The notes below the pieces were generated by a model that saw only the letters and a list, made by a program, of their open reading frames with translations, made no database searches and was not told the origin of the DNA. The translations under genes and the position numbers were made by a program. A stretch of DNA of 64,000 nucleotides from Pseudomonadota bacterium (GTDB lineage Bacteria > Pseudomonadota > Alphaproteobacteria > Rhodospirillales > Magnetospirillaceae), in assembly GCA_021782815.1 (NCBI GenBank), contig JAJXUO010000004.1, positions 1 through 64,000 on the forward strand, written 5' to 3'. Shown piece by piece: positions 1 to 64,000 of the stretch. Position 1 is the stretch's first letter. Each line of letters begins with the position of its first letter.

Positions 1-123
1 ACCGATCACCGCCCCTCATGCGCCGGGCGGGTTTCTCCGAAACCCTTGGCTAACGCGCCATCAGGCGCGCGTCGCCTTGCTCCTAACCGGCGTCGCGATG
101 AGTCAAACTCATCGCGACTTGGT
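1..123 (-). repeat. Dispersed repeat family A, copy 1 (cut by window edge)
   Basis: Structured intergenic repeat, closely matched at 12535-12677, 33968-34112 and 34118-34263. Visible here are an arm of hairpin 1, a GGTTTC/GAAACC hairpin, a CGCGCC-ATCA-GGCGCG hairpin and a 12-bp GTCGCGATGAGT/ACTCATCGCGAC hairpin. The end abuts the rpsA stop codon, so the repeat would be transcribed as the 3' tail of the rpsA mRNA. Confidence 0.85.
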
Positions 124-124
124 A

Positions 125-1831
125 TTAGTTCTGGCTCTTTTCTTCCTTGGCGCGATTGAAGGCGGCACCCAGGATGTCGCCCAGGCTGGCGCCCGAATCG
201 GACGAACCGTATTCGGCCATGGCCTGCTTTTCTTCTTCGATCTCGCGGGCCTTGACCGACAGGGTCACCTTGCGGGTGGCCTTGTCGATGGCGGTGATCT
301 TGGCGTCGATCTTTTCGCCGACGGCGAAACGTTCGGGACGCTGATCGCCGCGATCACGGGCCAGTTCGCCCTTGCGGATGAAGCCCGACAGCCCTTCCAC
401 GGCAACTTCCAGACCGTTTTCGGTCACGGCGGTCACGGTGGTGGTCACCACATCGCCCTTCTTGACGTTGGCGATGGCTTCCTTGAAGGGATCGGAGCCC
501 AGCTGCTTGATGCCGAGGCTGATGCGTTCCTTCTCGATGTCGACGTCGAGCACCTTGGCCTTGACGACGTCGCCCTTCTTGAAGTCGGCAATGGCCTGCT
601 CGCCCGAGCGTTCCCAATCCAGGTCGGAGAGGTGCACCATGCCGTCGATGTCGCCGGGCAGGCCGATGAACAGACCGAATTCGGTGATGTTCTTGACCTC
701 GCCTTCCACTTCCGAGCCCACCGGGAACTTCTCGAGGAAGCCTTCCCACGGGTTGGACATGGTCTGCTTCAGGCCCAGGCTGATGCGGCGCTTCTGGGCG
801 TCCACGTCCAGCACCATGACTTCCACTTCCTGCGAGGTGGAAACGATCTTGCCGGGATGGACGTTCTTCTTGGTCCACGACATTTCGGAAACGTGCACCA
901 GGCCTTCCACGCCCGGCTCCAGCTCCACGAAGGCGCCGTAGTCGGTGATGTTGGTCACGCGGCCGACGAACTTGGCGTTGACGGGATACTTCTGTTCCAC
1001 GCCTTCCCACGGATCGGCCTCAAGCTGCTTGATGCCGAGGCTGATGCGCTGGGTTTCCGAGTTGAAGCGGATGACCTGCACCTTGACGGTCTGACCGATA
1101 TGCAGGGCTTCGGACGGATGGTTGATGCGCTTCCAGGCGATGTCGGTGACATGCAGCAGGCCATCGACGCCGCCGAGGTCGACGAACGCACCGTAATCGG
1201 TGATGTTCTTGACCACGCCTTCCAGGATCTGACCTTCCTTCAGGCTTTCGATCAGCTCCGAGCGCTGCTCGGCGCGGGTCTCTTCCAGCACGGCGCGGCG
1301 CGACACCACGATGTTGCCGCGGCTGCGATCCATCTTCAGGATCTGGAAGGGCTGGGCGCTGCCCATCAGCGGGCCGATGTCGCGCACCGGACGGATATCC
1401 ACCTGGCTGCCCGGCAGGAAGGCCACGGCGCCCGACAGATCGACGGTGAAACCGCCCTTGACGCGGCCGAAGATCACGCCGTTGACGCGCAGATTGTCCT
1501 GGAACGACTTTTCCAGCTGGGTCCAGGCTTCCTCGCGGCGGGCCTTTTCGCGGCTCAGCATCACTTCGCCGTTCTTGTCCTCGTAGCGTTCCACGAAGAC
1601 TTCGACTTCGTCGCCGGCCTTGATTTCAGCCGGACGGCCCGGAGCCGAGAATTCCTTGAGCGGGATACGGCCTTCGGACTTCAGTCCGACGTCGATCACC
1701 GCGAAATCACCGTCGACATCGACGACGAGGCCCTTGACGACGGAGCCTTCGAAGCCGCCGTTTTCGCCGAACATTTCGTCCAGCAGCGAGGCGAAGTTTT
1801 CAGAAGTGGTAAATTCAGTGGCGTTAGCCAT
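125..1831 (-). CDS. rpsA: 30S ribosomal protein S1
   Basis: S1 is the mRNA-binding protein of the small ribosomal subunit and helps load structured or leaderless messages. The 568-residue product is close to the E. coli length (557) and shows six S1/OB repeats. The first two (residues about 30-180) are the divergent ribosome-binding ones; the later ones carry the typical YGAFVDLGGVDGLLHVTDIAW, YGAFVELEPGVEGLVH and FGLFIGLPGDIDGMVH strings. ATG 1831 is preceded by an AAGGAC ribosome-binding site. It is last in the aroA-cmk-rpsA order; ihfB, often next to rpsA, lies 34 kb away. Confidence 0.97.
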   Translation of the reverse strand: MANATEFTTSENFASLLDEMFGENGGFEGSVVKGLVVDVDGDFAVIDVGLKSEGRIPLKEFSAPGRPAEIKAGDEVEVFVERYEDKNGEVMLSREKARREEAWTQLEKSFQDNLRVNGVIFGRVKGGFTVDLSGAVAFLPGSQVDIRPVRDIGPLMGSAQPFQILKMDRSRGNIVVSRRAVLEETRAEQRSELIESLKEGQILEGVVKNITDYGAFVDLGGVDGLLHVTDIAWKRINHPSEALHIGQTVKVQVIRFNSETQRISLGIKQLEADPWEGVEQKYPVNAKFVGRVTNITDYGAFVELEPGVEGLVHVSEMSWTKKNVHPGKIVSTSQEVEVMVLDVDAQKRRISLGLKQTMSNPWEGFLEKFPVGSEVEGEVKNITEFGLFIGLPGDIDGMVHLSDLDWERSGEQAIADFKKGDVVKAKVLDVDIEKERISLGIKQLGSDPFKEAIANVKKGDVVTTTVTAVTENGLEVAVEGLSGFIRKGELARDRGDQRPERFAVGEKIDAKITAIDKATRKVTLSVKAREIEEEKQAMAEYGSSDSGASLGDILGAAFNRAKEEKSQN

Positions 1832-1976
1832 GGTGGTTCAGTCCTTTCGATAACATTTTTACCCGGCCTGCCGGTTGAATCCGGCGGTCTTGACGGAAAT
1901 GCCAACGGCGATCGCCGCTCCCTCCGTCGGGGGAACGGCCACCTTTGTTCCTTCGGCCCTTGCTCACGGGGCCGGA

Positions 1977-2606
1977 TCAACCGGCACTGTGCCTCTGGGA
2001 GATCATGTTGACGGCGGCGGCGAAAGCCGCGTCGGCGTCCAGCGCCGACGTATCCAGCACCACCGCGTCGGCGGCGGGAACCAGCGGCGCCACGCTGCGC
2101 GCGCTGTCGCGCGCGTCGCGTTCCTGCATATCTCGAAGAACCTGCTCCGATATAACCGAGACGCCCTTGTCAAGCAACTCTTTCAACCGTCGTTCGGCGC
2201 GTTTTTCCAGGCTGGCGGTCACGAACAGCTTCACCTCGGCCTCCGGACAGACCACCGTGCCGATATCGCGGCCATCCAGCACGGCGCCGGGGGCGCGGGC
2301 GGCGTAGTCGCGCTGGAACGCCAACAGGGCGGCGCGCACCCCGGGCAGGACCGCCACCTTCGAGGCCGCCGCTCCCGCCGCCTCGCCGCGCAGGGCCGGA
2401 TCACCCAGACCGGCGGGATCGAGGGCGCGGGCCGCCGCTTCGGCCGCGTCGGCATCGGCGGGATCGCCGCCCGCCCGCAGCACCGCCAGGCCGACGGCGC
2501 GGTAAAGCGCCCCGGTATCGAGATAATTCAAACCGAAATGCGCCGCCAGCCGCCGGGCCAGCGTTCCCTTGCCGGCCGCCGCCGGGCCGTCGATGGCGAT
2601 GATCAT
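1977..2606 (-). CDS. cmk: Cytidylate kinase
   Basis: Phosphorylates CMP and dCMP with ATP in the cytoplasm, for RNA, DNA and CDP-lipid synthesis. The 209-residue product opens directly with the P-loop [15 protein letters not shown], followed by [10 protein letters not shown] of the nucleotide-binding fold, [14 protein letters not shown] of the CMP-binding region and the lid [13 protein letters not shown]. The family is about 210-230 residues, so it is full length. It lies between aroA and rpsA on the same strand, a widely conserved arrangement. Confidence 0.96.
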
Positions 2607-2685
2607 CTTTTTATGTGTCCCTCAGGCGCCGGGCGTCGGACTCCGGATAGTTTTTTCTATATGTCCACTCAGGCGCCGGTGTTCT

Positions 2686-4014
2686 TTAGGCGATTTTGGC
2701 GCCGAGGCCGTTCATCAGGGAGGCGAAGCCGGGGAAGCTGGTGTCGATGGCGGCGGCATCGTCCACCCGCACCGCCTCGCGCGCCGCCATGCCCATCACC
2801 AGGAACGACATGGCGATGCGGTGATCGAGATTGACGGCGATGGTGGCGCCCCCCCGGGGAGGCTGGCCGGTGCCGTGCACGATCAGATCATCGCCCTCCA
2901 CCTCCAGGGTCACGCCGCAGGCCTCCAGGCCGCGCGCCACGGCGGCCAGACGGTCGCTTTCCTTGACCCGCAGCTCGGCCAGGCCGCGCATGCGGGTGGT
3001 GCCGCTGGCGAAGGCCGCCGCCACCGCCAGAACGGGATATTCGTCGATCATCGAGGGCGCCCGCTCGGGCGGCACATCCACGCCCTTCAGGGCCGAGAAC
3101 CGCACCTCGAGATCGGCCACCGGCTCGCCCGCCTCGTCGCGGACATTGACGGCGCGGATATCGGCGCCCATCTCGCGCAGGGTTTCAAACAGGCCGCAGC
3201 GCAGCGGATTGGTGCCCACCCCGGTGACGGTGATGTGGGACCCGGACACCAGCAGCGCCGCCACCACCGGAAACGCCGCCGAGGAGGGATCGGCCGGCAC
3301 CTTGACCGCACGCCCCGTCAGCTCGGGCTGGCCCTTGAGGCTGATGGCGCGGCCGCCGTCGGCCAGGGTTTCCACCGTCAGCTCGGCGCCGAAGCCGCGC
3401 AGCATCAACTCGGTATGATCGCGGGTGGCCTCCCGTTCGATCACCGTGGTGATGCCGGGGGTGTTGAGACCGGCCAGCAGCACCGCCGACTTGACCTGGG
3501 CCGAGGGCACGGGCAGCTCGTAAGTGATGGGCAGCGGCGAAACGGCGCCGATCACCGCCATGGGCAGGCGCCCGCCGGAGCGGCCGACGAAACCGGCGCC
3601 CATGCGGCTCAGGGGCTCCGACACCCGGCGCATGGGACGCGAACGCAGCGAGGCGTCTCCGGTAAAAACGGTGGTGAAGGGATGGCTGGCCACCAGCCCC
3701 ATCAGCAGACGGGCGCCGGTACCGGCATTGCCCATGTCCAGAACATCGTCGGGTTCGGCCAGACCGCCGACGCCGCGCCCGTAAAGCTCCCAGGTGCCGT
3801 CGTCCAGCCGGGTGACCTCGGCGCCCAGGCGTCGCATGGCCTCGGCGGTGCGCAGCACGTCCTCGCCTTCCAGCAACCCTTCCACCGTGCTGCGCCCCAG
3901 GGCCAGGGCGCCGAACATCAGCGCCCGGTGCGAGACCGACTTGTCGCCGGGCACCCGCACCCGGCCCGACAGGGCGGTGACGGCGGAGGAGGACAGGGGC
4001 TTGGGCTGGTGCAT
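2686..4014 (-). CDS. aroA: 3-phosphoshikimate 1-carboxyvinyltransferase (EPSP synthase)
   Basis: Joins shikimate-3-phosphate and phosphoenolpyruvate in the sixth step of the shikimate pathway. The reading frame is open to 4176, but ATG 4014 is chosen: homology starts right after it with [17 protein letters not shown], and the upstream residues are Cys-rich and unlike the family. The protein then has 442 residues. The active-site string [14 protein letters not shown] is visible, as are RLAVKESDR-like [10 protein letters not shown] and [10 protein letters not shown] near the C terminus. The [20 protein letters not shown] segment resembles class II (CP4-like) enzymes rather than the E. coli type. 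Confidence 0.95.
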
Positions 4015-4213
4015 GACGAAAAGGCCTTCGCGGCAAATACGGAAAAACGGAAAAAACGACAGTTGCTGCATAACACAGCCCGACCGGCAACGGTAGCCTT
4101 CAGCCGGGGCATATCGCAGCGCATCACATTTTTCGTTTTGACACGGCTTGCCTCTCATGGCAAATGGCCCCAACAATCATTGGAACAGCCGCGCTGACAG
4201 AAGGAGGACGGAG

Positions 4214-4585
4214 TTGGCGAAACCGGAATGGGGTGTGAAACGCACCTGCCAAAGCTGTGGGACCCGCTTCTACGATATGCAGCGCACGCCCATCATTTGT
4301 CCGAAATGCGGCGCGACGGTGGAACCGGAAGTCGTCTTCAAGCCGCGCCGCCAGTCGGCCGCCGCGTCCCAGGCCGCCAAGGCCAAGGAAGCCGCCCTCA
4401 GCACCGCCCGCGCGGTCGAGGAGGCCGAACCCGCCGAGGAGGATGAGGCCGAGCTCGAAACCATGGAGGGGGCCGAGGACGACGACAGCGGCCTGATCGA
4501 GGACGCCTCCGACCTGGGCGAGGACGATGACGACATGGCCGAGGTCATGGAGCATCTGGACGACGGCCTGGAGGACGAGGGCTGA
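4214..4585 (+). CDS. FYDLN-acid domain protein (TIGR02300 family), zinc-ribbon N-terminus
   Basis: Small acidic protein typical of Alphaproteobacteria; its function is not known. A TTG start at 4214 is chosen because a strong AAGGAGG site sits at 4201-4207 and because the product (123 residues) then begins MAKPEWGVKRTCQSCG, as the family does. Residues 11-35 hold two CxxC pairs (CQSC, CPKC) around GTRFYDMQRTPI, the FYDLN-like motif, and probably bind one zinc. The C-terminal half is almost entirely Asp, Glu and Ala and is likely disordered. It is transcribed away from aroA and precedes tRNA-Ala. Confidence 0.9.
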   Translation: MAKPEWGVKRTCQSCGTRFYDMQRTPIICPKCGATVEPEVVFKPRRQSAAASQAAKAKEAALSTARAVEEAEPAEEDEAELETMEGAEDDDSGLIEDASDLGEDDDDMAEVMEHLDDGLEDEG

Positions 4586-4638
4586 AACAGCCCGGCCGGG
4601 CCGGAGAAACGACAGGCAGACGAAAGCGATTTTTTTGC

Positions 4639-4667
4639 TTGCATCCCGCCCGCAAACTCCATATGGT
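4639..4667 (+). promoter_or_regulatory. Promoter of tRNA-Ala copy 1
   Basis: TTGCAT (4639-4644), 17-bp spacer, TATGGT (4662-4667). The same pair of hexamers with the same spacing precedes the second tRNA-Ala at 30365, while the spacers differ. Conservation of the hexamers supports the call. Both are followed by a GC-rich CCGCGCC-acc-GGCGCGG hairpin before the tRNA. Confidence 0.75.
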
Positions 4668-4703
4668 CCGGCTCCACCGCGCCACCGGCGCGGCCCAGAA
4701 TTC

Positions 4704-4783
<80 letters not shown>

Positions 4784-4787
4784 AAGT

Positions 4788-4828
4788 CAAAGGCTTAGCT
4801 GAGAAATCAGCTAAGCCTTTGCTTTTTT
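4788..4828 (+). terminator. Island-borne terminator behind tRNA-Ala
   Basis: Perfect 15-bp stem (4788-4802 with 4807-4821), GAAA loop, then CTTTTTT. It lies just inside the island and replaces the original tRNA terminator, which is now at 10388-10425. Confidence 0.9.
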
Positions 4829-5149
4829 CAGCTCTGCAATGCAAAGCGACAGTCGGTGAAATCCAAGCGGATCAACAGCTTATTTTGATGGCGGGCGCAG
4901 CTCGTTTACACATCTTTTAACACACGTTTTTGATGGTCTTGACGGCGGTATAGACGGTCGCGTGTTCGCAATTTGTTCTTGACTCGCGCTCGCGAAAAAT
5001 TTGACACTGCGCAGAAAGCAGAACCGCGAGCGAAACCACCGGGGAACCGGGGGACCACTCACAGCGGCTCTGCTTTTTTATTGCCTCATCACATCCAAAG
5101 CCCCGTGCCTGCCCAGGCCGGGGCTTTTTGCTTTCCGAAAGGACGTCAC
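4829..5149. other. Island left end, no convincing gene
   Basis: About 320 bp with short overlapping open frames on both strands and no recognisable protein. A hairpin (AAGCCCCG/CGGGGCTTTTT, near 5098-5130) followed by T residues resembles a terminator. The stretch may hold the decayed 5' part of the integrase gene that follows. Confidence 0.5.
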
Positions 5150-5836
5150 ATGCAAATGCACGAGCGCCTGCAAAAGGCCTGGCTCGCCGAGGGCCGTTAC
5201 CGCACCACCCACCGCACCCTGACCTTCACCGATCAAGGGTTGGAACTCGGCAAAGGCACCCTGCTGGTCAAATTCATCCGCTTCGACGTAAACCTCCTTT
5301 ACGTCGCCGAGGACACCAAGACCGGCAAGCGCGAGGTTCCGTTGCGGGACGAAGCGGCAAACCGCCTCAGAGCCCTTAAAAAGCGGCACGAGACAGCAGC
5401 GGGCGAACTTACAGCAAGTAAGTCTGTCTTCACCCTGCCCAGCGGCGAGAAGATCAATCTCAGCGACATGTTCAACGCCGTCATCGAGCGCTGCAAATTC
5501 CCCGTTCGCGCCGACCAACTCCCCTACAGCCCCTATAGCCTGCGGGCGACGTTCGCCACCTTTTCATTGGCCGAAGGGCGCAGCTACGAATGGCTGGAGG
5601 AGGTCATGGGCACCAGCATCAAGATGCTGAAAGCCCACTACAAACAGGGCACCATCGAGCAGACCCAACGTTACCTCCGTAAGAAGGGCGTTATGCCGAT
5701 GGAAAGATGGGGCAGTGCGTCGGCGATCTGGGCGCAACCGGTGTCATTGACGCAGGCTGCTTGGTCTTCCGGCGTTGCCGGTGGGAATAGCGTGGTGCTG
5801 ACGGCTGATGGGGTTTTGGTAAAGACAGCATCTTGA
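5150..5836 (+). pseudogene. Tyrosine recombinase (integrase), N-terminally truncated
   Basis: Only the C-terminal catalytic part of a phage-type integrase can be read (228 residues from ATG 5150, with GAAAGGA upstream). Visible are the beta-hairpin TKTGKREVPLRDEA, the second catalytic Arg in YSPYSLRATFATFSLAEG, the MGTSIKML segment and the HY of the nucleophile region. The arm- and core-binding domains and the first catalytic Arg (usually in a GLRxGE string) are missing, and the His of HxxR is replaced by Tyr. It is probably a remnant of the enzyme that inserted the island. A divergent functional recombinase is possible but less likely. Confidence 0.7.
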
Positions 5837-5852
5837 ACACGTAACGCCTCAC

Positions 5853-5880
5853 TTGACCAGAAAGAGGCGCATGGTAAACT
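5853..5880 (+). promoter_or_regulatory. Promoter of the retron RNA
   Basis: TTGACC (5853-5858), 16-bp spacer, TAAACT (5875-5880). Transcription would begin about seven bases on, near 5887, exactly where the a1 arm of the msr-msd RNA starts. That coincidence is the main support. Confidence 0.6.
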
Positions 5881-5886
5881 CTCGAT

Positions 5887-6023
5887 GAGCTTACAGGTAG
5901 AATTGTTGTCCGGTTTCGAGACATATGTACCAAAGCTAGGAGGTCGCTTGTGCTTCCCTGCTGTCCCATGCCAGGTGATCGATGAATGCGATGCCGAGTG
6001 CGCGTAGGAGTGCCTGTAAGCTC
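5887..6023 (+). ncRNA. Retron msr-msd non-coding RNA
   Basis: A 137-nt segment lies between the integrase remnant and the reverse transcriptase. It is bounded by an exact 11-bp inverted repeat: GAGCTTACAGG (5887-5897) and CCTGTAAGCTC (6013-6023), extendable inward by a U-G and an A-U pair. These fit the a1/a2 arms that hold the ends of a retron transcript together. Inside are a hairpin with a GTTT loop (about 5907-5923: TGTC-CG/CG-A-GACA), as in msr stem-loops, and a second hairpin in the msd half (GGTGATCG/CGATGCC around 5973-5995). A priming G would lie shortly after a1. Exact msr/msd limits cannot be set by eye. Confidence 0.8.
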
Positions 6024-6040
6024 GCTTGCTTGAGGTACAA

Positions 6041-7801
6041 GTGTCCCATCTAGCCCGCTTAAAAGAACTCGAAACTCGCAAAGAACTTGCAGACCTTCTT
6101 GGGTATAGGCCAAGTGCCCTTACATCCATCGTCTATATGACGCCTCCTGCTCTAAAATATACGTCTTTTGAAATTCCAAAAAAATCAGGAGGCATGCGCC
6201 TCATTAAGGCCCCATCCCCGAAATTAAAAGAGCTACAATCTCGCCTATCCGGCATTTTATATCAGTGCCTAAAGGAGATTGAGGATAAAAAAGCGTATCG
6301 CCCGATATCTTTTGGATTTCGCGAAGATAGATCAATTGCAGAAAATGCCGCGAGGCATAAACGACATCGATGGGTTTTGAATATCGACCTGGAGAATTTT
6401 TTCCCGTCTTTTAACTTTGGGCGCGTTAGAGGATTTTTCTTAAAAGATAAGGCCTTCGAGCTGCATCCAGAAGTCGCTACGACAATTGCCCAAATTGCAT
6501 GCGATGGTGAGGCGCTCCCGCAGGGCAGCCCATGCTCGCCAGTCATTTCCGAGCTAATTGCGCAGATTTTGGATATGAAGCTGGTGCGGTTGGCAAAAAG
6601 AATGAAGGTAACGTACACGCGCTATGCGGATGACATTACTTTTTCCACAAGTCAAAAAGTATTTCCTAAGGGCATCGCAAGTCAGGACGACGCAGATTCG
6701 GCCATTTGGCACCTTAGCGAGGGCCTACTAGAGATAATTTCTAGATCCGGCTTTTCTGTTAATAGCGCAAAAACAAGGATGCATTTTACCGGCAGCAGGC
6801 AAATAGTCACAGGCCTTGTCGTTAATGAAAAAGTTAATATACCAAGTGATTATTATCGCAAGGCGCGAGCGATGTGCGATAGCCTATTGCAGACGGGGAA
6901 GTATTTTAAAGCAGTGGTAGCCCCCGTAAAAGAAGGGGATGATTCCACTCCAGTATTGCTAACAGGAACCAACACCTTAGAGGGAATCCTGAGCCACATT
7001 TATGCCGTAACCCAAAAGGAAGATAAGAGAGATATCCAGGAGCAACGCAAGACACCTCGCGCCATTCGCAAGCTCTATCGACGCTTCTTGTTTTACAAAT
7101 ATTTCATAGACTTAAAGTCGCCCCTCATTGTGACAGAGGGAAAAACTGACCCTATTTACCTCAAGGAAGCGGTTAGGCATCGGGAAAAATTCCATCCAGT
7201 TCTCGGAGAATATGATGCGGAAGGCTTCAAGCACGCTGTTCAATATTTCAACTATGCAGGACAGGTGCATGAGATACTAGACATAAGTGGTGGTGGGGCC
7301 GGAAACCTCAAATCCATCCTGCTGGACTATAGGCGAAATTTTCGTCCTTCTTCCAAGGATCCGAAAAGAATTAATTACTGCCCACTGCAGTTTCCAGTAA
7401 TACTTGTTGTAGACAACGACGACGGTTTTAGCCAGATCGCAGGCCCAACAAAGGATATTTTTGGTGTGGCAATTTCACGATCAGACACGTGTGATTTCTA
7501 TCATATTATCGAAAATCTCTACATCGTTAAGACACCGGAAGATGGAGCGAATAAAACTTGTATAGAAGATCTATTTCCTGAAGAGTGGCTAAGCAAAGAG
7601 CTGAACGGTAAAAAATTTAATAAAAATAATGAAATTGACTCAAATACGGAATACAGCAAAGAAATATTTGCAAATTCCATTGTGAAGAAGCATGCAAAAG
7701 AAATAGACTTCTCAAAATTTGACGATCTTTTAGAGAGGGTCCAAAAAGTTATAGAGGATTACGCGATTAAGGCCACGACAGCAGGCGCTAAGACACCTTA
7801 A
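6041..7801 (+). CDS. Retron reverse transcriptase fused to a C-terminal TOPRIM domain
   Basis: Would copy part of the upstream RNA into branched msDNA. GTG 6041 is chosen, with GAGG five bases upstream; TTG 6026 would overlap the end of a2. The product has 586 residues. RT blocks: IPKKSGGMRLIKAP (about 45-58), retron-specific NAxxH as NAARH (102-106), DLENFFPS with the first catalytic Asp (116), LPQGSPCSPVISE (159-171), YADD (195-198) and the retron VTG triplet (256-258). From about residue 360 follows a TOPRIM fold: LIVTEGKTDPIYL with the catalytic Glu (366) and VVDNDDG (456-462) as the DxD. Most retrons encode effectors separately; here a nuclease-like domain is built in. The gene is clearly AT-richer than the flanks. 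Confidence 0.92.
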   Translation: MSHLARLKELETRKELADLLGYRPSALTSIVYMTPPALKYTSFEIPKKSGGMRLIKAPSPKLKELQSRLSGILYQCLKEIEDKKAYRPISFGFREDRSIAENAARHKRHRWVLNIDLENFFPSFNFGRVRGFFLKDKAFELHPEVATTIAQIACDGEALPQGSPCSPVISELIAQILDMKLVRLAKRMKVTYTRYADDITFSTSQKVFPKGIASQDDADSAIWHLSEGLLEIISRSGFSVNSAKTRMHFTGSRQIVTGLVVNEKVNIPSDYYRKARAMCDSLLQTGKYFKAVVAPVKEGDDSTPVLLTGTNTLEGILSHIYAVTQKEDKRDIQEQRKTPRAIRKLYRRFLFYKYFIDLKSPLIVTEGKTDPIYLKEAVRHREKFHPVLGEYDAEGFKHAVQYFNYAGQVHEILDISGGGAGNLKSILLDYRRNFRPSSKDPKRINYCPLQFPVILVVDNDDGFSQIAGPTKDIFGVAISRSDTCDFYHIIENLYIVKTPEDGANKTCIEDLFPEEWLSKELNGKKFNKNNEIDSNTEYSKEIFANSIVKKHAKEIDFSKFDDLLERVQKVIEDYAIKATTAGAKTP

Positions 7802-7913
7802 ATTCGGAGGCCCTGCCGAAGAACTGCTACTTCCCGTTCTCGGGCGCGCTTCAATTCATGCAACTTGACCAACAAAGGCGCTCCTGCAACCATAAGGCAT
7901 GGAGGTTAGGTCT

Positions 7914-9629
7914 ATGACAGGCATGAATGGTTGGCAGCGCGATCTCGTTTCTCCTTTGGACCTTCAGCTAGACCCGGATAATCCTCGGTTTGAGCTAACT
8001 ACGCGCAATCAAGACGCTATCCTCGCGCACCTATTACGCGATCATGATGTGATAACCCTTGCTAAAAGCATTGCAGAAGCCAAACAACTTTGGCCAACAG
8101 AAACAATTCTGACGTACTTTGATGGGAAACAGCACATTGTCCTTGAGGGGAACCGCAGGACAGCCGCGTGCAAAGTATTGCTTAACCCAGAGATTCTGCC
8201 GGATATCGCGCAAGATTTAATACAGCAAATTCCTATCATTGATGATGAGACCAGAAGAAATATCAGCAAGGTCGATATCTGCTTTGATTATGATCGGGAG
8301 CGAGGTGATCCGATTGTTGCTAACATACATGCCGTCATCCAGAGGCGGGCATGGTCCCTTGTGTCCCGAATGCGCTATGTGCATCGAGAGTTCAAAAAAA
8401 GTAAGAACCCTCAAGAAATAGCCAAGACACTCAAGATTGATCTAAAAACAGTTAAATTGCTTCTTCGTGGAAGAGAGGCACTCCACATCGCAATTCATGG
8501 AAACACATGGACTGATGAAGAGAGGACCATCTTATATAACGATGACCAAATTGATCACGACTCCTTTTTGCGAGCTGTGCTTTCACCCAGCGTAGAGAGG
8601 CATTTTGGACAGCCCATGTTCTTTGATGATGGCCGCGCCAATCGAATCGGGTTTGTATATCTTGAAAAAATGGTCGGCATCGTTGCCCGACATACACTGA
8701 TAGCCCAACGCTTAGAAACCGACGACAAATTCTCGAAAGGAGATTCGATCGAAGAGTATCTACGGCGTACATGGCCTATTCGCGAACGAGTGAATGAGGT
8801 CGCCCCAAGCGCGGGAAAGGATCCGGACCTATTCGATCTGAATAAGCCAGCTGGCAGCGCATCTTTATATACACAGCCTCCCAACAAGGGAACGGGAGGT
8901 TGGCAACGCCCTCATGTGGAAGGCACTAGTGTTTCGAGCCCCCACACCCAAGTGGAGCCTCCGGTTGCTTCTGCCCGGCCGATGAAGGAGGCATTAGAGT
9001 TTCCTGGAGATGACGAGAACGGCAACGCCGCAAAGTCAGAAACATTAGGTCAAACGACAATATCGGGCCCATCGCCACAGCAGTCGCCAATTTCTAGCCC
9101 CCCTTTTAGCGAACCAAAGGTCGACACTCCGGCCTCCTCGTCAATAACTCCAATTCAAAAGCCAAAGCCACCACAGCTGCTCGAGGATATTCGATGCAAT
9201 CGCGATGATGATCGCTTGAAACAACTAACGTACGAGTTGACGCAGCTCAGCACCACCAAGAACAATCAGATGTCATTTAGATTATCTTTGTTTATGCTTA
9301 TGCGGGCATTGCTAGAATGGTCTCTCGTTTATCACTATGACCAGATCAAGGTTGCTTGCCGCGATGAAAAGGGCCAGCACTTTGCAATTGGGAAATTAGT
9401 CGATATAGCAAGCACCCGTGCGGGTATTTTTCCAGACAACAAGAAGCTGTCCGAGCGTGCTAGCACCATTGCGTCACATTGGCTCAAAGACCTGCACTGG
9501 AATTCCCATAACGACATGGGCAATTGGAGCCTAGAGCGTTTGCAAAATATTGCAGGTGATTTGCGCCCCATACTGCGTTTCATACTTATGGACGCCGTTT
9601 ATGAAGATACCTCTGAGAAAACGGATTAA
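7914..9629 (+). CDS. ParB/HTH-domain protein, probable partner of the retron
   Basis: 571 residues from ATG 7914, which has GGAGG eight bases upstream. N-terminal ParB/sulfiredoxin-type domain (about 10-110): LDPDNPRFEL and the signature VLEGNRRTAA (76-85). A helix-turn-helix follows (about 160-195, NPQEIAKTLKIDLKTVKLLLRG), then a Pro/Ser/Thr-rich linker (about 310-428). The alpha-helical C-terminal domain (429-571) carries WNSHNDMGNWSLERLQNIAGDLRPILRFI, which recalls HEPN-like tails but is not assigned. The gene starts 112 bp after the RT gene, same strand, with similar AT-rich codon use. ParB-fold proteins can bind or cleave DNA and hydrolyse CTP. The role here, effector or regulator in phage defence, is inference. 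Confidence 0.75.
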   Translation: MTGMNGWQRDLVSPLDLQLDPDNPRFELTTRNQDAILAHLLRDHDVITLAKSIAEAKQLWPTETILTYFDGKQHIVLEGNRRTAACKVLLNPEILPDIAQDLIQQIPIIDDETRRNISKVDICFDYDRERGDPIVANIHAVIQRRAWSLVSRMRYVHREFKKSKNPQEIAKTLKIDLKTVKLLLRGREALHIAIHGNTWTDEERTILYNDDQIDHDSFLRAVLSPSVERHFGQPMFFDDGRANRIGFVYLEKMVGIVARHTLIAQRLETDDKFSKGDSIEEYLRRTWPIRERVNEVAPSAGKDPDLFDLNKPAGSASLYTQPPNKGTGGWQRPHVEGTSVSSPHTQVEPPVASARPMKEALEFPGDDENGNAAKSETLGQTTISGPSPQQSPISSPPFSEPKVDTPASSSITPIQKPKPPQLLEDIRCNRDDDRLKQLTYELTQLSTTKNNQMSFRLSLFMLMRALLEWSLVYHYDQIKVACRDEKGQHFAIGKLVDIASTRAGIFPDNKKLSERASTIASHWLKDLHWNSHNDMGNWSLERLQNIAGDLRPILRFILMDAVYEDTSEKTD

Positions 9630-9975
9630 TAAGAGGTCTGATGGCGGAGCGTCTTTTATTTCTGACTGTCAAGGCGACCATGTGCTGAGATTGGCAAAAC
9701 TAGGATAAATTTCAGAGATCCGTGCTTTCTAGGCGCTGACGAACCCACTGAGTCACCATTATAACAGCGTAACGGGCGCGAGCCCTTTTCCCCGGCGCCC
9801 TCACAGCCAGGGCCGCATGGACAAGATTTCCGACATCGCAGAACTCAATGATCGCCTCCGCAGAGACTTTGTCGGCGGCAAGGTTCTTCGTCCATCCCAC
9901 CAGCCTTGACCGCATCGATAACGATTCTGATAGTCAGCGCAAGGCGAAGAGCTCCGATGGCAAATACCTTCGACC
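9630..9975. other. Island right part, no supported gene
   Basis: About 345 bp between the ParB-like gene and the HTH remnant. Short minus-strand frames are open (for example about 9712-9915), but none resembles a known protein. The stretch may be frameshifted 3' remains of the gene at 9976-10146. Confidence 0.45.
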
Positions 9976-10146
9976 CTACACAGCTTGCGGGGTAGCCCAG
10001 TACCCTCGTTCGGGGAGAGGGATATCTGCCTTCCTACATGCCTTGGCAAGGCCAACATCCGAAAGCCCAAATGAAGCCGCTAGGGTTTTCATTGGCGTTG
10101 ACCAGACAAGCTCGTAAAGCTCTTTCCGTGTAAAAGTCTTAGCCAT
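9976..10146 (-). pseudogene. HTH-type protein, N-terminal fragment
   Basis: The 56 residues from ATG 10146 (GGGGGAG upstream) read KTFTRKELYELVWSTPMKTL, then FGLSDVGLAKACRKADIPLP and ERGYWA. This is the conserved N-terminus of a proteobacterial hypothetical family with a helix-turn-helix. Family members continue for well over 100 residues, whereas this frame stops six codons after GYWA, so the gene is probably truncated or frameshifted. It faces the retron operon and lies near the island's right end. Confidence 0.6.
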
Positions 10147-10337
10147 TGGCGCTCCCCCGAGGCTTCTTGCGCTAAGTATAGCAAGGTCAGGCTTCCCCTG
10201 CGCCCACATCAGCACTGCCCGAGATCAATATGCGCGCCAGCCGATTAGCACATCCGCAAACACACGCATTACGGGTGCACAAAATCAATCAATAATTACA
10301 ATGACTTGTCAATTTTGTTCACTATATATTCTGCGCG

Positions 10338-10386
10338 ATGGCATTGTAGAGGTCAGGAGTTCGATCCTCCTTGGCTCCACCAAATA
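10338..10386 (+). other. attR: right 49-bp direct repeat, displaced tRNA-Ala 3' half
   Basis: Exact copy of 4735-4783. It begins in the anticodon loop and ends four bases past CCA; there is no 5' half upstream, so it cannot form a tRNA. The original tRNA-Ala terminator follows at once. Confidence 0.93.
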
Positions 10387-10387
10387 G

Positions 10388-10425
10388 AAAAAGGGCTTCG
10401 CGGCCGCCGTCGCGAAGCCCTTTTT
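10388..10425 (+). terminator. Original tRNA-Ala terminator, stranded beyond the island
   Basis: Perfect 15-bp stem (10388-10402 with 10411-10425), 8-nt loop and T5 at the end of the stem. Its position just after attR shows it served the tRNA gene before integration. Confidence 0.88.
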
Positions 10426-10537
10426 CCATGACTCAGTCCAACGCAATTCGAAAGCAAGCAGCGGAGTGCGGCGCCGCCCCGTCCGGCGCTATCCTGCCGC
10501 CCGACATCAGAGTAGACTTCGCCCGACGGAGACGAGC

Positions 10538-11641
10538 ATGGACAAGACCGCGTCCTCCCTTCCCTTATCCGCGGATCAGGACCCGCGCTGGCGGGCGCTG
10601 GTGGCGCGCGACCGGTCGCAGGATGAACAGTTCGTCTATTCGGTGAAGACCACCGGGGTCTATTGCCGCCCCTCCTGCGCCGCCCGTCTGCCGCGGCCGG
10701 GGAACGTGGCCTTCCATGCCGATTGCGCCGCCGCCGAACGGGCCGGCTTCCGCCCCTGCAAGCGCTGCAAACCCGACCAGCCCCCGGCGGCGCGGCGCAT
10801 GGCCCAGGTTGTCACCCAAATCTGCCGGATGATCGAAGCGGCCGACGAGAGCCCCACTCTGGCGCAGATGGCCGCCGCCGCCGGCCTCAGCCCCTGGCAT
10901 TTCCACCGGCATTTCAAGGCGGCGACGGGGATGACGCCGAAAGCCTATGCCAAGGCGCAGCGCGGCCGGAAACTCCGCGCGGAACTGACGCGGCCGGGCG
11001 CCACGGTGACCGACGCCCTCTATGCCGCCGGCTTCGCCTCCAGCGGCCGCTTTTATGAAGCCGCCGACCAGCTTCTCGGCATGACGCCCGGCGCCTATCG
11101 GGCCGGTGGCGCCGGAACGGTGATCCATTTCGCCATCGGCCAATGCTGGCTGGGCGCGGTGCTGGCGGCGCACAGCCAGCGCGGCGTTTGCGCCATCCTC
11201 ATGGGAGAGGATCCCGACGCCCTGGCCCGCGATCTGCAAGATCGCTTCCCCAAGGCCCACCTGATCGGCGACGACCCCGGCTATGAACGCATCCTGGCGG
11301 CGGTCATCCAGGGCATCGACCATCCGGAACAGGGCATCGACCTGCCCCTGGACATCCAGGGCACCGCCTTTCAGCAACGGGTGTGGCAGGCCCTGCGGGA
11401 GATTCCGCCGGGAAAAACCGCCACCTACAGCGAAATCGCCGATCGCATCGGCGCCCCCCGGGCGGTGCGGGCGGTGGCCGGCGCCTGTGCCGCCAATCCC
11501 CTAGCCGTGGCCGTTCCCTGCCACCGGGTGGTGCGCACCGACGGCGCGCTGACGGGCTACCGCTGGGGGGTGGAACGCAAGCGGGCCCTGTTGCGGCGGG
11601 AAGCGGCGCGATGCCCGCCAGCCGCCCCCGAAACATCATGA
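10538..11641 (+). CDS. ada: Bifunctional Ada: methylphosphotriester/O6-methylguanine methyltransferase and activator
   Basis: Repairs methylated DNA by suicide transfer to cysteines and, once methylated, activates the adaptive response. ATG 10538 gives 367 residues. The N-terminal zinc domain (about 15-95) has Cys43, Cys47, Cys74 and Cys77 in GVYCRPSC and FRPCKRCKPD, matching the E. coli C38/C42/C69/C72 pattern. An AraC-type HTH follows (about 100-190, GLSPWHFHRHFKAATGMTPK). The methyltransferase domain ends in the active-site string VAVPCHRVVR. Its stop overlaps the alkA start (ATGA), so the two are co-translated. Confidence 0.96.
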   Translation: MDKTASSLPLSADQDPRWRALVARDRSQDEQFVYSVKTTGVYCRPSCAARLPRPGNVAFHADCAAAERAGFRPCKRCKPDQPPAARRMAQVVTQICRMIEAADESPTLAQMAAAAGLSPWHFHRHFKAATGMTPKAYAKAQRGRKLRAELTRPGATVTDALYAAGFASSGRFYEAADQLLGMTPGAYRAGGAGTVIHFAIGQCWLGAVLAAHSQRGVCAILMGEDPDALARDLQDRFPKAHLIGDDPGYERILAAVIQGIDHPEQGIDLPLDIQGTAFQQRVWQALREIPPGKTATYSEIADRIGAPRAVRAVAGACAANPLAVAVPCHRVVRTDGALTGYRWGVERKRALLRREAARCPPAAPETS

Positions 11642-12534
11642 CGACGCTCTGCCGCTGCCGCGTCCCCCTGCCACCCGGCTACCGGATCGCCGATTTTCTC
11701 GCCTTCCATGGCCGCGACGCCGCGCAAACCGCCGAACAGGTCACGGCGGACAGCCTGCGCAAGGGGCTGGTGTGGCAGCGGCGCCCCGCCTGCCTGACGG
11801 TACGCTTCACCGCCGCCGCCGTCGAGGCCACGCTGGACGGCGACCCGCCGCCGCCCGGCGCCGAGCCTTTGGAAACGCTGCTGCGCCGCATGCTGGGGCT
11901 GACCCAGCCCATCGCGGCCTTTGAACGCGCCTATGCCCGCCATCCCGATCTCGGCCGCCTGATCGCCCGCCATCCCGGCCTGCGCCTGCCGGTTTCCGCC
12001 TCGGCGTTCGAGGCCTTGATCTGGGCGGTGGCCGGCCAGCAGATCAGCGTTCAGGCCGCCCTGTCGTTGCGGCGGAAAGTGATCGAAACGGCTAATATCC
12101 GCCATTCCAGCGGATTGCTGTGCCACCCCGATGCCGCCGCCCTGGCCGCCCTGACGCCGGAACAGCTGCGCGCCGCCGGTTTTTCCCGCAGCAAGGCCGC
12201 GACGGCGCAAGAGATCGCCGCCCGCCTGCAGGACGGCCGGCTGCGCCTGGAGGCCGCCGCCGACCCCGGCGACGAAGAGCGCCTGCGGCAAAGCCTGCTG
12301 GCGATTCCCGGTATCGGCCCCTGGACCGTCAGCTACGCCCTGCTGCGCGGATTCGGCCTGCTCGACGGATCGCTGCACGGCGATGTGGCCGTGCGCCGTG
12401 GCCTGCAAAGCCTGTTGAACAGCCCCACGCCGCCCACCGGACAGGAAACCGAGCTTTGGCTGGCCCCGTTCCGGCCGTGGCGGGCCCTGGTGGCGGCCCA
12501 TCTGTGGGCCTGGAAATCGGCCCAGGCCTATTAA
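11638..12534 (+). CDS. alkA: DNA-3-methyladenine glycosylase II
   Basis: Excises alkylated purines, leaving abasic sites. ATG 11638 overlaps the ada stop by four bases, giving 298 residues. The HhH-GPD core is clear: FEALIWAVAGQQISVQAALSLR, then the hairpin LLAIPGIGPWTVSYALLRGFG and the catalytic Asp in LLDGSLHGDVAVRRGL. The N-terminal part (residues 1-110) is the AlkA-specific beta domain. It forms an ada-alkA adaptive-response operon; family A repeat copy 2 follows at the stop codon. Confidence 0.93.
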   Translation: MTTLCRCRVPLPPGYRIADFLAFHGRDAAQTAEQVTADSLRKGLVWQRRPACLTVRFTAAAVEATLDGDPPPPGAEPLETLLRRMLGLTQPIAAFERAYARHPDLGRLIARHPGLRLPVSASAFEALIWAVAGQQISVQAALSLRRKVIETANIRHSSGLLCHPDAAALAALTPEQLRAAGFSRSKAATAQEIAARLQDGRLRLEAAADPGDEERLRQSLLAIPGIGPWTVSYALLRGFGLLDGSLHGDVAVRRGLQSLLNSPTPPTGQETELWLAPFRPWRALVAAHLWAWKSAQAY

Positions 12535-12677
12535 ACCAAATTGCAGTGATCGGAACCGATCACTGCACCCTCATGCGCCGGGCGGGTTTCTCCGAAAACC
12601 TTGGCTTCGCGCCATCAGGCGCGCGTCGCCTTGCTCCTAACCGGCGTCGCGATGAGTCAAACTCATCGCGACTTGGT
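12535..12677 (-). repeat. Dispersed repeat family A, copy 2
   Basis: Starts one base after the alkA stop. It holds the hairpins GCAGTGATCGG/CCGATCACTGC, GGTTTC/GAAAACC, GCGCC-ATCA-GGCGC and GTCGCGATGAGT/ACTCATCGCGAC. The outer bases ACCAA and TTGGT are inverted and flanked by ATTA on both sides, perhaps a target duplication. Confidence 0.88.
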
Positions 12678-12719
12678 ATTAGCTTTGCCGGCCCGGTTTT
12701 CCGCCTTTGACGCTCAGGT

Positions 12720-13142
12720 TCACGACGCGCGGTCGAACAGATCGTAAAGATGGCTGTCCTCATGGGCGATGCGGCGGTCGAGGCTGGCCAGGATCTGTTT
12801 GGTTTCGGCCACGAAGGCGGCGGGATCGCGGGCGATGACCGTGGGGCCCGGCCAGCGGTGGCGATAGGCGTCGAAGGTGTTTTTCAAGCCTCCCATCTCG
12901 TTCTGGAAGCGGCTGGCGGCGGCGCGCACCGTGCCGTCGGCATGCGCCAGCATGCGCGGATAGAGCGTGGCGTCCTCGATGGCCAGGTGCACGCCGAATT
13001 TGCCGAACAGCTCCCGCACCACCGCCGCCACCGGCGTGGCATCGCGGGTAACGGCCGCCACGTCGAGAAAGCGTCCGATACGGTCGCTCAGGATCCGCAC
13101 CTCGGCATGATGCTGGCGGAAAATTTCGGTTCTGCTGGTCAT
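12720..13142 (-). CDS. Hemerythrin-like di-iron protein
   Basis: 140 residues of a four-helix hemerythrin/HHE-type fold. Candidate iron ligands are in RQHHAEV (about 10-14), HLAIEDATLYP (about 52-62) and the C-terminal HEDSHLYDLF. Such proteins bind O2 or NO or take part in repair of iron centres. It is divergent from a Crp/Fnr regulator with a palindromic operator between them, suggesting control by that regulator and a role under nitrosative or low-oxygen conditions (inference). Confidence 0.85.
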   Translation of the reverse strand: MTSRTEIFRQHHAEVRILSDRIGRFLDVAAVTRDATPVAAVVRELFGKFGVHLAIEDATLYPRMLAHADGTVRAAASRFQNEMGGLKNTFDAYRHRWPGPTVIARDPAAFVAETKQILASLDRRIAHEDSHLYDLFDRAS

Positions 13143-13207
13143 GGCACCCTCCTTGCGGGCTTTGTTTGAAGTCGGAGGGCATCCTGCCCCGAAAGGCGGG
13201 ATCGGTC

Positions 13208-13223
13208 TTTGCGCCGGCGCAAA
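13208..13223. promoter_or_regulatory. Palindromic operator between hemerythrin and Crp/Fnr genes
   Basis: TTTGCGCCGGCGCAAA is a perfect 16-bp palindrome. Read as TTGCG-N4-CGCAA it has the half-site spacing of Fnr-family sites. It lies 22 bp before the regulator start and 65 bp before the hemerythrin start, so the regulator may control both genes. Confidence 0.65.
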
Positions 13224-13245
13224 TAACAGACTATATTTGTCGGAA

Positions 13246-13911
13246 ATGATGATTCCATCGCATCTCCGACAAAATCCGCTTTTTCAGGGGCTGACAGGCT
13301 GCGATCTGACCCTGCTGCTGGGGTATGCCCATGAAAAGACCACAAAGCGCGCTACGGCTTTCTTTCATGCCGGTGATACCGCCGACCGCTGTTTCCTGCT
13401 GCTGGAAGGGCATGTCAAGCTGAGCCAGACCACCCCGTCGGGCGCGCAGGGGGCGGCACGGCTGATCGGCGCCGGCGATATTTTCGGCTGGGCCGGCGTG
13501 ATGGGCCAGGCCCGGTATCCCGGCACCGCCGAAAGCCTGGCCGCCTGCCGCGCCCTGGCCTGGGATACCGGCCGCATGCGCCAAACCCTGCTGGCCACGC
13601 CGCGCCTGACCCTGACGCTGCTGACCCTGATGGGCGCCCGCCTGCGCGAGGCGGAAAGCCGTGTGCTCGATCTGGCCACCGCCCGGGTGGACCAGCGTCT
13701 GGCCAGAACGCTGCTGCGCCAGAGCAGCGCTGCGGCGCTGCCCCTGACCCGGCAGGATCTGGCCGAACTGTGCGGCACCACTCTTTATACCGTCAGCCGG
13801 ACCTTACGGCGCTGGGAGCAGGCGGGCTGGCTGCGGCTGGGCCGGGGCTCGCTGCGCGTTCTGTCCCGTCCGGCGCTGGCGGCGCTGGCGGAGCCGCCGG
13901 ACGCCAGCTGA
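13246..13911 (+). CDS. Crp/Fnr-family transcription regulator (NnrR/Dnr-like)
   Basis: 221 residues from ATG 13246, where the sequence starts to match the family (MMIPSHLRQNPLFQGL). A cNMP-type beta-barrel covers about 10-125 and a winged HTH about 150-215. The recognition helix reads GTTLYTVSRTLRRWE: the usual Glu of ETVSR is Tyr, as in NO-responsive NnrR-like regulators, and the Cys cluster of oxygen-sensing Fnr is absent. This fits control of a hemerythrin gene. The 3' end overlaps the opposite metallo-hydrolase gene by 119 bp. Confidence 0.85.
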   Translation: MMIPSHLRQNPLFQGLTGCDLTLLLGYAHEKTTKRATAFFHAGDTADRCFLLLEGHVKLSQTTPSGAQGAARLIGAGDIFGWAGVMGQARYPGTAESLAACRALAWDTGRMRQTLLATPRLTLTLLTLMGARLREAESRVLDLATARVDQRLARTLLRQSSAAALPLTRQDLAELCGTTLYTVSRTLRRWEQAGWLRLGRGSLRVLSRPALAALAEPPDAS

Positions 13912-14866
13912 GGGGCTGGCCGAACGCCGGCACCCGGAACCGGCAGGGCGCGACGCCGTAACGGCGCCGCTCCTCCTCCAGGCGTCCCGCCGGTTCGTCC
14001 ATGCCCTCGTCGGTCAGCGGAAAGGTGGCGAAATGCATGGCCACGCTGAGATCGGCCCCCAGATCGAGATGGGCGCGCACCGCCTCCTCGGGATCCATAT
14101 GCTGCGCCGCCATGAACCAGCGCGGCGCATAGGCGCCGATGGGCAGCAGCGCCACGTCGGGCGGGCCCAGGCGCTGGCGGATGGCGGTGAAATGGCCGGC
14201 ATAGCCGGTATCGCCGGCGAAAAACAGCCGCCCGGCCGGCGATTCCACCACATGGCCGCCCCACAGGGTGGCGCGGCGGTCGAACAGGCCGCGTTTCGAC
14301 CAATGCCGCGCCGGTACGAAATGCACGGTAACGCCCCCGCCCAAAGCGCAGCTTTGCCACCAGTCCAGTTCGACGGCGCCTTTCATGCCGCGCGCCGCCA
14401 GAACGGCGCCGTTGCCGAGTCCGGTGACGATGACCGGCGCCCAGCGGTCCCGCAGCCGGCGCAGGCTGGGCAGATCCATGTGATCGTAATGATTATGGCT
14501 GAGCAGCACGGCATGGATCGGCGGCAGGCGGTCCAGCGCGAGGGCGGGCGGGCGCACCCGTTCCGGCCCCAGCCACGACAGCGGACTGGCCCGGCGCGAA
14601 AAGATGGGATCGCTCAGCAGGTTGAAGCCGGCGCATTGAATGAGAAAGGTGGCCTGACCGATATAGGTGACGGTAATGCCGTCGCCGTCGCCGCGCGGGA
14701 GCGGATCCGCCGCCGCCGCCGTTTCCGCCGCCGGCCAGGGCTGAGGCCGCCGCGACAGCCGCCAGCGCAGCAGATCGCGCAGGCCGCGATCGTCGTCGTC
14801 GCCGGGATTGAAAAACCGTTTGCCGTCGTAATGCTCCGAAGGGGGAAAGACCGGCCGCCGGGTCAT
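13793..14866 (-). CDS. Metallo-beta-lactamase-fold hydrolase (NAPE-PLD/UlaG-like)
   Basis: 357 residues from ATG 14866. The core carries VTYIGQATFLIQ, the metal motif LLSHNHYDHMDLPSL (HxHxDH), VPARHWSKRG and FFAGDTGYAG, with a later conserved His in VAMHFATFPLTDEG. This is the pattern of the NAPE-phospholipase D-like branch of the fold; the substrate is unknown. The start overlaps the stop of the upstream kinase gene. The last 40 residues are Pro/Ala-rich and antisense to the regulator gene, probably an extension after loss of an earlier stop. Confidence 0.85.
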   Translation of the reverse strand: MTRRPVFPPSEHYDGKRFFNPGDDDDRGLRDLLRWRLSRRPQPWPAAETAAAADPLPRGDGDGITVTYIGQATFLIQCAGFNLLSDPIFSRRASPLSWLGPERVRPPALALDRLPPIHAVLLSHNHYDHMDLPSLRRLRDRWAPVIVTGLGNGAVLAARGMKGAVELDWWQSCALGGGVTVHFVPARHWSKRGLFDRRATLWGGHVVESPAGRLFFAGDTGYAGHFTAIRQRLGPPDVALLPIGAYAPRWFMAAQHMDPEEAVRAHLDLGADLSVAMHFATFPLTDEGMDEPAGRLEEERRRYGVAPCRFRVPAFGQPLSWRPAAPPAPPAPDGTERAASPGPAAASPPAPSAVRSG

Positions 14867-16002
14867 CCTGCCGTTCCCGCCCCGTCCAGCGGCAGGCGCA
14901 GGGTGAACAGCGCTCCGCCGCCCGGCGCATCGCCCACCGTCAGCGTGCCGCGATGGGTGATTTCCACGATGCTCCGGCACAGGGCCAGACCCTGCCCCAC
15001 GCCCTTCCCCACCCGCTTGGTGGTGAAGAACGGCTCGAAGATGCGCTGGCGCAAGGCCGGCGGCACACCCGGCCCGGTATCGGCGACAAGGATTTCCACC
15101 GCATCGCCCCGCAGGCCGGTGGTCAGGGTGATGCGGCCATTCCCGCCCGCCGCCCGCCCGGCCTCGGCCAGGGCCTCGGCGGCGTTGAGGATCAGATTGA
15201 GAAACACCTGATTAAGACTGTCGGGCTCGCATACCACCAGCGGCAGAGCGGGATCGAGGGCCATCTCCACCTCGGCCACCTCCTTCCAGGCGTGCCGCGA
15301 CAGGGTAACGGTGTTTTCCAGGGCGCGGTTGAGATCGGCGGCGCGGCGCCCGGTTCCGCCCGGATGGGAAAACTCCCGCAAGGAGGCGACGATGCCGGCG
15401 ATATGGCGGATGCCGTCGCGCGATTGCGCCACCGCGTCCCGTAAATCGGCGCCCAGATCCTCGACCGGCCCGCCGCCATCCAGCAGCAGGGCCACCCCTT
15501 CGCCGAGAAAATCCAGATTGTCGCCCACATATTGCAGCGGCGTGTTGATCTCGTGGGCCACGCCCGCCGCCAGCTGCCCCACGCTGGCCAGCCGGGCCAG
15601 ATGCAGGCTTTCCTGCTCGGCCCGCCGCTTGTCGCGCAGGGCCGCCACCATCTGATTGAAGGCGGTGGAAAACGCACCGAGAAAATCCACCGTCTGGCTG
15701 AAATCACCGGCCGCCACCTCCTGCGTCTGCCAGGTGAGATGCTTGAGACTGGCCTGCAGCGATTTCAAAGGGTCCAGCAGATGTTGGCGCGGCGGCACCG
15801 GCACGTCGATGCAGCCGTTCGACAAGGCGATGGAAAAAGCCTTGAGCTGCCGCAGCTGCTCCGCCAGCTGGTCCACCGCGCGCAAGAGCGCCGTCAGACC
15901 CGGCCCGGCCGCCTCGGGCCGTGGCGGCGGCGCGGCCTCGGACCCGTTGGCCAAGGCCTCGATACAGCGCGCCAGGGCGTGAAGAGTCTCGTCCTCGCTC
16001 AT
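14863..16002 (-). CDS. Cytoplasmic sensor histidine kinase (NtrB/DctB-type core)
   Basis: 379 residues from ATG 16002, which overlaps the stop of the V4R gene (ATGA). There is no membrane segment. A helical N-terminal region (1-170) contains a HAMP-like TFLGAFSTAFNQMVAAL-type segment. The phosphoacceptor box is VAHEINTPLQYV (about 205) and the ATPase has N (LNLILNAAEAL), G1 (VADTGPGVP), F (FEPFFTTK) and G2 (VGQGLALC). With the upstream V4R protein it may form a split sensor: ligand protein plus kinase. No response regulator adjoins on its downstream side. Confidence 0.9.
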   Translation of the reverse strand: MSEDETLHALARCIEALANGSEAAPPPRPEAAGPGLTALLRAVDQLAEQLRQLKAFSIALSNGCIDVPVPPRQHLLDPLKSLQASLKHLTWQTQEVAAGDFSQTVDFLGAFSTAFNQMVAALRDKRRAEQESLHLARLASVGQLAAGVAHEINTPLQYVGDNLDFLGEGVALLLDGGGPVEDLGADLRDAVAQSRDGIRHIAGIVASLREFSHPGGTGRRAADLNRALENTVTLSRHAWKEVAEVEMALDPALPLVVCEPDSLNQVFLNLILNAAEALAEAGRAAGGNGRITLTTGLRGDAVEILVADTGPGVPPALRQRIFEPFFTTKRVGKGVGQGLALCRSIVEITHRGTLTVGDAPGGGALFTLRLPLDGAGTAG

Positions 16003-16535
16003 GCCCCAACGCTGTCCTTGCGCACCTCGAAGCGGCAGGTGCGATCCCCCGTCGCCCAGCAATCCACTTCCTCGGCCTGGAAATGCTGGCCGGTAAAGGC
16101 GTGAAACACCCCGGCGATAAAGCCTTCGTCGTAATCGCACACGGTGGTGCCGGAAACCGGCAGGCCGGAACAATCCAGATCCTCCGAGACGGTCAGCACG
16201 AAGGAGTACCGTTCCAGATCCGCCTTCTCAAGACGCAGAATGCCGATTTTCTGCGCCTTCAACGCCTCTTGCAGGTTGGCGACGAACGCGGGAAAATCGG
16301 CGGCGGGCGGCAGAACATTGCGATAGAACTCCCGTCCGGCGATCCATCCGGCCTCGCGCAGCAGCACCTTTGCCGCCTCGTTTCCGAAACGCCGCTCCAA
16401 CGCCTCGCGCATGGTGTATTGCGACAGCCGGTACATCGCAACCGGCACCTCGCCGCCCAGATTGGGGCGTCCGGTGGCGATATCGCCGAGGTCGCTCCAG
16501 GTGAACCGATACGTTTCGTCGTAGATCGCCTGCAT
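15999..16535 (-). CDS. V4R-domain sensor protein
   Basis: 178 residues from ATG 16535, with AAGGTGG upstream; a GTG nine bases earlier is an alternative. The C-terminal half matches the 4-vinyl-reductase (V4R) small-molecule-binding domain: LDCSGLPVSG, CDYDEGFIAGVFHAFTG and VDCWATGDRTCRFEV, with four conserved Cys that may bind metal or a ligand. Such domains sense hydrocarbons, tetrapyrrole precursors or lipids. It is translationally coupled to the histidine kinase downstream, which suggests a two-protein receptor. Confidence 0.82.
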   Translation of the reverse strand: MQAIYDETYRFTWSDLGDIATGRPNLGGEVPVAMYRLSQYTMREALERRFGNEAAKVLLREAGWIAGREFYRNVLPPAADFPAFVANLQEALKAQKIGILRLEKADLERYSFVLTVSEDLDCSGLPVSGTTVCDYDEGFIAGVFHAFTGQHFQAEEVDCWATGDRTCRFEVRKDSVGA

Positions 16536-16617
16536 GGCCGCCACCTTAGAACCACACCCCGCCGAGGATTATGGTAACGGCTGGCCGCAATCCCTTTCAA
16601 CCGGTCTTTCCAAGGCA

Positions 16618-17325
16618 TCACGGCGGATCGGCGCGGCGGACCTCCGTCGCCAGCATATAGCCGCCACCCCGCACCGTTTTAATGAGATCGGGCGCCTTGG
16701 GATCGGCTTCCAGCTTCCGCCGCAGGCGGCCCACCTGCACGTCGATGGTGCGATCCTCGGGCCCGGCCACGCGGCCACGGGCCAGATCGAGAAGTTCGTC
16801 ACGGTTGAGAACCTGCCTGGGATGGCGGAGAAAGACCAGCAGCAGATCATATTCGCCGCTGGTCAGCTCCACCAGCATCCCATCCCGCGCGGTCAGGCGC
16901 CGACGCCCCACATCCAGACGCCAGGTGGCAAAATCCAATATCTCGTCCACGCCGCCGCCCGCCCGGCGCAGCACCGCCCGGAGACGGGCCAGCAATTCGC
17001 GGGTGGTGAACGGCTTGGGAAGATAGTCGTCGGCGCCCAGTTCCAGTCCGGCCACGCGGTCGGGTTCGCCTCCCACGGCGGTCAGCATGATCACCGGCAG
17101 GGCGCTGCGGCGACGCAGGTCGCGCAAAAGCGTCAACCCGTCCTCGCCCGGCAGCATCAGGTCGAGAATCACCACGTCCGCGGGATCTTCGGCCTGCACG
17201 CGGCGCAAACCGGCGCCATCCTCGACAGCCGTCACCCGAAACCCTTGCGCTCCCAGCGCCCGGACCAGGAGCTCACCGATTTCGCGGTCATCATCGACCA
17301 CCAGAACATGGGCGGACGGGATCAT
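16618..17325 (-). CDS. OmpR/PhoB-family response regulator
   Basis: 235 residues. The receiver domain (1-120) has acidic DDD at 11-13, phospho-Asp in VVILDLMLPGEDG, Thr in IMLTA and Lys in YLPKPF. A winged-helix effector follows (135-228) with TSGEYDLLLVFLRHP and the recognition/wing DVQVGRLRRKLE...IKTVRGGGYML. It overlaps the stop of the kinase gene upstream. The pair diverges from the metal-efflux operon and probably controls it. Confidence 0.93.
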   Translation of the reverse strand: MIPSAHVLVVDDDREIGELLVRALGAQGFRVTAVEDGAGLRRVQAEDPADVVILDLMLPGEDGLTLLRDLRRRSALPVIMLTAVGGEPDRVAGLELGADDYLPKPFTTRELLARLRAVLRRAGGGVDEILDFATWRLDVGRRRLTARDGMLVELTSGEYDLLLVFLRHPRQVLNRDELLDLARGRVAGPEDRTIDVQVGRLRRKLEADPKAPDLIKTVRGGGYMLATEVRRADPP

Positions 17326-18692
17326 GCCGAGACCTCCCGCGGCAGGGTGACGACAACCCGCAAACCGCCCTCGGACCGGTTTTCCAGCCGGATGTCGCCG
17401 CCATGGGAGCGAACAATGGTCCGGGCCACCGTCATGCCCAAACCAACGCCGCCGGTTTTACGGTTGCGCGATTCCTCCAGGCGATGAAAGGGGGCGAAAA
17501 CCGCTTCCATCTCCGCCTCGGGAATGCCCGGCCCCTCGTCCTCGATGATCACATCAAGGCCGCTCTTGTGATGATGCGTGAACACCCGCGCCCGCCCGCC
17601 ATATCGGGCGGCGTTCTCCACCAGATTGGTCAAGGCGCGTTTCATCGCCATGGGGCGGCAATGGCACAGTTCGCGCCGTTCCCAGACGTAAGCGGCCGCC
17701 AATCCGAGATCGCTGGCATTATCGCAGATGGTGGCCAGGGTCGCCGCCAGATCGATGCTCTGGGTCGGTTCGTCGGCGGCCTCTCCCCGCGCGAACTCCA
17801 GGGTGGAGGCGACCATCACCTCCATTTCGTCAAGATCGGCCAACATGCGCGCCCGCACCTCGTCCCCCGGCATCATTTCGGCCCGCAGCCGCATCCGGGT
17901 GATGGGACTGCGCAAATCGTGGGAGATGGCGGCCAGCATCCGGGTACGGTCCTCGACGAAGCGGCGGATGCGGGTTTGCATATCGTTGAAGGCGGTGGCG
18001 GCATGGCGCACCTCGGGCGGACCGTTGGAGGGCAACGGCGGGGCGTTGACGTCGCGGCCCAAACGATCCGCGGCTCTGGCGAAGGCGGCCAGGGGCCGGC
18101 CGACCCAACCCGTCGCCCAGCCGCCCAGCACGATAATTCCGGTCAGCATCACCAGGGTCGAGGCGACGGCGTGCGGCGACCAGAGGGTGGCGGCGCCGGC
18201 CATGGCCAGTTTGAAATTAGCCCAGGCGCCATCCGACAGGCGGAAGGAAATCTCCATCACCCGATCCCCGGGAAAGCCCTCGAGGATGGCTCTCGGCATG
18301 GAGCGCGGGGATGCGACGATGGTCCGGTAAACCACATGCAGGCGCGGGTCCGCCACCGTGCCGAAATAGGGGCGGAAGGCGGCGGCGACGAGGCCCAGAG
18401 CGCGGCTGTCGCGATGCCGCGGCGCAACGGCCGGTGCGGCGGCGATCGCCACGTGAAGAGTCGGACTGGCCAGTTCCGCCGCCAGGGCGGCCCGCCGGTC
18501 GGCGGCGCTGTGGTCGAGAAGCCGCGCCAACACCGCGGCACGCTCGACGCACACCTGTTCGGCCGCGGCGCCGACCGCCGCGCGACGGTCGAGGGATAAC
18601 AGCGCCGTGCTGGCGATATGCGACAGCGTCAGACCGACCAGCAGCACGATCAGGGTCCGGCCGGCAATGGAATCGAGAGGCGGAAATTTCAT
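17322..18692 (-). CDS. Membrane sensor histidine kinase (EnvZ/Cus-type)
   Basis: 456 residues from ATG 18692. Transmembrane helix at about 12-32, periplasmic domain about 33-165, second helix at about 170-195 (LVMLTGIIVLGGWATGW), HAMP, then the phosphoacceptor box AAISHDLRSPITRMRLRAEM. ATPase motifs are NLVENAARYGG, IIEDEGPGIP and VGLGMTVARTIV. It is coupled to the response-regulator gene (ATGA overlap). Position opposite cus-like genes suggests it senses periplasmic copper or silver, but no clear metal-binding cluster is visible. Confidence 0.9.
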   Translation of the reverse strand: MKFPPLDSIAGRTLIVLLVGLTLSHIASTALLSLDRRAAVGAAAEQVCVERAAVLARLLDHSAADRRAALAAELASPTLHVAIAAAPAVAPRHRDSRALGLVAAAFRPYFGTVADPRLHVVYRTIVASPRSMPRAILEGFPGDRVMEISFRLSDGAWANFKLAMAGAATLWSPHAVASTLVMLTGIIVLGGWATGWVGRPLAAFARAADRLGRDVNAPPLPSNGPPEVRHAATAFNDMQTRIRRFVEDRTRMLAAISHDLRSPITRMRLRAEMMPGDEVRARMLADLDEMEVMVASTLEFARGEAADEPTQSIDLAATLATICDNASDLGLAAAYVWERRELCHCRPMAMKRALTNLVENAARYGGRARVFTHHHKSGLDVIIEDEGPGIPEAEMEAVFAPFHRLEESRNRKTGGVGLGMTVARTIVRSHGGDIRLENRSEGGLRVVVTLPREVSA

Positions 18693-18773
18693 CGTCTGCA
18701 ATCCGGAAAGAGCGGTGAGGCGCCCGTACTTGTGCGCGCTCGGGAACCGGCTTGGCAACCCGGCAACCGTCCC

Positions 18774-18818
18774 GTTTACAAAACTTTACAGGGGTCGCCG
18801 CAACGCGGGGTGTATATC
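18774..18818 (+). promoter_or_regulatory. Candidate response-regulator site and promoter of the efflux operon
   Basis: Two direct repeats, GTTTACA (18774-18780) and CTTTACA (18784-18790), are spaced 10 bp apart, the geometry of OmpR-family sites. They are followed by TGTATATC (18811-18818) as a possible -10. The site lies between the divergent kinase and efflux operons. Confidence 0.45.
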
Positions 18819-18871
18819 GCGATGAGGCCGCTTCAGGGCGTGCTGTGAAATTCGATGTAAGGAGACGAGCA

Positions 18872-19270
18872 ATGCGGATGCGCGGATGGATGACTTTCGG
18901 CATGGCCTGCGCCGTGTCGATCGGGGCCGGGAGCGCCGCTCTGGCCGGCCCGCGCGATTACCGCTTCGAGGCGGTGCGCGCGCAAGTTCCGGCCACGGCC
19001 ACAACAACGATCGTCTTGCGGATCGTGCATCTGCCGGATGGCCGACCGGTGGCCGGGGCCAGGCTTTCACAGCCCAAGATGGAAATGCCCATGCAAGGCA
19101 TGGCCCCCATGGCGACCAGGGTTTCGGCAATGCCGCCGGACGACAAGGGTGACTATCCCTTCGTTGCCGATCTGGCCGGCGGCGGACCCTGGACCCTGAC
19201 GGTTTCGGCCACGATCCCGGGGGAAGCCGCTCCCATCGTCGGATCGGTTCCTTTCATGGCGGTGCCGTGA
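18872..19270 (+). CDS. Exported FixH/YtkA-like protein of the efflux operon
   Basis: 132 residues from ATG 18872, with TAAGGAG seven bases upstream. A signal peptide (about 1-25, ends SAALA) precedes an immunoglobulin-like YtkA/FixH-type domain: VLRIVHLPDGRPVAGARL, the Met-rich KMEMPMQGMAPMATRV and GDYPFVADLAGGGPWTLTV. The Met cluster could bind Cu(I) or Ag(I). Such proteins commonly precede heavy-metal RND operons. It is 28 bp ahead of the outer-membrane protein gene. Confidence 0.8.
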   Translation: MRMRGWMTFGMACAVSIGAGSAALAGPRDYRFEAVRAQVPATATTTIVLRIVHLPDGRPVAGARLSQPKMEMPMQGMAPMATRVSAMPPDDKGDYPFVADLAGGGPWTLTVSATIPGEAAPIVGSVPFMAVP

Positions 19271-19298
19271 CCATGCGGCCGGGTAGGGAGACACTCCG

Positions 19299-20585
19299 AT
19301 GACGAGACGGCATCTTCCGCTTGTGACGGCGGCGACCCTTGCGCTGCTGCTGGCCACGCCCGCCTGGGCGGAGAGCCCCGCGGACCCGGGCGGCTCCACG
19401 CTCGATCCCGGCCAATTCGTTCGACGCGTTCTCGACCGGAACCGGCTCATCAAGGCGACGGACGCCGAACGGCGCGGCGCTCTGGCCCGCGTCGCCTCGG
19501 CGGGGGCGCTGGAGGATCCGGTGATCTCCTACAACACCACGCCGGAAACGGTCGACACCAAGAACGGCTATCTCTCGGTCTATCAGATCAGCCAGAAAAT
19601 TCCCTGGCCGGGTGTGCTCAGCCTGCGGACAAAGGCGGCGATGGAAGAGGCCGGTTCCGTCGCGGACCAGTTGGCCGATACCCGTCTGCGCCTGGCGGCC
19701 AAGGCGCGGGCCGTCTATGCCGACTGGTACTATGTCCACAAGGCGCTGGCGATCAACGCCACCGACATCGCCCTGGTCGAGCGTTTGCGGGCCGTGGCCC
19801 GCGCCGCCTATGCCTCGGGACAGGCGCCGCAACAGGACGTCTTGCGGGCCGAGGTGGAGCGTCTGCGGCTGCAGAATGAGACTCTTGACCTTAAGCGGCG
19901 CGAAACCGCCGTTCAGGCCGACATCAACCAGTTGCTCGATACCGGGCCGGCCGCCGCCGTGCCGCCGCCCGGCCCCCGGCTTCCGGAACCGGATGTTCCG
20001 GCGGATCTGAACCGGCTGAACGCCATCGCGCTGGCGCAAAATCCGGCCCTCACGGGATGGAACAAGCAGGTTTCGGCCAGCCGCGACCGTGTCGCCCTGG
20101 CCGAAGACGGCTTTTACCCCAACCTCACTTTCATGGCCGGGCAAAATCAGCTGATGCAGCCCTACCAGAAGCAATACACGGTCGGCGTTTCCATCAACAT
20201 TCCGTTTGGCGCCAATCACACCGGCGAGCTCGACGATTCCTACGCCGCGCTCGACACCCGTCAGCAGCGTTATCTGGCCCTCAAGGATCAATTGCTCGCC
20301 GATCTGAGTCAGACCTATGCGGCGTTGCGGCAACTCCATGACAGCATCGCGCTTTACGACGGTCATCTGCTGCCGGTGGCCACATTGGATCTGCGCGCCG
20401 CCGAGGCCGATTACCGAACGGGCGATGGCGACTTCACCAAAGTGATCGCCGCCGAGCAGCAGCTTCTCAAAATCGAACTGGAGCGGGAACGCGCCCGTGC
20501 CGACTACTTCATCCAGTTCGCGTCGCTCGACTACCAGACGGGCGGCCGGAGCCTTACCGATCAAGCGGAGAATCAATCGCCATGA
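19299..20585 (+). CDS. TolC-family outer-membrane efflux protein (CusC-like)
   Basis: 428 residues with signal peptide MTRRHLPLVTAATLALLLA..AWA. Two long alpha-hairpin halves typical of the TolC fold can be seen: the first contains RALARVASAGALEDPVISY, and SQKIPWPGVLSLR marks the beta-strand turn characteristic of CzcC/CusC. It forms the outer-membrane exit duct for the RND pump. The stop overlaps the start of the adaptor gene by four bases. Confidence 0.92.
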   Translation: MTRRHLPLVTAATLALLLATPAWAESPADPGGSTLDPGQFVRRVLDRNRLIKATDAERRGALARVASAGALEDPVISYNTTPETVDTKNGYLSVYQISQKIPWPGVLSLRTKAAMEEAGSVADQLADTRLRLAAKARAVYADWYYVHKALAINATDIALVERLRAVARAAYASGQAPQQDVLRAEVERLRLQNETLDLKRRETAVQADINQLLDTGPAAAVPPPGPRLPEPDVPADLNRLNAIALAQNPALTGWNKQVSASRDRVALAEDGFYPNLTFMAGQNQLMQPYQKQYTVGVSINIPFGANHTGELDDSYAALDTRQQRYLALKDQLLADLSQTYAALRQLHDSIALYDGHLLPVATLDLRAAEADYRTGDGDFTKVIAAEQQLLKIELERERARADYFIQFASLDYQTGGRSLTDQAENQSP

Positions 20586-21883
20586 GCCCACGCGCATTTC
20601 TGACCGGCGTCGCCCTGGCGGCGGTCCTGCTGGCTGCCGGATATGGCGGCTATTCGTTGGGCCATCACCGCGCGACCTCGGCGCCGGCCCACACCGCCGC
20701 CGTCCGCAAGCCGCTTTACTGGGTCGCGCCGATGAACCCCGGCTACCACAGCGACAAACCGGGCAAATCCCCGATGGGCATGGATCTCGTTCCGGTTTAT
20801 GGCGATGCCCCCGCCGGCGCCGCCGCCAGCGACGTGAGCATCTCACCGGATATGGTGCAGCAGTTGGGCGTGCGGACGGCGGAGGTCAAGGAGGGCCTGC
20901 TCAAGCGGCGCATCGAGGATGTCGGGTATGTGGGCTACGATGAGGATCGCGTCGTCAGCATCAATACCCGCGCCGAAGGCTGGATCGAAACGCTGAACGT
21001 CAAGGCCGAAGGCGACGCGGTGAAAAAGGGGCAACCCCTCTATGCGCTGTTCTCGCCCAAACTGGCCACGGCCGAGGAGGAATATCTGACGGCGCTGGCC
21101 AGTGGCATACCGGCGCTGACCGACGCGTCGCGCCAACGCCTTCTGGCGCTCGGCGTCGCTCCGGGCGAAGTGCGCGCCCTGGCGAAACGGCGCAAATCCT
21201 CCAACCGGATCATCCGCTACGCCGACCAACCGGGCGTGGTCATGATGCTGGGGGTCCGTGCCGGCGAATATGTCAAACCGGCAACCCAGGTCATGAAAAT
21301 CGGCGACCTGTCCAGCGTGTGGATTTTGGCGGAAGTGGATGAAAGCGAAGCGGCGGCGTTGCATCCCGGCCAGCCGGTAACCGCCAGCATCGACGCCTTT
21401 CCCGGCAGACGCTGGACCGGCCAAATCGACTACATCTACCCCAACATCGTGGCGGCGACGCGCACCGTCAGGGTGCGCCTGCGCTTCCCCAACCAGGATG
21501 GGCTGCTGCGCCCCAACATGTACGCCCACGTGGCCATCGATATCGCCGCCGAGACGGCGACCTATATCCCCGAATCGGCCCTGATCCGTACCGGCAGCGG
21601 CGCGCGGGTGGCCGTGGCGCTGGGCAAGGGGCGGTTCGATATCTGCCCGGTGGTGCCGGGCTTTCAAACCGGCCAGAACATCCAGATTCTCCAGGGAATA
21701 CGGGCCGGTCAGCGCGTGGTGGTTTCCGCGCAGTTCCTGATCGATTCCGAAGCCAACCTCGACGAGGCGAAATTACATATCGGCGGCGGGCGGGCGGCTT
21801 GTCTGGCCGGGCCCGCCGCCATGAAAATGCCGCCGGGCGCCCCACCGATGGCGTCCGCGCCCCCTCAGGGAGAACGGCCATGA
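20582..21883 (+). CDS. cusB: RND efflux periplasmic adaptor with heavy-metal-binding domain (CusB-like)
   Basis: 433 residues. An N-terminal membrane anchor (about 5-27) is followed by a small metal-binding domain (40-75): YWVAPMNPGYHSDKPG then SPMGMDLVPVY, with Met residues in place of the usual Cys pair. Then come the lipoyl/beta-barrel adaptor parts (GWIETLNVKAEGDAVKKGQPL, IGDLSSVWILAEVDE). The metal domain implies delivery of Cu(I)/Ag(I) to the pump. Gene junctions on both sides are four-base overlaps. Confidence 0.92.
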   Translation: MSPRAFLTGVALAAVLLAAGYGGYSLGHHRATSAPAHTAAVRKPLYWVAPMNPGYHSDKPGKSPMGMDLVPVYGDAPAGAAASDVSISPDMVQQLGVRTAEVKEGLLKRRIEDVGYVGYDEDRVVSINTRAEGWIETLNVKAEGDAVKKGQPLYALFSPKLATAEEEYLTALASGIPALTDASRQRLLALGVAPGEVRALAKRRKSSNRIIRYADQPGVVMMLGVRAGEYVKPATQVMKIGDLSSVWILAEVDESEAAALHPGQPVTASIDAFPGRRWTGQIDYIYPNIVAATRTVRVRLRFPNQDGLLRPNMYAHVAIDIAAETATYIPESALIRTGSGARVAVALGKGRFDICPVVPGFQTGQNIQILQGIRAGQRVVVSAQFLIDSEANLDEAKLHIGGGRAACLAGPAAMKMPPGAPPMASAPPQGERP

Positions 21884-24800
21884 TCGCCGCGATCATCCGC
21901 TGGTCGATCAGAAACCGGGGATTCGTCCTGCTGGGTCTGATTTTCGTGGTGATCGCCGGTCTTTACGCCCTGAAGCAGACCCCGGTGGACGCCATTCCCG
22001 ATCTTTCCGACGTCCAGGTCATCATCAAGACCTCCTATCCCGGCCAGGCGCCGCAGATCGTGCAGGATCAGGTGACCTATCCCCTGGAAACGGCGATGCT
22101 TGCCGTGCCCGGCGCCACGGTGGTGCGGGGCTATTCGTTTTTCGGTGATTCCTACATCTATGTGATCTTCAAGGACGGCACCGATCTCTACTGGGCGCGG
22201 TCCCGCGTGCTGGAATATCTGAACGAGGTCGCCGGACAGCTGCCGCCCGAGACCCATCCCAGCCTGGGGCCGGACGCCACCGGGGTCGGCTGGGTTTACG
22301 AATACGCGCTGATCGACCGCAGCGGCAGGCACACGCTCTCGCAGCTCACCAGCCTGCAGGACTGGTTCTTGAAATATGAGTTGGAAACCGTGTCCGGCGT
22401 GGCCCAGGTCGCCACAGTGGGCGGCATGGTCAAGCAGTATCAGGTGGTGGTCGATCCCGACAAATTGCGCGCCTACGGCATTCCGCTGGCGCAGGTGGGG
22501 CAAGCCATCCAGCGGGGCAATCACGAGGAGGGCGGCGCCCTGGTCGAGATGGCCGGCGCCGAATATATGGTCCGCGCCACCGGCTACACCAAAAGCATCA
22601 AGGATCTGCTGGAAATCCCGGTCAAGACCGGCGCCAACGGCGTGCCGGTGCAGCTCAAGGATGTGGCGACGGTGCGGCTGGGTCCGCAACTGCGCCGCGG
22701 CGTCGCCGAACTGAACGGCCAGGGCGAGGCCGTGGGCGGCATCATCGTCATGCGTTATGGCGAAAACGCGCAAAAGGTGATCGACGGCGTCAAGGCCAAG
22801 CTGACCGCCCTCAAGGCCAGCCTGCCGCCCGGCGTCGAGATCGTGCCCGTTTACGACCGTTCCGAACTGATCGGGCACGCCATCGACAATCTGCGTGAAA
22901 AACTGCTGGAAGAGTTTCTCGTCGTCGCCCTGGTCTGCGGCGTGTTCCTGTTCCACTTCCGCTCCTCCCTGGTGGCGATCTTCAGCCTGCCGGTGGGCAT
23001 TCTGATGGCTTTCATCGTGATGCGCTGGCAGGGATTGAACGCCAACATCATGTCGCTGGGCGGTATCGCCATCGCCATCGGCGCCATGGTGGACGGCGCC
23101 ATCGTCATGATCGAGACCTTGCACAAACACCAGGAACACGAGCCGCTGACCTCGGCCAACCGCTGGCGGCTGGTGGAAGCGGCGGCGGTCGAGGTTGGGC
23201 CGCCGCTCTTTTTCGCGCTGCTGATCATCACGGTCAGTTTCGCCCCGGTGCTGAGCCTGGAAGGACAGGCCGGCCGATTGTTCTCACCGCTGGCCTATAC
23301 CAAAATCTATTCCATGGCCGCCGCATCGAGCCTGGCCGTAACGTTGATCCCCGTCCTGATGGGCTATTTCATCCGCGGCAAAATCGTTCCGGAACATAAA
23401 AACCCGATAAACCGCGTCTTGAACCGGCTCTATCGGCCGATCATCGGCGCCGTGATCGATCATCCCTGGACCGCCACGCTTTGCGGCCTCGTCATCATTC
23501 TCGGCGGCCTCTGGCCGGCGCTGCATCTGGGCGCCGAGTTCATGCCGCCCCTGGATGAGGGCGATCTGCTGTACATGCCCTCGGCCCGCCCCGGCATTTC
23601 GGTCGATAGCGCGGCCTACCTCCTGCAACAGGCCGACAAGCTGATCAAATCGGTGCCGGAAGTGGCCACCGTTTACGGCAAGATGGGGCGCGCCGAAACC
23701 GCAACCGATCCGGCACCGTTGTCGATGGTCGAAACGGTGATCCAGTTCAAGCCGCAATCGGCCTGGCCGCCGGGCGTGACCAAGGCCGACGTCATTCACC
23801 AGCTTGAAGAGCGCGTGCGGATTCCCGGCCTTGCCAATGCCTGGGTCATGCCCATCAAAACCCGGATCGACATGCTGTCCACCGGCATCAAGACGCCGGT
23901 GGGGATCAAGGTCAACGGCCCCAATCTCAACGAAATCCAGACCATCGGCGCCGAACTGGAAAAGATCCTGCCCGCTGTGCCGGGCACCGCCTCGGTCTAT
24001 TCCGAACGGGTGGCGGGCGGACGATATCTGGTGGTCCATATCGACCGGAACCGCGCCGCCCGCTACGGCCTCAATATCAGCGATGTCCAGGACGTGGTGC
24101 GTTCGGCCATCGGCGGCATGAACGTGACCGAAACCGTGGAAGGCCTGGAACGCTATCCCGTCAATCTTCGCTACCCGCGCGATTGGCGCGATTCGCCGGA
24201 CCATCTGCGCGCGCTTCCCATCGTTACCGCGAACGGCGCGCATGTTGTGCTCGGCGACGTCGCCCGGATCAGCATCGAGGATGGCCCGCCGCTGATCAAA
24301 AGCGAGGGGGCGCAGTTGACCGGCTGGACCTTCGTGGATATTCGTCACCGCGATATCGGCTCCTACGTCCGGGACGCCAGGCGGCTGGTCGCCAAGAAGA
24401 TCACCCTGCCCACCGGTTATTCGATCGTCTGGTCGGGACAATACGAGTACATGCAGAAAGCCAAGGAAAACCTGAAGCTCGTCGTGCCGCTGACCATCGT
24501 CCTCATCGGTTTCCTGGTTTATCTGTCGTTTCGCAACGTCCCCCAGATGCTGATCATCCTGGGCACGTTGCCGATGGCGCTTTCCGGCGGCCTGTGGCTG
24601 CTCTACCTGCTGGGCTACAATCTTTCGGTCGCCGCGGCGGTGGGGTTCATCGCCCTGGCCGGCGTCACCGTGGAAATCGGCATGGTGATGATCGTCTATC
24701 TCAACCAGTCGGTGACCCATTACGTCCATCACTGCCAAAAGAACGGCCAGAGCCTCAGCTACGACGGCCTGCGCGCCGCGGTGCGCGATGGCGCTTTGTT

Positions 24801-25134
24801 ACGGCTGCGACCGATTTCCATGACGGCGGCGGCGATCATTTCCGGCCTGCTGCCGGTGATGATCGGCGGCGGCACCGGATCGGAAATCATGCGGCGCATC
24901 GCCGCGCCGATGGTGGGGGGCATGCTCAGCTCCCTTCTTCTCACCATGATGGTGCTGCCGGCGGTCTATCTGCTTTGGGAGTGGCACGCCTTGCGGCGGA
25001 CCACAACGGCGGACGCCGGTCCTGGCGTCGACGCCCCGGCTCTGCCCTTTGGCGATGACACCGATGCGGAAGAGGACGGAGAAGACGGTCCGGGCGAGAA
25101 ACCCGGCGACTTTAATACTAAACATTCCACTTAA
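21880..25134 (+). CDS. cusA: Heavy-metal RND efflux pump, Cu(I)/Ag(I) type (CusA-like)
   Basis: 1084 residues from ATG 21880. Twelve predicted membrane helices flank two large periplasmic loops. [13 protein letters not shown] near the N terminus and the TM4 block [16 protein letters not shown] are HME-RND hallmarks. [18 protein letters not shown] and [11 protein letters not shown] correspond to the CusA regions that carry metal-binding Met623 and Met672, supporting monovalent copper or silver. It uses proton flow to move metal from periplasm or cytoplasm to the outside. The C terminus is acidic ([12 protein letters not shown]). Last gene of the operon. Confidence 0.94.
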
Positions 25135-25283
25135 TGCGGCGTATCATGACTCTCCATGAAGCCGCCCGCAGAAGCGGCCGTCCAAACCGGTCAATGACGC
25201 ATTGCATGTCCCCCGTCGTCCGATGCCCGATAGGGCCGGACCCTTTCGTCCGGCCGGGCTCCTGTGTCATGAGGAGGAAATCC

Positions 25284-26285
25284 ATGAAAAAGTTGATCAA
25301 CGCTCCCGAGGCGGTCGTCGCCGAGGCCTTGGAGGGCATGGAGGCCGCCCATTCCAGCCTGATCAAGGTGTGCCGCGCCCCCGATTTCATCATGCGCGCC
25401 GATGCCCCCGTGGCCGGCAAGGTGGCCCTGGTGTCCGGCGGCGGCTCCGGGCACGAACCCATGCACGGCGGCTTCGTCGGCCGCGGCATGCTGGACGCCG
25501 CCTGCCCCGGCGCGGTGTTCACCTCGCCCACCCCCGATCAGATGTTCGAAGCCTCGAAGGCGGTGAACGGCGGGGCCGGCGTGCTGCATATCGTCAAGAA
25601 CTATACCGGCGACGTGCTGAATTTCGAAATGGCCGCCGATCTGGCCCGGGCCGAGGGCATCGCCGTGGAAAGCGTGGTCATCGACGACGACGTAGCGGTG
25701 GAGGACAGCACCTGGACCGCCGGACGGCGCGGCGTCGGCACCACGGTGCTGGCGGAAAAGATCTGCGGCGGCCTGGCCGAACGCAAGGCGCCGCTGACGG
25801 CGGTGGCCGAGATGTGCCGCCGGGTCAACGCGCAAGGCCGCTCCATGGGCATGGCCCTGTCGGCCTGCACCGTGCCCCATGTGGGCAAGCCCTCCTTCGA
25901 CCTGGCCGACGACGAGATGGAAATCGGCATCGGCATCCACGGCGAGCCGGGCCGCCACCGGGTGAAACTGGAAAAGGCCGACCGCATCACCGAAATGCTG
26001 ATGGAGCCGGTCCTGGCCGATCTGCCCTTCAAAAGCGGCGATCCGGTGCTGATGTTCGTCAACGGCATGGGCGCCACCCCGGCGGTGGAGCTTTACATCA
26101 TCTACCGCAAGGCCGCCGAGATCGCCCGCAAGCACGGTCTCAAAGTGGTGCGCAATCTGGTGGGCAGCTACATCACCAGCCTGGACATGGCCGGCACCTC
26201 CATCACCTTGCTGAAAATGGACGAGGAGATGCTGACCTGCTGGGATGCCCCGGTGCTCACCCCCAGCCTGCGTTGGGGCGCCTAA
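25284..26285 (+). CDS. dhaK: PTS-dependent dihydroxyacetone kinase, substrate-binding subunit
   Basis: 333 residues from ATG 25284, with GAGGAGG seven bases upstream. [20 protein letters not shown] is the dihydroxyacetone-binding region and [17 protein letters not shown] is the second conserved block. The catalytic His that forms the hemiaminal with the substrate would lie in [11 protein letters not shown] (about residue 215). Dihydroxyacetone is phosphorylated by DhaL-bound ATP to the glycolytic ester. First gene of a dhaK-L-M operon. Confidence 0.96.
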
Positions 26286-26330
26286 AATAAAAACGATTCC
26301 GAAATAAAAAAAGACCCACAGGAGGACGCC

Positions 26331-26957
26331 ATGGCCGACCTTTCGACCGACCGCATGACCACCTGGCTGCTCGAGGCCGCCGCCGACCTGGAGCAGGCCA
26401 AGGCCTATCTCACCGAACTGGACGCGCCGATCGGTGACAGCGACCATGGCGTCAACATGGCGCGCGGCTTTGCCGCCGTGCGCGACAAACTGACGGCGGC
26501 GCCCCCCGCCGATGTGGGCACGCTGCTGAAAACCGTGGCCATGACCCTGATCAGCACCGTGGGCGGGGCCTCGGGCCCGCTTTACGGCACGTTCTTTCTG
26601 CAGGCCGCCGGCAAGGCGGCGGGCAAAACCAGCCTGACCCTGGCCGAGTGGACGGAATGTTTTGAAGCCGGATTGACTGGCCTGATGGCGCGCGGCAAGG
26701 CCCAGCCCGGGGAAAAAACCATGGTGGACGCCCTGACCCCGGCCCTGGCCGCCCTCAAGGCCGCCGCCGGCCAGCCGCTGGAACAGGCCCTGGCCGCCGC
26801 CGCCGCCGCCGCCGAACAGGGCATGAAGGACACCATCCCCATGCTGGCCCACAAAGGCCGCGCCAGCTATCTCGGCGAACGCAGCATCGGCCACCAGGAT
26901 CCCGGCGCCACCTCGTCGCATCTCCTGTTGCGGCGGCTGGCCGAGCCGGCGGGCTAA
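26331..26957 (+). CDS. dhaL: PTS-dependent dihydroxyacetone kinase, ADP-binding subunit
   Basis: 208 residues, all-helical barrel. IGDSDHGVNMARGF holds the Asp residues that coordinate the magnesium-ADP; TVGGASGPLYGTFF and AQPGEKTMVDALTPAL are further nucleotide-site blocks; LGERSIGHQDPGA is the C-terminal loop. The bound ADP is rephosphorylated by DhaM. Ribosome-binding site AGGAGG lies upstream. It is separated from dhaK by 45 bp and followed by dhaM after 4 bp. Confidence 0.96.
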   Translation: MADLSTDRMTTWLLEAAADLEQAKAYLTELDAPIGDSDHGVNMARGFAAVRDKLTAAPPADVGTLLKTVAMTLISTVGGASGPLYGTFFLQAAGKAAGKTSLTLAEWTECFEAGLTGLMARGKAQPGEKTMVDALTPALAALKAAAGQPLEQALAAAAAAAEQGMKDTIPMLAHKGRASYLGERSIGHQDPGATSSHLLLRRLAEPAG

Positions 26958-26961
26958 AACC

Positions 26962-29337
26962 ATGACCCCGCCCCGCGTTTCCCTGCTGCTGGTGTCCCAC
27001 TCCCGGGCCCTGGCCCGCGCCACGGCGGACCTGGCCGCCCAGATGACCGGCGGCACCGTGGTGCTGGACTGCGCCGCCGGCTGCGGCCCGGAGCACGGCG
27101 ATCTCGGCACCGATCCCCTGTTGGTGCAGGACCGTCTGACCGCCCTCGATACGGCGGCGGGCACCCTGGTGCTGGTGGATCTGGGCAGCGCCCTGCTTTC
27201 GGCCGACATGGCATTGGACATGGTGGATCCCGCCCTGAAGGCCCGCGCCCGTCTGGTGGCCGCCCCCTTCGTGGAGGGGGCGGTGGCCGCCGCCGTGGCC
27301 GCCGCCGCCGGCTTGCCGCTGGACGCGGTGGCCGCCGAAGCCCGCCAGGCCCTGGCCCCGAAGCGAAGCCAGCTGGAGGAGGAGGCGCCCGCGTCCGCCC
27401 CGCCGCCCGTCGTCGCACCCGCCGAGGCGGTCGAGGCGGCGGCCGAGGCGGTGATCCGCGATCCGCACGGCCTGCACGCCCGCCCGGCGGCCCGTCTGGC
27501 CGTGGCGGCGGCGGGCTTTGCCGCCACGCTGTTCGTCAGCGACCTCGATACCGGGGCCGGCCCGGCCTCGGCCCGCAGTCTGGTGGCCCTGGGCACGCTG
27601 GGAGCTCTGTGCGGCCACCGCCTGCGCATCAGCGGCCGGGGCGAGGACGCGCCCCGGGCGGTGCGGGCCCTGGCCGATCTCGTCGCCGCCTGCACCGGCG
27701 CCGACGAGGCCCCGCCCCCCGCCGCCGCGCCGGTCATGGACGGGCGGGCCCTGCCGGTGTCGCCCGGCATCGCCATCGGTCCGCTGCGGCTGTGGCGCCC
27801 CGCCGACCCCGTGGTTTCCCAGACCCCGAGCACCGATCCGGACGCCGATCTCGCCCGTCTGATCCTTGCCCTGGACCAGGCCGCCGCAGCCCTGGACCGC
27901 GAGGCCGCCCGCCCCGGCGGCGATATTCTGGCGGTCCAGGCGGTGTTCTTACGCGATCCCGATTTCCGCGCCGCCGCCGCCCGCAAGATCGGCGACGAGT
28001 CTCGCAACGCCGCCGACGCCCTGGCCCGCGCCGGGGCCGAGGCCGCCGCCCGCTTCGCCGGGCTGGAAGACGCCCTGCTGCGGGCCCGCGCCGCCGATCT
28101 GCGCGACGCCACCCGCCGGGCGCTGACGCTGCTGAGCGGCGCCCCCGCCCAACCCGCCCTGCCGCCGGGCCCGCCCGCCATTCTAGTGGCCGAGGATCTG
28201 CCGCCGTCGCTGGCCCAGGCCCTGGACCCCGCCCGCGTGCTGGGGGTGATCGACCGCCGCGGCGGCGCCACCTCGCACGCCGCCATCCTGTTACGCGGTT
28301 TGGGCATTCCCGCCCTGGCCGGGGCCGCCGCCCTGTTGCCCGACACCCTGCCGGCCAGCGCCGCCTTCGACGGCGCCAGCGGCGAGCTGATTTTCAATCC
28401 GGATCCGCAACAGTGTGCCGCCTTCGCCGCCCGCCGCCCCGCCGCCGCCCCGGCCATGGCCCTGACCGATGGCGGCGTGGCCCTGCCCGGCGGCGGCCGG
28501 GTGGACTTATGGGCCAATGTCACCGGCCCGCGCGATGCCGCCCTGGCCCGCGCCGCCGGCGCCTTCGGCATCGGCCTGCTGCGCACCGAGATGCTGTTCC
28601 TCGACCGCGCCGACGCCCCGGACGAGGCCGAGCAGACGGCGCGCCTCAAGGAGATTTTCGCGCTGTTCGCCGGCCGCCCCATCACCGTGCGCACCCTGGA
28701 TGCCGGCGGCGACAAGCCCATGCCCTATCTGACCATGCCGCCCGAGGCCAATCCCTTCCTCGGTGTGCGCGGGCTGCGGCTGTCGCTGGCCCGGCCCGCG
28801 CTGTTCGTCACCCAGTTGCGCGCCATCCTCGGCGCCGGGGCCGGGCACGATCTGCGCATCATGCTGCCCATGGTCACCGATCCCGCCGAGGTGACCGAGG
28901 CCCGCGCCCATCTGGAGGCGGCGCATCGGAGCCTGGCCGAAGAGGGCGTGCCCCATGCCTGGCCGGTGCCGCTGGGGGTGATGGTGGAGGTTCCCGCCGC
29001 CGCCCTGACCGCCGACGCCCTGGCCGAGGTGGCCGATTTCTTTTCCATCGGCACCAACGACCTCACGCAATACACCCTGGCGGCGGAACGGGGCCATCCC
29101 GCCCTGGCCCGTTTCGCCGACGCCACCCATCCGGCGGTGCTGGCCCTGATCCGCCAGGTGGTCGAGGCCGGGCGACGCCATGGCCGCCATGTGGCGGTGT
29201 GCGGCGAGGCGGCGGGACAGCCGGCGGCGGCGCGGCGGCTGGTGGCGGCGGGCGTGCCCGCCCTCAGCCTGTCGGCGGCGCTGTTTCCCGGGATCGTCGC
29301 CGCCCTCGGCGAAAGGGAGACCGCAATTTCCTTGTGA
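26962..29337 (+). CDS. dhaM: DhaM: fused EIIA-HPr-Enzyme I phosphotransferase, complete
   Basis: 791 residues, a whole PTS relay in one chain. EIIA-Dha domain (1-130) with active His in LLLVSHSRALA; HPr domain (about 155-240) with DPHGLHARPAARL; Enzyme I from about 260, with phospho-His in GGATSHAAILLRGLGIPALAG and a full C-terminal PEP-binding barrel (GLLRTEMLF, NPFLGVRGLRLSL, FFSIGTNDLTQYTL, CGEAAG). E. coli DhaM has only a partial Enzyme I; this one should take phosphate directly from PEP and pass it to DhaL-ADP without a separate PTS. Confidence 0.94.
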   Translation: MTPPRVSLLLVSHSRALARATADLAAQMTGGTVVLDCAAGCGPEHGDLGTDPLLVQDRLTALDTAAGTLVLVDLGSALLSADMALDMVDPALKARARLVAAPFVEGAVAAAVAAAAGLPLDAVAAEARQALAPKRSQLEEEAPASAPPPVVAPAEAVEAAAEAVIRDPHGLHARPAARLAVAAAGFAATLFVSDLDTGAGPASARSLVALGTLGALCGHRLRISGRGEDAPRAVRALADLVAACTGADEAPPPAAAPVMDGRALPVSPGIAIGPLRLWRPADPVVSQTPSTDPDADLARLILALDQAAAALDREAARPGGDILAVQAVFLRDPDFRAAAARKIGDESRNAADALARAGAEAAARFAGLEDALLRARAADLRDATRRALTLLSGAPAQPALPPGPPAILVAEDLPPSLAQALDPARVLGVIDRRGGATSHAAILLRGLGIPALAGAAALLPDTLPASAAFDGASGELIFNPDPQQCAAFAARRPAAAPAMALTDGGVALPGGGRVDLWANVTGPRDAALARAAGAFGIGLLRTEMLFLDRADAPDEAEQTARLKEIFALFAGRPITVRTLDAGGDKPMPYLTMPPEANPFLGVRGLRLSLARPALFVTQLRAILGAGAGHDLRIMLPMVTDPAEVTEARAHLEAAHRSLAEEGVPHAWPVPLGVMVEVPAAALTADALAEVADFFSIGTNDLTQYTLAAERGHPALARFADATHPAVLALIRQVVEAGRRHGRHVAVCGEAAGQPAAARRLVAAGVPALSLSAALFPGIVAALGERETAISL

Positions 29338-29394
29338 CGATCCCCGCCGCCATGGATGATGGCGGCATCAGGGTCCGCAACAGGGAACACGGCC

Positions 29395-29802
29395 ATGAAC
29401 GGCACGGCGGCACAGGCCACGGTGGGAATCGTCATCGTCTCCCATTCCCCCGATATCGCCCGGGGCACCGCCGCCATGGTGCGGCAGATGGTTCAGGATC
29501 AGGTGCCGCTGGCCTGGGCCGGCGGCGATTGCGCCGGCGGCCTCGGCACCGATGTGACGCGCATCGTCGCCGCCATCGGCGAGGCCTGGTCGGAGCGCGG
29601 CGTGGCCCTGCTGGTGGATCTGGGCGGCGCCGAAACCAGCAGCGAAATGGCCATCGAGCTGTTGCCGGAAGAACGGCGCGCCCGCGTGGTGATCTGCGAC
29701 GCCCCCATCGTGGAAGGGGCCATCATGGCCGCCGCCGAGGCTTCGGGCGGGGCCGATCTGGCCCTGGTGCAACAGGCGGCCGAGGAGGCCTGCATTCCGT
29801 GA
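29395..29802 (+). CDS. Second stand-alone EIIA-Dha (DhaM N-domain paralogue)
   Basis: 135 residues from ATG 29395 (AGGGAA upstream). The fold and active site match the DhaM N-terminal domain: VGIVIVSHSPDIARGTAAMV with the phosphorylatable His, then LAWAGGDCAGGLGTDV, LLVDLGGAETSSEMAIELL and VICDAPIVEGAIMAA. It may be an alternative phosphate donor to DhaL or a regulator coupled to the small HTH protein that follows (GTGA overlap). The role of having two EIIA units is not known. Confidence 0.88.
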   Translation: MNGTAAQATVGIVIVSHSPDIARGTAAMVRQMVQDQVPLAWAGGDCAGGLGTDVTRIVAAIGEAWSERGVALLVDLGGAETSSEMAIELLPEERRARVVICDAPIVEGAIMAAAEASGGADLALVQQAAEEACIP

Positions 29803-30227
29803 GCGGACACGAGATCGACCCCCCCGCCCCGCCCGCCCCCCAGGACGCGGTGGCCGCCTATAAAAGCATCCTGAAAGCGGTGCTGGACCTGCGCCCCTCG
29901 GGCATGCGCCGCCGGCTGGCGGAAGGGCTGGGCAGCAATCCGAGCTTCGTCTCGCAGATCGCCAATCCGGCCTACCCCACGCCCATTCCCGCCGGGCATG
30001 TGGAGGCCATCCTGGACATCTGCCATTTCTCGCCCGACGAGCGGCGGCGCTTCCTGGCCGCCTACCAGGCCGCCCACCCGCACCGCATCCATCTGGTGCG
30101 CTCGCTGGCGGCGGGCCGCAGCCTGACCTTGAGCGTGCCCGACCTCGGCGACGCCGAACGCAACGCCGAGTTCGACCGCGCCGTCGCCGCCTTCGTGCAG
30201 AAGATCAGCCGGCTGCTGCGGGAATAG
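29799..30227 (+). CDS. Small HTH-like protein, last gene of the dha operon
   Basis: 142 residues from GTG 29799, which overlaps the upstream stop. MRRRLAEGLGSNPSFVSQI, then a helix ending in HVEAILDICHFSPDERRRFL, looks like a lambda-repressor-type helix-turn-helix. The C-terminal part (100-142) is helical and unassigned. Coupled translation with the EIIA suggests a regulator of DHA use whose activity depends on the phosphorelay (inference). No named family recognised. Confidence 0.7.
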   Translation: MSGHEIDPPAPPAPQDAVAAYKSILKAVLDLRPSGMRRRLAEGLGSNPSFVSQIANPAYPTPIPAGHVEAILDICHFSPDERRRFLAAYQAAHPHRIHLVRSLAAGRSLTLSVPDLGDAERNAEFDRAVAAFVQKISRLLRE

Positions 30228-30299
30228 CCGTCCGCTTTGCGCTTGTGACCCGGGAAGCCCCCGGCACGAATTTTTTTACCGGTCAGGCTGTTGTTTCGC

Positions 30300-30328
30300 T
30301 TGCATCTTTAACGCAAAGCTCTTATGGT
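30300..30328 (+). promoter_or_regulatory. Promoter of tRNA-Ala copy 2
   Basis: TTGCAT (30300-30305), 17-bp spacer, TATGGT (30323-30328), same hexamers and spacing as at 4639-4667. Confidence 0.75.
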
Positions 30329-30364
30329 CCGCCTCCACCGCGCCACCGGCGCGGCCCAGGTTTC

Positions 30365-30440
<76 letters not shown>

Positions 30441-30446
30441 AATTTC

Positions 30447-30475
30447 AAGACCCGGCGGTTCCACCGCCGGGTCTT
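30447..30475 (+). terminator. Hairpin behind tRNA-Ala copy 2
   Basis: Perfect 13-bp stem (30447-30459 with 30463-30475), TCC loop, ending GTCTT; the following T run is weak. Confidence 0.7.
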
Positions 30476-30536
30476 CGGCTTTCAGGCCCACGGTTCACCT
30501 CTGGACGGATGGCGCGGAACAGATCACTCTGAGGCC

Positions 30537-31250
30537 ATGTCCCGCACCGGCCCCACGCTTCCCGTTTCGCCCGCCAGTTTCGAATACCGCCTGGAACATA
30601 CGCCGGTGGGGGTGGTGGTGCTCGATCCCGGCCGGCGCATCCGCGCCATGAACCAGACGGCGCGGCGGCTGTTGCGCGCCGAAAGCGCCGCCGCCGGAAC
30701 CCCACTTCTGGACCTGCATCCCCCCGCCGCCCGCGTCAAGGTGCGCTGGCTGCTGGACGCGGCGGAAAACGCCGTGGACGGCAGCGCCGCCATGGTCATC
30801 ACCACCCTGTTCGGCAGTCTGGTGGCCAAGGTGACCCTGCTGGGCGATGACGGCTACTGCATGATGGTGCATGCCCTGGGTGAAACCGCCATGACCGCCC
30901 CCGAGCACAGCGAACAGGGACGGCTTTTGAAGCTGCCGCTGCTGCGCAACGGCGGCACCGAACTGATCGATATCGACGAGGTGGCCTGCCTCAGCGCCCA
31001 GGGCCATTACGCCGAGGCGCTGACCGGCCAGGGCCGTTTCCTCTGCCCGCTGTCGCTGGCCGCCCTGGGGCAGCGGGTGGACGGCACGGTGTTCGTGCGC
31101 GTGCATCGCCGCCATCTGGTCAATCTGCGCCGGGTGCGCCAGGCCCAGCGCCAGGACGGCCGCTGGCTGCTGATGCTGGAGGACGGACAAACCCGCATCC
31201 CCGTGGGCCGCGACAAGGTGGATCTGCTGCGGCGCCTGCTGGCGGTCTGA
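30537..31250 (+). CDS. rcoM: PAS-LytTR regulator, probable CO sensor RcoM
   Basis: 237 residues from ATG 30537. The N-terminal PAS domain (about 15-115) has FEYRLEHTPVGVVVLDP, LLDLHPPAARVKVRWLLDAA and MVITTLFGSLVAKVTLLG; the C-terminal LytTR domain (about 135-235) has LIDIDEVACLSAQGHYAEAL and VRVHRRHLVNLRRV. This architecture is that of RcoM, a heme protein that activates genes when CO is bound. The next gene is cowN, a known RcoM target in Rhodospirillum rubrum, which strengthens the call. His61 is a candidate heme ligand; the other ligand cannot be assigned by eye. Confidence 0.8.
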   Translation: MSRTGPTLPVSPASFEYRLEHTPVGVVVLDPGRRIRAMNQTARRLLRAESAAAGTPLLDLHPPAARVKVRWLLDAAENAVDGSAAMVITTLFGSLVAKVTLLGDDGYCMMVHALGETAMTAPEHSEQGRLLKLPLLRNGGTELIDIDEVACLSAQGHYAEALTGQGRFLCPLSLAALGQRVDGTVFVRVHRRHLVNLRRVRQAQRQDGRWLLMLEDGQTRIPVGRDKVDLLRRLLAV

Positions 31251-31383
31251 CCCCCTGCCGTTCATGCGGCCATCATGCCGTTGGTGCAACGCCGATGCCG
31301 CTGAAGCCTGAGCGGTTGAGCGCCCCCCGCTCGCCATGCCACATCGGAAAGCGCACTCCGAAGACCCCCGCATGAGGCCCGGC

Positions 31384-31662
31384 ATGTCCAACCTGACCCG
31401 TTACCGCAGTTTCGCCACCATCGATTTCGAAGGCAATATGCGGGCCGTGCTGGCCCATCTGCAGCCTTACCTGGCGTCCGGCAACCCGTTCTGGGACCGT
31501 TTCCAGGACCGCTTGCATCAGGCCGAAAACACCGACCGCCCGGTGGCCGACACCTTGCTGCTGCTGCACGCCCACGTCTATTACATGGTCGAACTGTTCG
31601 AGGACCACGACGACCAGGCCGCCCTGGCCGCCCTGACAAAACTGGAAGAGGAATGTTTTTAA
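31384..31662 (+). CDS. cowN: N2-fixation sustaining protein CowN
   Basis: 92 residues from ATG 31384. The family pattern is clear: [31 protein letters not shown], then [20 protein letters not shown] and KLEEECF at the C terminus. CowN protects molybdenum nitrogenase so that nitrogen fixation continues in the presence of CO. Its location 133 bp after rcoM implies CO-dependent transcription. It also implies that the organism fixes nitrogen, though no nif gene is in the window. Confidence 0.92.
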
Positions 31663-31757
31663 ACCCTCTTTCCCCCGCCGCGTTTTTTCCGCATGGCGGA
31701 TAAGACAAAGGGTATATACTTCCCCCAGGGTTAGAAGGGGGAAAGGATCCGGCACCT

Positions 31758-33431
31758 ATGGGAAACGCGTTGGGCCCTGATCCGCAGGTGCGGCCGTCCG
31801 ACGGGGAAGCCATCGAAAACGCCGCGCTGTCCCGGGACGAACAGACGCAGATCCTGATCTTGCAGCAACGGCTCCTGGAGGCCGTGGCCAAGGGCGGCAA
31901 CGCCCTGGATATCGCCCGTCAGGTCTGCAGTCTGGAGGAAAAGCTGCTGCCCAATTCCGTGGGCACGGTGATGCTGCTGGACGAGGCGCGGGAACGGCTG
32001 AACGTTTTTGCCGCCCCCAGCGTTCCGGCGGAAGGCGTTTTACGCCTGAACGGATTGCGGCCCGGCCCCGGCAACGGCTCGTGCGGCAACGCCGTGTTCA
32101 GCTGCAAGCCGCAATTCGTGCAGAACACCTTTGAGGATCCGCGCTGGAGCAATCTCCGCCAGCTGGCCACCGATTTCGGCCTGTGCGCCTGCTGGTCCAT
32201 GCCGATTTTTTCCGCCTCGGGCCAGGTGATCGGCTCGTTCGCCCTGTCCAGCTTCGAACATCGTCTGCCCAGCGGCTTCCACCGCGCCCTGCTGGAGATC
32301 GGCGCCTCCATCGTCGGCATCGTGCTCGACCGCGCCAAGGTGCGCGAACATCTGCGGCTTTATGAAAAATTCTACGCCAACAGCGCCGAAGGCATGATGA
32401 TCACCGACGCCGCGCAGAAGATCGTTTCGGTCAACGCCTCGTTCCTGCGGGTGTTCGGCTATGCCGAGGAGGACGTGATCGGCCAGACGCCGCGCATGCT
32501 GTCGTCGGGGCGCCACGATGCCGCCTATTATCAGGACATGTGGCGCGGCCTGTCCCGCGCCGGCCAGTGGCGCGGCGAAATCTGGAACCGCCGCCAGAAC
32601 GGCGAGATTTTTCCCGAGCTTTTGTCCATCGCCACCCTGACCGACGGCGAAGGCCGCATCACCCATTATATCGGGCTGTTTTCCGACTTGAGCGACCGCA
32701 TCCGCGCCGAGGCCGACCTGCGCGAAAAAAACCGCCAGCTGCTGCGCTCCAACGAGGATCTGGAGCGTTTCGCCTATGCCGCCTCGCACGATCTGCAAAC
32801 GCCGCTGCGCAACATGGTGCATTTCGCCCAACTGCTGGACCGGCGCTACCGCGGCCGGCTGGACGCCGATGCCGACGATTTCATCGACATCATCGTCGAG
32901 GGCGGCAAGCGTATGACCAATCTGGTGCGCGACCTGCTGGATTATTCCCGCGCCGGCAGCGGCGACGACGCCCTGACGGCGGTGGACACCGCCCAGGCCG
33001 TGCGCCTCGCCCTGCAAAACCTCGATCTGGCTCTGCGCGAAAGCGGCGCCCATCTCGACATCGGCCCCCTGCCCCGGGTCATGGGCGAACCGAGCCTGAT
33101 CGCCGAGCTGTTCCAGAACCTGATCCAGAACGCCATCGACTACCGCGCCGCCGAACGAACGCCACGTATCGTCATCTCGGCGCAAGACGGCCCCGATGGT
33201 TTTTGCCGTATCACCGTGGCCGACAACGGCATCGGCATCGAACCGCGCTATTTCGGCAAGATCTTCGAATTGTTCCAGCGCGTGTCGCCGCCCACGTCCG
33301 ATCGCGGCACCGGCATCGGCCTGTCCTTATGCCGCCGCCTGGTGCATCGGTTCGGCGGTGAGATCGGCGTGGAGTCCACTCCCGGACAGGGCTCGGCCTT
33401 TCACGTTACCCTGCGGCGGGCGACGGACTGA
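31758..33431 (+). CDS. GAF-PAS sensor histidine kinase
   Basis: 557 residues, soluble. GAF domain (about 40-190: SVGTVMLLDEARERLNVFAA, GNGSCGNAVFSCKP, CWSMPIFSASGQVIGSFAL), PAS domain (about 200-320: NSAEGMMITDAAQKIVSVN, GYAEEDVIGQTPRML), then the phosphoacceptor AASHDLQTPLRNMVHF and ATPase boxes NLIQNAIDYR, VADNGIGIEP and GTGIGLSLC. The output partner is not encoded nearby. The SNEDLERFAYAASHDL linker resembles the two other PAS or PBP kinases in this window, suggesting they are paralogues. Confidence 0.92.
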   Translation: MGNALGPDPQVRPSDGEAIENAALSRDEQTQILILQQRLLEAVAKGGNALDIARQVCSLEEKLLPNSVGTVMLLDEARERLNVFAAPSVPAEGVLRLNGLRPGPGNGSCGNAVFSCKPQFVQNTFEDPRWSNLRQLATDFGLCACWSMPIFSASGQVIGSFALSSFEHRLPSGFHRALLEIGASIVGIVLDRAKVREHLRLYEKFYANSAEGMMITDAAQKIVSVNASFLRVFGYAEEDVIGQTPRMLSSGRHDAAYYQDMWRGLSRAGQWRGEIWNRRQNGEIFPELLSIATLTDGEGRITHYIGLFSDLSDRIRAEADLREKNRQLLRSNEDLERFAYAASHDLQTPLRNMVHFAQLLDRRYRGRLDADADDFIDIIVEGGKRMTNLVRDLLDYSRAGSGDDALTAVDTAQAVRLALQNLDLALRESGAHLDIGPLPRVMGEPSLIAELFQNLIQNAIDYRAAERTPRIVISAQDGPDGFCRITVADNGIGIEPRYFGKIFELFQRVSPPTSDRGTGIGLSLCRRLVHRFGGEIGVESTPGQGSAFHVTLRRATD

Positions 33432-33933
33432 CCAGGGCCCAGGCCTGCTGAAACAAAGCCGGGCCGCACTCCGCCCAATGGTCGGCAAGATGGCGCAAGG
33501 CCGCCGCCAGATTGACCTGATCCAGCACCAGACGATCCAACGGCAGGGCGCCGCCGGTCAGGGCCGGTTCGGCCAGAGCCTCGTAACATGTGGCGGCGGC
33601 GGGCGCATCGGCGATCCAGGCCATGTCCAGCACTTCGCCACGGGCGGCGATGGCGCTCTGCAGGCGCTGGGTCAGCCGCGCCAGCAACGGCAGCAGGACG
33701 GCCTGGTCCGGCCCCTGCTCCAGGGCGTCCTTCACCAGACCGCTCCAGGTTTTGCACAGCACCGCCGTTTCCTGCTCGTCCATCATGGCATGGGCGAAAT
33801 CGGGCTCGAAGCCCTGGGCCACGAACAGGGCGGTGCAGCCATCATGCAGGGCGCCGTGCAGCAGGCGGCCATAGGCCACCACTTGCCCTAAGCGGGAAAA
33901 CAGCCCGCAAACGGCGGGATCGGCATCCAACAT
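33406..33933 (-). CDS. Hypothetical protein
   Basis: 175 residues from ATG 33933, which has AAGGGGAG upstream; ATG 33966 is a possible longer start. Mainly helical, with no signal peptide or membrane span; no family recognised. GC-rich third positions and the clear ribosome-binding site favour a real gene over the opposite-strand frame. Its end overlaps the convergent kinase gene by 26 bp, and a tandem pair of family A repeats lies just upstream. Confidence 0.6.
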   Translation of the reverse strand: MLDADPAVCGLFSRLGQVVAYGRLLHGALHDGCTALFVAQGFEPDFAHAMMDEQETAVLCKTWSGLVKDALEQGPDQAVLLPLLARLTQRLQSAIAARGEVLDMAWIADAPAAATCYEALAEPALTGGALPLDRLVLDQVNLAAALRHLADHWAECGPALFQQAWALVSPSPAAG

Positions 33934-33967
33934 GACAAGCTCCCCTTGCGCTGCGGGAGGGCTCATC

Positions 33968-34112
33968 CCAAATCCCGTTGATCGGACCCGATCAACGGAG
34001 CCCCTCAGGCGGCGGGCGGGGTCTTCCAGACCCCTTGCCTAACGCGGCATCAGCCGCGCGTCGCCTTGCTCCTAACCGGCGTCGCGATGAGCCCTGCTCA
34101 CCGCGCCTTGGT
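33968..34112 (-). repeat. Dispersed repeat family A, copy 3 (first of a tandem pair)
   Basis: Same layout as the other copies, but hairpin 2 is GGGGTCT/AGACCCC, hairpin 3 is CGCGGC/GCCGCG and hairpin 4 is GCGATGAGC/GCTCACCGC. Both arms change together relative to copies 1 and 2. Confidence 0.9.
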
Positions 34113-34117
34113 ATAAG

Positions 34118-34263
34118 ACCAAATCCCGTTGATCGGACCCGATCAACGGAGCCCCTCAGGCGGCGGGCGGGGTCTTCCAGACCCCTTGCCTAACGCGGCA
34201 TCAGCCGCGCGTCGCCTTGCTCCTAACCGGCGTTGCGATGAGTCAAACTCATCGCGACTTGGT
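34118..34263 (-). repeat. Dispersed repeat family A, copy 4 (second of a tandem pair)
   Basis: Hairpins at 34126-34149, 34169-34185, 34194-34209 and 34232-34258. The first three match copy 3; the fourth matches copies 1 and 2 apart from one base. The end abuts the trpF stop codon (34265-34267). Confidence 0.9.
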
Positions 34264-34264
34264 A

Positions 34265-34915
34265 TCAGTCCCCTTTGGCGGCACGGATGAAGGCGGCGAT
34301 CTTCTCGGCGTCCTTCACCCCCGGCGCCCGCTCCACCCCCGACGACACATCCACGGCCCGCGCCCCCGACAGGCGTACCGCCTCGGCCACATTGCCGGCA
34401 TCGAGGCCGCCGGCCAGCATCCACGGACAGGCCCATTTGCGCCCGGCCAGCAGCGACCAATCAAAGGACACGGCATTGCCGCCGGGACGATCGGCGGCGG
34501 CCGGGGCTTTGGCGTCGAACAGCAGCCAATCGGCCACCTCGGCATAGGCCTGGGCGGCATCGAGATCGGCGGCGGTGGCGATGCCCAGCGCCTTCATCAC
34601 CGGCATGCCGTATTCCTGACGCACCGCTTCGATGCGGTCGGGGGTTTCACGGCCATGAAACTGGAACAGATCCAGGCGCAGATGGTTCATCACCTGATCG
34701 AGAAAGGCGTTGTCGGGATCGACGAACAGGCCGACCCGCGTCACCTCCTCGGGCACGAATTCCAACAGCTCGTTGGCCCGTTCGATGGTGACATGGCGCG
34801 GACTGTTTTCGAAGAACACCACGCCGACGAAATCGGCCCCGGCATCGATGGCGGCATCCACCATCTCCTCCTCGGTCAGGCCGCAGATCTTAACCTTGAC
34901 GGGTTTCAGGCTCAT
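34265..34915 (-). CDS. trpF: Phosphoribosylanthranilate isomerase
   Basis: Amadori rearrangement in tryptophan synthesis. 216 residues, TIM barrel: VKICGLTEEEMVDAAIDAGADFVGVVFF with the catalytic Cys, FQFHGRETPDRI, LLFDAKAP, WMLAGGLDAGNVAEAV and VDVSSGVERAPGVKD with the general acid Asp. The start overlaps the pyrF stop (ATGA). trpB, which usually follows trpF, is absent; two repeat copies and an unknown gene stand in its place. Confidence 0.96.
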   Translation of the reverse strand: MSLKPVKVKICGLTEEEMVDAAIDAGADFVGVVFFENSPRHVTIERANELLEFVPEEVTRVGLFVDPDNAFLDQVMNHLRLDLFQFHGRETPDRIEAVRQEYGMPVMKALGIATAADLDAAQAYAEVADWLLFDAKAPAAADRPGGNAVSFDWSLLAGRKWACPWMLAGGLDAGNVAEAVRLSGARAVDVSSGVERAPGVKDAEKIAAFIRAAKGD

Positions 34916-35625
34916 GACGCCGCCCGCAATTCATCCTGGATACGCCGCGCCGCCGCGGCCGGATCGGTGGCGGCGGTAATGGGGCGGCCGATCACCAGAT
35001 GGCTGGCCCCCTTGGCCATGGCCTCGGCCGGCGTGAGAATCCGTTTCTGGTCGTTGGCGGCGGCCCAGGCCGGACGGATGCCCGGCACCATCAGGGCCGG
35101 ACCGGGCCCCAGCAGGGCGCGCAGGGCCTCCACCTCGTGCGGGGAACAGACCAGACCGTCCACCCCGGCCTCGTGCGCCAGCGCCGCCAGCCGTTTGACC
35201 TGATCCACCAGGCCGCCCGCCACGCCCACGCCGGTCAGATCGGCCGGGCTCATGCTGGTCAGCACCGTCACCGCCAGGAGGCGCGGCCGCGCCACCCCCG
35301 CCTTGGCGGCGGCCTCGCCAGCCGCCTCCACGGCGGCGCGCATCATATCGGCGCCCCCGCAGGCGTGCAGGGTGGTGAAGGTGGGCGCCAGGGCCACGGC
35401 GGCGCGCATGGCGCCGGCCACGGTGTTGGGGATATCGTGAAATTTCAGATCGAGAAACAGCGGCATGCCCAGCGCGGCAATGGCGCGCACGCCTTCGGGG
35501 CCGTTGGCGCTGAAGAATTCCAGGCCCACCTTGACGCCGCCCACCTGGCCGGCCAGCTGCCGGACCAGCCGCACCGCTTCGGCGGTTTCGGTGGTATCAA
35601 GGGCACAAAAAACAGGATTGGTCAT
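34912..35625 (-). CDS. pyrF: Orotidine 5'-phosphate decarboxylase
   Basis: Last step of UMP synthesis. 237 residues: CALDTTETAEAV, VGGVKVGLEFF, the catalytic string LFLDLKFHDIPNTV (Lys-Asp-Lys/His network), TLHACGGADMM, VCSPHEVEALR and VPGIRPAW for phosphate binding, and HLVIGRPITAATDP. It overlaps the lapA-like gene by four bases upstream and trpF by four downstream. Confidence 0.96.
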   Translation of the reverse strand: MTNPVFCALDTTETAEAVRLVRQLAGQVGGVKVGLEFFSANGPEGVRAIAALGMPLFLDLKFHDIPNTVAGAMRAAVALAPTFTTLHACGGADMMRAAVEAAGEAAAKAGVARPRLLAVTVLTSMSPADLTGVGVAGGLVDQVKRLAALAHEAGVDGLVCSPHEVEALRALLGPGPALMVPGIRPAWAAANDQKRILTPAEAMAKGASHLVIGRPITAATDPAAAARRIQDELRAAS

Positions 35626-35969
35626 AATGGCAACAAAGTCTTTCCGGCCGGATCATCGGCCACAGTCGTGGGCGCCGCCGGAGCGGCGCGGGCGGCTTCG
35701 AGATCGCGCTCCAGCGAGGAGACGCGACGCGCCAGGGCGGAGGCGCGGGCCTGGGCGGCCATGCGACGTGCCGCGCCCACCAGCATGCCCGCCACCAAAC
35801 CGATGAGCAGAGGCAGCAGCACGGCGGCATAGGCCGGCACCGCGAAACCGTCGGGCAGCGGCCACAGGCCCAGGGTCAGAGGTTGACGGTTCGACAGGGC
35901 GAACACCACCAGCAGCACGGCCAGGGGCAGAGCGATCAACCAGAACAGAAAGCGGGTCAGACGACGCAT
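35622..35969 (-). CDS. LapA-domain (DUF1049) membrane protein
   Basis: 115 residues with two hydrophobic helices (about 6-26 and 45-67) and a cytoplasmic coiled-coil tail (LARRVSSLERDLEAAR), as in LapA/DUF1049 proteins linked to lipopolysaccharide assembly. The motif FALSNRQPLTLGLWPLPD between the helices is typical. Position between ihfB and pyrF is the usual one in this order of bacteria. Confidence 0.88.
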   Translation of the reverse strand: MRRLTRFLFWLIALPLAVLLVVFALSNRQPLTLGLWPLPDGFAVPAYAAVLLPLLIGLVAGMLVGAARRMAAQARASALARRVSSLERDLEAARAAPAAPTTVADDPAGKTLLPL

Positions 35970-35974
35970 GCCGG

Positions 35975-36259
35975 TCAGCGCACCGTGTTCAGCCGCTCGC
36001 GCAACTGTTTACCGGTTTTAAAGAAGGGCACAGCCTTTTCCGACACATCCACCGACTCGCCGGTGCGGGGATTGCGGCCCTGGCGGGCATCGCGGGTTTT
36101 TACCGAGAATGCGCCGAAACCCCGCAACTCGACCCGATCCCCCCGCGCCAGGGCGGCGGCGATCTCATCGAAAATCGTGGTGACGATGCGCTCCACATCC
36201 CGTTGATAGAGATGGGGGTTCAGCTCTGCCAGACGAGCGATCAGCTCCGACTTGGTCAT
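35975..36259 (-). CDS. ihfB: Integration host factor subunit beta
   Basis: 94 residues from ATG 36259, the usual IHF-beta length; the open frame extends further upstream without homology. [23 protein letters not shown], then [26 protein letters not shown] with the Pro that intercalates DNA, and [17 protein letters not shown]. It bends DNA for replication, recombination and regulation. Often next to rpsA; here it is about 34 kb away. Confidence 0.95.
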
Positions 36260-36391
36260 CTCCCCGCTCCTGCCTTCCGTCCTAAACACTCTCATACCCT
36301 TGGAAGGGTGCCAAAGCCGGGAGCCAGCGTCAAGATAAGCCTTTCTGAAGTCAGGCTTTTCCAGCCTGAACCCCGGACAGGCCGAACGGGA

Positions 36392-36625
36392 TCAATGCAC
36401 GCTGACCGGGTAGAGCGACTGCTGGCGGACGGCGGCGAAGGCGCGGTCGCGGTCCAGGGACAGGCCGATATGGGCGCCATCGGCGCCGTGGATCGACCAG
36501 CCCACCTCGTGATTGATCAGCACACGCTTGATATAGGCCACGTTTTCCATGCCCCACCCCGCCAGATCCTCCTGGCTCATGGCGCGGTCGGGAGCGTCGC
36601 CTTTCGGGGAAATCTGGATGGTCAT
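36392..36625 (-). CDS. DUF1150 family protein
   Basis: 77 residues from ATG 36625 (MTIQISPKGDAPDRAM). LAGWGMENVAYIKRV and WSIHGADGAHIGLSLDRDRAF match the DUF1150 pattern, an alphaproteobacterial family of unknown function. It commonly follows small heat-shock genes, as here, and may share their heat induction. Confidence 0.85.
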   Translation of the reverse strand: MTIQISPKGDAPDRAMSQEDLAGWGMENVAYIKRVLINHEVGWSIHGADGAHIGLSLDRDRAFAAVRQQSLYPVSVH

Positions 36626-36727
36626 CGCGGCGGCCTCCCTGCTCACGTCGCCTGTTGAGCGCGTTTCTAATGAAACAGCGCTCAACAGGGAAAAGAAAGA
36701 CGACTTTAGTCTCAAGAACCGGAGGCT

Positions 36728-37192
36728 TCAGGCCTTGCGGCCTTCCAGCACCCCGGCGGATGCCGGCGCCGCGCCCGGCGTCCGTTCCTCTATCTTAATG
36801 GTGCGCACCCGCGCTTCCGGCAAGGGGCGCTCCAGATCGATATGCAACAGGCCGTTATCCATGGTGGCGCCGATCACCTCGATTCCCTCGGCCAGCACGA
36901 AGCTGCGCTGGAACTGCCGGGCGGCGATGCCGCGATGGATGAAAATGCGCTCGGGATCCTCGTCGCCCTGGCGGCCGCGGATGATCAGCTGGTTGTTTTC
37001 CAGCTCCACCGTCAGGGTTTCCATGGAGAAACCGGCCACCGCCAGGGTGATGCGCAGACCGTTCTCGCCGATCTGCTCGATATTATAGGGGGGATAGCCT
37101 TCGGCCGAACTTTTGGAAATACGGTCGAGCACACGCTCGAAATGATCGAATCCCAGAAGCAGGGGGCTGTTGAAAACGGGAACGCGCGTCAT
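36728..37192 (-). CDS. Small heat-shock protein (Hsp20/IbpA)
   Basis: 154 residues from ATG 37192, with GAGGAGAGG upstream. FDHFERVLDRISKSSAEGYPPYNIEQIGENGLRI is the class A N-terminal and early alpha-crystallin segment, followed by NQLIIRGRQGD and HRGIAARQFQRSFVLAEGIEV. ATP-independent chaperone that holds unfolding proteins. Followed by DUF1150 in a likely operon. Confidence 0.94.
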   Translation of the reverse strand: MTRVPVFNSPLLLGFDHFERVLDRISKSSAEGYPPYNIEQIGENGLRITLAVAGFSMETLTVELENNQLIIRGRQGDEDPERIFIHRGIAARQFQRSFVLAEGIEVIGATMDNGLLHIDLERPLPEARVRTIKIEERTPGAAPASAGVLEGRKA

Positions 37193-37496
37193 GGTCTTGA
37201 CCTCTCCTCGAAATGCGAGCGAGAAGCCAGCGGTTTTAGCGCCCCTTAAGGATATCGGCGGCGCCCGTCCCGCCCCGGTCCGCCGCTTCGCTCCCGGGAG
37301 CCGAAACGGCATCGGCGGCGGTCGCCCGCTGGCGATCGGCACGATAGATGCCCGGCGGGACCAGCCCCGCCGTCACAAAACAGTATTTCGGCCGCGTTCC
37401 GACGCCGTCAAGCCCCCTGCCATCAGGGCTGTTTACCCTCCTATGATACGAGCGTATGATGCGCGCCATTATCCTCTTTATGATTGGGGCATTACC
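37193..37496. other. Intergenic region between hsp20 and the 2OG oxygenase
   Basis: 304 bp holding the promoters of two divergent genes. A short inverted repeat, ATACG-AG-CGTAT, lies near 37446-37457. No heat-shock CIRCE element or clear sigma-32 box was found by eye, and no small gene. Confidence 0.5.
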
Positions 37497-38171
37497 ATGA
37501 CAACGGCGGTCGCCGGTTCCCGGACTTTTCAAATTCAGGAAAGTTTCCTGCGCGCCTTGGACCAGAGCCAGCGCGTGACCGAGCCTTATCGTCATTGGCT
37601 GATGGCGGACATGTTGCCGCCGGACCAGGCGGAAGAGCTGCATGCCCTGCCGGTTCCCGCGCCCACCGGCCTGGATTTCAGCGGCCGGCGCGAAACCAAC
37701 AACAACACCCGTTTCTATTTCAACGCCGAGGCCCAGGCCCGCTTCCCCGCCGCCAAGGCCCTGGCCGAAGCCTTCCAGGACCCCCGCACCGTGGCGGCCC
37801 TGGAACGGGAATGCAAGATCGACCTGACCGGCACCAACCTGCGCCTGGAATATTGCCAGGATACCGACGGTTTCTGGCTGGAGCCCCATACCGACATCGG
37901 CGTCAAGCAGTACACCATGCTGATCTACCTCTCGAAGGGGCCGGGCAGCGAGGACTGGGGCACCGATGTCTATAATAACGACATGAAGTGGGTGCACCGC
38001 GCCCCCAGCCCGTTCAACAGCGGCCTGATCTTCATCCCCGGCACCGACACCTGGCATGCCGTGGACCGGCGCAAGATCGAGGGTGTGCGCAAGTCCATCA
38101 TCATCAACTATGTCGCCCCCGAATGGCGGGCCCGCCACGAGCTGGCCTATCCGGAAGCGCCGGTGAAATAA
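37497..38171 (+). CDS. 2-oxoglutarate/Fe(II) oxygenase-like protein
   Basis: 224 residues from ATG 37497. A double-stranded beta-helix core can be traced: LRLEYCQDTDGFWLEPHTDIGVK holds the HxD iron ligands, LIYLSKGP a core strand, and GLIFIPGTDTWHAVDRRKIEG the distal His, with RKSIIINYV supplying an Arg for 2-oxoglutarate. Substrate unknown; related proteins modify small molecules or glycans. A terminator follows at 38190. Confidence 0.82.
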   Translation: MTTAVAGSRTFQIQESFLRALDQSQRVTEPYRHWLMADMLPPDQAEELHALPVPAPTGLDFSGRRETNNNTRFYFNAEAQARFPAAKALAEAFQDPRTVAALERECKIDLTGTNLRLEYCQDTDGFWLEPHTDIGVKQYTMLIYLSKGPGSEDWGTDVYNNDMKWVHRAPSPFNSGLIFIPGTDTWHAVDRRKIEGVRKSIIINYVAPEWRARHELAYPEAPVK

Positions 38172-38189
38172 TTCCGGCCGCTCCGGCGC

Positions 38190-38226
38190 GCGGCCCCGTC
38201 GGGGGAGGACGGGGCCGCTGGATTTT
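38190..38226 (+). terminator. Terminator behind the 2OG oxygenase gene
   Basis: 11-bp GC-rich stem (38190-38200 with 38208-38218), 7-nt loop, then TGGATTTTT. Confidence 0.8.
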
Positions 38227-38282
38227 TAGAGCGAAATCCACGATGCTGACGGATGGACCACGCTTGAAGGGTGACTTCCGTA

Positions 38283-40274
38283 ATGACGCTGCCCCCCGAA
38301 GGTGTTGCCGGTTTCGTGGTGGGCGGGTCACTGGCCGTGGGACTGCTGCTGTGGAGCCGCGCCCGCCGCGGCGCGCGGCGGATGCGCGCCCGTCTCGACC
38401 GGTTGGAAAATGATCTGACGGCTCTGCGGGACGAGGCGGAACGGCTGACCGACTTCCAGACCCTGTTCGACGACACCCGCGAAGCCTTGTTCCTGTTCGA
38501 AGCCGGAGACCACCGCCTGTTGCGCATCAGCCAGGGCGGCGTGGAGATGCTGCGACACCCGCGCGACGCCCTGCTGGGCCGCCCGCTGCTGGAAACCGGC
38601 GCCCTGGGCGACGAAGCCGATTTCCTGCGCCACAAGGCCCGGCTCACACAGGGGCCCGCCCTCAGCGCCGCCTACGAAAGCCAGACGCGCCACCCCGACG
38701 GCACGCGCGTGCCGCTCGAAGTGTTCCTGCAATATATCCCGGCCCGCCCGCACCAACCCGCCCGTTTCATGGCCGCCGCCCGCGATATCCGCGACCGCAA
38801 GGCCGACGACGAGGCCCGGCGCCGCCTGTCGGCCGAGCTGGAAGCCATTCTGGCCAATATTCCCGTCGGCATTTCCCTGATCTCGCCCGATCGCCGCATC
38901 CTCAAGGTCAACACCGCCTTCTGCGACATCTATGGCGGACGCGAAGAGGAGTTTCTGCAGCAGGCCACCGGCGATTTCTACGCCCGCCGCGAGGATTACG
39001 AGGCCATCGCCGCCGAGGCCCTGCCCACCATGCTGCGGGGCGAGACCTATGTGGTGGAATGCCCCATGCTGCGCCGCCACGACCGGCGCGAACTGTGGTG
39101 CCGCCTGTCGGGCCGCCTGATCGACCCGGCCAATCCCGGCCTGGGCTACGTCTGGGCCCATGACGACATCACCGAGCGGCGGCGCACCGAGCAAAGCCTG
39201 CGCGACCGTCAGGACCTGTTCGAACAGATGTTCATGGCCAACGGCGCCATGAAGATGCTGCTGGACCCCGCCGACGGTCATATCGTCGACGCCAATCCCG
39301 CCGCCGCCCGTTTCTACGGCTACGATCTGGAGCGCCTGCGCAGCCTGCGCATCGGCGACATCAACGTGCTGCCGCCGGATCTCTTGAACGAGGCCCTGGA
39401 TCAGGCCAGCCACGGCCCCCAATACTACATGTTCCGCCACCGCCTGGCCGACGGCACGCTGCGCGATGTGGAAATCTACGCCGGGCCGGTGGTGGTGCAA
39501 GGGCGGCCGCTGCTGTTCTCCATCATCCACGACGTCAGCGAGCGGCTGCGCATGCAGGCCGACCTGATCCGCCGTACCGAGGAACTGCAACGCTCCAACG
39601 AGGATCTGGAATCCTTCGCCTATGTGGCCTCGCACGATTTGCGGCAGCCGTTGCGGATGATTTCCAGCTATCTGTCGCTGCTGGAACGCACCCTGGGCGA
39701 GCGGTTGGATCAGGACGGGCGCGACTATCTGGGCTTCGCCCGCGATGGCGCCAAGCGCATGGATCATCTGATTCAGGATCTGCTGGATTATGCCCGGGTG
39801 GGACGGCGCGACCGCCCGCTCACCGCGGTGTCGCTGCAGGCCGTGCTGGAGGAAACGCTGCTGCACCTCGGCGGCGCCCTGAAAGAGTGCGGCGCGGAGC
39901 TGCGCCTCCCCGACAGCCTGCCAAGCGTGCTGGGCGATGCCGGCGAACTGCAGCGCCTGCTGCTGAACCTTTTCAGCAACGCCCTTAAATACCGCAGCCC
40001 GCAACGCCCCCCCGAGATCACCCTGTCGGTGGAGCGCCAGGGCGGCGACTGGCGCTTCTGCGTGGCCGACAACGGCATCGGCATCGACCCCGAATTCCAC
40101 GACCGCATCTTCGGGCTGTTCCAACGCCTGCATCTGCAAAGCCAGTATGACGGCACCGGCATCGGTCTGGCGGTGTGCAAACGCATCGTCGATCACCATG
40201 GCGGCCGCATCTGGGTGGAGTCCGCCCCCGATCAGGGCGCCCGTTTCTTCTTCACCCTGCCCCGCCTGCCATGA
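38283..40274 (+). CDS. Multi-PAS sensor histidine kinase
   Basis: 663 residues from ATG 38283; GTG 38271 is an alternative start. One N-terminal membrane helix (about 5-24) and a coiled coil (LDRLENDLTALRDEAERL) precede three PAS domains (about 55-175, 185-300 and 310-425). The phosphoacceptor box is VASHDLRQPLRMISSYLSLLE and the ATPase boxes are NLFSNALKYRS, VADNGIGIDP and GTGIGLAVCKRIV. Orphan kinase, no receiver gene adjacent. It converges on ccoG across a shared hairpin at 40278-40308. Confidence 0.92.
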   Translation: MTLPPEGVAGFVVGGSLAVGLLLWSRARRGARRMRARLDRLENDLTALRDEAERLTDFQTLFDDTREALFLFEAGDHRLLRISQGGVEMLRHPRDALLGRPLLETGALGDEADFLRHKARLTQGPALSAAYESQTRHPDGTRVPLEVFLQYIPARPHQPARFMAAARDIRDRKADDEARRRLSAELEAILANIPVGISLISPDRRILKVNTAFCDIYGGREEEFLQQATGDFYARREDYEAIAAEALPTMLRGETYVVECPMLRRHDRRELWCRLSGRLIDPANPGLGYVWAHDDITERRRTEQSLRDRQDLFEQMFMANGAMKMLLDPADGHIVDANPAAARFYGYDLERLRSLRIGDINVLPPDLLNEALDQASHGPQYYMFRHRLADGTLRDVEIYAGPVVVQGRPLLFSIIHDVSERLRMQADLIRRTEELQRSNEDLESFAYVASHDLRQPLRMISSYLSLLERTLGERLDQDGRDYLGFARDGAKRMDHLIQDLLDYARVGRRDRPLTAVSLQAVLEETLLHLGGALKECGAELRLPDSLPSVLGDAGELQRLLLNLFSNALKYRSPQRPPEITLSVERQGGDWRFCVADNGIGIDPEFHDRIFGLFQRLHLQSQYDGTGIGLAVCKRIVDHHGGRIWVESAPDQGARFFFTLPRLP

Positions 40275-40308
40275 AAAAACCCTCCCCGGCGGTCCGCCGG
40301 GGAGGGTT
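40274..40308 (-). terminator. Terminator of ccoG
   Basis: Perfect 13-bp stem (40278-40290 with 40296-40308), GGTCC loop. On the minus strand it is followed by T6 (complement of the A run from 40274). It overlaps the stop codon of the convergent kinase gene. Confidence 0.88.
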
Positions 40309-40329
40309 CGTGTCCAAACCGGCCCTGAA

Positions 40330-41814
40330 CTACGCGCCCGGCCCGGCGAAGATATTGTTGTGGGTCACCACCTTGCCGGTGTCCTCGTCGGTCACCTTCA
40401 TGATCACCGGCATGGAGGGGCCGGCCATCTCGGCACCCGGCACGGTGATGAACATATGGAAGGTTCCCACCGAATCCGGCGGCACCGGCAGGGTCACGGC
40501 GGTGTTGGCGGTGGTATCCTGGCCGATCACCGACATGGTGGCCTGGGGCAGGCCTTCCAGGACCAGCTTGAAGTGGCCGTCCTTGTGCATCATGTTCAGC
40601 ACCTTGACCACGTAGCCGTTGCGCAGCTTGCCGCCCGACAGCATGACGTAAACCGGGCTGCGCTCGTGCAGGGCCGAAACGTCGAAGGTCTTGCGGGTGG
40701 CGAACACATAGACCATGGCGCTGCACACCAGGGTGATCACGGTGAGATAGCCGTAAACGCGCGGCCGCAGCACCTTGGTGCGCGAGGTGGTATCCCCCAC
40801 CGAACGGGCCTGCTGGTTATAGACCGAATCGTAGGAGATCAGCCCGCGCGGCAGACCGAAGCGGTCCATCACGCTGTTGCAGGCGTCGATGCACAGGGCG
40901 CAGCCGATACAGGCCAGCTGGCTGCCGTCGCGGATATCGATGCCGGTGGGGCAGGCCTGGATGCACATCTTGCAATCCACGCAGTGGCCGCGATCCTGGA
41001 ACACCTCTTTGGGATCGCGTCCCTGAATGCCGCCCCGCACCACGCCGCGCGGTTCGCCGCGCCAGGCCTCGTAGGAGACGATCATGGAATGCTCGTCGAA
41101 CATGGCCGCCTGGAAGCGGGCATAGGGGCACATATAGATGCAGACGTTTTCGCGGGCGAAACCGGCCAGCAGGAAACAGAAGAAGCTGAGCACCCCCATG
41201 GTGACGTACTGCATCAACCCGGCCTGGCCGGTGAAGAAATTGTGCACCAGGGTGGGAGCGTTGTCGAAATAGAGGGTGAAGCCGAAGCCGAAGGCCATGG
41301 CGATCACCGCCCAGCTGGCGAAGGTGGCCGTCTTGCGCAGAAGCTTGCTTACCGACATCGGCGCGCGATCCAGCTGCATGCGGGCGTTGCGCTCACCCTG
41401 GAACAAACGCTCGATCCACACGAACAGATCGGTGAACACCGTCTGCCAGCAGGCGAAGCCGCACCAGACGCGCCCCAGCATGGCCGACATGAAGAACAGG
41501 AACAACGCGGCGATGATCAGCAGACCGGTAAGGTAATAAACCTCCTGCGGCCAGATCTCGATGAAGAAGAAATAGGCGCGGCGGCCGGGCAGATCGATGA
41601 AGATGGCCTGGTGCGGCGCGCCAAGCCCACGGTCCCAGCGCAGCCAGGGGCCGATCCAGAACACCGCCAGGGTGAGGACCGACGCCAGCCATTTCAGACG
41701 GCGGAACAGGCCGCTGTTCAGAAAGCGCGGATAGGCCTTGGCGCGGCTGGCATAAAGCGACTCCCTGTGCTGTTTCTGCGGCTGCTGATCCGCAGCAGGG
41801 GATGTTTGCGACAT
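40330..41814 (-). CDS. ccoG: Cytochrome c oxidase accessory protein CcoG (FixG/RdxA)
   Basis: 494 residues from ATG 41814. Five or so membrane helices, a CGFACWQTVFTDLFVWIER motif, CIYMCPYARFQ, and two 4Fe-4S ferredoxin clusters (CVDCKMCIQACPTGIDIRDG and CIGCALCIDACNSVMDR); the C-terminal Ig-like domain ends near GAEMAGPSMPVIM. CcoG reduces copper during assembly of the cbb3 oxidase. The ccoNOPQ genes are not in this window. An Fnr-type box lies upstream. Confidence 0.95.
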   Translation of the reverse strand: MSQTSPAADQQPQKQHRESLYASRAKAYPRFLNSGLFRRLKWLASVLTLAVFWIGPWLRWDRGLGAPHQAIFIDLPGRRAYFFFIEIWPQEVYYLTGLLIIAALFLFFMSAMLGRVWCGFACWQTVFTDLFVWIERLFQGERNARMQLDRAPMSVSKLLRKTATFASWAVIAMAFGFGFTLYFDNAPTLVHNFFTGQAGLMQYVTMGVLSFFCFLLAGFARENVCIYMCPYARFQAAMFDEHSMIVSYEAWRGEPRGVVRGGIQGRDPKEVFQDRGHCVDCKMCIQACPTGIDIRDGSQLACIGCALCIDACNSVMDRFGLPRGLISYDSVYNQQARSVGDTTSRTKVLRPRVYGYLTVITLVCSAMVYVFATRKTFDVSALHERSPVYVMLSGGKLRNGYVVKVLNMMHKDGHFKLVLEGLPQATMSVIGQDTTANTAVTLPVPPDSVGTFHMFITVPGAEMAGPSMPVIMKVTDEDTGKVVTHNNIFAGPGA

Positions 41815-41940
41815 CGTGGCGGTCCTTGTGCTGAAAGCCGGATGACTGAATGCTGAAAGCCAATAGCTGAAACGCCGCCAGGAAAGACGGTCAGACCCGG
41901 AACGGCGCAACAAGCTAGCGAGGGGGCCGAGGAGTCGGCA

Positions 41941-41985
41941 TTGAGATTTCTCAATAGACCCATAATAAGACTTATTGCAAATAAG
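41941..41985 (-). promoter_or_regulatory. Fnr-type box and second palindrome upstream of ccoG
   Basis: TTGAG-ATTT-CTCAA (41941-41954) matches the Fnr/FixK site TTGAT-N4-ATCAA at eight of ten half-site bases and is itself symmetrical. A second palindrome, CTTATT-GCA-AATAAG, lies at 41971-41985. They sit 127-171 bp before the ccoG start. Low-oxygen control of ccoG would be expected. Confidence 0.5.
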
Positions 41986-42023
41986 AAGAGTCTGAAATTC
42001 GCATACCAGTCCCTCCCGGCGGA

Positions 42024-44201
42024 TCACATCCCGTTCCGCCAACGGCGGTTGGCGAGGCGCAGCCGCTCGGCCAGTTCGCCGCCGATATTGCGCAGGATCC
42101 GGGCCGCCGCGGCCGGATGGCGGTCCTGGAAGGCGGCGAAGGCCTCGGCCGACAGCACGTAACTGAGCGCGGGCCGCACCGCCACGGCATCGGCCGAGCG
42201 CGCGGATCCGTCCAGCAGGGCCATTTCGCCGAACAGGGTGCCGGGCCCCAGGCGGGCCAGGCGCAGCGGCGGCCCCTCCTCCTGAGCCGGCAGGCGGATC
42301 TCGACGGCGCCCCGGCCCAGCAGATAAAGGCCGTCGCCGTCATCGCCGAGGCGGAACAGCAAAGCCCCGGCGGCATGCTCGCGGCGGTGCAGACCGGCGG
42401 TCAGGGCCGCCCGTTCGACGGGCGACAGACCGGCCAGCAGGGCGAAGTCTTCCGGCGCCACCTCGGACGGTTCACCGTGGGGGCCATCGGCCAGCAGCAG
42501 ATCCTCGGCCGCTTCCAGGGCCTGATCCAGTCCGGGGAAAAGGCGCTCTTCCGCCAACGCCGCCTCGCGCCCCGCCGCCCGCAGCCACGACCAGCGGGCC
42601 TCGGCCGGATCCACCCCGGCCAGCAGCAGCGTGTGACCCCGCCGCTCCTGATCGCGCCGCACCTGGGCCAGCATGCGCAGACCGGCCAGATCCACATGGC
42701 CGACCCGGCCGAGATCGACGATCAGATATCCCGGCGGGGCCCCTTCGGGCCACAGGGCGGCCAGATCGTCGTAAACCCGTTCCGCCGTGCCGAAAAACAG
42801 CGGCCCATCCAATTCGGCCAGGCGCAGGCGCCGCCCCTGCGCCGCCAGAGCGCGCTCGGCCGCCAGCGGCCGCTGGCGCCGCGAACGAACATCGGCGCCA
42901 TCGCGCACCGAGCGCAGCACCGGGCGGCTCATGCGCAGCATGAACAGCAGCAGGGCCAGACCGACACCGGCCAGCACCGCCACCGCCAGATTGACGGTGA
43001 CCGACAGCAGCGCCACCAGCGCCGCCACCAGGGCATCGGCGGCGAAGCGGCGGGGGTCGCGGCGCAGCAGCCGCAGCAGCCAGAGATCGCTCATGGACAA
43101 CGCCGTCCTCGCCATGATCCCGGCCATCACCGCGTCAGAAAGCCGTTGCAGCAACGGCCGCCCCCAGCACAGCAGGGCCAGCAGCAGCAGACATTGGATC
43201 ACCGCGGCCCGGCGGCTGCGCCCCCCCAGACGATAACTGGTGAGCCCACGGATGGGCGCGCCCGCCCCGGCGATGCCGCCGCAGACGGCGGCGGCCATAT
43301 TGGCCAGCCCCTGCCCCCGTAATTCGCGGTTGGCGTCGTGGCGGCCGCCGCTGGCGGCATCGAGGGACAGGGCGCTGAGCAGGCTTTCCATGCTGCCCAC
43401 CAGGGCCAGCACCAGAATCATCGGCGCTTCCGCCGCCAGCCAGCCCGGCAGGGCGGCATTGCCGGCCAATCCGGCCAGGAGGGCCGGTCCCTGCAGCCAG
43501 GCCGACAGCCCCTGCGGCGCCACCACCCGTGGCCCCAGAAGGGCGGCGCCGCACACCTGGCGCAGCAGCAGATCGAGAAGGCTGCCGCCGATAAAGGCCA
43601 AGACCAGGGGCGGCAGCCGTTTGCTCAAACGCGGCGCCCAGGCCATCAGCCCCATGGTGACCAGCGCCACCAGCGGCGCCAGCGGCGCCGCCTGCCGCCA
43701 ATGCTCCGGCACCGCCCGCCAGGACAAGGACGGCGACAGACCGAGCAGCGCTCCCGCCTGCCCCAGCAGAACCAGCAAAGCCACCCCGTTCAGAAATCCC
43801 GCCAACACCGGATAGGGCAGATAATGCACCACCCGTCCCACACCGATCCGGCCGAACAGCACCTGCAGCCCTCCGGCCAAGGCCAGCGACAGGGCCGCCA
43901 CCGCCGCCGCCTGCCCCGGCGAAGCGCCCTGGGCCAGGGCGGTGGCGATGGCTCCGGCGCTCATCAGCGCCATGGAGGCGCGCGGGCCGCTGATCTGCAA
44001 GGGACTGCCACCGGCCAGGGCGGCCACCAGACCGCCGACGATGGCGGTGCAAAAGGCCGCCGTCACGCCATCGCTTAAGAAATCCGGCCCCAGCGGCGCG
44101 TAGGCCAGGGCCCCCAAAGGCACGGTCATGGGCAGGGACAGCAGCGCCACCATCAGCCCGCCCAGGCTATCGCCCCGCCATTGCCGCCCGTTCCAGCGCA
44201 T
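42024..44201 (-). CDS. SulP-family anion transporter with STAS and cyclic-nucleotide-binding domains
   Basis: 725 residues from ATG 44201, with GAGGAG nine bases upstream. The SulP membrane core (about 10-430) starts LGGLMVALLSLPMTVPLGALAYAPLG and includes SPLQISGPRASMALM. A STAS domain (about 450-560, YLIVDLGRVGHVDLAGLRML) is followed by a cNMP-binding barrel (about 590-710, FGEMALLDGSARSADAVA with the phosphate-binding cassette). It imports sulfate, bicarbonate or dicarboxylates; the cNMP domain suggests direct regulation by cyclic nucleotides or a related ligand. Confidence 0.9.
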   Translation of the reverse strand: MRWNGRQWRGDSLGGLMVALLSLPMTVPLGALAYAPLGPDFLSDGVTAAFCTAIVGGLVAALAGGSPLQISGPRASMALMSAGAIATALAQGASPGQAAAVAALSLALAGGLQVLFGRIGVGRVVHYLPYPVLAGFLNGVALLVLLGQAGALLGLSPSLSWRAVPEHWRQAAPLAPLVALVTMGLMAWAPRLSKRLPPLVLAFIGGSLLDLLLRQVCGAALLGPRVVAPQGLSAWLQGPALLAGLAGNAALPGWLAAEAPMILVLALVGSMESLLSALSLDAASGGRHDANRELRGQGLANMAAAVCGGIAGAGAPIRGLTSYRLGGRSRRAAVIQCLLLLALLCWGRPLLQRLSDAVMAGIMARTALSMSDLWLLRLLRRDPRRFAADALVAALVALLSVTVNLAVAVLAGVGLALLLFMLRMSRPVLRSVRDGADVRSRRQRPLAAERALAAQGRRLRLAELDGPLFFGTAERVYDDLAALWPEGAPPGYLIVDLGRVGHVDLAGLRMLAQVRRDQERRGHTLLLAGVDPAEARWSWLRAAGREAALAEERLFPGLDQALEAAEDLLLADGPHGEPSEVAPEDFALLAGLSPVERAALTAGLHRREHAAGALLFRLGDDGDGLYLLGRGAVEIRLPAQEEGPPLRLARLGPGTLFGEMALLDGSARSADAVAVRPALSYVLSAEAFAAFQDRHPAAAARILRNIGGELAERLRLANRRWRNGM

Positions 44202-44341
44202 GCGCCGTCTCCTCGTTCCCACCGTTTGAACGATGTTTTAAGACAGCCAAGGCGCCGATGGATCAGGCGGGCCCTCCCACGGCGGCCGTGGAGCGAAGCG
44301 GTTTTAAGTCGAACCCCGTCTTTGTCCGCCAGGGACCGTTC

Positions 44342-45157
44342 ATGCCCTCCATCCCGCCCTTCCCCATCGCCGCCGCCTGGCCCGATCCGCGCCTGCGCGC
44401 CATCCAGGTGCGCGGCGCCCCCAATATCCAGCCCATGGTGCAACGGGCCGCCGAGGATTTCATGGCCGAGGCTCCCGGCCGGGCGGTGGCGGTGGCGGCG
44501 GGCAATTCCCGGCGCGGCTATAAGGGCGTGATCGACGGCAGCTGCGATATCGGCATGATCGCCACCAGCCTGTCGGCCGATCTGGCCCGTCTGGCCCGCC
44601 GCCTGGCCCTGGACCTGGACTACACCCTGATCGGCATCGACGGCGTGGTGCCCATCGTGCACCCCTCAAATCCGGTGCGGGATCTGACCCTGGACCAGCT
44701 GCGCCGCATCTTTTCCGGCCATGTTACCGACTGGCGCGCCGTGGGCGGACCCGACCGCCCCATTCTGCCGCTGTCGCAGCCGCCCAGCCTGGGCTCCTAC
44801 GAGATTTTTTCCGCGCGGGTGATGGTGGACCGGGTGTTCACCCCCCGGGCCGAGGTGTTGGAAGGCCTGGCGGTGGTGGACAAGGTGGCCGTGACCCCGG
44901 AGGCCATCGGCTATATCGCCTCGGGCTATCTCGATGCCCGCGTCAGGGCCTTGAGCATCAACGGCATCGCCGCCACCGCCGAAGCCTTCCGCAGCGGCAG
45001 CTATCCCTTGCGCCGCCGCCTGACCCTGCTGATGCGCCGCGACGGTGCCCCCCTGGCCCGCGCCTTCATCGCCTATGTCGCCGAGGCCGGCAAAGGACAA
45101 CGCCATGTGGCCGAGGCCGGGGCGGTGGCGGTCTCGTCGGACCGGAGGACGCGATGA
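44342..45157 (+). CDS. PstS-like substrate-binding protein, no evident signal peptide
   Basis: 271 residues from ATG 44342; an ATG at 44258 would add 28 residues. The fold resembles phosphate-type periplasmic-binding proteins: IQVRGAPNIQPMVQRAAEDF, SRRGYKGVIDGSCDIGMIAT, PIVHPSNPVRDLTLDQLRRIFSGHVTDWRAVGG and AIGYIASGYL. No export signal is obvious from either start, so the protein may be cytoplasmic or the start may be wrong. Coupled (ATGA) to a second such gene; no ABC permease or ATPase nearby. Confidence 0.75.
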   Translation: MPSIPPFPIAAAWPDPRLRAIQVRGAPNIQPMVQRAAEDFMAEAPGRAVAVAAGNSRRGYKGVIDGSCDIGMIATSLSADLARLARRLALDLDYTLIGIDGVVPIVHPSNPVRDLTLDQLRRIFSGHVTDWRAVGGPDRPILPLSQPPSLGSYEIFSARVMVDRVFTPRAEVLEGLAVVDKVAVTPEAIGYIASGYLDARVRALSINGIAATAEAFRSGSYPLRRRLTLLMRRDGAPLARAFIAYVAEAGKGQRHVAEAGAVAVSSDRRTR

Positions 45158-45960
45158 ACCGCCGCCGCCTGCTGGGGCTGTCGGCCCTGGCCCTGGCCAC
45201 CGCCAGCCGCCCGGCGGCGGCGCTGTCGCTGTGGCGCTGGCGGGACGATTACCCCCTGCTGATCGGCGGCGCCTCCTCGATGCTGCCCATGACCCGCGCC
45301 CTGGTGGCGGGATTTCTGGCCCGGCGCGACGATGTGGACGTGGTGGCCACCGGCGGCGGCAGCGATGCCGGGCTGATGGTCCTGAAACGCGGCGCCATCG
45401 ACGTGGCCGCCATGGCGGAGGATCTGAGCGGCGCGCAGGACGACGCCCTGGTGCATAATTACCTGCTGGCCCGCGACGCCGCCGTGGCGGTGGTGCATCC
45501 CGACAATCCGCTGACCGCCCTGCCCATGGCGGCGCTGGCCGCCCTGTTCAGCGGCCGCCTGAGCGACTGGCGCGATCTGGGGGCACCGGCGGCGCCGGTG
45601 CAGGTGGTGCTGCGGCGGGACGACCCCCTGGCGGATCTTTTGCTGCAGGGCGCCGATCCCACCGATGCCGCCCTGGCCCTGCCGGAAAGCCGCGACGTGA
45701 TCGATCTGGTGCTCTCCAACCGCCATGCCATCGGCTGCCTGCCCTTGAAGGCGGTGCGCCCGCCCTTGCGCGCCCTGACGGTGGACGGCGTCGCCGCCCG
45801 GCGCGACACCCTGTTCAGCGGCCGCTATCCGCTGCTGCGCTCCTATTACTACGTGCTGTGCGACGACGGCGCCCAGGCGGCCATCGATTTCGTGGCCTTC
45901 GCCATCGGCCCCGACGGACGCCGCATTCTGGATGAAACCGGCCTGTGGCCGATGTTCTGA
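45154..45960 (+). CDS. PstS-like exported substrate-binding protein
   Basis: 268 residues with a Tat-like signal MNRRRLLGLSALALATASRPAAA. Shares the layout of the previous gene: LLIGGASSMLPMTRALVAGF, TGGGSDAGLMVLKRGAIDVAAMAEDL, AVVHPDNPLTALPMAALAALFSGRLSDWRDLG and AIGCLPLKAV. The GASSM-type loop would bind an oxyanion. Distant duplicate of its neighbour, overlapping it by four bases. Confidence 0.8.
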   Translation: MNRRRLLGLSALALATASRPAAALSLWRWRDDYPLLIGGASSMLPMTRALVAGFLARRDDVDVVATGGGSDAGLMVLKRGAIDVAAMAEDLSGAQDDALVHNYLLARDAAVAVVHPDNPLTALPMAALAALFSGRLSDWRDLGAPAAPVQVVLRRDDPLADLLLQGADPTDAALALPESRDVIDLVLSNRHAIGCLPLKAVRPPLRALTVDGVAARRDTLFSGRYPLLRSYYYVLCDDGAQAAIDFVAFAIGPDGRRILDETGLWPMF

Positions 45961-45982
45961 CCTGCCGCGAGGATCCACCGCC

Positions 45983-47296
45983 ATGGCCGAGGAAGCCGAA
46001 AAGCTGCTGCATCAGATTCTGGACCGGGTGCACCGCCAGGCCCGCCTGCGCCTGGGCCTGGCCCTGCTGACCCTGGCGCTGCTGCTGGGAGTGGCCGGAA
46101 ATTTCCTTTATCAGCTGGCGCCGCGCCACACCACCCTGACCATCAGCGGCGGCGACATTCTGGGCAACCGCCACCTGCTGACCCGCATCCTGCAGGACGA
46201 ATTGCGCCCCAAGGGCATCGACCTCAAGATCGATCCCATCGTCAACACCACCGACGTGTTGGAGAAACTGGAGTCCGGCGCCCTGGATCTGGCCTTCGTG
46301 CCGGCCGGCATCGGCGGCGATTATCCCAATATCCGCCATGTCGCCACCATCGCCCCGGAGCTGCTGCATTTCCTGGTGCGCCCGGCCATCCGCTCCATCG
46401 GCGATATCCGGGGCCGCACCGTCAATCTCGGCGGCCGTCAGGGCTCAACCCGCGCCATCGCCCGGGCGGTGTTCAATTTTTCCGGATTGCACGACGGGAT
46501 CGACTATATCGAAACCAATTTCAGCAACGAGCAATTGCTGTCGATGCGCGACAACCGCCTGCCCGACGTCATCGTCATCGCCTCGTTCGTGCCCTCCTTC
46601 GTGGTGGACGATCTGGTGCGCCGCCACCAGTACCGCCTGCTGGAAATCCCCTTCCCCGAAAGTCTGGCGGTGCGGGTGGGCTGGGTGGCCGACGCCAAAA
46701 TTCTCGCCTACATGTATTCAGTGGTGCCGCCGGTGCCCAGCCGCGACATCACCACCATCGGCGTCAACATCCACCTGCTGGCCAACAAGGACGTGGACGC
46801 CCACGTGCTCTATGAACTCCTGGAAACCCTCTACAGCCCGGCGGTGGAAACCCGCAGCCGCCTGAAGAACGACGAATCGCGCCTGACCATTCCCTCGGGC
46901 TTCCGCCTGTCGGCGGGCACGCGGGAATTTCTGGCCCGGCGCGATCCGCTGCTGTCGGTGAAAACCTACGAGAAGCTGAAAAACACCCTGGGCCTGGTGA
47001 TGTCGGTGCTGTCCAGCCTGCTGCTGTCGGTGAAATGGTTTCGCGGCCAGCAGACCGACAGCCATGCCGACGACGACGCCCGCCTGGCCGCCTATCTGCG
47101 CCGCCTGTGCGACATCGACCAGGACGCCGCCGCCTCGGCCGCCGACGCCGGAGCCCTGCTGGCCCGCCTCGACGCCCTGAAGGCCGATCTCGTCACCGCC
47201 CTGCCCGGCCTGCGCCCAAGCCGGAGCGAACTTCCCGGCCAGCTGCTGCACCTTCTGACCGACAGCCGCTTAAGATTGCTGGGCATGGCGGAATGA
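45983..47296 (+). CDS. Membrane-anchored TAXI-type solute-binding protein
   Basis: 437 residues from ATG 45983. One helix (about 20-43) anchors a type 2 periplasmic-binding fold: LTISGGDILGNRHLLTRIL, LESGALDLAFVPAGIGGDYPNIRHVATIAPELLHFLVRP, GRTVNLGGRQGSTRAIARAV, DVIVIASFVPS. The pattern is that of TRAP-associated TAXI proteins, but a second hydrophobic helix (about 330-350, LGLVMSVLSSLLLSVKWF) and a cytoplasmic tail follow. With no TRAP permease near, it may be a sensor or receptor. Third of three binding-protein-like genes in a row. Confidence 0.78.
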   Translation: MAEEAEKLLHQILDRVHRQARLRLGLALLTLALLLGVAGNFLYQLAPRHTTLTISGGDILGNRHLLTRILQDELRPKGIDLKIDPIVNTTDVLEKLESGALDLAFVPAGIGGDYPNIRHVATIAPELLHFLVRPAIRSIGDIRGRTVNLGGRQGSTRAIARAVFNFSGLHDGIDYIETNFSNEQLLSMRDNRLPDVIVIASFVPSFVVDDLVRRHQYRLLEIPFPESLAVRVGWVADAKILAYMYSVVPPVPSRDITTIGVNIHLLANKDVDAHVLYELLETLYSPAVETRSRLKNDESRLTIPSGFRLSAGTREFLARRDPLLSVKTYEKLKNTLGLVMSVLSSLLLSVKWFRGQQTDSHADDDARLAAYLRRLCDIDQDAAASAADAGALLARLDALKADLVTALPGLRPSRSELPGQLLHLLTDSRLRLLGMAE

Positions 47297-47387
47297 CGCT
47301 TTCACCGCCCCTATAACGATAAAAGGCGCCCTGGTATCCTTTCAGCCTAGGAAAACCCGCAACCCCGCGGTGCTGGAGGACAGGCGC

Positions 47388-47627
47388 ATGGACATGGAAA
47401 CCGACCGTATCGACGACGCCGTTTTAGCCCTGCTGCTGCTGGGCCGCCATGACGGCGCCCGGGCCTGGAAAGGCTTTGACTGGCAGGCCATGAACCGCCT
47501 GCATGAAAAAGGCCTGATCTCGGACCCGCGCGGCAAGGCCAAATCGGTGATCTTCAGCGAGGAGGGCCTGCGCCGCGCCGAGGCGCTTTTCGCCAAACTG
47601 TTCACCCGGGAGGGAGAAAACCCGTAA
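47388..47627 (+). CDS. DUF6429 family protein
   Basis: 79 residues from ATG 47388, with GGAGGAC upstream. DRIDDAVLALLLLGRHDGAR, WKGFDWQAMNRLHEKGLISD and KSVIFSEEGLRRAEALFAKLF match a small widespread family resembling a winged helix-turn-helix. Function unknown. It stands alone between the solute-binding cluster and tRNA-Arg. Confidence 0.85.
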   Translation: MDMETDRIDDAVLALLLLGRHDGARAWKGFDWQAMNRLHEKGLISDPRGKAKSVIFSEEGLRRAEALFAKLFTREGENP

Positions 47628-47794
47628 CCCCGGTTTCGCCGCCCGTAATCAGCCCCGGCTCAAAACGGTGCGCCTCATGCGAGGCCGGCCAGCCAATCCT
47701 CGGCCCGCACTCCCGAAACGCGGCGGTGATTTCTAATAGATCCCTAGGCAGACAAAGCGGCCTGCGGCGGATCTATCTAACTCATTGGGAAGTT

Positions 47795-47871
<77 letters not shown>

Positions 47872-47969
47872 AGCGCCTGCGATGCGGGGCGGCCCGCATG
47901 CGAAGGCTTCGTATAGCGCATCTTGAGGGGGAAGGCAAAGGGGAAGGTGCGCGTCCGCAGGGGAATCGG

Positions 47970-48132
47970 GTGAACGCGCGATCGTTGTTTGTTTGCACGG
48001 GATTTTCGCCGCGTTGGCGCATTGAGCGCCCGCGCAACCGTTTGCGCGCAAGCCAAGCTGGCGGCACGCCAGCGCCCGGCGCCTGAGCGGACATGTGAAA
48101 ACCAGGGCAATCGGCTTCGCCCGATTGCCCTG
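47970..48132 (-). repeat. Dispersed repeat family B, copy 1
   Basis: About 160 bp that align with 53744-53934 nearly throughout (GTGAACGCGCGATCG, then CGCAACCGTTTGCGCGCAAG and GGCGCCTGAGCGGACATGTG). The gene-proximal end is a terminator hairpin. Confidence 0.85.
48097..48132 (-). terminator. Terminator of the PBP-kinase gene, inside repeat B
   Basis: 12-bp stem CAGGGCAATCGG (48103-48114) with 48121-48132 and a 6-nt loop, then GTTTTC on the minus strand. It lies 34 bp after the kinase stop codon. Confidence 0.8.
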
Positions 48133-48165
48133 TGCGCGTCGGCCATCGGTGGCGGCTTCGAAACC

Positions 48166-49935
48166 TCACGTCGGGCCGAGGGTGAAGATGAACCGGCTGC
48201 CGATCCCCGTCGGGTTGGCTTCCACCCAAATCCGCCCATTATGGCGTTCGATGATTTTCTTGCACACGGCCAATCCGATGCCGGTGCCGCCGCCATAGGC
48301 GTTCTTGTCGTGCAGGCGCTGGAAAATCTGGAAAACCCGCTCGGTCTGGTCGGGGGGAATGCCGATGCCGTTATCCTCGATGGTGATGCGCCAGCCGCCC
48401 TGGTGCAGGGCCTCGGCCCGCACATCGATACGGGGCGGCCGCGACGGATCGGAATATTTGATGGCATTGCCCAGCACATTCTGGAACACCGAGGTCATCT
48501 CGTGCGGAGCGCAGGTCAGGCAGGGCAGTGCCGGGGGCGCGGTGATGACGGCGCCGCTTTCCTCGATGGCCACGCTGAGATTTTGCAGGGCCACGTCCAA
48601 TACCTCGCGCAGATCGACGTTCCCGACGGTGTTTTCGATGCGGCCGACGCGGGACAGTTCCAGCAAATCCAGGATCAGCCGGTTCATGCGTTTGGCGCCG
48701 GCGCGGAGAAAGCCGAGATAGACCTGCTGGTCCTGCGACAGATCCTTGCCCAGGGAGCGTTCCAGCAGCGTGGCGAAGCTGCTGATGGTGCGCAGCGGTT
48801 CGCGCAGATCGTGCGAGGCCACATAGGCGAACTGCTCCAGTTCGCGGTTGGTTTTTTCCAGGGCGCGGATACTGTCCTGCAGCGCGGCCTGGGCGCTGTC
48901 GCGTTGTTTCAGCAGTTGGGCCGAAGCCCGGTTGACCACCACCAGATAAACCGCCGCCGCCGCCGCCAGCACGAGAAGCAGGGTCAGGGCGCCGACGAGA
49001 CCGGTGGCATATTTGCCGATGACGTCCCGCAGATCGAACGCCTCCATCCGCCCCGGATAAACCCGCAGGCGCAGCATCACCGCCTCGACCGCCAGATAGT
49101 CGCCCGGCGGGGAAAAGCCGTAAATACCGGCGGCCCGGGTGGCGGCGTCCCCGGCGGGCAGGGAAAGCAGCGCCAGGGTCACGGCCTTTACCAGGGAATC
49201 CGGGGTATTTCTGGCGCTGCAAAAGGGCCATTCCGGATAAAGCGCGGTGGACAGGCCTTGAGGATAATCGCCCTGCGGCTGCCGGTTGATGATCTTGACG
49301 TCGGACAGCCTGATCCGGCCCTCGGCGGCCATGCCCTCCAACACCCCGGTGCGGACGAAGGCCACATCGGCGCGGCCGTTGAGCACGGCCTGGACCGAAC
49401 GGTCGTGCGGCATGCCCAGATAGGTGATGGCGGGCGCGGCCAGGCCGCGGCGATGCAGTTCCCAAAGCTGCATCAGGTTGCCGCCCAGGGATTGCCGCGA
49501 GGGCGCCGCCACCCTGTGCCCCGGCACGTCTTCCAGGCGCGTGATGTCGGAGCGGTCGGAGCGGGTGACGATAACGCCGCCGAAGCTGTTCACCGGATGA
49601 CCGCCGGCCAGGGGCATCACCGTCAGAATCGGCGCCAGACTGCTTTGGTGGCGCAAAAGCACGAAATGTTCGGGATTGGTGAAGATGAAATCGAAGCGCC
49701 CGTCCTTCACCGCCCGGTCCAGATCGGGATAGTTCATCGGCACCACACGGAAGGCATAGCCGGGAATGCTGCGGGACAGATAGTCCGCCATGGGGCTCCA
49801 TTGGCGAAAGGTCTGCTCCACCGGGCGGAACGACAACACGCCGATCAGCACCGGTTGCCGGGCCGGTTCCCCGGATGCGGCCGCCGGAAGCGCCGCGAGC
49901 AGGAGAATCAGGCTTATCCTTGCAAGAAACCCCAA
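48166..49935 (-). CDS. Sensor histidine kinase with periplasmic PhnD-like binding domain
   Basis: 589 residues. Signal/first helix (1-20), then a phosphate/phosphonate-type binding fold (about 28-270: VLIGVLSFRPVEQTFRQWSP, FDFIFTNPEHFVLL, GHRVAAPSRQSLGGNLMQLW, DVAFVRTGVLEGM), a membrane helix (about 310-335), a coiled coil, the phosphoacceptor VASHDLREPLRTISSF and ATPase boxes NVLGNAIKYSD, IEDNGIGIPP and GTGIGLAVCKKII. Architecture similar to tetrathionate sensor TtrS, so it probably senses a small anion directly. No cognate receiver gene adjoins. Confidence 0.9.
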   Translation of the reverse strand: MGFLARISLILLLAALPAAASGEPARQPVLIGVLSFRPVEQTFRQWSPMADYLSRSIPGYAFRVVPMNYPDLDRAVKDGRFDFIFTNPEHFVLLRHQSSLAPILTVMPLAGGHPVNSFGGVIVTRSDRSDITRLEDVPGHRVAAPSRQSLGGNLMQLWELHRRGLAAPAITYLGMPHDRSVQAVLNGRADVAFVRTGVLEGMAAEGRIRLSDVKIINRQPQGDYPQGLSTALYPEWPFCSARNTPDSLVKAVTLALLSLPAGDAATRAAGIYGFSPPGDYLAVEAVMLRLRVYPGRMEAFDLRDVIGKYATGLVGALTLLLVLAAAAAVYLVVVNRASAQLLKQRDSAQAALQDSIRALEKTNRELEQFAYVASHDLREPLRTISSFATLLERSLGKDLSQDQQVYLGFLRAGAKRMNRLILDLLELSRVGRIENTVGNVDLREVLDVALQNLSVAIEESGAVITAPPALPCLTCAPHEMTSVFQNVLGNAIKYSDPSRPPRIDVRAEALHQGGWRITIEDNGIGIPPDQTERVFQIFQRLHDKNAYGGGTGIGLAVCKKIIERHNGRIWVEANPTGIGSRFIFTLGPT

Positions 49936-50093
49936 AGGCGCCCCCCGGCCAGACGGGCCATCACGCTCTCATGGGCGTGCGCCCCCTCCCCGATGTCTCT
50001 CCCCGGAGCCTCCCCTCCGCCCCGGATGCCGATAGAATAGCCCTGCTTTCCATGGGTGAAAAGCCGGATCCGCGCCGATGGCGCGGCAAAGGG

Positions 50094-52715
50094 TTAGGCC
50101 CCGCCGCCCTCCCAGCGCTGCAACAGCTCGGCCAGGGCCTGGCGGCCGATGGGTTTGGCGACGTAATCGTCCATACCGGCGGCCAGGCAGGCGGCGCGGT
50201 CGCCGGGCAGGGCGTTGGCGGTCATGGCGATGATGGGCAGGCGGCCCTTGGGCGGCGGCAGGGCGCGGATCTGGCGGGTGGCCTCCAGGCCGTCCACCTC
50301 GGGCATCTGCATGTCCATCAGCACCAGATCGTAGCTGTTGGCGCGCACCAAGCGCACCGCCTCGCGGCCGTCGCCCGCCACCTCGGCCTGATGCCCCAGC
50401 CGCTCCAGCAGGCCCACCGCCACCTCCTGATTGATGACGTTGTCCTCGGCCACCAGGATGAAGAGGCCATGGGGCGGCGCGCTCGGCGGCGGCGCAAGGG
50501 TGGAGGAAGAACCTGCCGGCGCCGGCGCGGGCGCGGGCGCGGGCTTGGCGCGGCAGCCGCGCAGGCAATCCAGCAAGGCCCGTTCATGCACCGGTTTCAA
50601 CAGGGTGAGGTTGCGGCACGCCTCCGAGGAGACCGGCAGCACGGCGCCGCCGGTATCCGAAGTGGCCAGCACGAAGGCGATGGCGTTGGCCCGGGCGTCG
50701 GCCCGCAGCAGCATGGCCAGATCCAGGCCCGACATGCAGGGCATGTGATGATCGCACAGCACCACATGGGGGGGATCGCCGCCATCCAGACCCTGGCGCA
50801 CCGCCTCGATGGCCGACCAGGCATCGGGCGCTTCCGCCACCCGCGCCCCCCAGGCGGTCAGGCGATGGCGGAACACCTCGCGGTTCACGGCGTTGTCGTC
50901 CACCACCAGAACCGACAACCCCTCCAGGGCGCGGGACAGATCCTCGATATCGCCCGTCGCCTCCAGGCAGCGCAACGGCACGCTGAAATAGAACGAACTG
51001 CCCCGGCCCTCGGTGCTTTCGAAACCGATGGTGCCCTCCATCTGTTCCACCAGCCGCTTGCAGATGGCCAGGCCCAGGCCGCTGCCGCCGAATTTGCGCG
51101 CCGTGCTGGCGTCGGCCTGGGTGAACATGGTGAACAGGCGGGGTTTGGCCTCGTCGGGGATGCCGACGCCGCTATCCTTCACCGAGAAGAACAGCCGTTT
51201 GCGCCCCTCGCCCTCGGGGCGGGCCGACAGCCGCAGCCGCACCTCGCCCCGTTCGGTGAACTTGATGGCGTTGCCGGCCAGATTGAGCAGGATCTGCCGC
51301 AAACGGCCGCCATCGCCCAGATAGAGGCCCCGGGCGTCGGCCTCCAGGTCATAGGTCAGGGCCAGGTCCTTTTCGGCGGCGCGCGGCGCCAGAATATCCA
51401 CCACCCCCTCCACCAGGGTCAGGACGTCGAAGGGGGTTTCCTCCATGTCGAGGCGCCCGGCCTCCAGTTTGGAGATATCGAGGATGTCGTTGAGCACCGT
51501 CAGCAGCGATTCCGCCGACACCCGGATGGTGGTGGCGAACCGCTGCTGCTCGGCCGAGAGCGGCGTATCCAGCAACAGCCCGACCATGCCGGTGATGCCG
51601 TTCATCGGCGTGCGGATTTCATGGCTCATGGTGGCCAGGAATTGCGATTTGGTGCGATGCGCCTTTTCCGCCGCCAGCTTTTCCGCCAGCAGGCCGCGTT
51701 TGACCACGTTCTGGCGCAGATAGGCCGCCAGCACCATGGCCAGCAAGGCCCCGAGGAACGGCACCAGCCACACCTCGCCCGACAGGGCGATGGGCGCGGC
51801 CCGATAGGCCACAACATCCCAGGGCCGCCCCGCCACCATCAGCGTTTTCGCCACCCTGAGGGTGGGCGGCAGATCGGTCAGAGCATCGAACGACGCGCCC
51901 TTGGGATAGAGCAGGCGCGTGCCGGCCGGGGCGTCGTGATCGAAAATGGCCAGCCGCAATTGCGGGTCGGGTTTGAGACGGGCCTGACGCCCCACCTTCT
52001 CGACGATATCGCCCAGGCGGAACACCCCCAGGGTAAAGCCCCGCAAGGCGCGGCGGCGCGCCGCCTCCGACGACAGATCGGCCCCGCCCTGATAGACCGG
52101 GCGGAACACCAGAAACCCGTATTGATCGCCGGTTTCCTGCACCAGGGTAATGCGGGCGGTGGCCAACAGCCTCCCGCTGGCGGCGGCCCCCTCCAGGGCG
52201 GCGCGGCGGGTGGGATTGCTGGCCAGATCGTAGCCCAGCGCCTTTTCGTTGCCCTTGTAAGGCTCGACGTAATAGACGGGATAATATTCGGCGCGCGGCC
52301 CGGTGGGCACCATGCCGGCGGGACCATGCTCGGTGAAGGCAAAGGCAAACCCGTCCCGCCGCGCCGCCGCCTCGACCGCCGGTCGCTGGGCCAACGGCAC
52401 GCGGGGAATCCATTCCAGAGCCTGAATGGCCGGATTGCGGGCGATGATGGGATCGACCAGGCGGGCGAACTCGCCGCGCTGCACCGTGCGGGCGGCATCG
52501 AAAAAGGCGCTGGCGGTGACCAGATTATCGATGGTCAGGGTAATGTTGGTTTCAACAGTATCCAGACGCTCTTCCGCCGCCCGTTCGAAGATGGCCTGTT
52601 CCTTCTGCACGGCCATATCGCGCATGAACAGAAAGAGGGCGGTGAACACCAGCCCCCCCATCAGGGCCAGCCCAATCAGGAGAGCGCCTTGCCGCCACCT
52701 TTGCAGTGCTGCCAT
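50094..52715 (-). CDS. CHASE-domain hybrid histidine kinase with two receiver domains
   Basis: 873 residues from ATG 52715. Helix (about 10-32), periplasmic CHASE domain (about 60-270, with ALEWIPRVPLAQRPAVE and GPRAEYYPVYYVEP), helix (about 295-315), phosphoacceptor ATMSHEIRTPMNGITGM, ATPase (NLAGNAIKFTERG, VKDSGVGIPDE, GSGLGLAICKRLV), receiver 1 (LVVDDNAVNREV with VVLCDHHMP) and receiver 2 (LVAEDNVINQEV with LVLMDMQMPEVDG, MDDYVAKPI). A Pro/Ala linker separates the receivers. No Hpt partner in the window. Confidence 0.93.
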   Translation of the reverse strand: MAALQRWRQGALLIGLALMGGLVFTALFLFMRDMAVQKEQAIFERAAEERLDTVETNITLTIDNLVTASAFFDAARTVQRGEFARLVDPIIARNPAIQALEWIPRVPLAQRPAVEAAARRDGFAFAFTEHGPAGMVPTGPRAEYYPVYYVEPYKGNEKALGYDLASNPTRRAALEGAAASGRLLATARITLVQETGDQYGFLVFRPVYQGGADLSSEAARRRALRGFTLGVFRLGDIVEKVGRQARLKPDPQLRLAIFDHDAPAGTRLLYPKGASFDALTDLPPTLRVAKTLMVAGRPWDVVAYRAAPIALSGEVWLVPFLGALLAMVLAAYLRQNVVKRGLLAEKLAAEKAHRTKSQFLATMSHEIRTPMNGITGMVGLLLDTPLSAEQQRFATTIRVSAESLLTVLNDILDISKLEAGRLDMEETPFDVLTLVEGVVDILAPRAAEKDLALTYDLEADARGLYLGDGGRLRQILLNLAGNAIKFTERGEVRLRLSARPEGEGRKRLFFSVKDSGVGIPDEAKPRLFTMFTQADASTARKFGGSGLGLAICKRLVEQMEGTIGFESTEGRGSSFYFSVPLRCLEATGDIEDLSRALEGLSVLVVDDNAVNREVFRHRLTAWGARVAEAPDAWSAIEAVRQGLDGGDPPHVVLCDHHMPCMSGLDLAMLLRADARANAIAFVLATSDTGGAVLPVSSEACRNLTLLKPVHERALLDCLRGCRAKPAPAPAPAPAGSSSTLAPPPSAPPHGLFILVAEDNVINQEVAVGLLERLGHQAEVAGDGREAVRLVRANSYDLVLMDMQMPEVDGLEATRQIRALPPPKGRLPIIAMTANALPGDRAACLAAGMDDYVAKPIGRQALAELLQRWEGGGA

Positions 52716-52821
52716 TCCTCGTTCCCACGGCTTTGGTCCCCGCTTGCCCGGCCCCATTCTTGGCGAGAAGTGCTGCCATGAAAAGCGGAAGTTTGCACCC
52801 CGTCGGGAAAATCGGCGCGGG

Positions 52822-53607
52822 CTAGACCAGCCGCACGCCCGCCACCACCAGGGCCGCCGCCAGGGTCAGGCGCAACACCAGTTCGGGCACGCGGGCGGCC
52901 AGAATGCTGCCGACGATCACCCCGGGAATGGAGCCCACCAGCAGCGACAGCAGCAAATGCCAATCCACCCCGCCCAGCAGCCAATGCCCCATGCCCGCCG
53001 CCAGGGTCAGCGGTACGGCATGGGCGATGTCGGTGCCGATGATGCGGGTCGGCGGCAGATCGGCATAAAGCAGCATCAGGATGGTCACCCCCAGCGCGCC
53101 CGCGCCCACCGAGGTCAGGGTGACCAGGCAGCCCAGCACCAGGCCGGTCAACACGGTCAGCAGCATGCGCAACCCGACCGGCACCGGCCAGGCATGGGCC
53201 CTGGCGAACCGCAACAGATAGGGGCGCCCCACCATGGAAACGGCGGTCAGCACCAGGATCACCCCCAGAATCATCGACACCAGCCCCTGGCCGTGATGCC
53301 GTTCCACGCCCAGGCTTTTCATCACCCACAACGTGGCGATGGTGGCGGGAACGCTGCCCGAGGCCAGCAGCCCCACCACCGGCCAGGCCACCCGTTTGCC
53401 GCTGGAATGCACGGCGGTGCCGCACAGCTTGGTGGCCGAGCCGTAGAGCAGGTCGGTGCCCACCGCCGTCACCGGCGGGACTCCGAACAGCAGTATCAGC
53501 AGGGGCGTCATCAGCGAGCCGCCGCCAACGCCGGTCATGCCCACCAGCAGACCCACGAACGCCCCGGCCAGGCTATGAAGCAGACTGCTCTGGGAGAAAA
53601 TATCCAA
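52822..53607 (-). CDS. TSUP-family transporter (TauE/SafE)
   Basis: 261 residues from TTG 53607, chosen for GGGAGGA ten bases upstream. Seven to eight hydrophobic helices with the two TSUP repeats: VGLLVGMTGVGGGSLMTPLL and VTLTSVGAGALGVTILMLLY, each ending in a GVGGG/GAGA turn, and PPTRIIGTDIAHAVPLTLAAG. Such proteins export sulfite, sulfoacetate or related anions, or import formate or sulfur compounds; the substrate is not predictable here. Confidence 0.88.
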   Translation of the reverse strand: MDIFSQSSLLHSLAGAFVGLLVGMTGVGGGSLMTPLLILLFGVPPVTAVGTDLLYGSATKLCGTAVHSSGKRVAWPVVGLLASGSVPATIATLWVMKSLGVERHHGQGLVSMILGVILVLTAVSMVGRPYLLRFARAHAWPVPVGLRMLLTVLTGLVLGCLVTLTSVGAGALGVTILMLLYADLPPTRIIGTDIAHAVPLTLAAGMGHWLLGGVDWHLLLSLLVGSIPGVIVGSILAARVPELVLRLTLAAALVVAGVRLV

Positions 53608-53743
53608 AGAACCGCGTCCTCCCGGTTTGCACCATCGGTCGGGCAAGACTGTAGCGGCATTCCGCCGGATCGGCCAACCTCAATCTTTCCATATTTATTA
53701 CGATATAGAAACAAGGCTTGCCGCGGCACGCCAGGGTTATCGT

Positions 53744-53934
53744 GTGAACGCGCGATCGCTGTTCGTTTGCAAGGGGATCTTCGCCGCGTTGGCGCGATGA
53801 GCGCCCGCGCAAGCATTTGCGCGATGAGCGCCCGCGCAACCGTTTGCGCGCAAGCCAAGCTGGCGGCCGGCCCGCGCCCGGCGCCTGAGCGGACATGTGA
53901 AAACCAGGGCAATCGGGGGAACCCGATTGCCCTG
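53744..53934 (-). repeat. Dispersed repeat family B, copy 2, with internal 27-bp duplication
   Basis: Aligns with 47970-48132 but is longer because a 27-bp unit is doubled: 53792-53818 and 53819-53845, differing only at three adjacent bases (GCA/CCG). It ends in the same terminator hairpin. Confidence 0.87.
53899..53934 (-). terminator. Terminator of the lipoprotein gene, inside repeat B
   Basis: 13-bp stem (53905-53917 with 53922-53934), 4-nt loop, then GGTTTTC on the minus strand, 12 bp after the stop codon. Confidence 0.85.
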
Positions 53935-53945
53935 CCGCGGCAGGA

Positions 53946-54611
53946 TTACTTCAGATGCGAGATGGCCACCCCGGTCCCCACCACGGCCAGCGCCCCGGCG
54001 GCGATCTTGCCGGGAGGATATTTGTCCGACACCAGATCGGCGACGGGAGCGTCGCGCAGCGCCGCCATGCTGTCCAGGCGGTTATAGCAGTACATGATCC
54101 GCGTGGCATAAGAGACGATCCAGTCGTCCAGGCGCGATCCCTGATCATCGCCGCTCAGATCATCCTTGGATTTCCCGCTTTTCGGGTGAGCGGGGCGCCC
54201 CTTGCTCTCGGCGGCGGTCTCCAAAAGATTTTGCATGCCCAGCACCCCGGTACGCGGCGGCTGGCTGTTGAGGAAGGTGATCTTGTCGTGGAAAAATTCG
54301 GCATGCCGGGTGCACACCGGATCCTTCAGGCCCTGACAATCGCTGAGCAGCTCGCCCCAGGCCTGGGCGGAAATCGGCCAATAATAGACCGAGGCCAGGG
54401 CAAAGGCGCGAGCCCGGCCCAGATCGCCGCCGGTACGGGCCGCCTGGGCGGCGGCCAGATCGCGGCGGCCCCGCGCCGCATCGAACACCATGGAGGCGTT
54501 GGGCGTCGGCACGATCTCCACCGTGGGATTGGGCGCCACCGGCTTGGAGGAACAGCCCCCCAGCACCAAAGCGCATCCCACTCCCGCTGCAAACACCCGC
54601 AACCGCCGCAT
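53946..54611 (-). CDS. Lipoprotein of unknown function
   Basis: 221 residues from ATG 54611. Type II signal with lipobox LVLGGCSS (Cys20). The mature part contains helices that may be TPR-like (AAQAARTGGDLGRARAFALASVYYWP), a Cys pair (SDCQGLKDPVCTRH), a charged linker KSGKSKDDLSGDDQG and a hydrophobic C terminus (GKIAAGALAVVGTGVAISHL). No family recognised. Divergent from nth, 67 bp apart. Confidence 0.72.
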   Translation of the reverse strand: MRRLRVFAAGVGCALVLGGCSSKPVAPNPTVEIVPTPNASMVFDAARGRRDLAAAQAARTGGDLGRARAFALASVYYWPISAQAWGELLSDCQGLKDPVCTRHAEFFHDKITFLNSQPPRTGVLGMQNLLETAAESKGRPAHPKSGKSKDDLSGDDQGSRLDDWIVSYATRIMYCYNRLDSMAALRDAPVADLVSDKYPPGKIAAGALAVVGTGVAISHLK

Positions 54612-54678
54612 GGCCTGTTCCTTCTCGCCGTAACCGGCCGATGCTATCATGCGCGCCCCGCCGGGAGACAGCCGCCAG

Positions 54679-55311
54679 ATGACACCGTCTCAGATCGATC
54701 AGTTTTATGCCCGCCTCGCCGCGCTGAATCCAGCGCCGAAAAGCGAATTGGACTATCACAACCCCTTCACCCTGCTGGTGGCGGTGGTGTTGTCGGCCCA
54801 GGCCACCGACAAAGGCGTGAACAAGGCCACCCGCGCCCTGTTCGCCGCCGCCGATACGCCCGAGGCCATGCTGGCCCTGGGCGAAACCGGCCTGAAAGCG
54901 CACATCAAGACCATCGGCCTCTTCAATACCAAGGCCAAAAACATCATTTCGCTTTGCCAACGCCTGATCGAAGGGCATGGCGGCCAGGTGCCCGCCACGC
55001 GCGAGGCCCTGGAGGCCCTGCCTGGCGTGGGCCGCAAAACCGCCAACGTGGTTCTGAACATCGCCTTCGCTCAGCCCACCATCGCCGTCGACACCCACAT
55101 TTTCCGGGTGGCCAACCGCACCGGTCTGGCGCCGGGCAAAACGCCGCTGGCGGTGGAGACGGCGCTGGAACGGGTCACCCCCGACCGCTGGAAAGCGCAC
55201 GCCCACCATTGGTTGATCCTGCACGGCCGCTACCGCTGTACGGCCCGCAAACCCGCCTGCCCCGGCTGCCCGGTGGCCGATCTCTGCGCCTTTGCCGATA
55301 AAACCGCCTGA
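54679..55311 (+). CDS. nth: Endonuclease III
   Basis: DNA glycosylase/AP lyase for oxidised pyrimidines. 210 residues from ATG 54679. VVLSAQATDKGVN, the HhH motif EALPGVGRKTANVVLN with catalytic Lys, VDTHIFRVANR with catalytic Asp, and the C-terminal iron-sulfur loop CTARKPACPGCPVADLC. Full length compared with E. coli (211). Its stop codon directly abuts that of the convergent gene. Confidence 0.97.
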   Translation: MTPSQIDQFYARLAALNPAPKSELDYHNPFTLLVAVVLSAQATDKGVNKATRALFAAADTPEAMLALGETGLKAHIKTIGLFNTKAKNIISLCQRLIEGHGGQVPATREALEALPGVGRKTANVVLNIAFAQPTIAVDTHIFRVANRTGLAPGKTPLAVETALERVTPDRWKAHAHHWLILHGRYRCTARKPACPGCPVADLCAFADKTA

Positions 55312-55773
55312 TCAATAGGCTTCGAAGGTGCGGATATCCACGGCGCCGTCCCAGGGATGGCCCAAGGCCCGTTGCGCGGCGATGTGAATGGCCCGCTTGG
55401 CGGCCTCGCTGCCGCCATAGGGCTCTTTGAGACGATCATAGCCGGTGGCGGGCAGGGTTTCCCGCACGGCATGGCGCACGATGCTGCTTTTCATGCCGTC
55501 CAGCTCCTTGCCGAGAGCGGGGTCGCTCACCGTCAGATAGGCGTCGATACGGATATGCCGCCAGCCGCCATTGCCGTCGTTGCGCGGCAAAGCCAGTTCC
55601 AGGGTGGGCAGAACAACGATCAGCGGATTTTTCTGTTCCTCGGTATGGCTGCTGCCGCCCAGACGGATTTCCCGCGCCTCGGCCCGCCCGGCAGGCAACG
55701 CGCCCGCCAGGGCAAGCAACATCACACAGAACCAAATGCCCCAACGCGCGGAACGGCAATAAAGACGCGGCAT
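55312..55773 (-). CDS. Exported FliL-like protein 1
   Basis: 153 residues with a signal peptide (about 1-33, ending GRAEA). The rest resembles the periplasmic domain of FliL: VVLPTLELALPRNDGNGGWRHIRIDAYLTVSDPALGKELDG, then IVRHAVRETLPATGYDRLKEPYG and a final RTFEAY strand. FliL proper is membrane-anchored and sits in flagellar operons; this copy is cleavable and not near flagellar genes. It diverges from a second such gene at 55925. Confidence 0.68.
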   Translation of the reverse strand: MPRLYCRSARWGIWFCVMLLALAGALPAGRAEAREIRLGGSSHTEEQKNPLIVVLPTLELALPRNDGNGGWRHIRIDAYLTVSDPALGKELDGMKSSIVRHAVRETLPATGYDRLKEPYGGSEAAKRAIHIAAQRALGHPWDGAVDIRTFEAY

Positions 55774-55924
55774 AATATTAAGCTCTTGTCTTACAACGGA
55801 AAAATAACTCTAGCGGGTTTTTTTGGGGCTGACAACAGCCGGCCCTTGGATTAGCCTTGCCATGGGATGAAAACCACTCAAATCAGGGACTTAATTGATC
55901 AAAATCTTATCGCGGGGACCTCTT

Positions 55925-56356
55925 ATGATTGCTCGAAAAACTCTGCTCATCGGCCTTGGCCTGTCGCTTCTCGTCACCTCGTCGGCTCTGGCCGGGGAAA
56001 AACGCGGCCGCGAGCACGGACCCAGCAATGAAATCAGCGCCACGGTGCCCGCCAATTATATTCAGCTGCCCCGGATGCGCCTGACCGTGGCCGAGGACAG
56101 CACGCAGCAATACCGCGAGTTGGACCTGCAGGCCTGGATCACCGCCAAGACTCCGGAAGACACCGCCCTGTTGTCGAGCAACAAGAAGAAGATCGCCGCC
56201 GCGGTAAAGGAGGACTTCCTCTCCTATCGCTGGGAAGCCTTCAGCCAGCCCGACACCGGCATGGAAATCGCCAAGCAGGTGGTCAGCCACGCCGTGCAGC
56301 GGGCCGTGGGCGTCACCCCCAGCGAGGTGATCATGCGGGAACTGATTTTACACTGA
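55925..56356 (+). CDS. Exported FliL-like protein 2
   Basis: 143 residues from ATG 55925, with GGGGA upstream. Signal peptide MIARKTLLIGLGLSLLVTSSALA, then IQLPRMRLTVAEDSTQQYRELDLQAWITAKTPEDTALLSSNKKKIAAAVKEDF and a C-terminal VTPSEVIMRELILH strand. The layout matches the divergent gene at 55312-55773, so they are probably paralogues. Possible roles are in motility or envelope complexes; nothing here proves it. Confidence 0.66.
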   Translation: MIARKTLLIGLGLSLLVTSSALAGEKRGREHGPSNEISATVPANYIQLPRMRLTVAEDSTQQYRELDLQAWITAKTPEDTALLSSNKKKIAAAVKEDFLSYRWEAFSQPDTGMEIAKQVVSHAVQRAVGVTPSEVIMRELILH

Positions 56357-56410
56357 ACGGATGGCGCAGGCGGACGGGGCGGCAGGCACCTTCCGCCGCA
56401 TCGGCCGCCT

Positions 56411-58216
56411 TCAATGGCGGATCACGGTGACCTGCTGGTGGTAGATCGGCCAGTTGCCGGCGGAAATGGCGTCGAGCGACGGCGACTCCTGGCCCAAACG
56501 ATTGCGGTAGGTCCAGAAATTGGTCATCACCCGCTGCACGAAGGTGCGGGTTTCCCGCACCGGAATGCTTTCCATGAACAGCAGGGCATCGTCGTCGTTA
56601 TGCATGGCTTGCAGCCAGCGCGCCACATTGCCCGGGCCGCTGTTGTAGGAGGCGGCCATCAGCAGCAGGTTGCCCTTAACCATGTTGTCCTGCAGCAGGC
56701 GCAGCACGTAGCGCTGCCCCACATCCAGATTGACCGCCGGATTGGTCAAACGGCCGCGATGCCCCATGGCGCGGGCGGTGCGCGGCATCAGCTGCATCAG
56801 CCCGACGGCTCCCGAGGGGCTGCGGGCATAAGGATTGAGCGAGGATTCCTGGCGGGCGATGGCCAGCACCAGGGCGCGGTCCACCTCCCAGCCGCTGGCC
56901 GGCTCCCAGCTGGGCACCGGATAGGAGCTGCTATCGTGCAGGCGGCCATCGGCGGCGGCCACCACGCCGCTGAGACTGACGGTCAGGTCCGGCATGTCGG
57001 CGGTCACCGCCAGCGACAGCAGGCTTTGCGCCAAAGCCGGGCTGGCATTGGCCGACAGCAGGCGCAGCTCGTCCTCGGCGTCGTCCTTGCGCCCCACCTG
57101 CAGCAGCGCCAGGGCGCGGCGGGTGGAGGGGGTGTGCGACAGGGTATTGGCGTCGAGATCGGTGAAGGGCCGGGTTTCCCAAGAGAACTGCACCGCCTGC
57201 CCCAGGGCGCGGCGGCTCAGCAGACCGTAGAAGGTATGGGGCTCGGCGGCGGCCTGCAGCAGCCAGTGATTGACCACCTCGGGGTGATGGGCGGCCAGAT
57301 TGGCGCGCGAGGCCCAGAAGGCCCCGGCGGCGCGCAGATCGGCGGTCACATGTTCGGAATTGGCCACCGCCTCGAAATGCCGGGCGGACTCGGCGTGATG
57401 GCCGCTGCGCCACAGGGCCAGACCGGCCACCCAGTGAGCCTCGGGCAGGAGATCGCCCGAGCGGTCGGCGGCATCCTCGGCCCAACGCAGGGCCTCCTGG
57501 TCGCGGCCGTTGGCGAACAGGGCCTGGGCCAGGGCGGTTTTCATTTCGTCGTAATCGATCTTGTCGAAGATCCGCACCAGACGTTCGCCGTTCAGGGCGG
57601 CAACGGCGCCGTCGAGATCGTCGTTGCGCAGATAATCGCGGAAACGGTCCTTGGCGGCATCGAGCCGCCGCCGGTCGCCCGACGCCAGCGAGCGCACGGA
57701 TTCGTAGGCGAAGCCCCCCGCCACGGCATCGGAATCGGCACTACCCACCTGCGCCACGTCCTCGCTGCGGAAGGGCGCCGGAATTTGCCGCGCCTCGCCG
57801 GCGAAACGGTGACTCGCCAGCCGGTAAACGGCCGGGGCCGCCGCCTCGTCGCCGAAGCGGCTCATCCAATCCTGCACCTGGGCGAAGGTGGGCTTATAGC
57901 CCGAGGAAAGATAGCGCTGCGCCAGCAACGGCCCCATCAGCAGGCTATCGTGCAGGCGGGCGATCAGGGCGTCGGCATAGTCCCAACGGCCCTTGTCCTG
58001 CGCCTGGAAGGCGGCACGGTAAAGCTGTTCATCGCTTTCCGACAAAACGGCGGGAATATTGGCCTGACGACCGAGCTTGCCGGCCTCGCCGGTAATGGCG
58101 GCCAGCATGCTGTCGGCTTCCGCCTCGGCGGGCGACTTCTGACCGGCCTGTGCGGGCAGCACGGTAACGGTCAGCGTCAGCGCCAGAAACGCCGAGAACA
58201 GCGTAGCCTTCAGCAT
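56411..58216 (-). CDS. Soluble lytic murein transglycosylase (Slt-like)
   Basis: 601 residues. Signal peptide (1-24), a long alpha-superhelical ring domain (about 35-420), then the catalytic domain with LAIARQESSLNPYARSPSGAVGLMQLMP (catalytic Glu in QES), AVNLDVGQRYVLRLL, LLMAASYNSGPGNVARWL and ETRTFVQRVM. Cleaves peptidoglycan to 1,6-anhydromuropeptides in the periplasm. Confidence 0.94.
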   Translation of the reverse strand: MLKATLFSAFLALTLTVTVLPAQAGQKSPAEAEADSMLAAITGEAGKLGRQANIPAVLSESDEQLYRAAFQAQDKGRWDYADALIARLHDSLLMGPLLAQRYLSSGYKPTFAQVQDWMSRFGDEAAAPAVYRLASHRFAGEARQIPAPFRSEDVAQVGSADSDAVAGGFAYESVRSLASGDRRRLDAAKDRFRDYLRNDDLDGAVAALNGERLVRIFDKIDYDEMKTALAQALFANGRDQEALRWAEDAADRSGDLLPEAHWVAGLALWRSGHHAESARHFEAVANSEHVTADLRAAGAFWASRANLAAHHPEVVNHWLLQAAAEPHTFYGLLSRRALGQAVQFSWETRPFTDLDANTLSHTPSTRRALALLQVGRKDDAEDELRLLSANASPALAQSLLSLAVTADMPDLTVSLSGVVAAADGRLHDSSSYPVPSWEPASGWEVDRALVLAIARQESSLNPYARSPSGAVGLMQLMPRTARAMGHRGRLTNPAVNLDVGQRYVLRLLQDNMVKGNLLLMAASYNSGPGNVARWLQAMHNDDDALLFMESIPVRETRTFVQRVMTNFWTYRNRLGQESPSLDAISAGNWPIYHQQVTVIRH

Positions 58217-58344
58217 GAACTCCCCTCTGCCGTAATCGCATTCACCGATGGATCATTCGACTTTATAAATGCATGTGGCGCCGCTGGCAAGCAAAACAGA
58301 CCATATCCATGAAATTTTTATGGGATTACGCGGCGCGCTCCGGC

Positions 58345-59139
58345 TTATCCCAGGGATTCCAAGCGCTTCCGCACCGCACGAAAATCCTGCCAGCTTTCCC
58401 GCTTATGGATCGGGGTCCGCAGCAGATAGGCGGGATGGAAGGTGGCCATGGCCGGAACGGGCCGGGGCAGGCCGCCGGCGTGATAGTCCATCCAACGGCC
58501 GCGCAGCCGGGTGATGCCTTCCACCCGGGCCAGCAGGGCATTGGCAGGCGCCCCCCCCAGGAACAGCAGCAGCGCCGGATCCACCAGGGCGATATGACGC
58601 TGGATGAAGGGCAGGCAGAGGGCGATCTCGGCCGGTTCCGGCTTGCGGTTTCCCGGAGGGCGCCACGGCACCACGTTGGTGATGTAGACATCGTTGCGAT
58701 CGAGTCCGATGGACGCCAGCATGCGGTCGAGCAACTGGCCGCTGACCCCGACGAAGGGCAGGCCCTGGCGATCCTCGTCGGCGCCGGGGGCTTCGCCGAT
58801 CAGCATCAGCCGAGCCTCGGGATTGCCGTCGGCGAACACGGTGCGCTGGCAGGTTTTTTTCAGGGCGCAGCCGTCGAAGGCCTCCATGGCGGCGCGCAAG
58901 GCCTCCAAAGTGGTGGCGGCGGCGGCCAACTGGCTGGCGCCGGAACGGGCTTCCGGGACGGCGGACGGCGGCGCGGACGGCGGCGGCGCGATCCGTTCCG
59001 CCCGCGGCTCCGGGCGCGGCGCGGCGGCCGGAGCCCGCGACTGGGCATAACGATCCACCGGCACCTCACCGATGGTTTCATCCACCCCGGCCTCCAGATA
59101 CCAGCGCAACAGATGCTGGGGCGACATATCGAAGCTCAT
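58345..59139 (-). CDS. Uracil-DNA glycosylase, family 4 (iron-sulfur type)
   Basis: 264 residues. The N-terminal 85 residues are Pro/Ala-rich and variable. Core: DGCALKKTCQRTVF with two cluster Cys, LMLIGEAPGADEDRQGLPFVGVSGQLLDRML (catalytic loop), VYITNVVPWRPPGNRKPEP and a C-terminal ATFHPAYLLR. Removes uracil arising from cytosine deamination. Confidence 0.93.
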   Translation of the reverse strand: MSFDMSPQHLLRWYLEAGVDETIGEVPVDRYAQSRAPAAAPRPEPRAERIAPPPSAPPSAVPEARSGASQLAAAATTLEALRAAMEAFDGCALKKTCQRTVFADGNPEARLMLIGEAPGADEDRQGLPFVGVSGQLLDRMLASIGLDRNDVYITNVVPWRPPGNRKPEPAEIALCLPFIQRHIALVDPALLLFLGGAPANALLARVEGITRLRGRWMDYHAGGLPRPVPAMATFHPAYLLRTPIHKRESWQDFRAVRKRLESLG

Positions 59140-59259
59140 GCCGATGCTGTTCCCGTCCTTAAGGATGGCCGCCTGCGCGTCTCATATTAAGCGCGTATAA
59201 GCGCGGACAGTATAAAGATCGCGTCGCCCTTGTCATCCGTCTCCCAGGGGACCCACAAG

Positions 59260-59283
59260 GGCAATCGGCTTCGCCCGATTGCC
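59260..59283. repeat. Family B hairpin only (partial copy)
   Basis: GGCAATCGG-CTTCGC-CCGATTGCC repeats the stem and loop of the hairpin at 48103-48132; the 120-bp extension is missing. Confidence 0.6.
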
Positions 59284-59409
59284 GTGTGCGGCGCACAGAT
59301 GTCCGTCGATACCGGGCGCGAGACATGGTATAGAGAACGGCTGAATTGGTCATCAGAACCAAGGCTACAGGGGGCAAAACAGAGTCTCAGGGTTCGGAAG
59401 AGGGTCCAA

Positions 59410-61044
59410 ATGGAACGGGAATCGATGGAATTTGATGTGGTCGTCGTGGGCGGCGGGCCGGCTGGCCTGGCGGCGGCGATCAGGCTGCGGCAGCTGGCCC
59501 TGGCCAGCGAACGCGATCTTTCGGTGTGCGTGATCGAAAAGGGATCGGAATTAGGGGCGCACACCCTGTCGGGCGCGGTGATCGAAACCCGCGCCCTCGA
59601 CGAGCTGATCCCCGACTGGAAGGCCAAGGGCGCCCCCCTGCATACCCCGGCCACCAGCGATCATTTCGTCTATCTCACCGAAAGCAAGGCCATCCGTCTG
59701 CCGGCGCCGCCGCAGATGAACAATCACGGCAACTATATCGTCAGCCTGGGCAATGTGGTGCGCTGGCTGGGCCAGCAGGCCGAGGAACTGGGCGTGGAGG
59801 TCTATCCCGGCTTCGCCGCCGCCGAGGTGCTTTACGACGATAACGGCGCGGTGCGCGGCGTCGCCACCGGCGATATGGGCGTGGGCCGCGACGGCGAACC
59901 CACCGGCAATTACACCCCCGGCATGGAGCTGCTGGCCCGCCAGACCCTGTTCGCCGAAGGCTGCCGCGGTTCGCTGACCAAAACCCTGTTCGAGCGCTTC
60001 GATCTGCGCCAGGGCGCCGATCCGCAGACCTACGGCATCGGCATCAAGGAGCTGTGGGAAATCGATCCGGCCAAGCATAAGCCGGGCACCATCATGCACA
60101 CCATCGGCTGGCCGCTGGACACCAAGACCTATGGCGGCTCGTTCCTTTACCATCTGGAAGACAATCAGGTGGCGGTGGGCTTCGTGGTGGGGCTCGATTA
60201 CCAGAACCCGCATCTGTCGCCGTTCGAGGAGTTCCAGCGCTTCAAAACCCATCCGGCCATCCGCCCCACCTTCGAGGGCGGCCGGCGCATCGCCTACGGC
60301 GCCCGCGCCCTGTCGGAGGGCGGCCTGCAGTCGGTGCCCAAGCTCACCTTCCCCGGCGGCCTGCTGATCGGCGATACCGCCGGTTTCCTCAATGTGCCGA
60401 AGATCAAGGGCACCCATACCGCCATGAAGTCGGGCATGATGGCCGCCGAGGCGGTTTATGAGGTGCTGACGGTGGAAGAAGGCGGCCCCTTCGAGGTGGG
60501 CTCGTACCAGGACAAGGTAAAGGACTCCTGGGTGTGGAGCGAGCTTTACAAGGCCCGCAACATCCGCCCCTCGTTCCACAAGGGCCTGTGGGCGGGCATC
60601 GCCTATTCCGCCATCGACACCTACGTCTTCCGCGGTCACGCCCCCTGGACCTTCCACCACCATCCCGACCACAGCGCGTTGGGCAAGGCGGCGGATTTCC
60701 CCAAGATCGCCTACCCCAAGCCCGACGGCAAAATCAGCTTCGACCGGCTGTCCTCGGTGTTCATTTCCAACACCAATCACGAGGAAAACCAGCCGATCCA
60801 CCTGCAGCTGAAGGATGCCGACGTGCCCCTGTCGGTCAATCTGGCTTTGTACGACGCCCCCGAACAGCGCTATTGTCCGGCGGGCGTTTACGAAATCATG
60901 ACCGACGATGCCGGAACGCCGCGTTTGCAGATCAATGCCCAGAACTGTCTGCATTGCAAAACCTGCGACATCAAGGACCCCACGCAAAACATCAATTGGG
61001 TGGTGCCCGAGGGTAGCGGCGGACCGAATTATCCCAATATGTAA
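59410..61044 (+). CDS. Electron transfer flavoprotein-ubiquinone oxidoreductase
   Basis: 544 residues from ATG 59410, with GGAAGAGGG upstream. FAD-binding [36 protein letters not shown] and [21 protein letters not shown]; the C-terminal 4Fe-4S cluster is bound by CPAGVYE and [17 protein letters not shown]. It passes electrons from ETF (fatty-acid and amino-acid oxidation) to ubiquinone at the inner membrane. Length matches the family. Confidence 0.96.
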
Positions 61045-61087
61045 TCGGGTCATCCCCGGTTTTGGGGTCGTTCCTATCTCGTGGAGT

Positions 61088-62842
61088 ATGGTGGATATGC
61101 AAGGATTGGCGGCTGGCAGAACAACCCTGCGGCAGCGCCTGTGCGCCCTGGCCCTGGCGGCGGCATTGCCCGTCGCCCTGGCCTCCTGTAGCAACGGGCT
61201 CGACGGCATGAGTTACCGGCTGGGCCAGCCCCTTGCCAACCAGGGCGATTCTCCGGCCGGGGCCTTCCTGGCCGGACGATTCGCCCAAAGCCAGAACGAC
61301 CCCACGGTGGCGGCGCATTACCTGCTGGAAGCGCTGGCCGCCGATCCGGAAAATGTGGAACTGCTGCAGCGCAGCCTGCAGGCCCTGGCCGACGACGGCA
61401 AACTGGCCGACGCCGAGACCGTGGCCCGCCAACTGCTGCGTTTCGATCCCGACGCCGCCCTGGCCGCCCTGCTGGTGGCCGAACAGGACGCCCGCGACGG
61501 CCATTGGAGCGCCGCCCGCGATCAGGTGGCCAAACTGCCGCGCCGGGGGCTGAACGCGGTGATGGTGCCCCTGATCACCGCCTGGTCCTATATGGGCGAG
61601 GACCGGGTGGACGAGGCGCTGGCCGCCCTGGAGCCCTTGCGCCGCTCGGCCGCCTACGAACCCCTGCGCCTGTTCCATGCGGCGCTGATCAACGATCTGG
61701 CCGACCGCCGCGCCGCCGCCACCCGCGACTACCAGGCGCTGTCGGGCAACACCATGCGCCTGGCCCTGCGCAGCGTCGAGGCCGCCACCGCCTTCTACCG
61801 TCGCACCGGCCAAACCGACAAGGCCGAGGATCTGCTGCGCCGCTATGCCCTGGATCATCCGGAAACCGCGGCCATTCTCTCGGGCAAACAGAACAGCCGG
61901 GTGGTGGACAGCGCCAAGGCCGGTCTGGCCGAGGCCTATTTCAGCGGCGCCGTCACCCTGCGCCAGAGCGAGGCCAATGATCTGGCCCTGATTTTCGGCC
62001 ATATGGCCCTGGCGCTGCAGCCCGATCTCCCCAGCTGCCAGGCCATGGTGGCCGATCTGCTGCAGGAAATGGGGCGTCTGGGCGAGGCCAACGCCATTTT
62101 CGCCAAGATCCCGCCCTCGGCCGCCGCCTATCCCACGGCGCGGCTGCGCATCGCCCTCAATCTCGACAGCATGGGCGATGTGGACGGCGCCGTGGCCGAA
62201 CTGAAGCGGCTGGAGCAAATCCCCGCCATGAAGCTGGACGCCCTCTCCACCCTGGGCGATCTCCTGCGCAACCACCGTCGCTGGATCGAGGCGGCCTCGG
62301 CCTACAGCCAGGCCATCGCCCTGTTCCCCAAGCCGGAACGTAACCAATGGGGCTTTTATTACTCCCGGGGCATCGCCTATGAGCGGGCCGGCCAGTGGCC
62401 GCTGGCCGAGGCCGATCTTCTGAAGGCCCTCGACCTCATGCCCGACGAGCCGCATGTGCTCAATTATCTGGGCTACAGCTGGATCGACAAGGGCATGCAT
62501 CTGGAGAAAGCCCAGCGCATGATCGAAAAGGCGGTGGAACAGCTGCCCAACGACGGCGACATCGTCGACAGCCTGGGCTGGGCCTATTACCGCACCGGCC
62601 ACTACGCCAAGGCGGTGACCACCCTGCAAAAGGCGGTGGAACTGCATCCCGAGGAAGCCACCATCAACCACCACCTGGGCGACGCCCTGTGGGCCACCGG
62701 CCGCCACGAGGAAGCCCGCTACCAGTGGCAGCGGGCCCTGGTCTTCAATCCCGACGCCGACGAAAAAGCGGTGCTGGAGCAGGAACTGGCCCACGGCAGC
62801 GCCACGCCGGCCCCGCTCAAGGCCGGCAAGACGGATGACTGA
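61088..62842 (+). CDS. TPR-repeat lipoprotein
   Basis: 584 residues from ATG 61088. A signal with possible lipobox ([11 protein letters not shown], Cys about 37) leads into about ten TPR-like helix pairs, the clearest being C-terminal: [30 protein letters not shown] and [31 protein letters not shown] periplasmic scaffold is likely. It overlaps ispE by eight bases, an arrangement seen in other Alphaproteobacteria. Confidence 0.88.
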
Positions 62843-63689
62843 AACGGTCTGGCCGGCCCGGGCCAAGGTTAATCTTTATCTGCATGTGGTGGGCCGGCGG
62901 GCCGACGGCTATCACCTGCTGGACAGCCTGGCGGTGTTTCCCGACATCGGCGACAGCCTGAGCGCCGCTCCGGCCGCCGATCTCGTTTTGCGCCTGGACG
63001 GCCCGGCCGCCGCCGCCCTGACCGCCGAGCCCGACAATCTGGTGCTGAGGGCGGCCCGCGCCCTGGCCGGGGCCGCCGGTATCGCCCCCGCCGCCGCCCT
63101 CCGTCTGAGCAAACGGCTGCCGGTGGCCTCGGGTATCGGCGGCGGATCGGCCGACGCCGCCGCCACTTTACGCGCCCTGGACCGGCTATGGGGTCTGAAA
63201 TGCTCCGAGGCCGAGTTGGCCCGGATCGGCCTGACCCTGGGCGCCGACGTGCCGGTGTGCCTGCAAAGCCGCCCCACGCACATGGCCGGCATCGGCGAGA
63301 GTCTGCAACCCGCCCCGCCCCTGCCGCCGGGCTGGATGGTGCTGGCCAATCCCGGCCTGGCCCTGGCCACACCGGCGGTGTTCAAGGCCCGCGACGCCGC
63401 CTTCTCCGACCCCGCCCCCCTCGCCGCCGCTCCCGCCACGTTACCGGCCCTGGCCGAGGCCCTGCGCGCCCGCCGCAACGATCTGGCCGATCCCGCCATC
63501 CGCCTGGCCCCGGCCATCGCCACGGTGCTGGCCGCCCTCCAGGCCCAACCCGGCTGCCTGCTGGCCCGCATGTCGGGCAGCGGCGCCACCTGCTTCGCCC
63601 TGTTCGCCCGCGAAGCCGAGGCCCGCGCCGCCTGCCAAGCCTTGCGCGCCGCCGAACCCGGCTGGTGGAGCGAGGCCGGTCCCTTCTGA
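62835..63689 (+). CDS. ispE: 4-diphosphocytidyl-2-C-methyl-D-erythritol kinase
   Basis: GHMP-family kinase of the MEP isoprenoid pathway. 284 residues: [25 protein letters not shown], the ATP loop [33 protein letters not shown] with the catalytic Asp, and [12 protein letters not shown]. Full length; translation is coupled to the TPR gene. Confidence 0.96.
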
Positions 63690-63740
63690 GGCGCCTTGCA
63701 TCCGGCCCCGTCCTGCTTTATGGTGCGCTTCCTTCCCCGT

Positions 63741-63815
63741 TGGGGCGTAGCCAAGCGGTAAGGCAGCGGTTTTTGGTACCGCCATTCCCAGGTTCGATCC
63801 CTGGCGCCCCAGCCA
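63741..63815 (+). tRNA. tRNA-Gln(TTG)
   Basis: 75 nt including encoded CCA. Acceptor TGGGGCG/CGCCCCA, anticodon stem GCGGT/ACCGC with loop TTTTGGT, anticodon TTG. Confidence 0.95.
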
Positions 63816-63820
63816 ACTTC

Positions 63821-63841
63821 CAACAGGCCAACCTGTTGACA
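63821..63841 (+). promoter_or_regulatory. Inverted repeat overlapping a TTGACA box
   Basis: CAACAGG-CCAA-CCTGTTG (63821-63838) overlaps TTGACA (63836-63841), six bases after tRNA-Gln. It could be an operator over a -35 element; no good -10 follows and no gene is seen before the window ends. Confidence 0.35.
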
Positions 63842-64000
63842 AAACACAAAAATTAGCGACAAATGCCCGCCCTGTCTAGGGTGAACGGGGCAAGAACAAC
63901 ACGCAACTATGGTGCAACAGCGTTGTAACCCTGTTGGCTTGTTGCATTGCCTGATCCTGGTGGCTGGTTGCGTTGTTCCGACGCAAGCCCTGACTTACAT

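Follow-up and report, generated by a model that had tools for sequence, protein, structure and literature searches.

Prokaryotic MITEs such as RUP, Nezha, NEMIS and ERIC (named in PMC3733652 and PMC3049150) are short, non-coding repeats of high copy number with terminal inverted repeats, target duplication, stable folds and a mostly intergenic position, and prokaryotic MITEs are described as AT-rich in PMC10969869. The IS1031 subgroup of the IS5 family has a TNA target and a 3-bp direct repeat (PMC12016507, in excerpt). Repeats are also on record as suppliers of stop codons: the ends of GTAG REP elements often provide a TAG stop codon (PMC3733652, in excerpt), and the BOX elements of pneumococcus encode a gene's stop codon in 36 cases (PMC3049150, in excerpt).

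The window analyzed here, i.e., the whole stretch of 64,000 nucleotides, holds four copies of one repeat (1–124, 12534–12678, 33966–34113 and 34117–34264), which probably belong to a family of short non-coding mobile DNA elements of the MITE type with a TNA target. The repeat is short, non-coding and multi-copy, has terminal inverted repeats and a target duplication, and an empty site exists for it at one locus. It shares with RUP, Nezha, NEMIS and ERIC the small size, the lack of coding sequence, the high copy number, the terminal inverted repeats, the target duplication, the stable folds and the mostly intergenic position, but differs from them in being G+C rich, in its very short TACCAA ends, in its four to five separate internal hairpins, in the order-wide turnover of its stems and in its frequent exact placement on a stop codon. 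A G+C content of 57–69% also sets it apart from the AT-rich prokaryotic MITEs described in PMC10969869. The 3-bp TNA target repeat is a likeness to the IS1031 subgroup (PMC12016507, in excerpt), but the element is without a transposase, and since its TACCAA ends are unlike the end of ISLrh (GAACCTGT), the sole member compared, it was not classed as an IS1031 derivative. GTAG and CGTC REPs and BIMEs are likewise palindromic, 3'-flanking, tandem and mosaic, and the ends of GTAG REPs often supply a stop (PMC3733652, in excerpt), whereas the present element is longer, has several hairpins and a duplicated TNA, and provides a TAA or TGA stop within the duplicated triplet. BOX elements are also modular and stop-codon-supplying (PMC3049150, in excerpt), but differ in host, modules and ends, and in the present element it is the duplicated target triplet that acts as the stop.

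A search of the open-licence literature returned no description of this element family. If the mobile-element reading is right, a group of bacteria carries, right behind its genes and often on the stop codon, a mobile element that is apparently undescribed and numbers tens to hundreds of copies. Such a family breaks assemblies and forms the 3' flank of many genes; it would offer a natural test of what keeps the palindromes of mobile DNA palindromic (selection on DNA shape, copying between arms, or RNA folding), and it poses the precise question of how stop codons become the site of an element.

Element copies, ends and target duplication

The initial annotation had placed the four copies at 1–123, 12535–12677, 33968–34112 and 34118–34263; all of them are present, and these boundaries were off by a few bases only. 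Its label, an intergenic element, was right about the repeat and its fold but missed a likely mobile element with a 3-bp TNA duplication, as it did the element boundary, which is TACCAA...TTGGTA flanked by TNA. The copies in the window, their flanking triplets and the adjoining genes are:

1–124, plus strand: element copy, left side cut by the contig start (R1 match, sequence)
125–127: right TNA (TTA) of the contig-start copy, which is the TAA stop of the rpsA-like gene
125–1831, minus strand: 30S ribosomal protein S1 (rpsA-like) gene, ends on the element (PF00575, E 2.4e-95)
11383–12534, plus strand: AlkA-like DNA glycosylase gene, ends at the left junction of the 12.5 kb copy (PF00730, PF06029)
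12531–12533 and 12679–12681: TNA (TTA) on both sides of the 12.5 kb copy
12534–12678, plus strand: element copy, 145 bp, subfamily I (R1 match, sequence)
33963–33965: TNA (TCA) left of the tandem pair, identical to the triplet at 34265–34267 (sequence)
33966–34113, plus strand: element copy, 148 bp, subfamily II, first of the tandem pair (R1 match, E 5.3e-34)
34114–34116: single TNA (TAA) common to both tandem copies (sequence)
34117–34264, plus strand: element copy, 148 bp, subfamily II, second of the tandem pair (R1 match, E 1.5e-35)
34265–34267, minus strand: TNA (TCA) right of the tandem pair, which is the TGA stop codon of the trpF-like gene
34265–34915, minus strand: phosphoribosylanthranilate isomerase (trpF-like) gene, ends on the element (PF00697, E 2.2e-45)

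At the 12.5 kb copy, the TAA stop of the left gene (12532–12534) overlaps the left junction by one base.

Copies in the window's own genome run TACCAAAT...ACTTGGTA, with variation, and carry a TNA flank on either side. Perfect ATACCAA...TTGGTAT ends were found in 25 of the own copies and nowhere in the reversed control of the same genome; the terminal inverted repeats are short and become degenerate past 6–7 bp. A strict rule gave both ends to 81 of 124 core copies (the 43 dropped ones comprise contig ends, incomplete copies, chance matches and two copies from other genomes), and the TNA triplet was identical on both sides in 69 of the 81, while 29.9 were expected from triplet frequencies. Identical triplets were also present in 27 of 32 elements from five other genomes, which had been chosen for their perfect ends, and in a third set of 42 elements chosen by model score a TNA stood on both sides in 34, with 27 of these 34 identical (10.9 expected). 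In the set used for gene context (see below), identity was found for 50 of 60 elements of subfamily I and 14 of 25 of subfamily II, to which the tandem pair belongs.

One empty site was found. The copy L238 of genome G036 lies between two convergent genes, and in G072, from the same genus, the corresponding flanks (84% identical on the left, 78% on the right) are 11 bp apart and hold no element. Five of the six further genomes printed for this locus (L299–L303) are also element-free, and the sixth (L304) deviates in its downstream part. Judged by eye, the two reading frames stop at equivalent positions whether or not the element is present. As the triplets flanking the occupied copy are unlike (TTA and TCA), the locus shows insertion or loss and no exact duplication, and a precise loss of this copy in the related genomes may be the alternative to insertion.

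Another copy, at 9244–9460 of a contig from a viral collection (L210, 13,192 bp), has TCA on both sides (E 1.2e-25). It first surfaced as the single core match among viral contigs and was confirmed as a true element by a covariance model built from 48 sequences of six genomes. Genes for terminase, portal and head-tail adaptor proteins lie near it, so that the element also occurs on phage DNA. The same contig has two more portal-like genes (5083–6441 and 6787–8139) with toxin-like C-terminal domains, which matched Ntox37 and, weakly, a glutamine deamidase fold and thus look like portal-toxin-like fusions.

Given the duplicated TNA flanks, insertion most likely occurs by a transposase that cuts with a 3-bp stagger, and we infer that this enzyme would be supplied in trans. 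In the own genome, none of the matches to PF01609 (4) and PF13340 (2) had paired TACCAA...TTGGTA ends, with two PF13340 matches each visible from one end only because they lie at contig starts. A search for an autonomous partner among these PF01609/PF13340 candidates yielded three left-end-like strings with no right partner under loose settings and one string, with no pairs, under stricter ones, and the candidates were rejected.

Stop codons and gene context

Over three sets, 76 of 159 elements were placed on a stop codon, against 6–10% expected, using a simple and crude codon-usage gene caller trained on the window and applied to relatives and nulls alike. In the own genome, the TNA was the stop codon of the adjacent gene in 42 of 85 elements, with 25 cases at the right end and 17 at the left, where one case is shifted by a single base, whereas 205 of 1987 nearby non-coding or stop TNA triplets were stops (10.3%, p 1.3e-19); leaving aside the copy with the one-base offset, the count is 41 (p 1.1e-18). 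These 85 elements were what remained of 117 copies with a right end after a left end (90 copies) and 350-bp flanks were required; both members of tandem pairs are included, and the left end is misplaced in a few. The relatives gave 14 of 32 (null 5.7%, p 6.5e-10) and the third set 20 of 42 (null 6.3%, p 1.4e-13).

A gene met the right end of the element more often than the left in all three sets (25, 12 and 14 right vs. 17, 2 and 6 left; total 51 vs. 25, p 0.004), but this bias is absent in the own subfamily I (11 right vs. 15 left) and the third set alone gave p 0.12. Around the own elements, the 84 non-coding contexts comprised 38 convergent, 36 co-directional and 10 divergent gene pairs, and one element lay inside a called ORF.

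In about half the copies examined, the TNA is a TAA or TGA stop codon; since the triplet is then itself the stop, the gene keeps it and the element becomes the start of the 3' flank. Any effect on the host mRNA is putative. Either insertion bias or selective survival may have caused the stop-codon placement; a position this exact is not obviously accounted for by survival alone.

Hairpins, paired changes and what may maintain them

The unit has the order TACCAA - H1 - linker - H2 - H3 - (H5) - H4 - TTGGTA and is usually 145–148 bp long, with an overall range of about 100–200 bp. In copies of the own genome, CGTC follows hairpin H3. In the second copy of the tandem pair, the helices are:

34126–34149, plus strand: hairpin H1 (CCGTTGATCGG-AC-CCGATCAACGG; sequence, covarying helix 1)
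34162–34190, plus strand: outer 3-bp stem (P2), GGC at 34162–34164 and GCC at 34188–34190, enclosing H2 (covariation)
34169–34185, plus strand: hairpin H2 (GGGGTCT-TCC-AGACCCC; fold, covariation)
34194–34209, plus strand: hairpin H3 (CGCGGC-ATCA-GCCGCG; fold)
34234–34257, plus strand: hairpin H4, adjoining the right end (fold, covariation)

The three complete copies in the window folded far better than dinucleotide shuffles on either strand, with z values of -5.7, -8.1 and -6.8 on the plus strand and -4.7, -5.6 and -5.8 on the minus strand.

Paired changes were assessed in alignment A3 (54 elements from 32 genomes), which was fitted to the covariance model and leans to structure, and in alignment A2, made by MAFFT without structure; covariation was tested by shuffling and sliding the pairing partners. 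In A3, 21 of 32 pairs had changed on both sides and 95.3% of the cells were paired. Its covariation score was 0.463, compared with 0.129 ± 0.007 for shuffled partners (0 of 500 shuffles reached it) and at most 0.094 when partners were slid by 1–3 columns. The score of A2 was 0.419 vs. 0.138 in shuffles, while its measure of further pair types was not above the shuffles (452 of 500 reached it). The outcome named by the initial annotation as speaking against a conserved shape, paired changes no commoner than chance, was tested for in both alignments, and the test did not refute that shape.

Single pairs reach all four Watson-Crick states, e.g., the column pair 60–68 (UA 21, CG 17, GC 9, AU 6). 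Perfectly complementary stems occur in 17 different versions for H2 (38 of 54 rows, a further 14 being imperfect and 2 gapped) and in 21 for H1 (41 of 54 rows). The GGGC linker is conserved in 52 of 54 rows; the H2 loop reads TCC in 29 rows and has one base in addition to TCC in 9 (38 of 54 together). The outer stem P2, missed in the first reading, covaries as well (GCC/GGC vs. GGC/GCC; column pair 49–77 of A3 with GC 27 and CG 25). Of the individual differences listed at the outset, the paired changes GGGTTTC/GAAACCC vs. GGGGTCT/AGACCCC and CGCGCC/GGCGCG vs. CGCGGC/GCCGCG are real, whereas GATGAGC/GCTCACC gained one compensated pair (T-A to C-G) and had another one broken (A x C).

Wobble pairs were counted in fixed alignment columns. 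Helices H1, P2, H2 and H3 (1237 cells) had 1181 Watson-Crick, 7 G-U, 18 A-C and 31 other combinations, so that the G-U share was 0.6%, compared with 7.0% in tRNAs from the same DNA (15 distinct tRNAs, 304 Watson-Crick and 23 G-U of 327). The shortage holds for both strands, being seen as G-U on the first (p 1.2e-10) and as A-C on the second (p 9e-7); this speaks against an RNA fold as the feature that is retained and points to DNA hairpins in H1, P2, H2 and H3. H4 (485 cells: 436 Watson-Crick, 17 G-U or 3.5%, 15 A-C, 17 other) makes a DNA-only constraint less clean, and RNA is possible for this helix. The tandem pair and its surroundings have two predicted terminator-like sites, compared with 0.4 in shuffles; H1 with its tail on the minus strand is one of the two. 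One weak terminator-like site lies on the element, and no promoter was predicted.

The stem sequences drift with pairing kept, and most loops and linkers stay unchanged; given the nearly pure Watson-Crick pairing of H1, P2, H2 and H3, either DNA hairpins or cruciforms would matter to the element's own spread or the arms would copy each other. Such pairing fits selection on DNA hairpins as well as arms copying each other in replication, and the initial proposal of selection for a folded RNA or DNA shape holds in part: a conserved fold is strongly supported by the covariation in A3, but copying between arms could also keep them paired. That mutation alone does this, by template switching at palindromes that copies arm onto arm with no function needed, seems to us rather unlikely; it concerns the cause of the pairing and is compatible with the MITE reading. 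The Watson-Crick arms with few wobble intermediates agree with it, as do rare H2 variants of the own genome, among which both one-sided and two-sided changes are present. By itself, however, template switching leaves the likeness of loops and linkers between genera (the TCC-type H2 loop and GGGC, in the rows counted above) and the constant order of the hairpins unexplained, and one-sided variants persist, such as the T x C mismatches of H1 in several own-genome copies.

We find it distinctly improbable that the repeat is a structured RNA, i.e., an array of 3'-UTR hairpins that protects or ends transcripts, persists because selection acts on its RNA fold and is mobile only in a secondary way. 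The extreme covariation, the elements that often directly follow stop codons, the right end that faces the gene more often (although not in subfamily I), the few divergent contexts (10 of 84) and the two terminator-like sites around the tandem pair would all suit such an RNA, but the scarcity of G-U and A-C in four helices compared with tRNAs, the TNA duplications, the empty site, the copy on a phage contig and the persistence of length variants of about 100–200 bp do not. Even less credit is given to REP/BIME-type repeats moved by a hairpin-reading RAYT (Y1 HUH) transposase, since a duplicated target triplet flanks the elements and HUH-type REP mobilisation is not known to make one; the unit is also about 146 bp long instead of 20–40 bp. 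REP palindromes have a GTAG or CGTC tag at one end; the present elements end in TACCAA/TTGGTA, and their own-genome copies have the CGTC after H3. Palindromes, intergenic position, tandem copies and mosaic composition would all be in line with such repeats, as would the stop codons often supplied by GTAG REP ends (PMC3733652, in excerpt).

Copy number, spread and modules

The own genome (3,439,070 bp in 118 contigs) contains the 23-base spacer 159 times at ≤ 3 mismatches (85 forward, 74 reverse), with no match in the reversed-spacer control; the covariance model gave 151 matches with 150 candidates scored, and BLAST with one copy gave at least 49 matches with 40 candidates scored. The family has about 150 copies in this genome, a few of which may be counted twice because many contigs start or end inside a copy. 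Such contig ends are common in this assembly (G000), e.g., at C45:1 and C45:98745, and the repeat family thus probably adds to the fragmentation of the assembly.

Among 60 relatives, the spacer described as constant in the initial annotation had one match (≤ 3 mismatches) in each of two and was otherwise absent; it recurs for the most part in L257 and in the phage contig. L257 (genome G028) contains at 1501–1646 most of the spacer CGTCGCCTTGCTCCTAACC, which is otherwise typical of the window's genome and suggests an exchange of modules between species. A repeat restricted to its own species, as suggested by the spacer search, was overturned by an end-to-end pattern and by the covariance model. 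The pattern ATACCAAN{115,145}TTGGTAT revealed the same architecture with different stems in G019, G020, G029, G032 and G036, with reversed controls of 0 in each of these five genomes, 1 in G040 and 2 in G057; it matched 10 genomes in total, of which by eye G012, G040 and one of three places in G032 are unrelated and G001 and G050 are diverged. Three diverged relatives lie at one locus of the same-genus genome G001 (L203, 552–677, 1185–1310 and 1502–1632), with weak model E-values of 1e-5 to 2e-6.

The covariance model matched 51 of 55 genomes of the bacterial family and 14 of its 17 genera. In a sample of the order, with 12 candidates scored in each genome, 103 of 248 genomes had matches, 35 of which came from the own family; among the 68 others, 22 had a match < 1e-10 and many of the remaining ones were weak, the E-values of the model being rough owing to a short calibration. 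When 150 candidates were scored, the matches per genome numbered 151 in G000, 129 in G020, 90 in G032, 46 in G071, 40 in G019, 36 in G102, 31 in G217 and 18 in G027. The core pattern gave at least 11 single matches in GTDB contigs, none of which was matched by the covariance model, and these were discarded. No match was found in the plasmid sequences searched. Above its gathering scores, Rfam 15 identified only tRNAs in the window and had no match to the element, and in three relatives it gave two matches with E below 1, neither of them on the element.

The window holds two divergent relatives of the element:

47973–48116, minus strand: divergent relative, central linker and hairpin module common, ends different (R1 match, E 8.5e-11)
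53816–53918, minus strand: second copy of the divergent relative (R1 match, E 7.9e-07)

Both share with the present family a module of CTCAGGCGCCGGGC, hairpin and TTGGCTT, and further mosaics were recognized by eye in L025, L033 and L199. A module search gave 132 matches, 17 of which were not classed as members of the family by rule, although most of these 17 are copies that the rule missed. As the module is present in elements with other ends, the central hairpin module appears to be common to different elements. A more far-reaching version of the mobile-element reading, which we consider unlikely, is an order-wide, phage-carried element whose machinery would read the shape of a string of hairpins and not the sequence, would home to stop codons, and would share its module across different ends; if true, such an element could reach hundreds of genes and leave the proteins intact.

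Some further repeats in the window were recorded. The two divergent relatives are copies of a second repeat family (47948–48140 and 53721–53942) that has CAGGG-type inverted ends, and its copies are seemingly flanked, by eye, by 8-bp direct repeats (TGCGCGTC; CCGCGGCA), in contrast to the 3-bp TNA of the family described above. Three stretches are repeated with 70–85% identity between 32739–33244 and 39585–40090, 6846 bp apart, and by eye resemble portions of two sensor-kinase genes. The 3'-terminal 49 nt of a tRNA-Ala gene (4704–4776) recur without mismatch at 10338–10386. Between the two are a weak phage integrase match, a reverse transcriptase, for which RT-Toprim_I-C was the best PADLOC match (E 2.1e-215), and a protein of 576 aa whose N-terminus is PD-Lambda-5_A-like; judged by these matches, the segment 4704–10386 resembles an integrative island that carries a defence system based on a reverse transcriptase.
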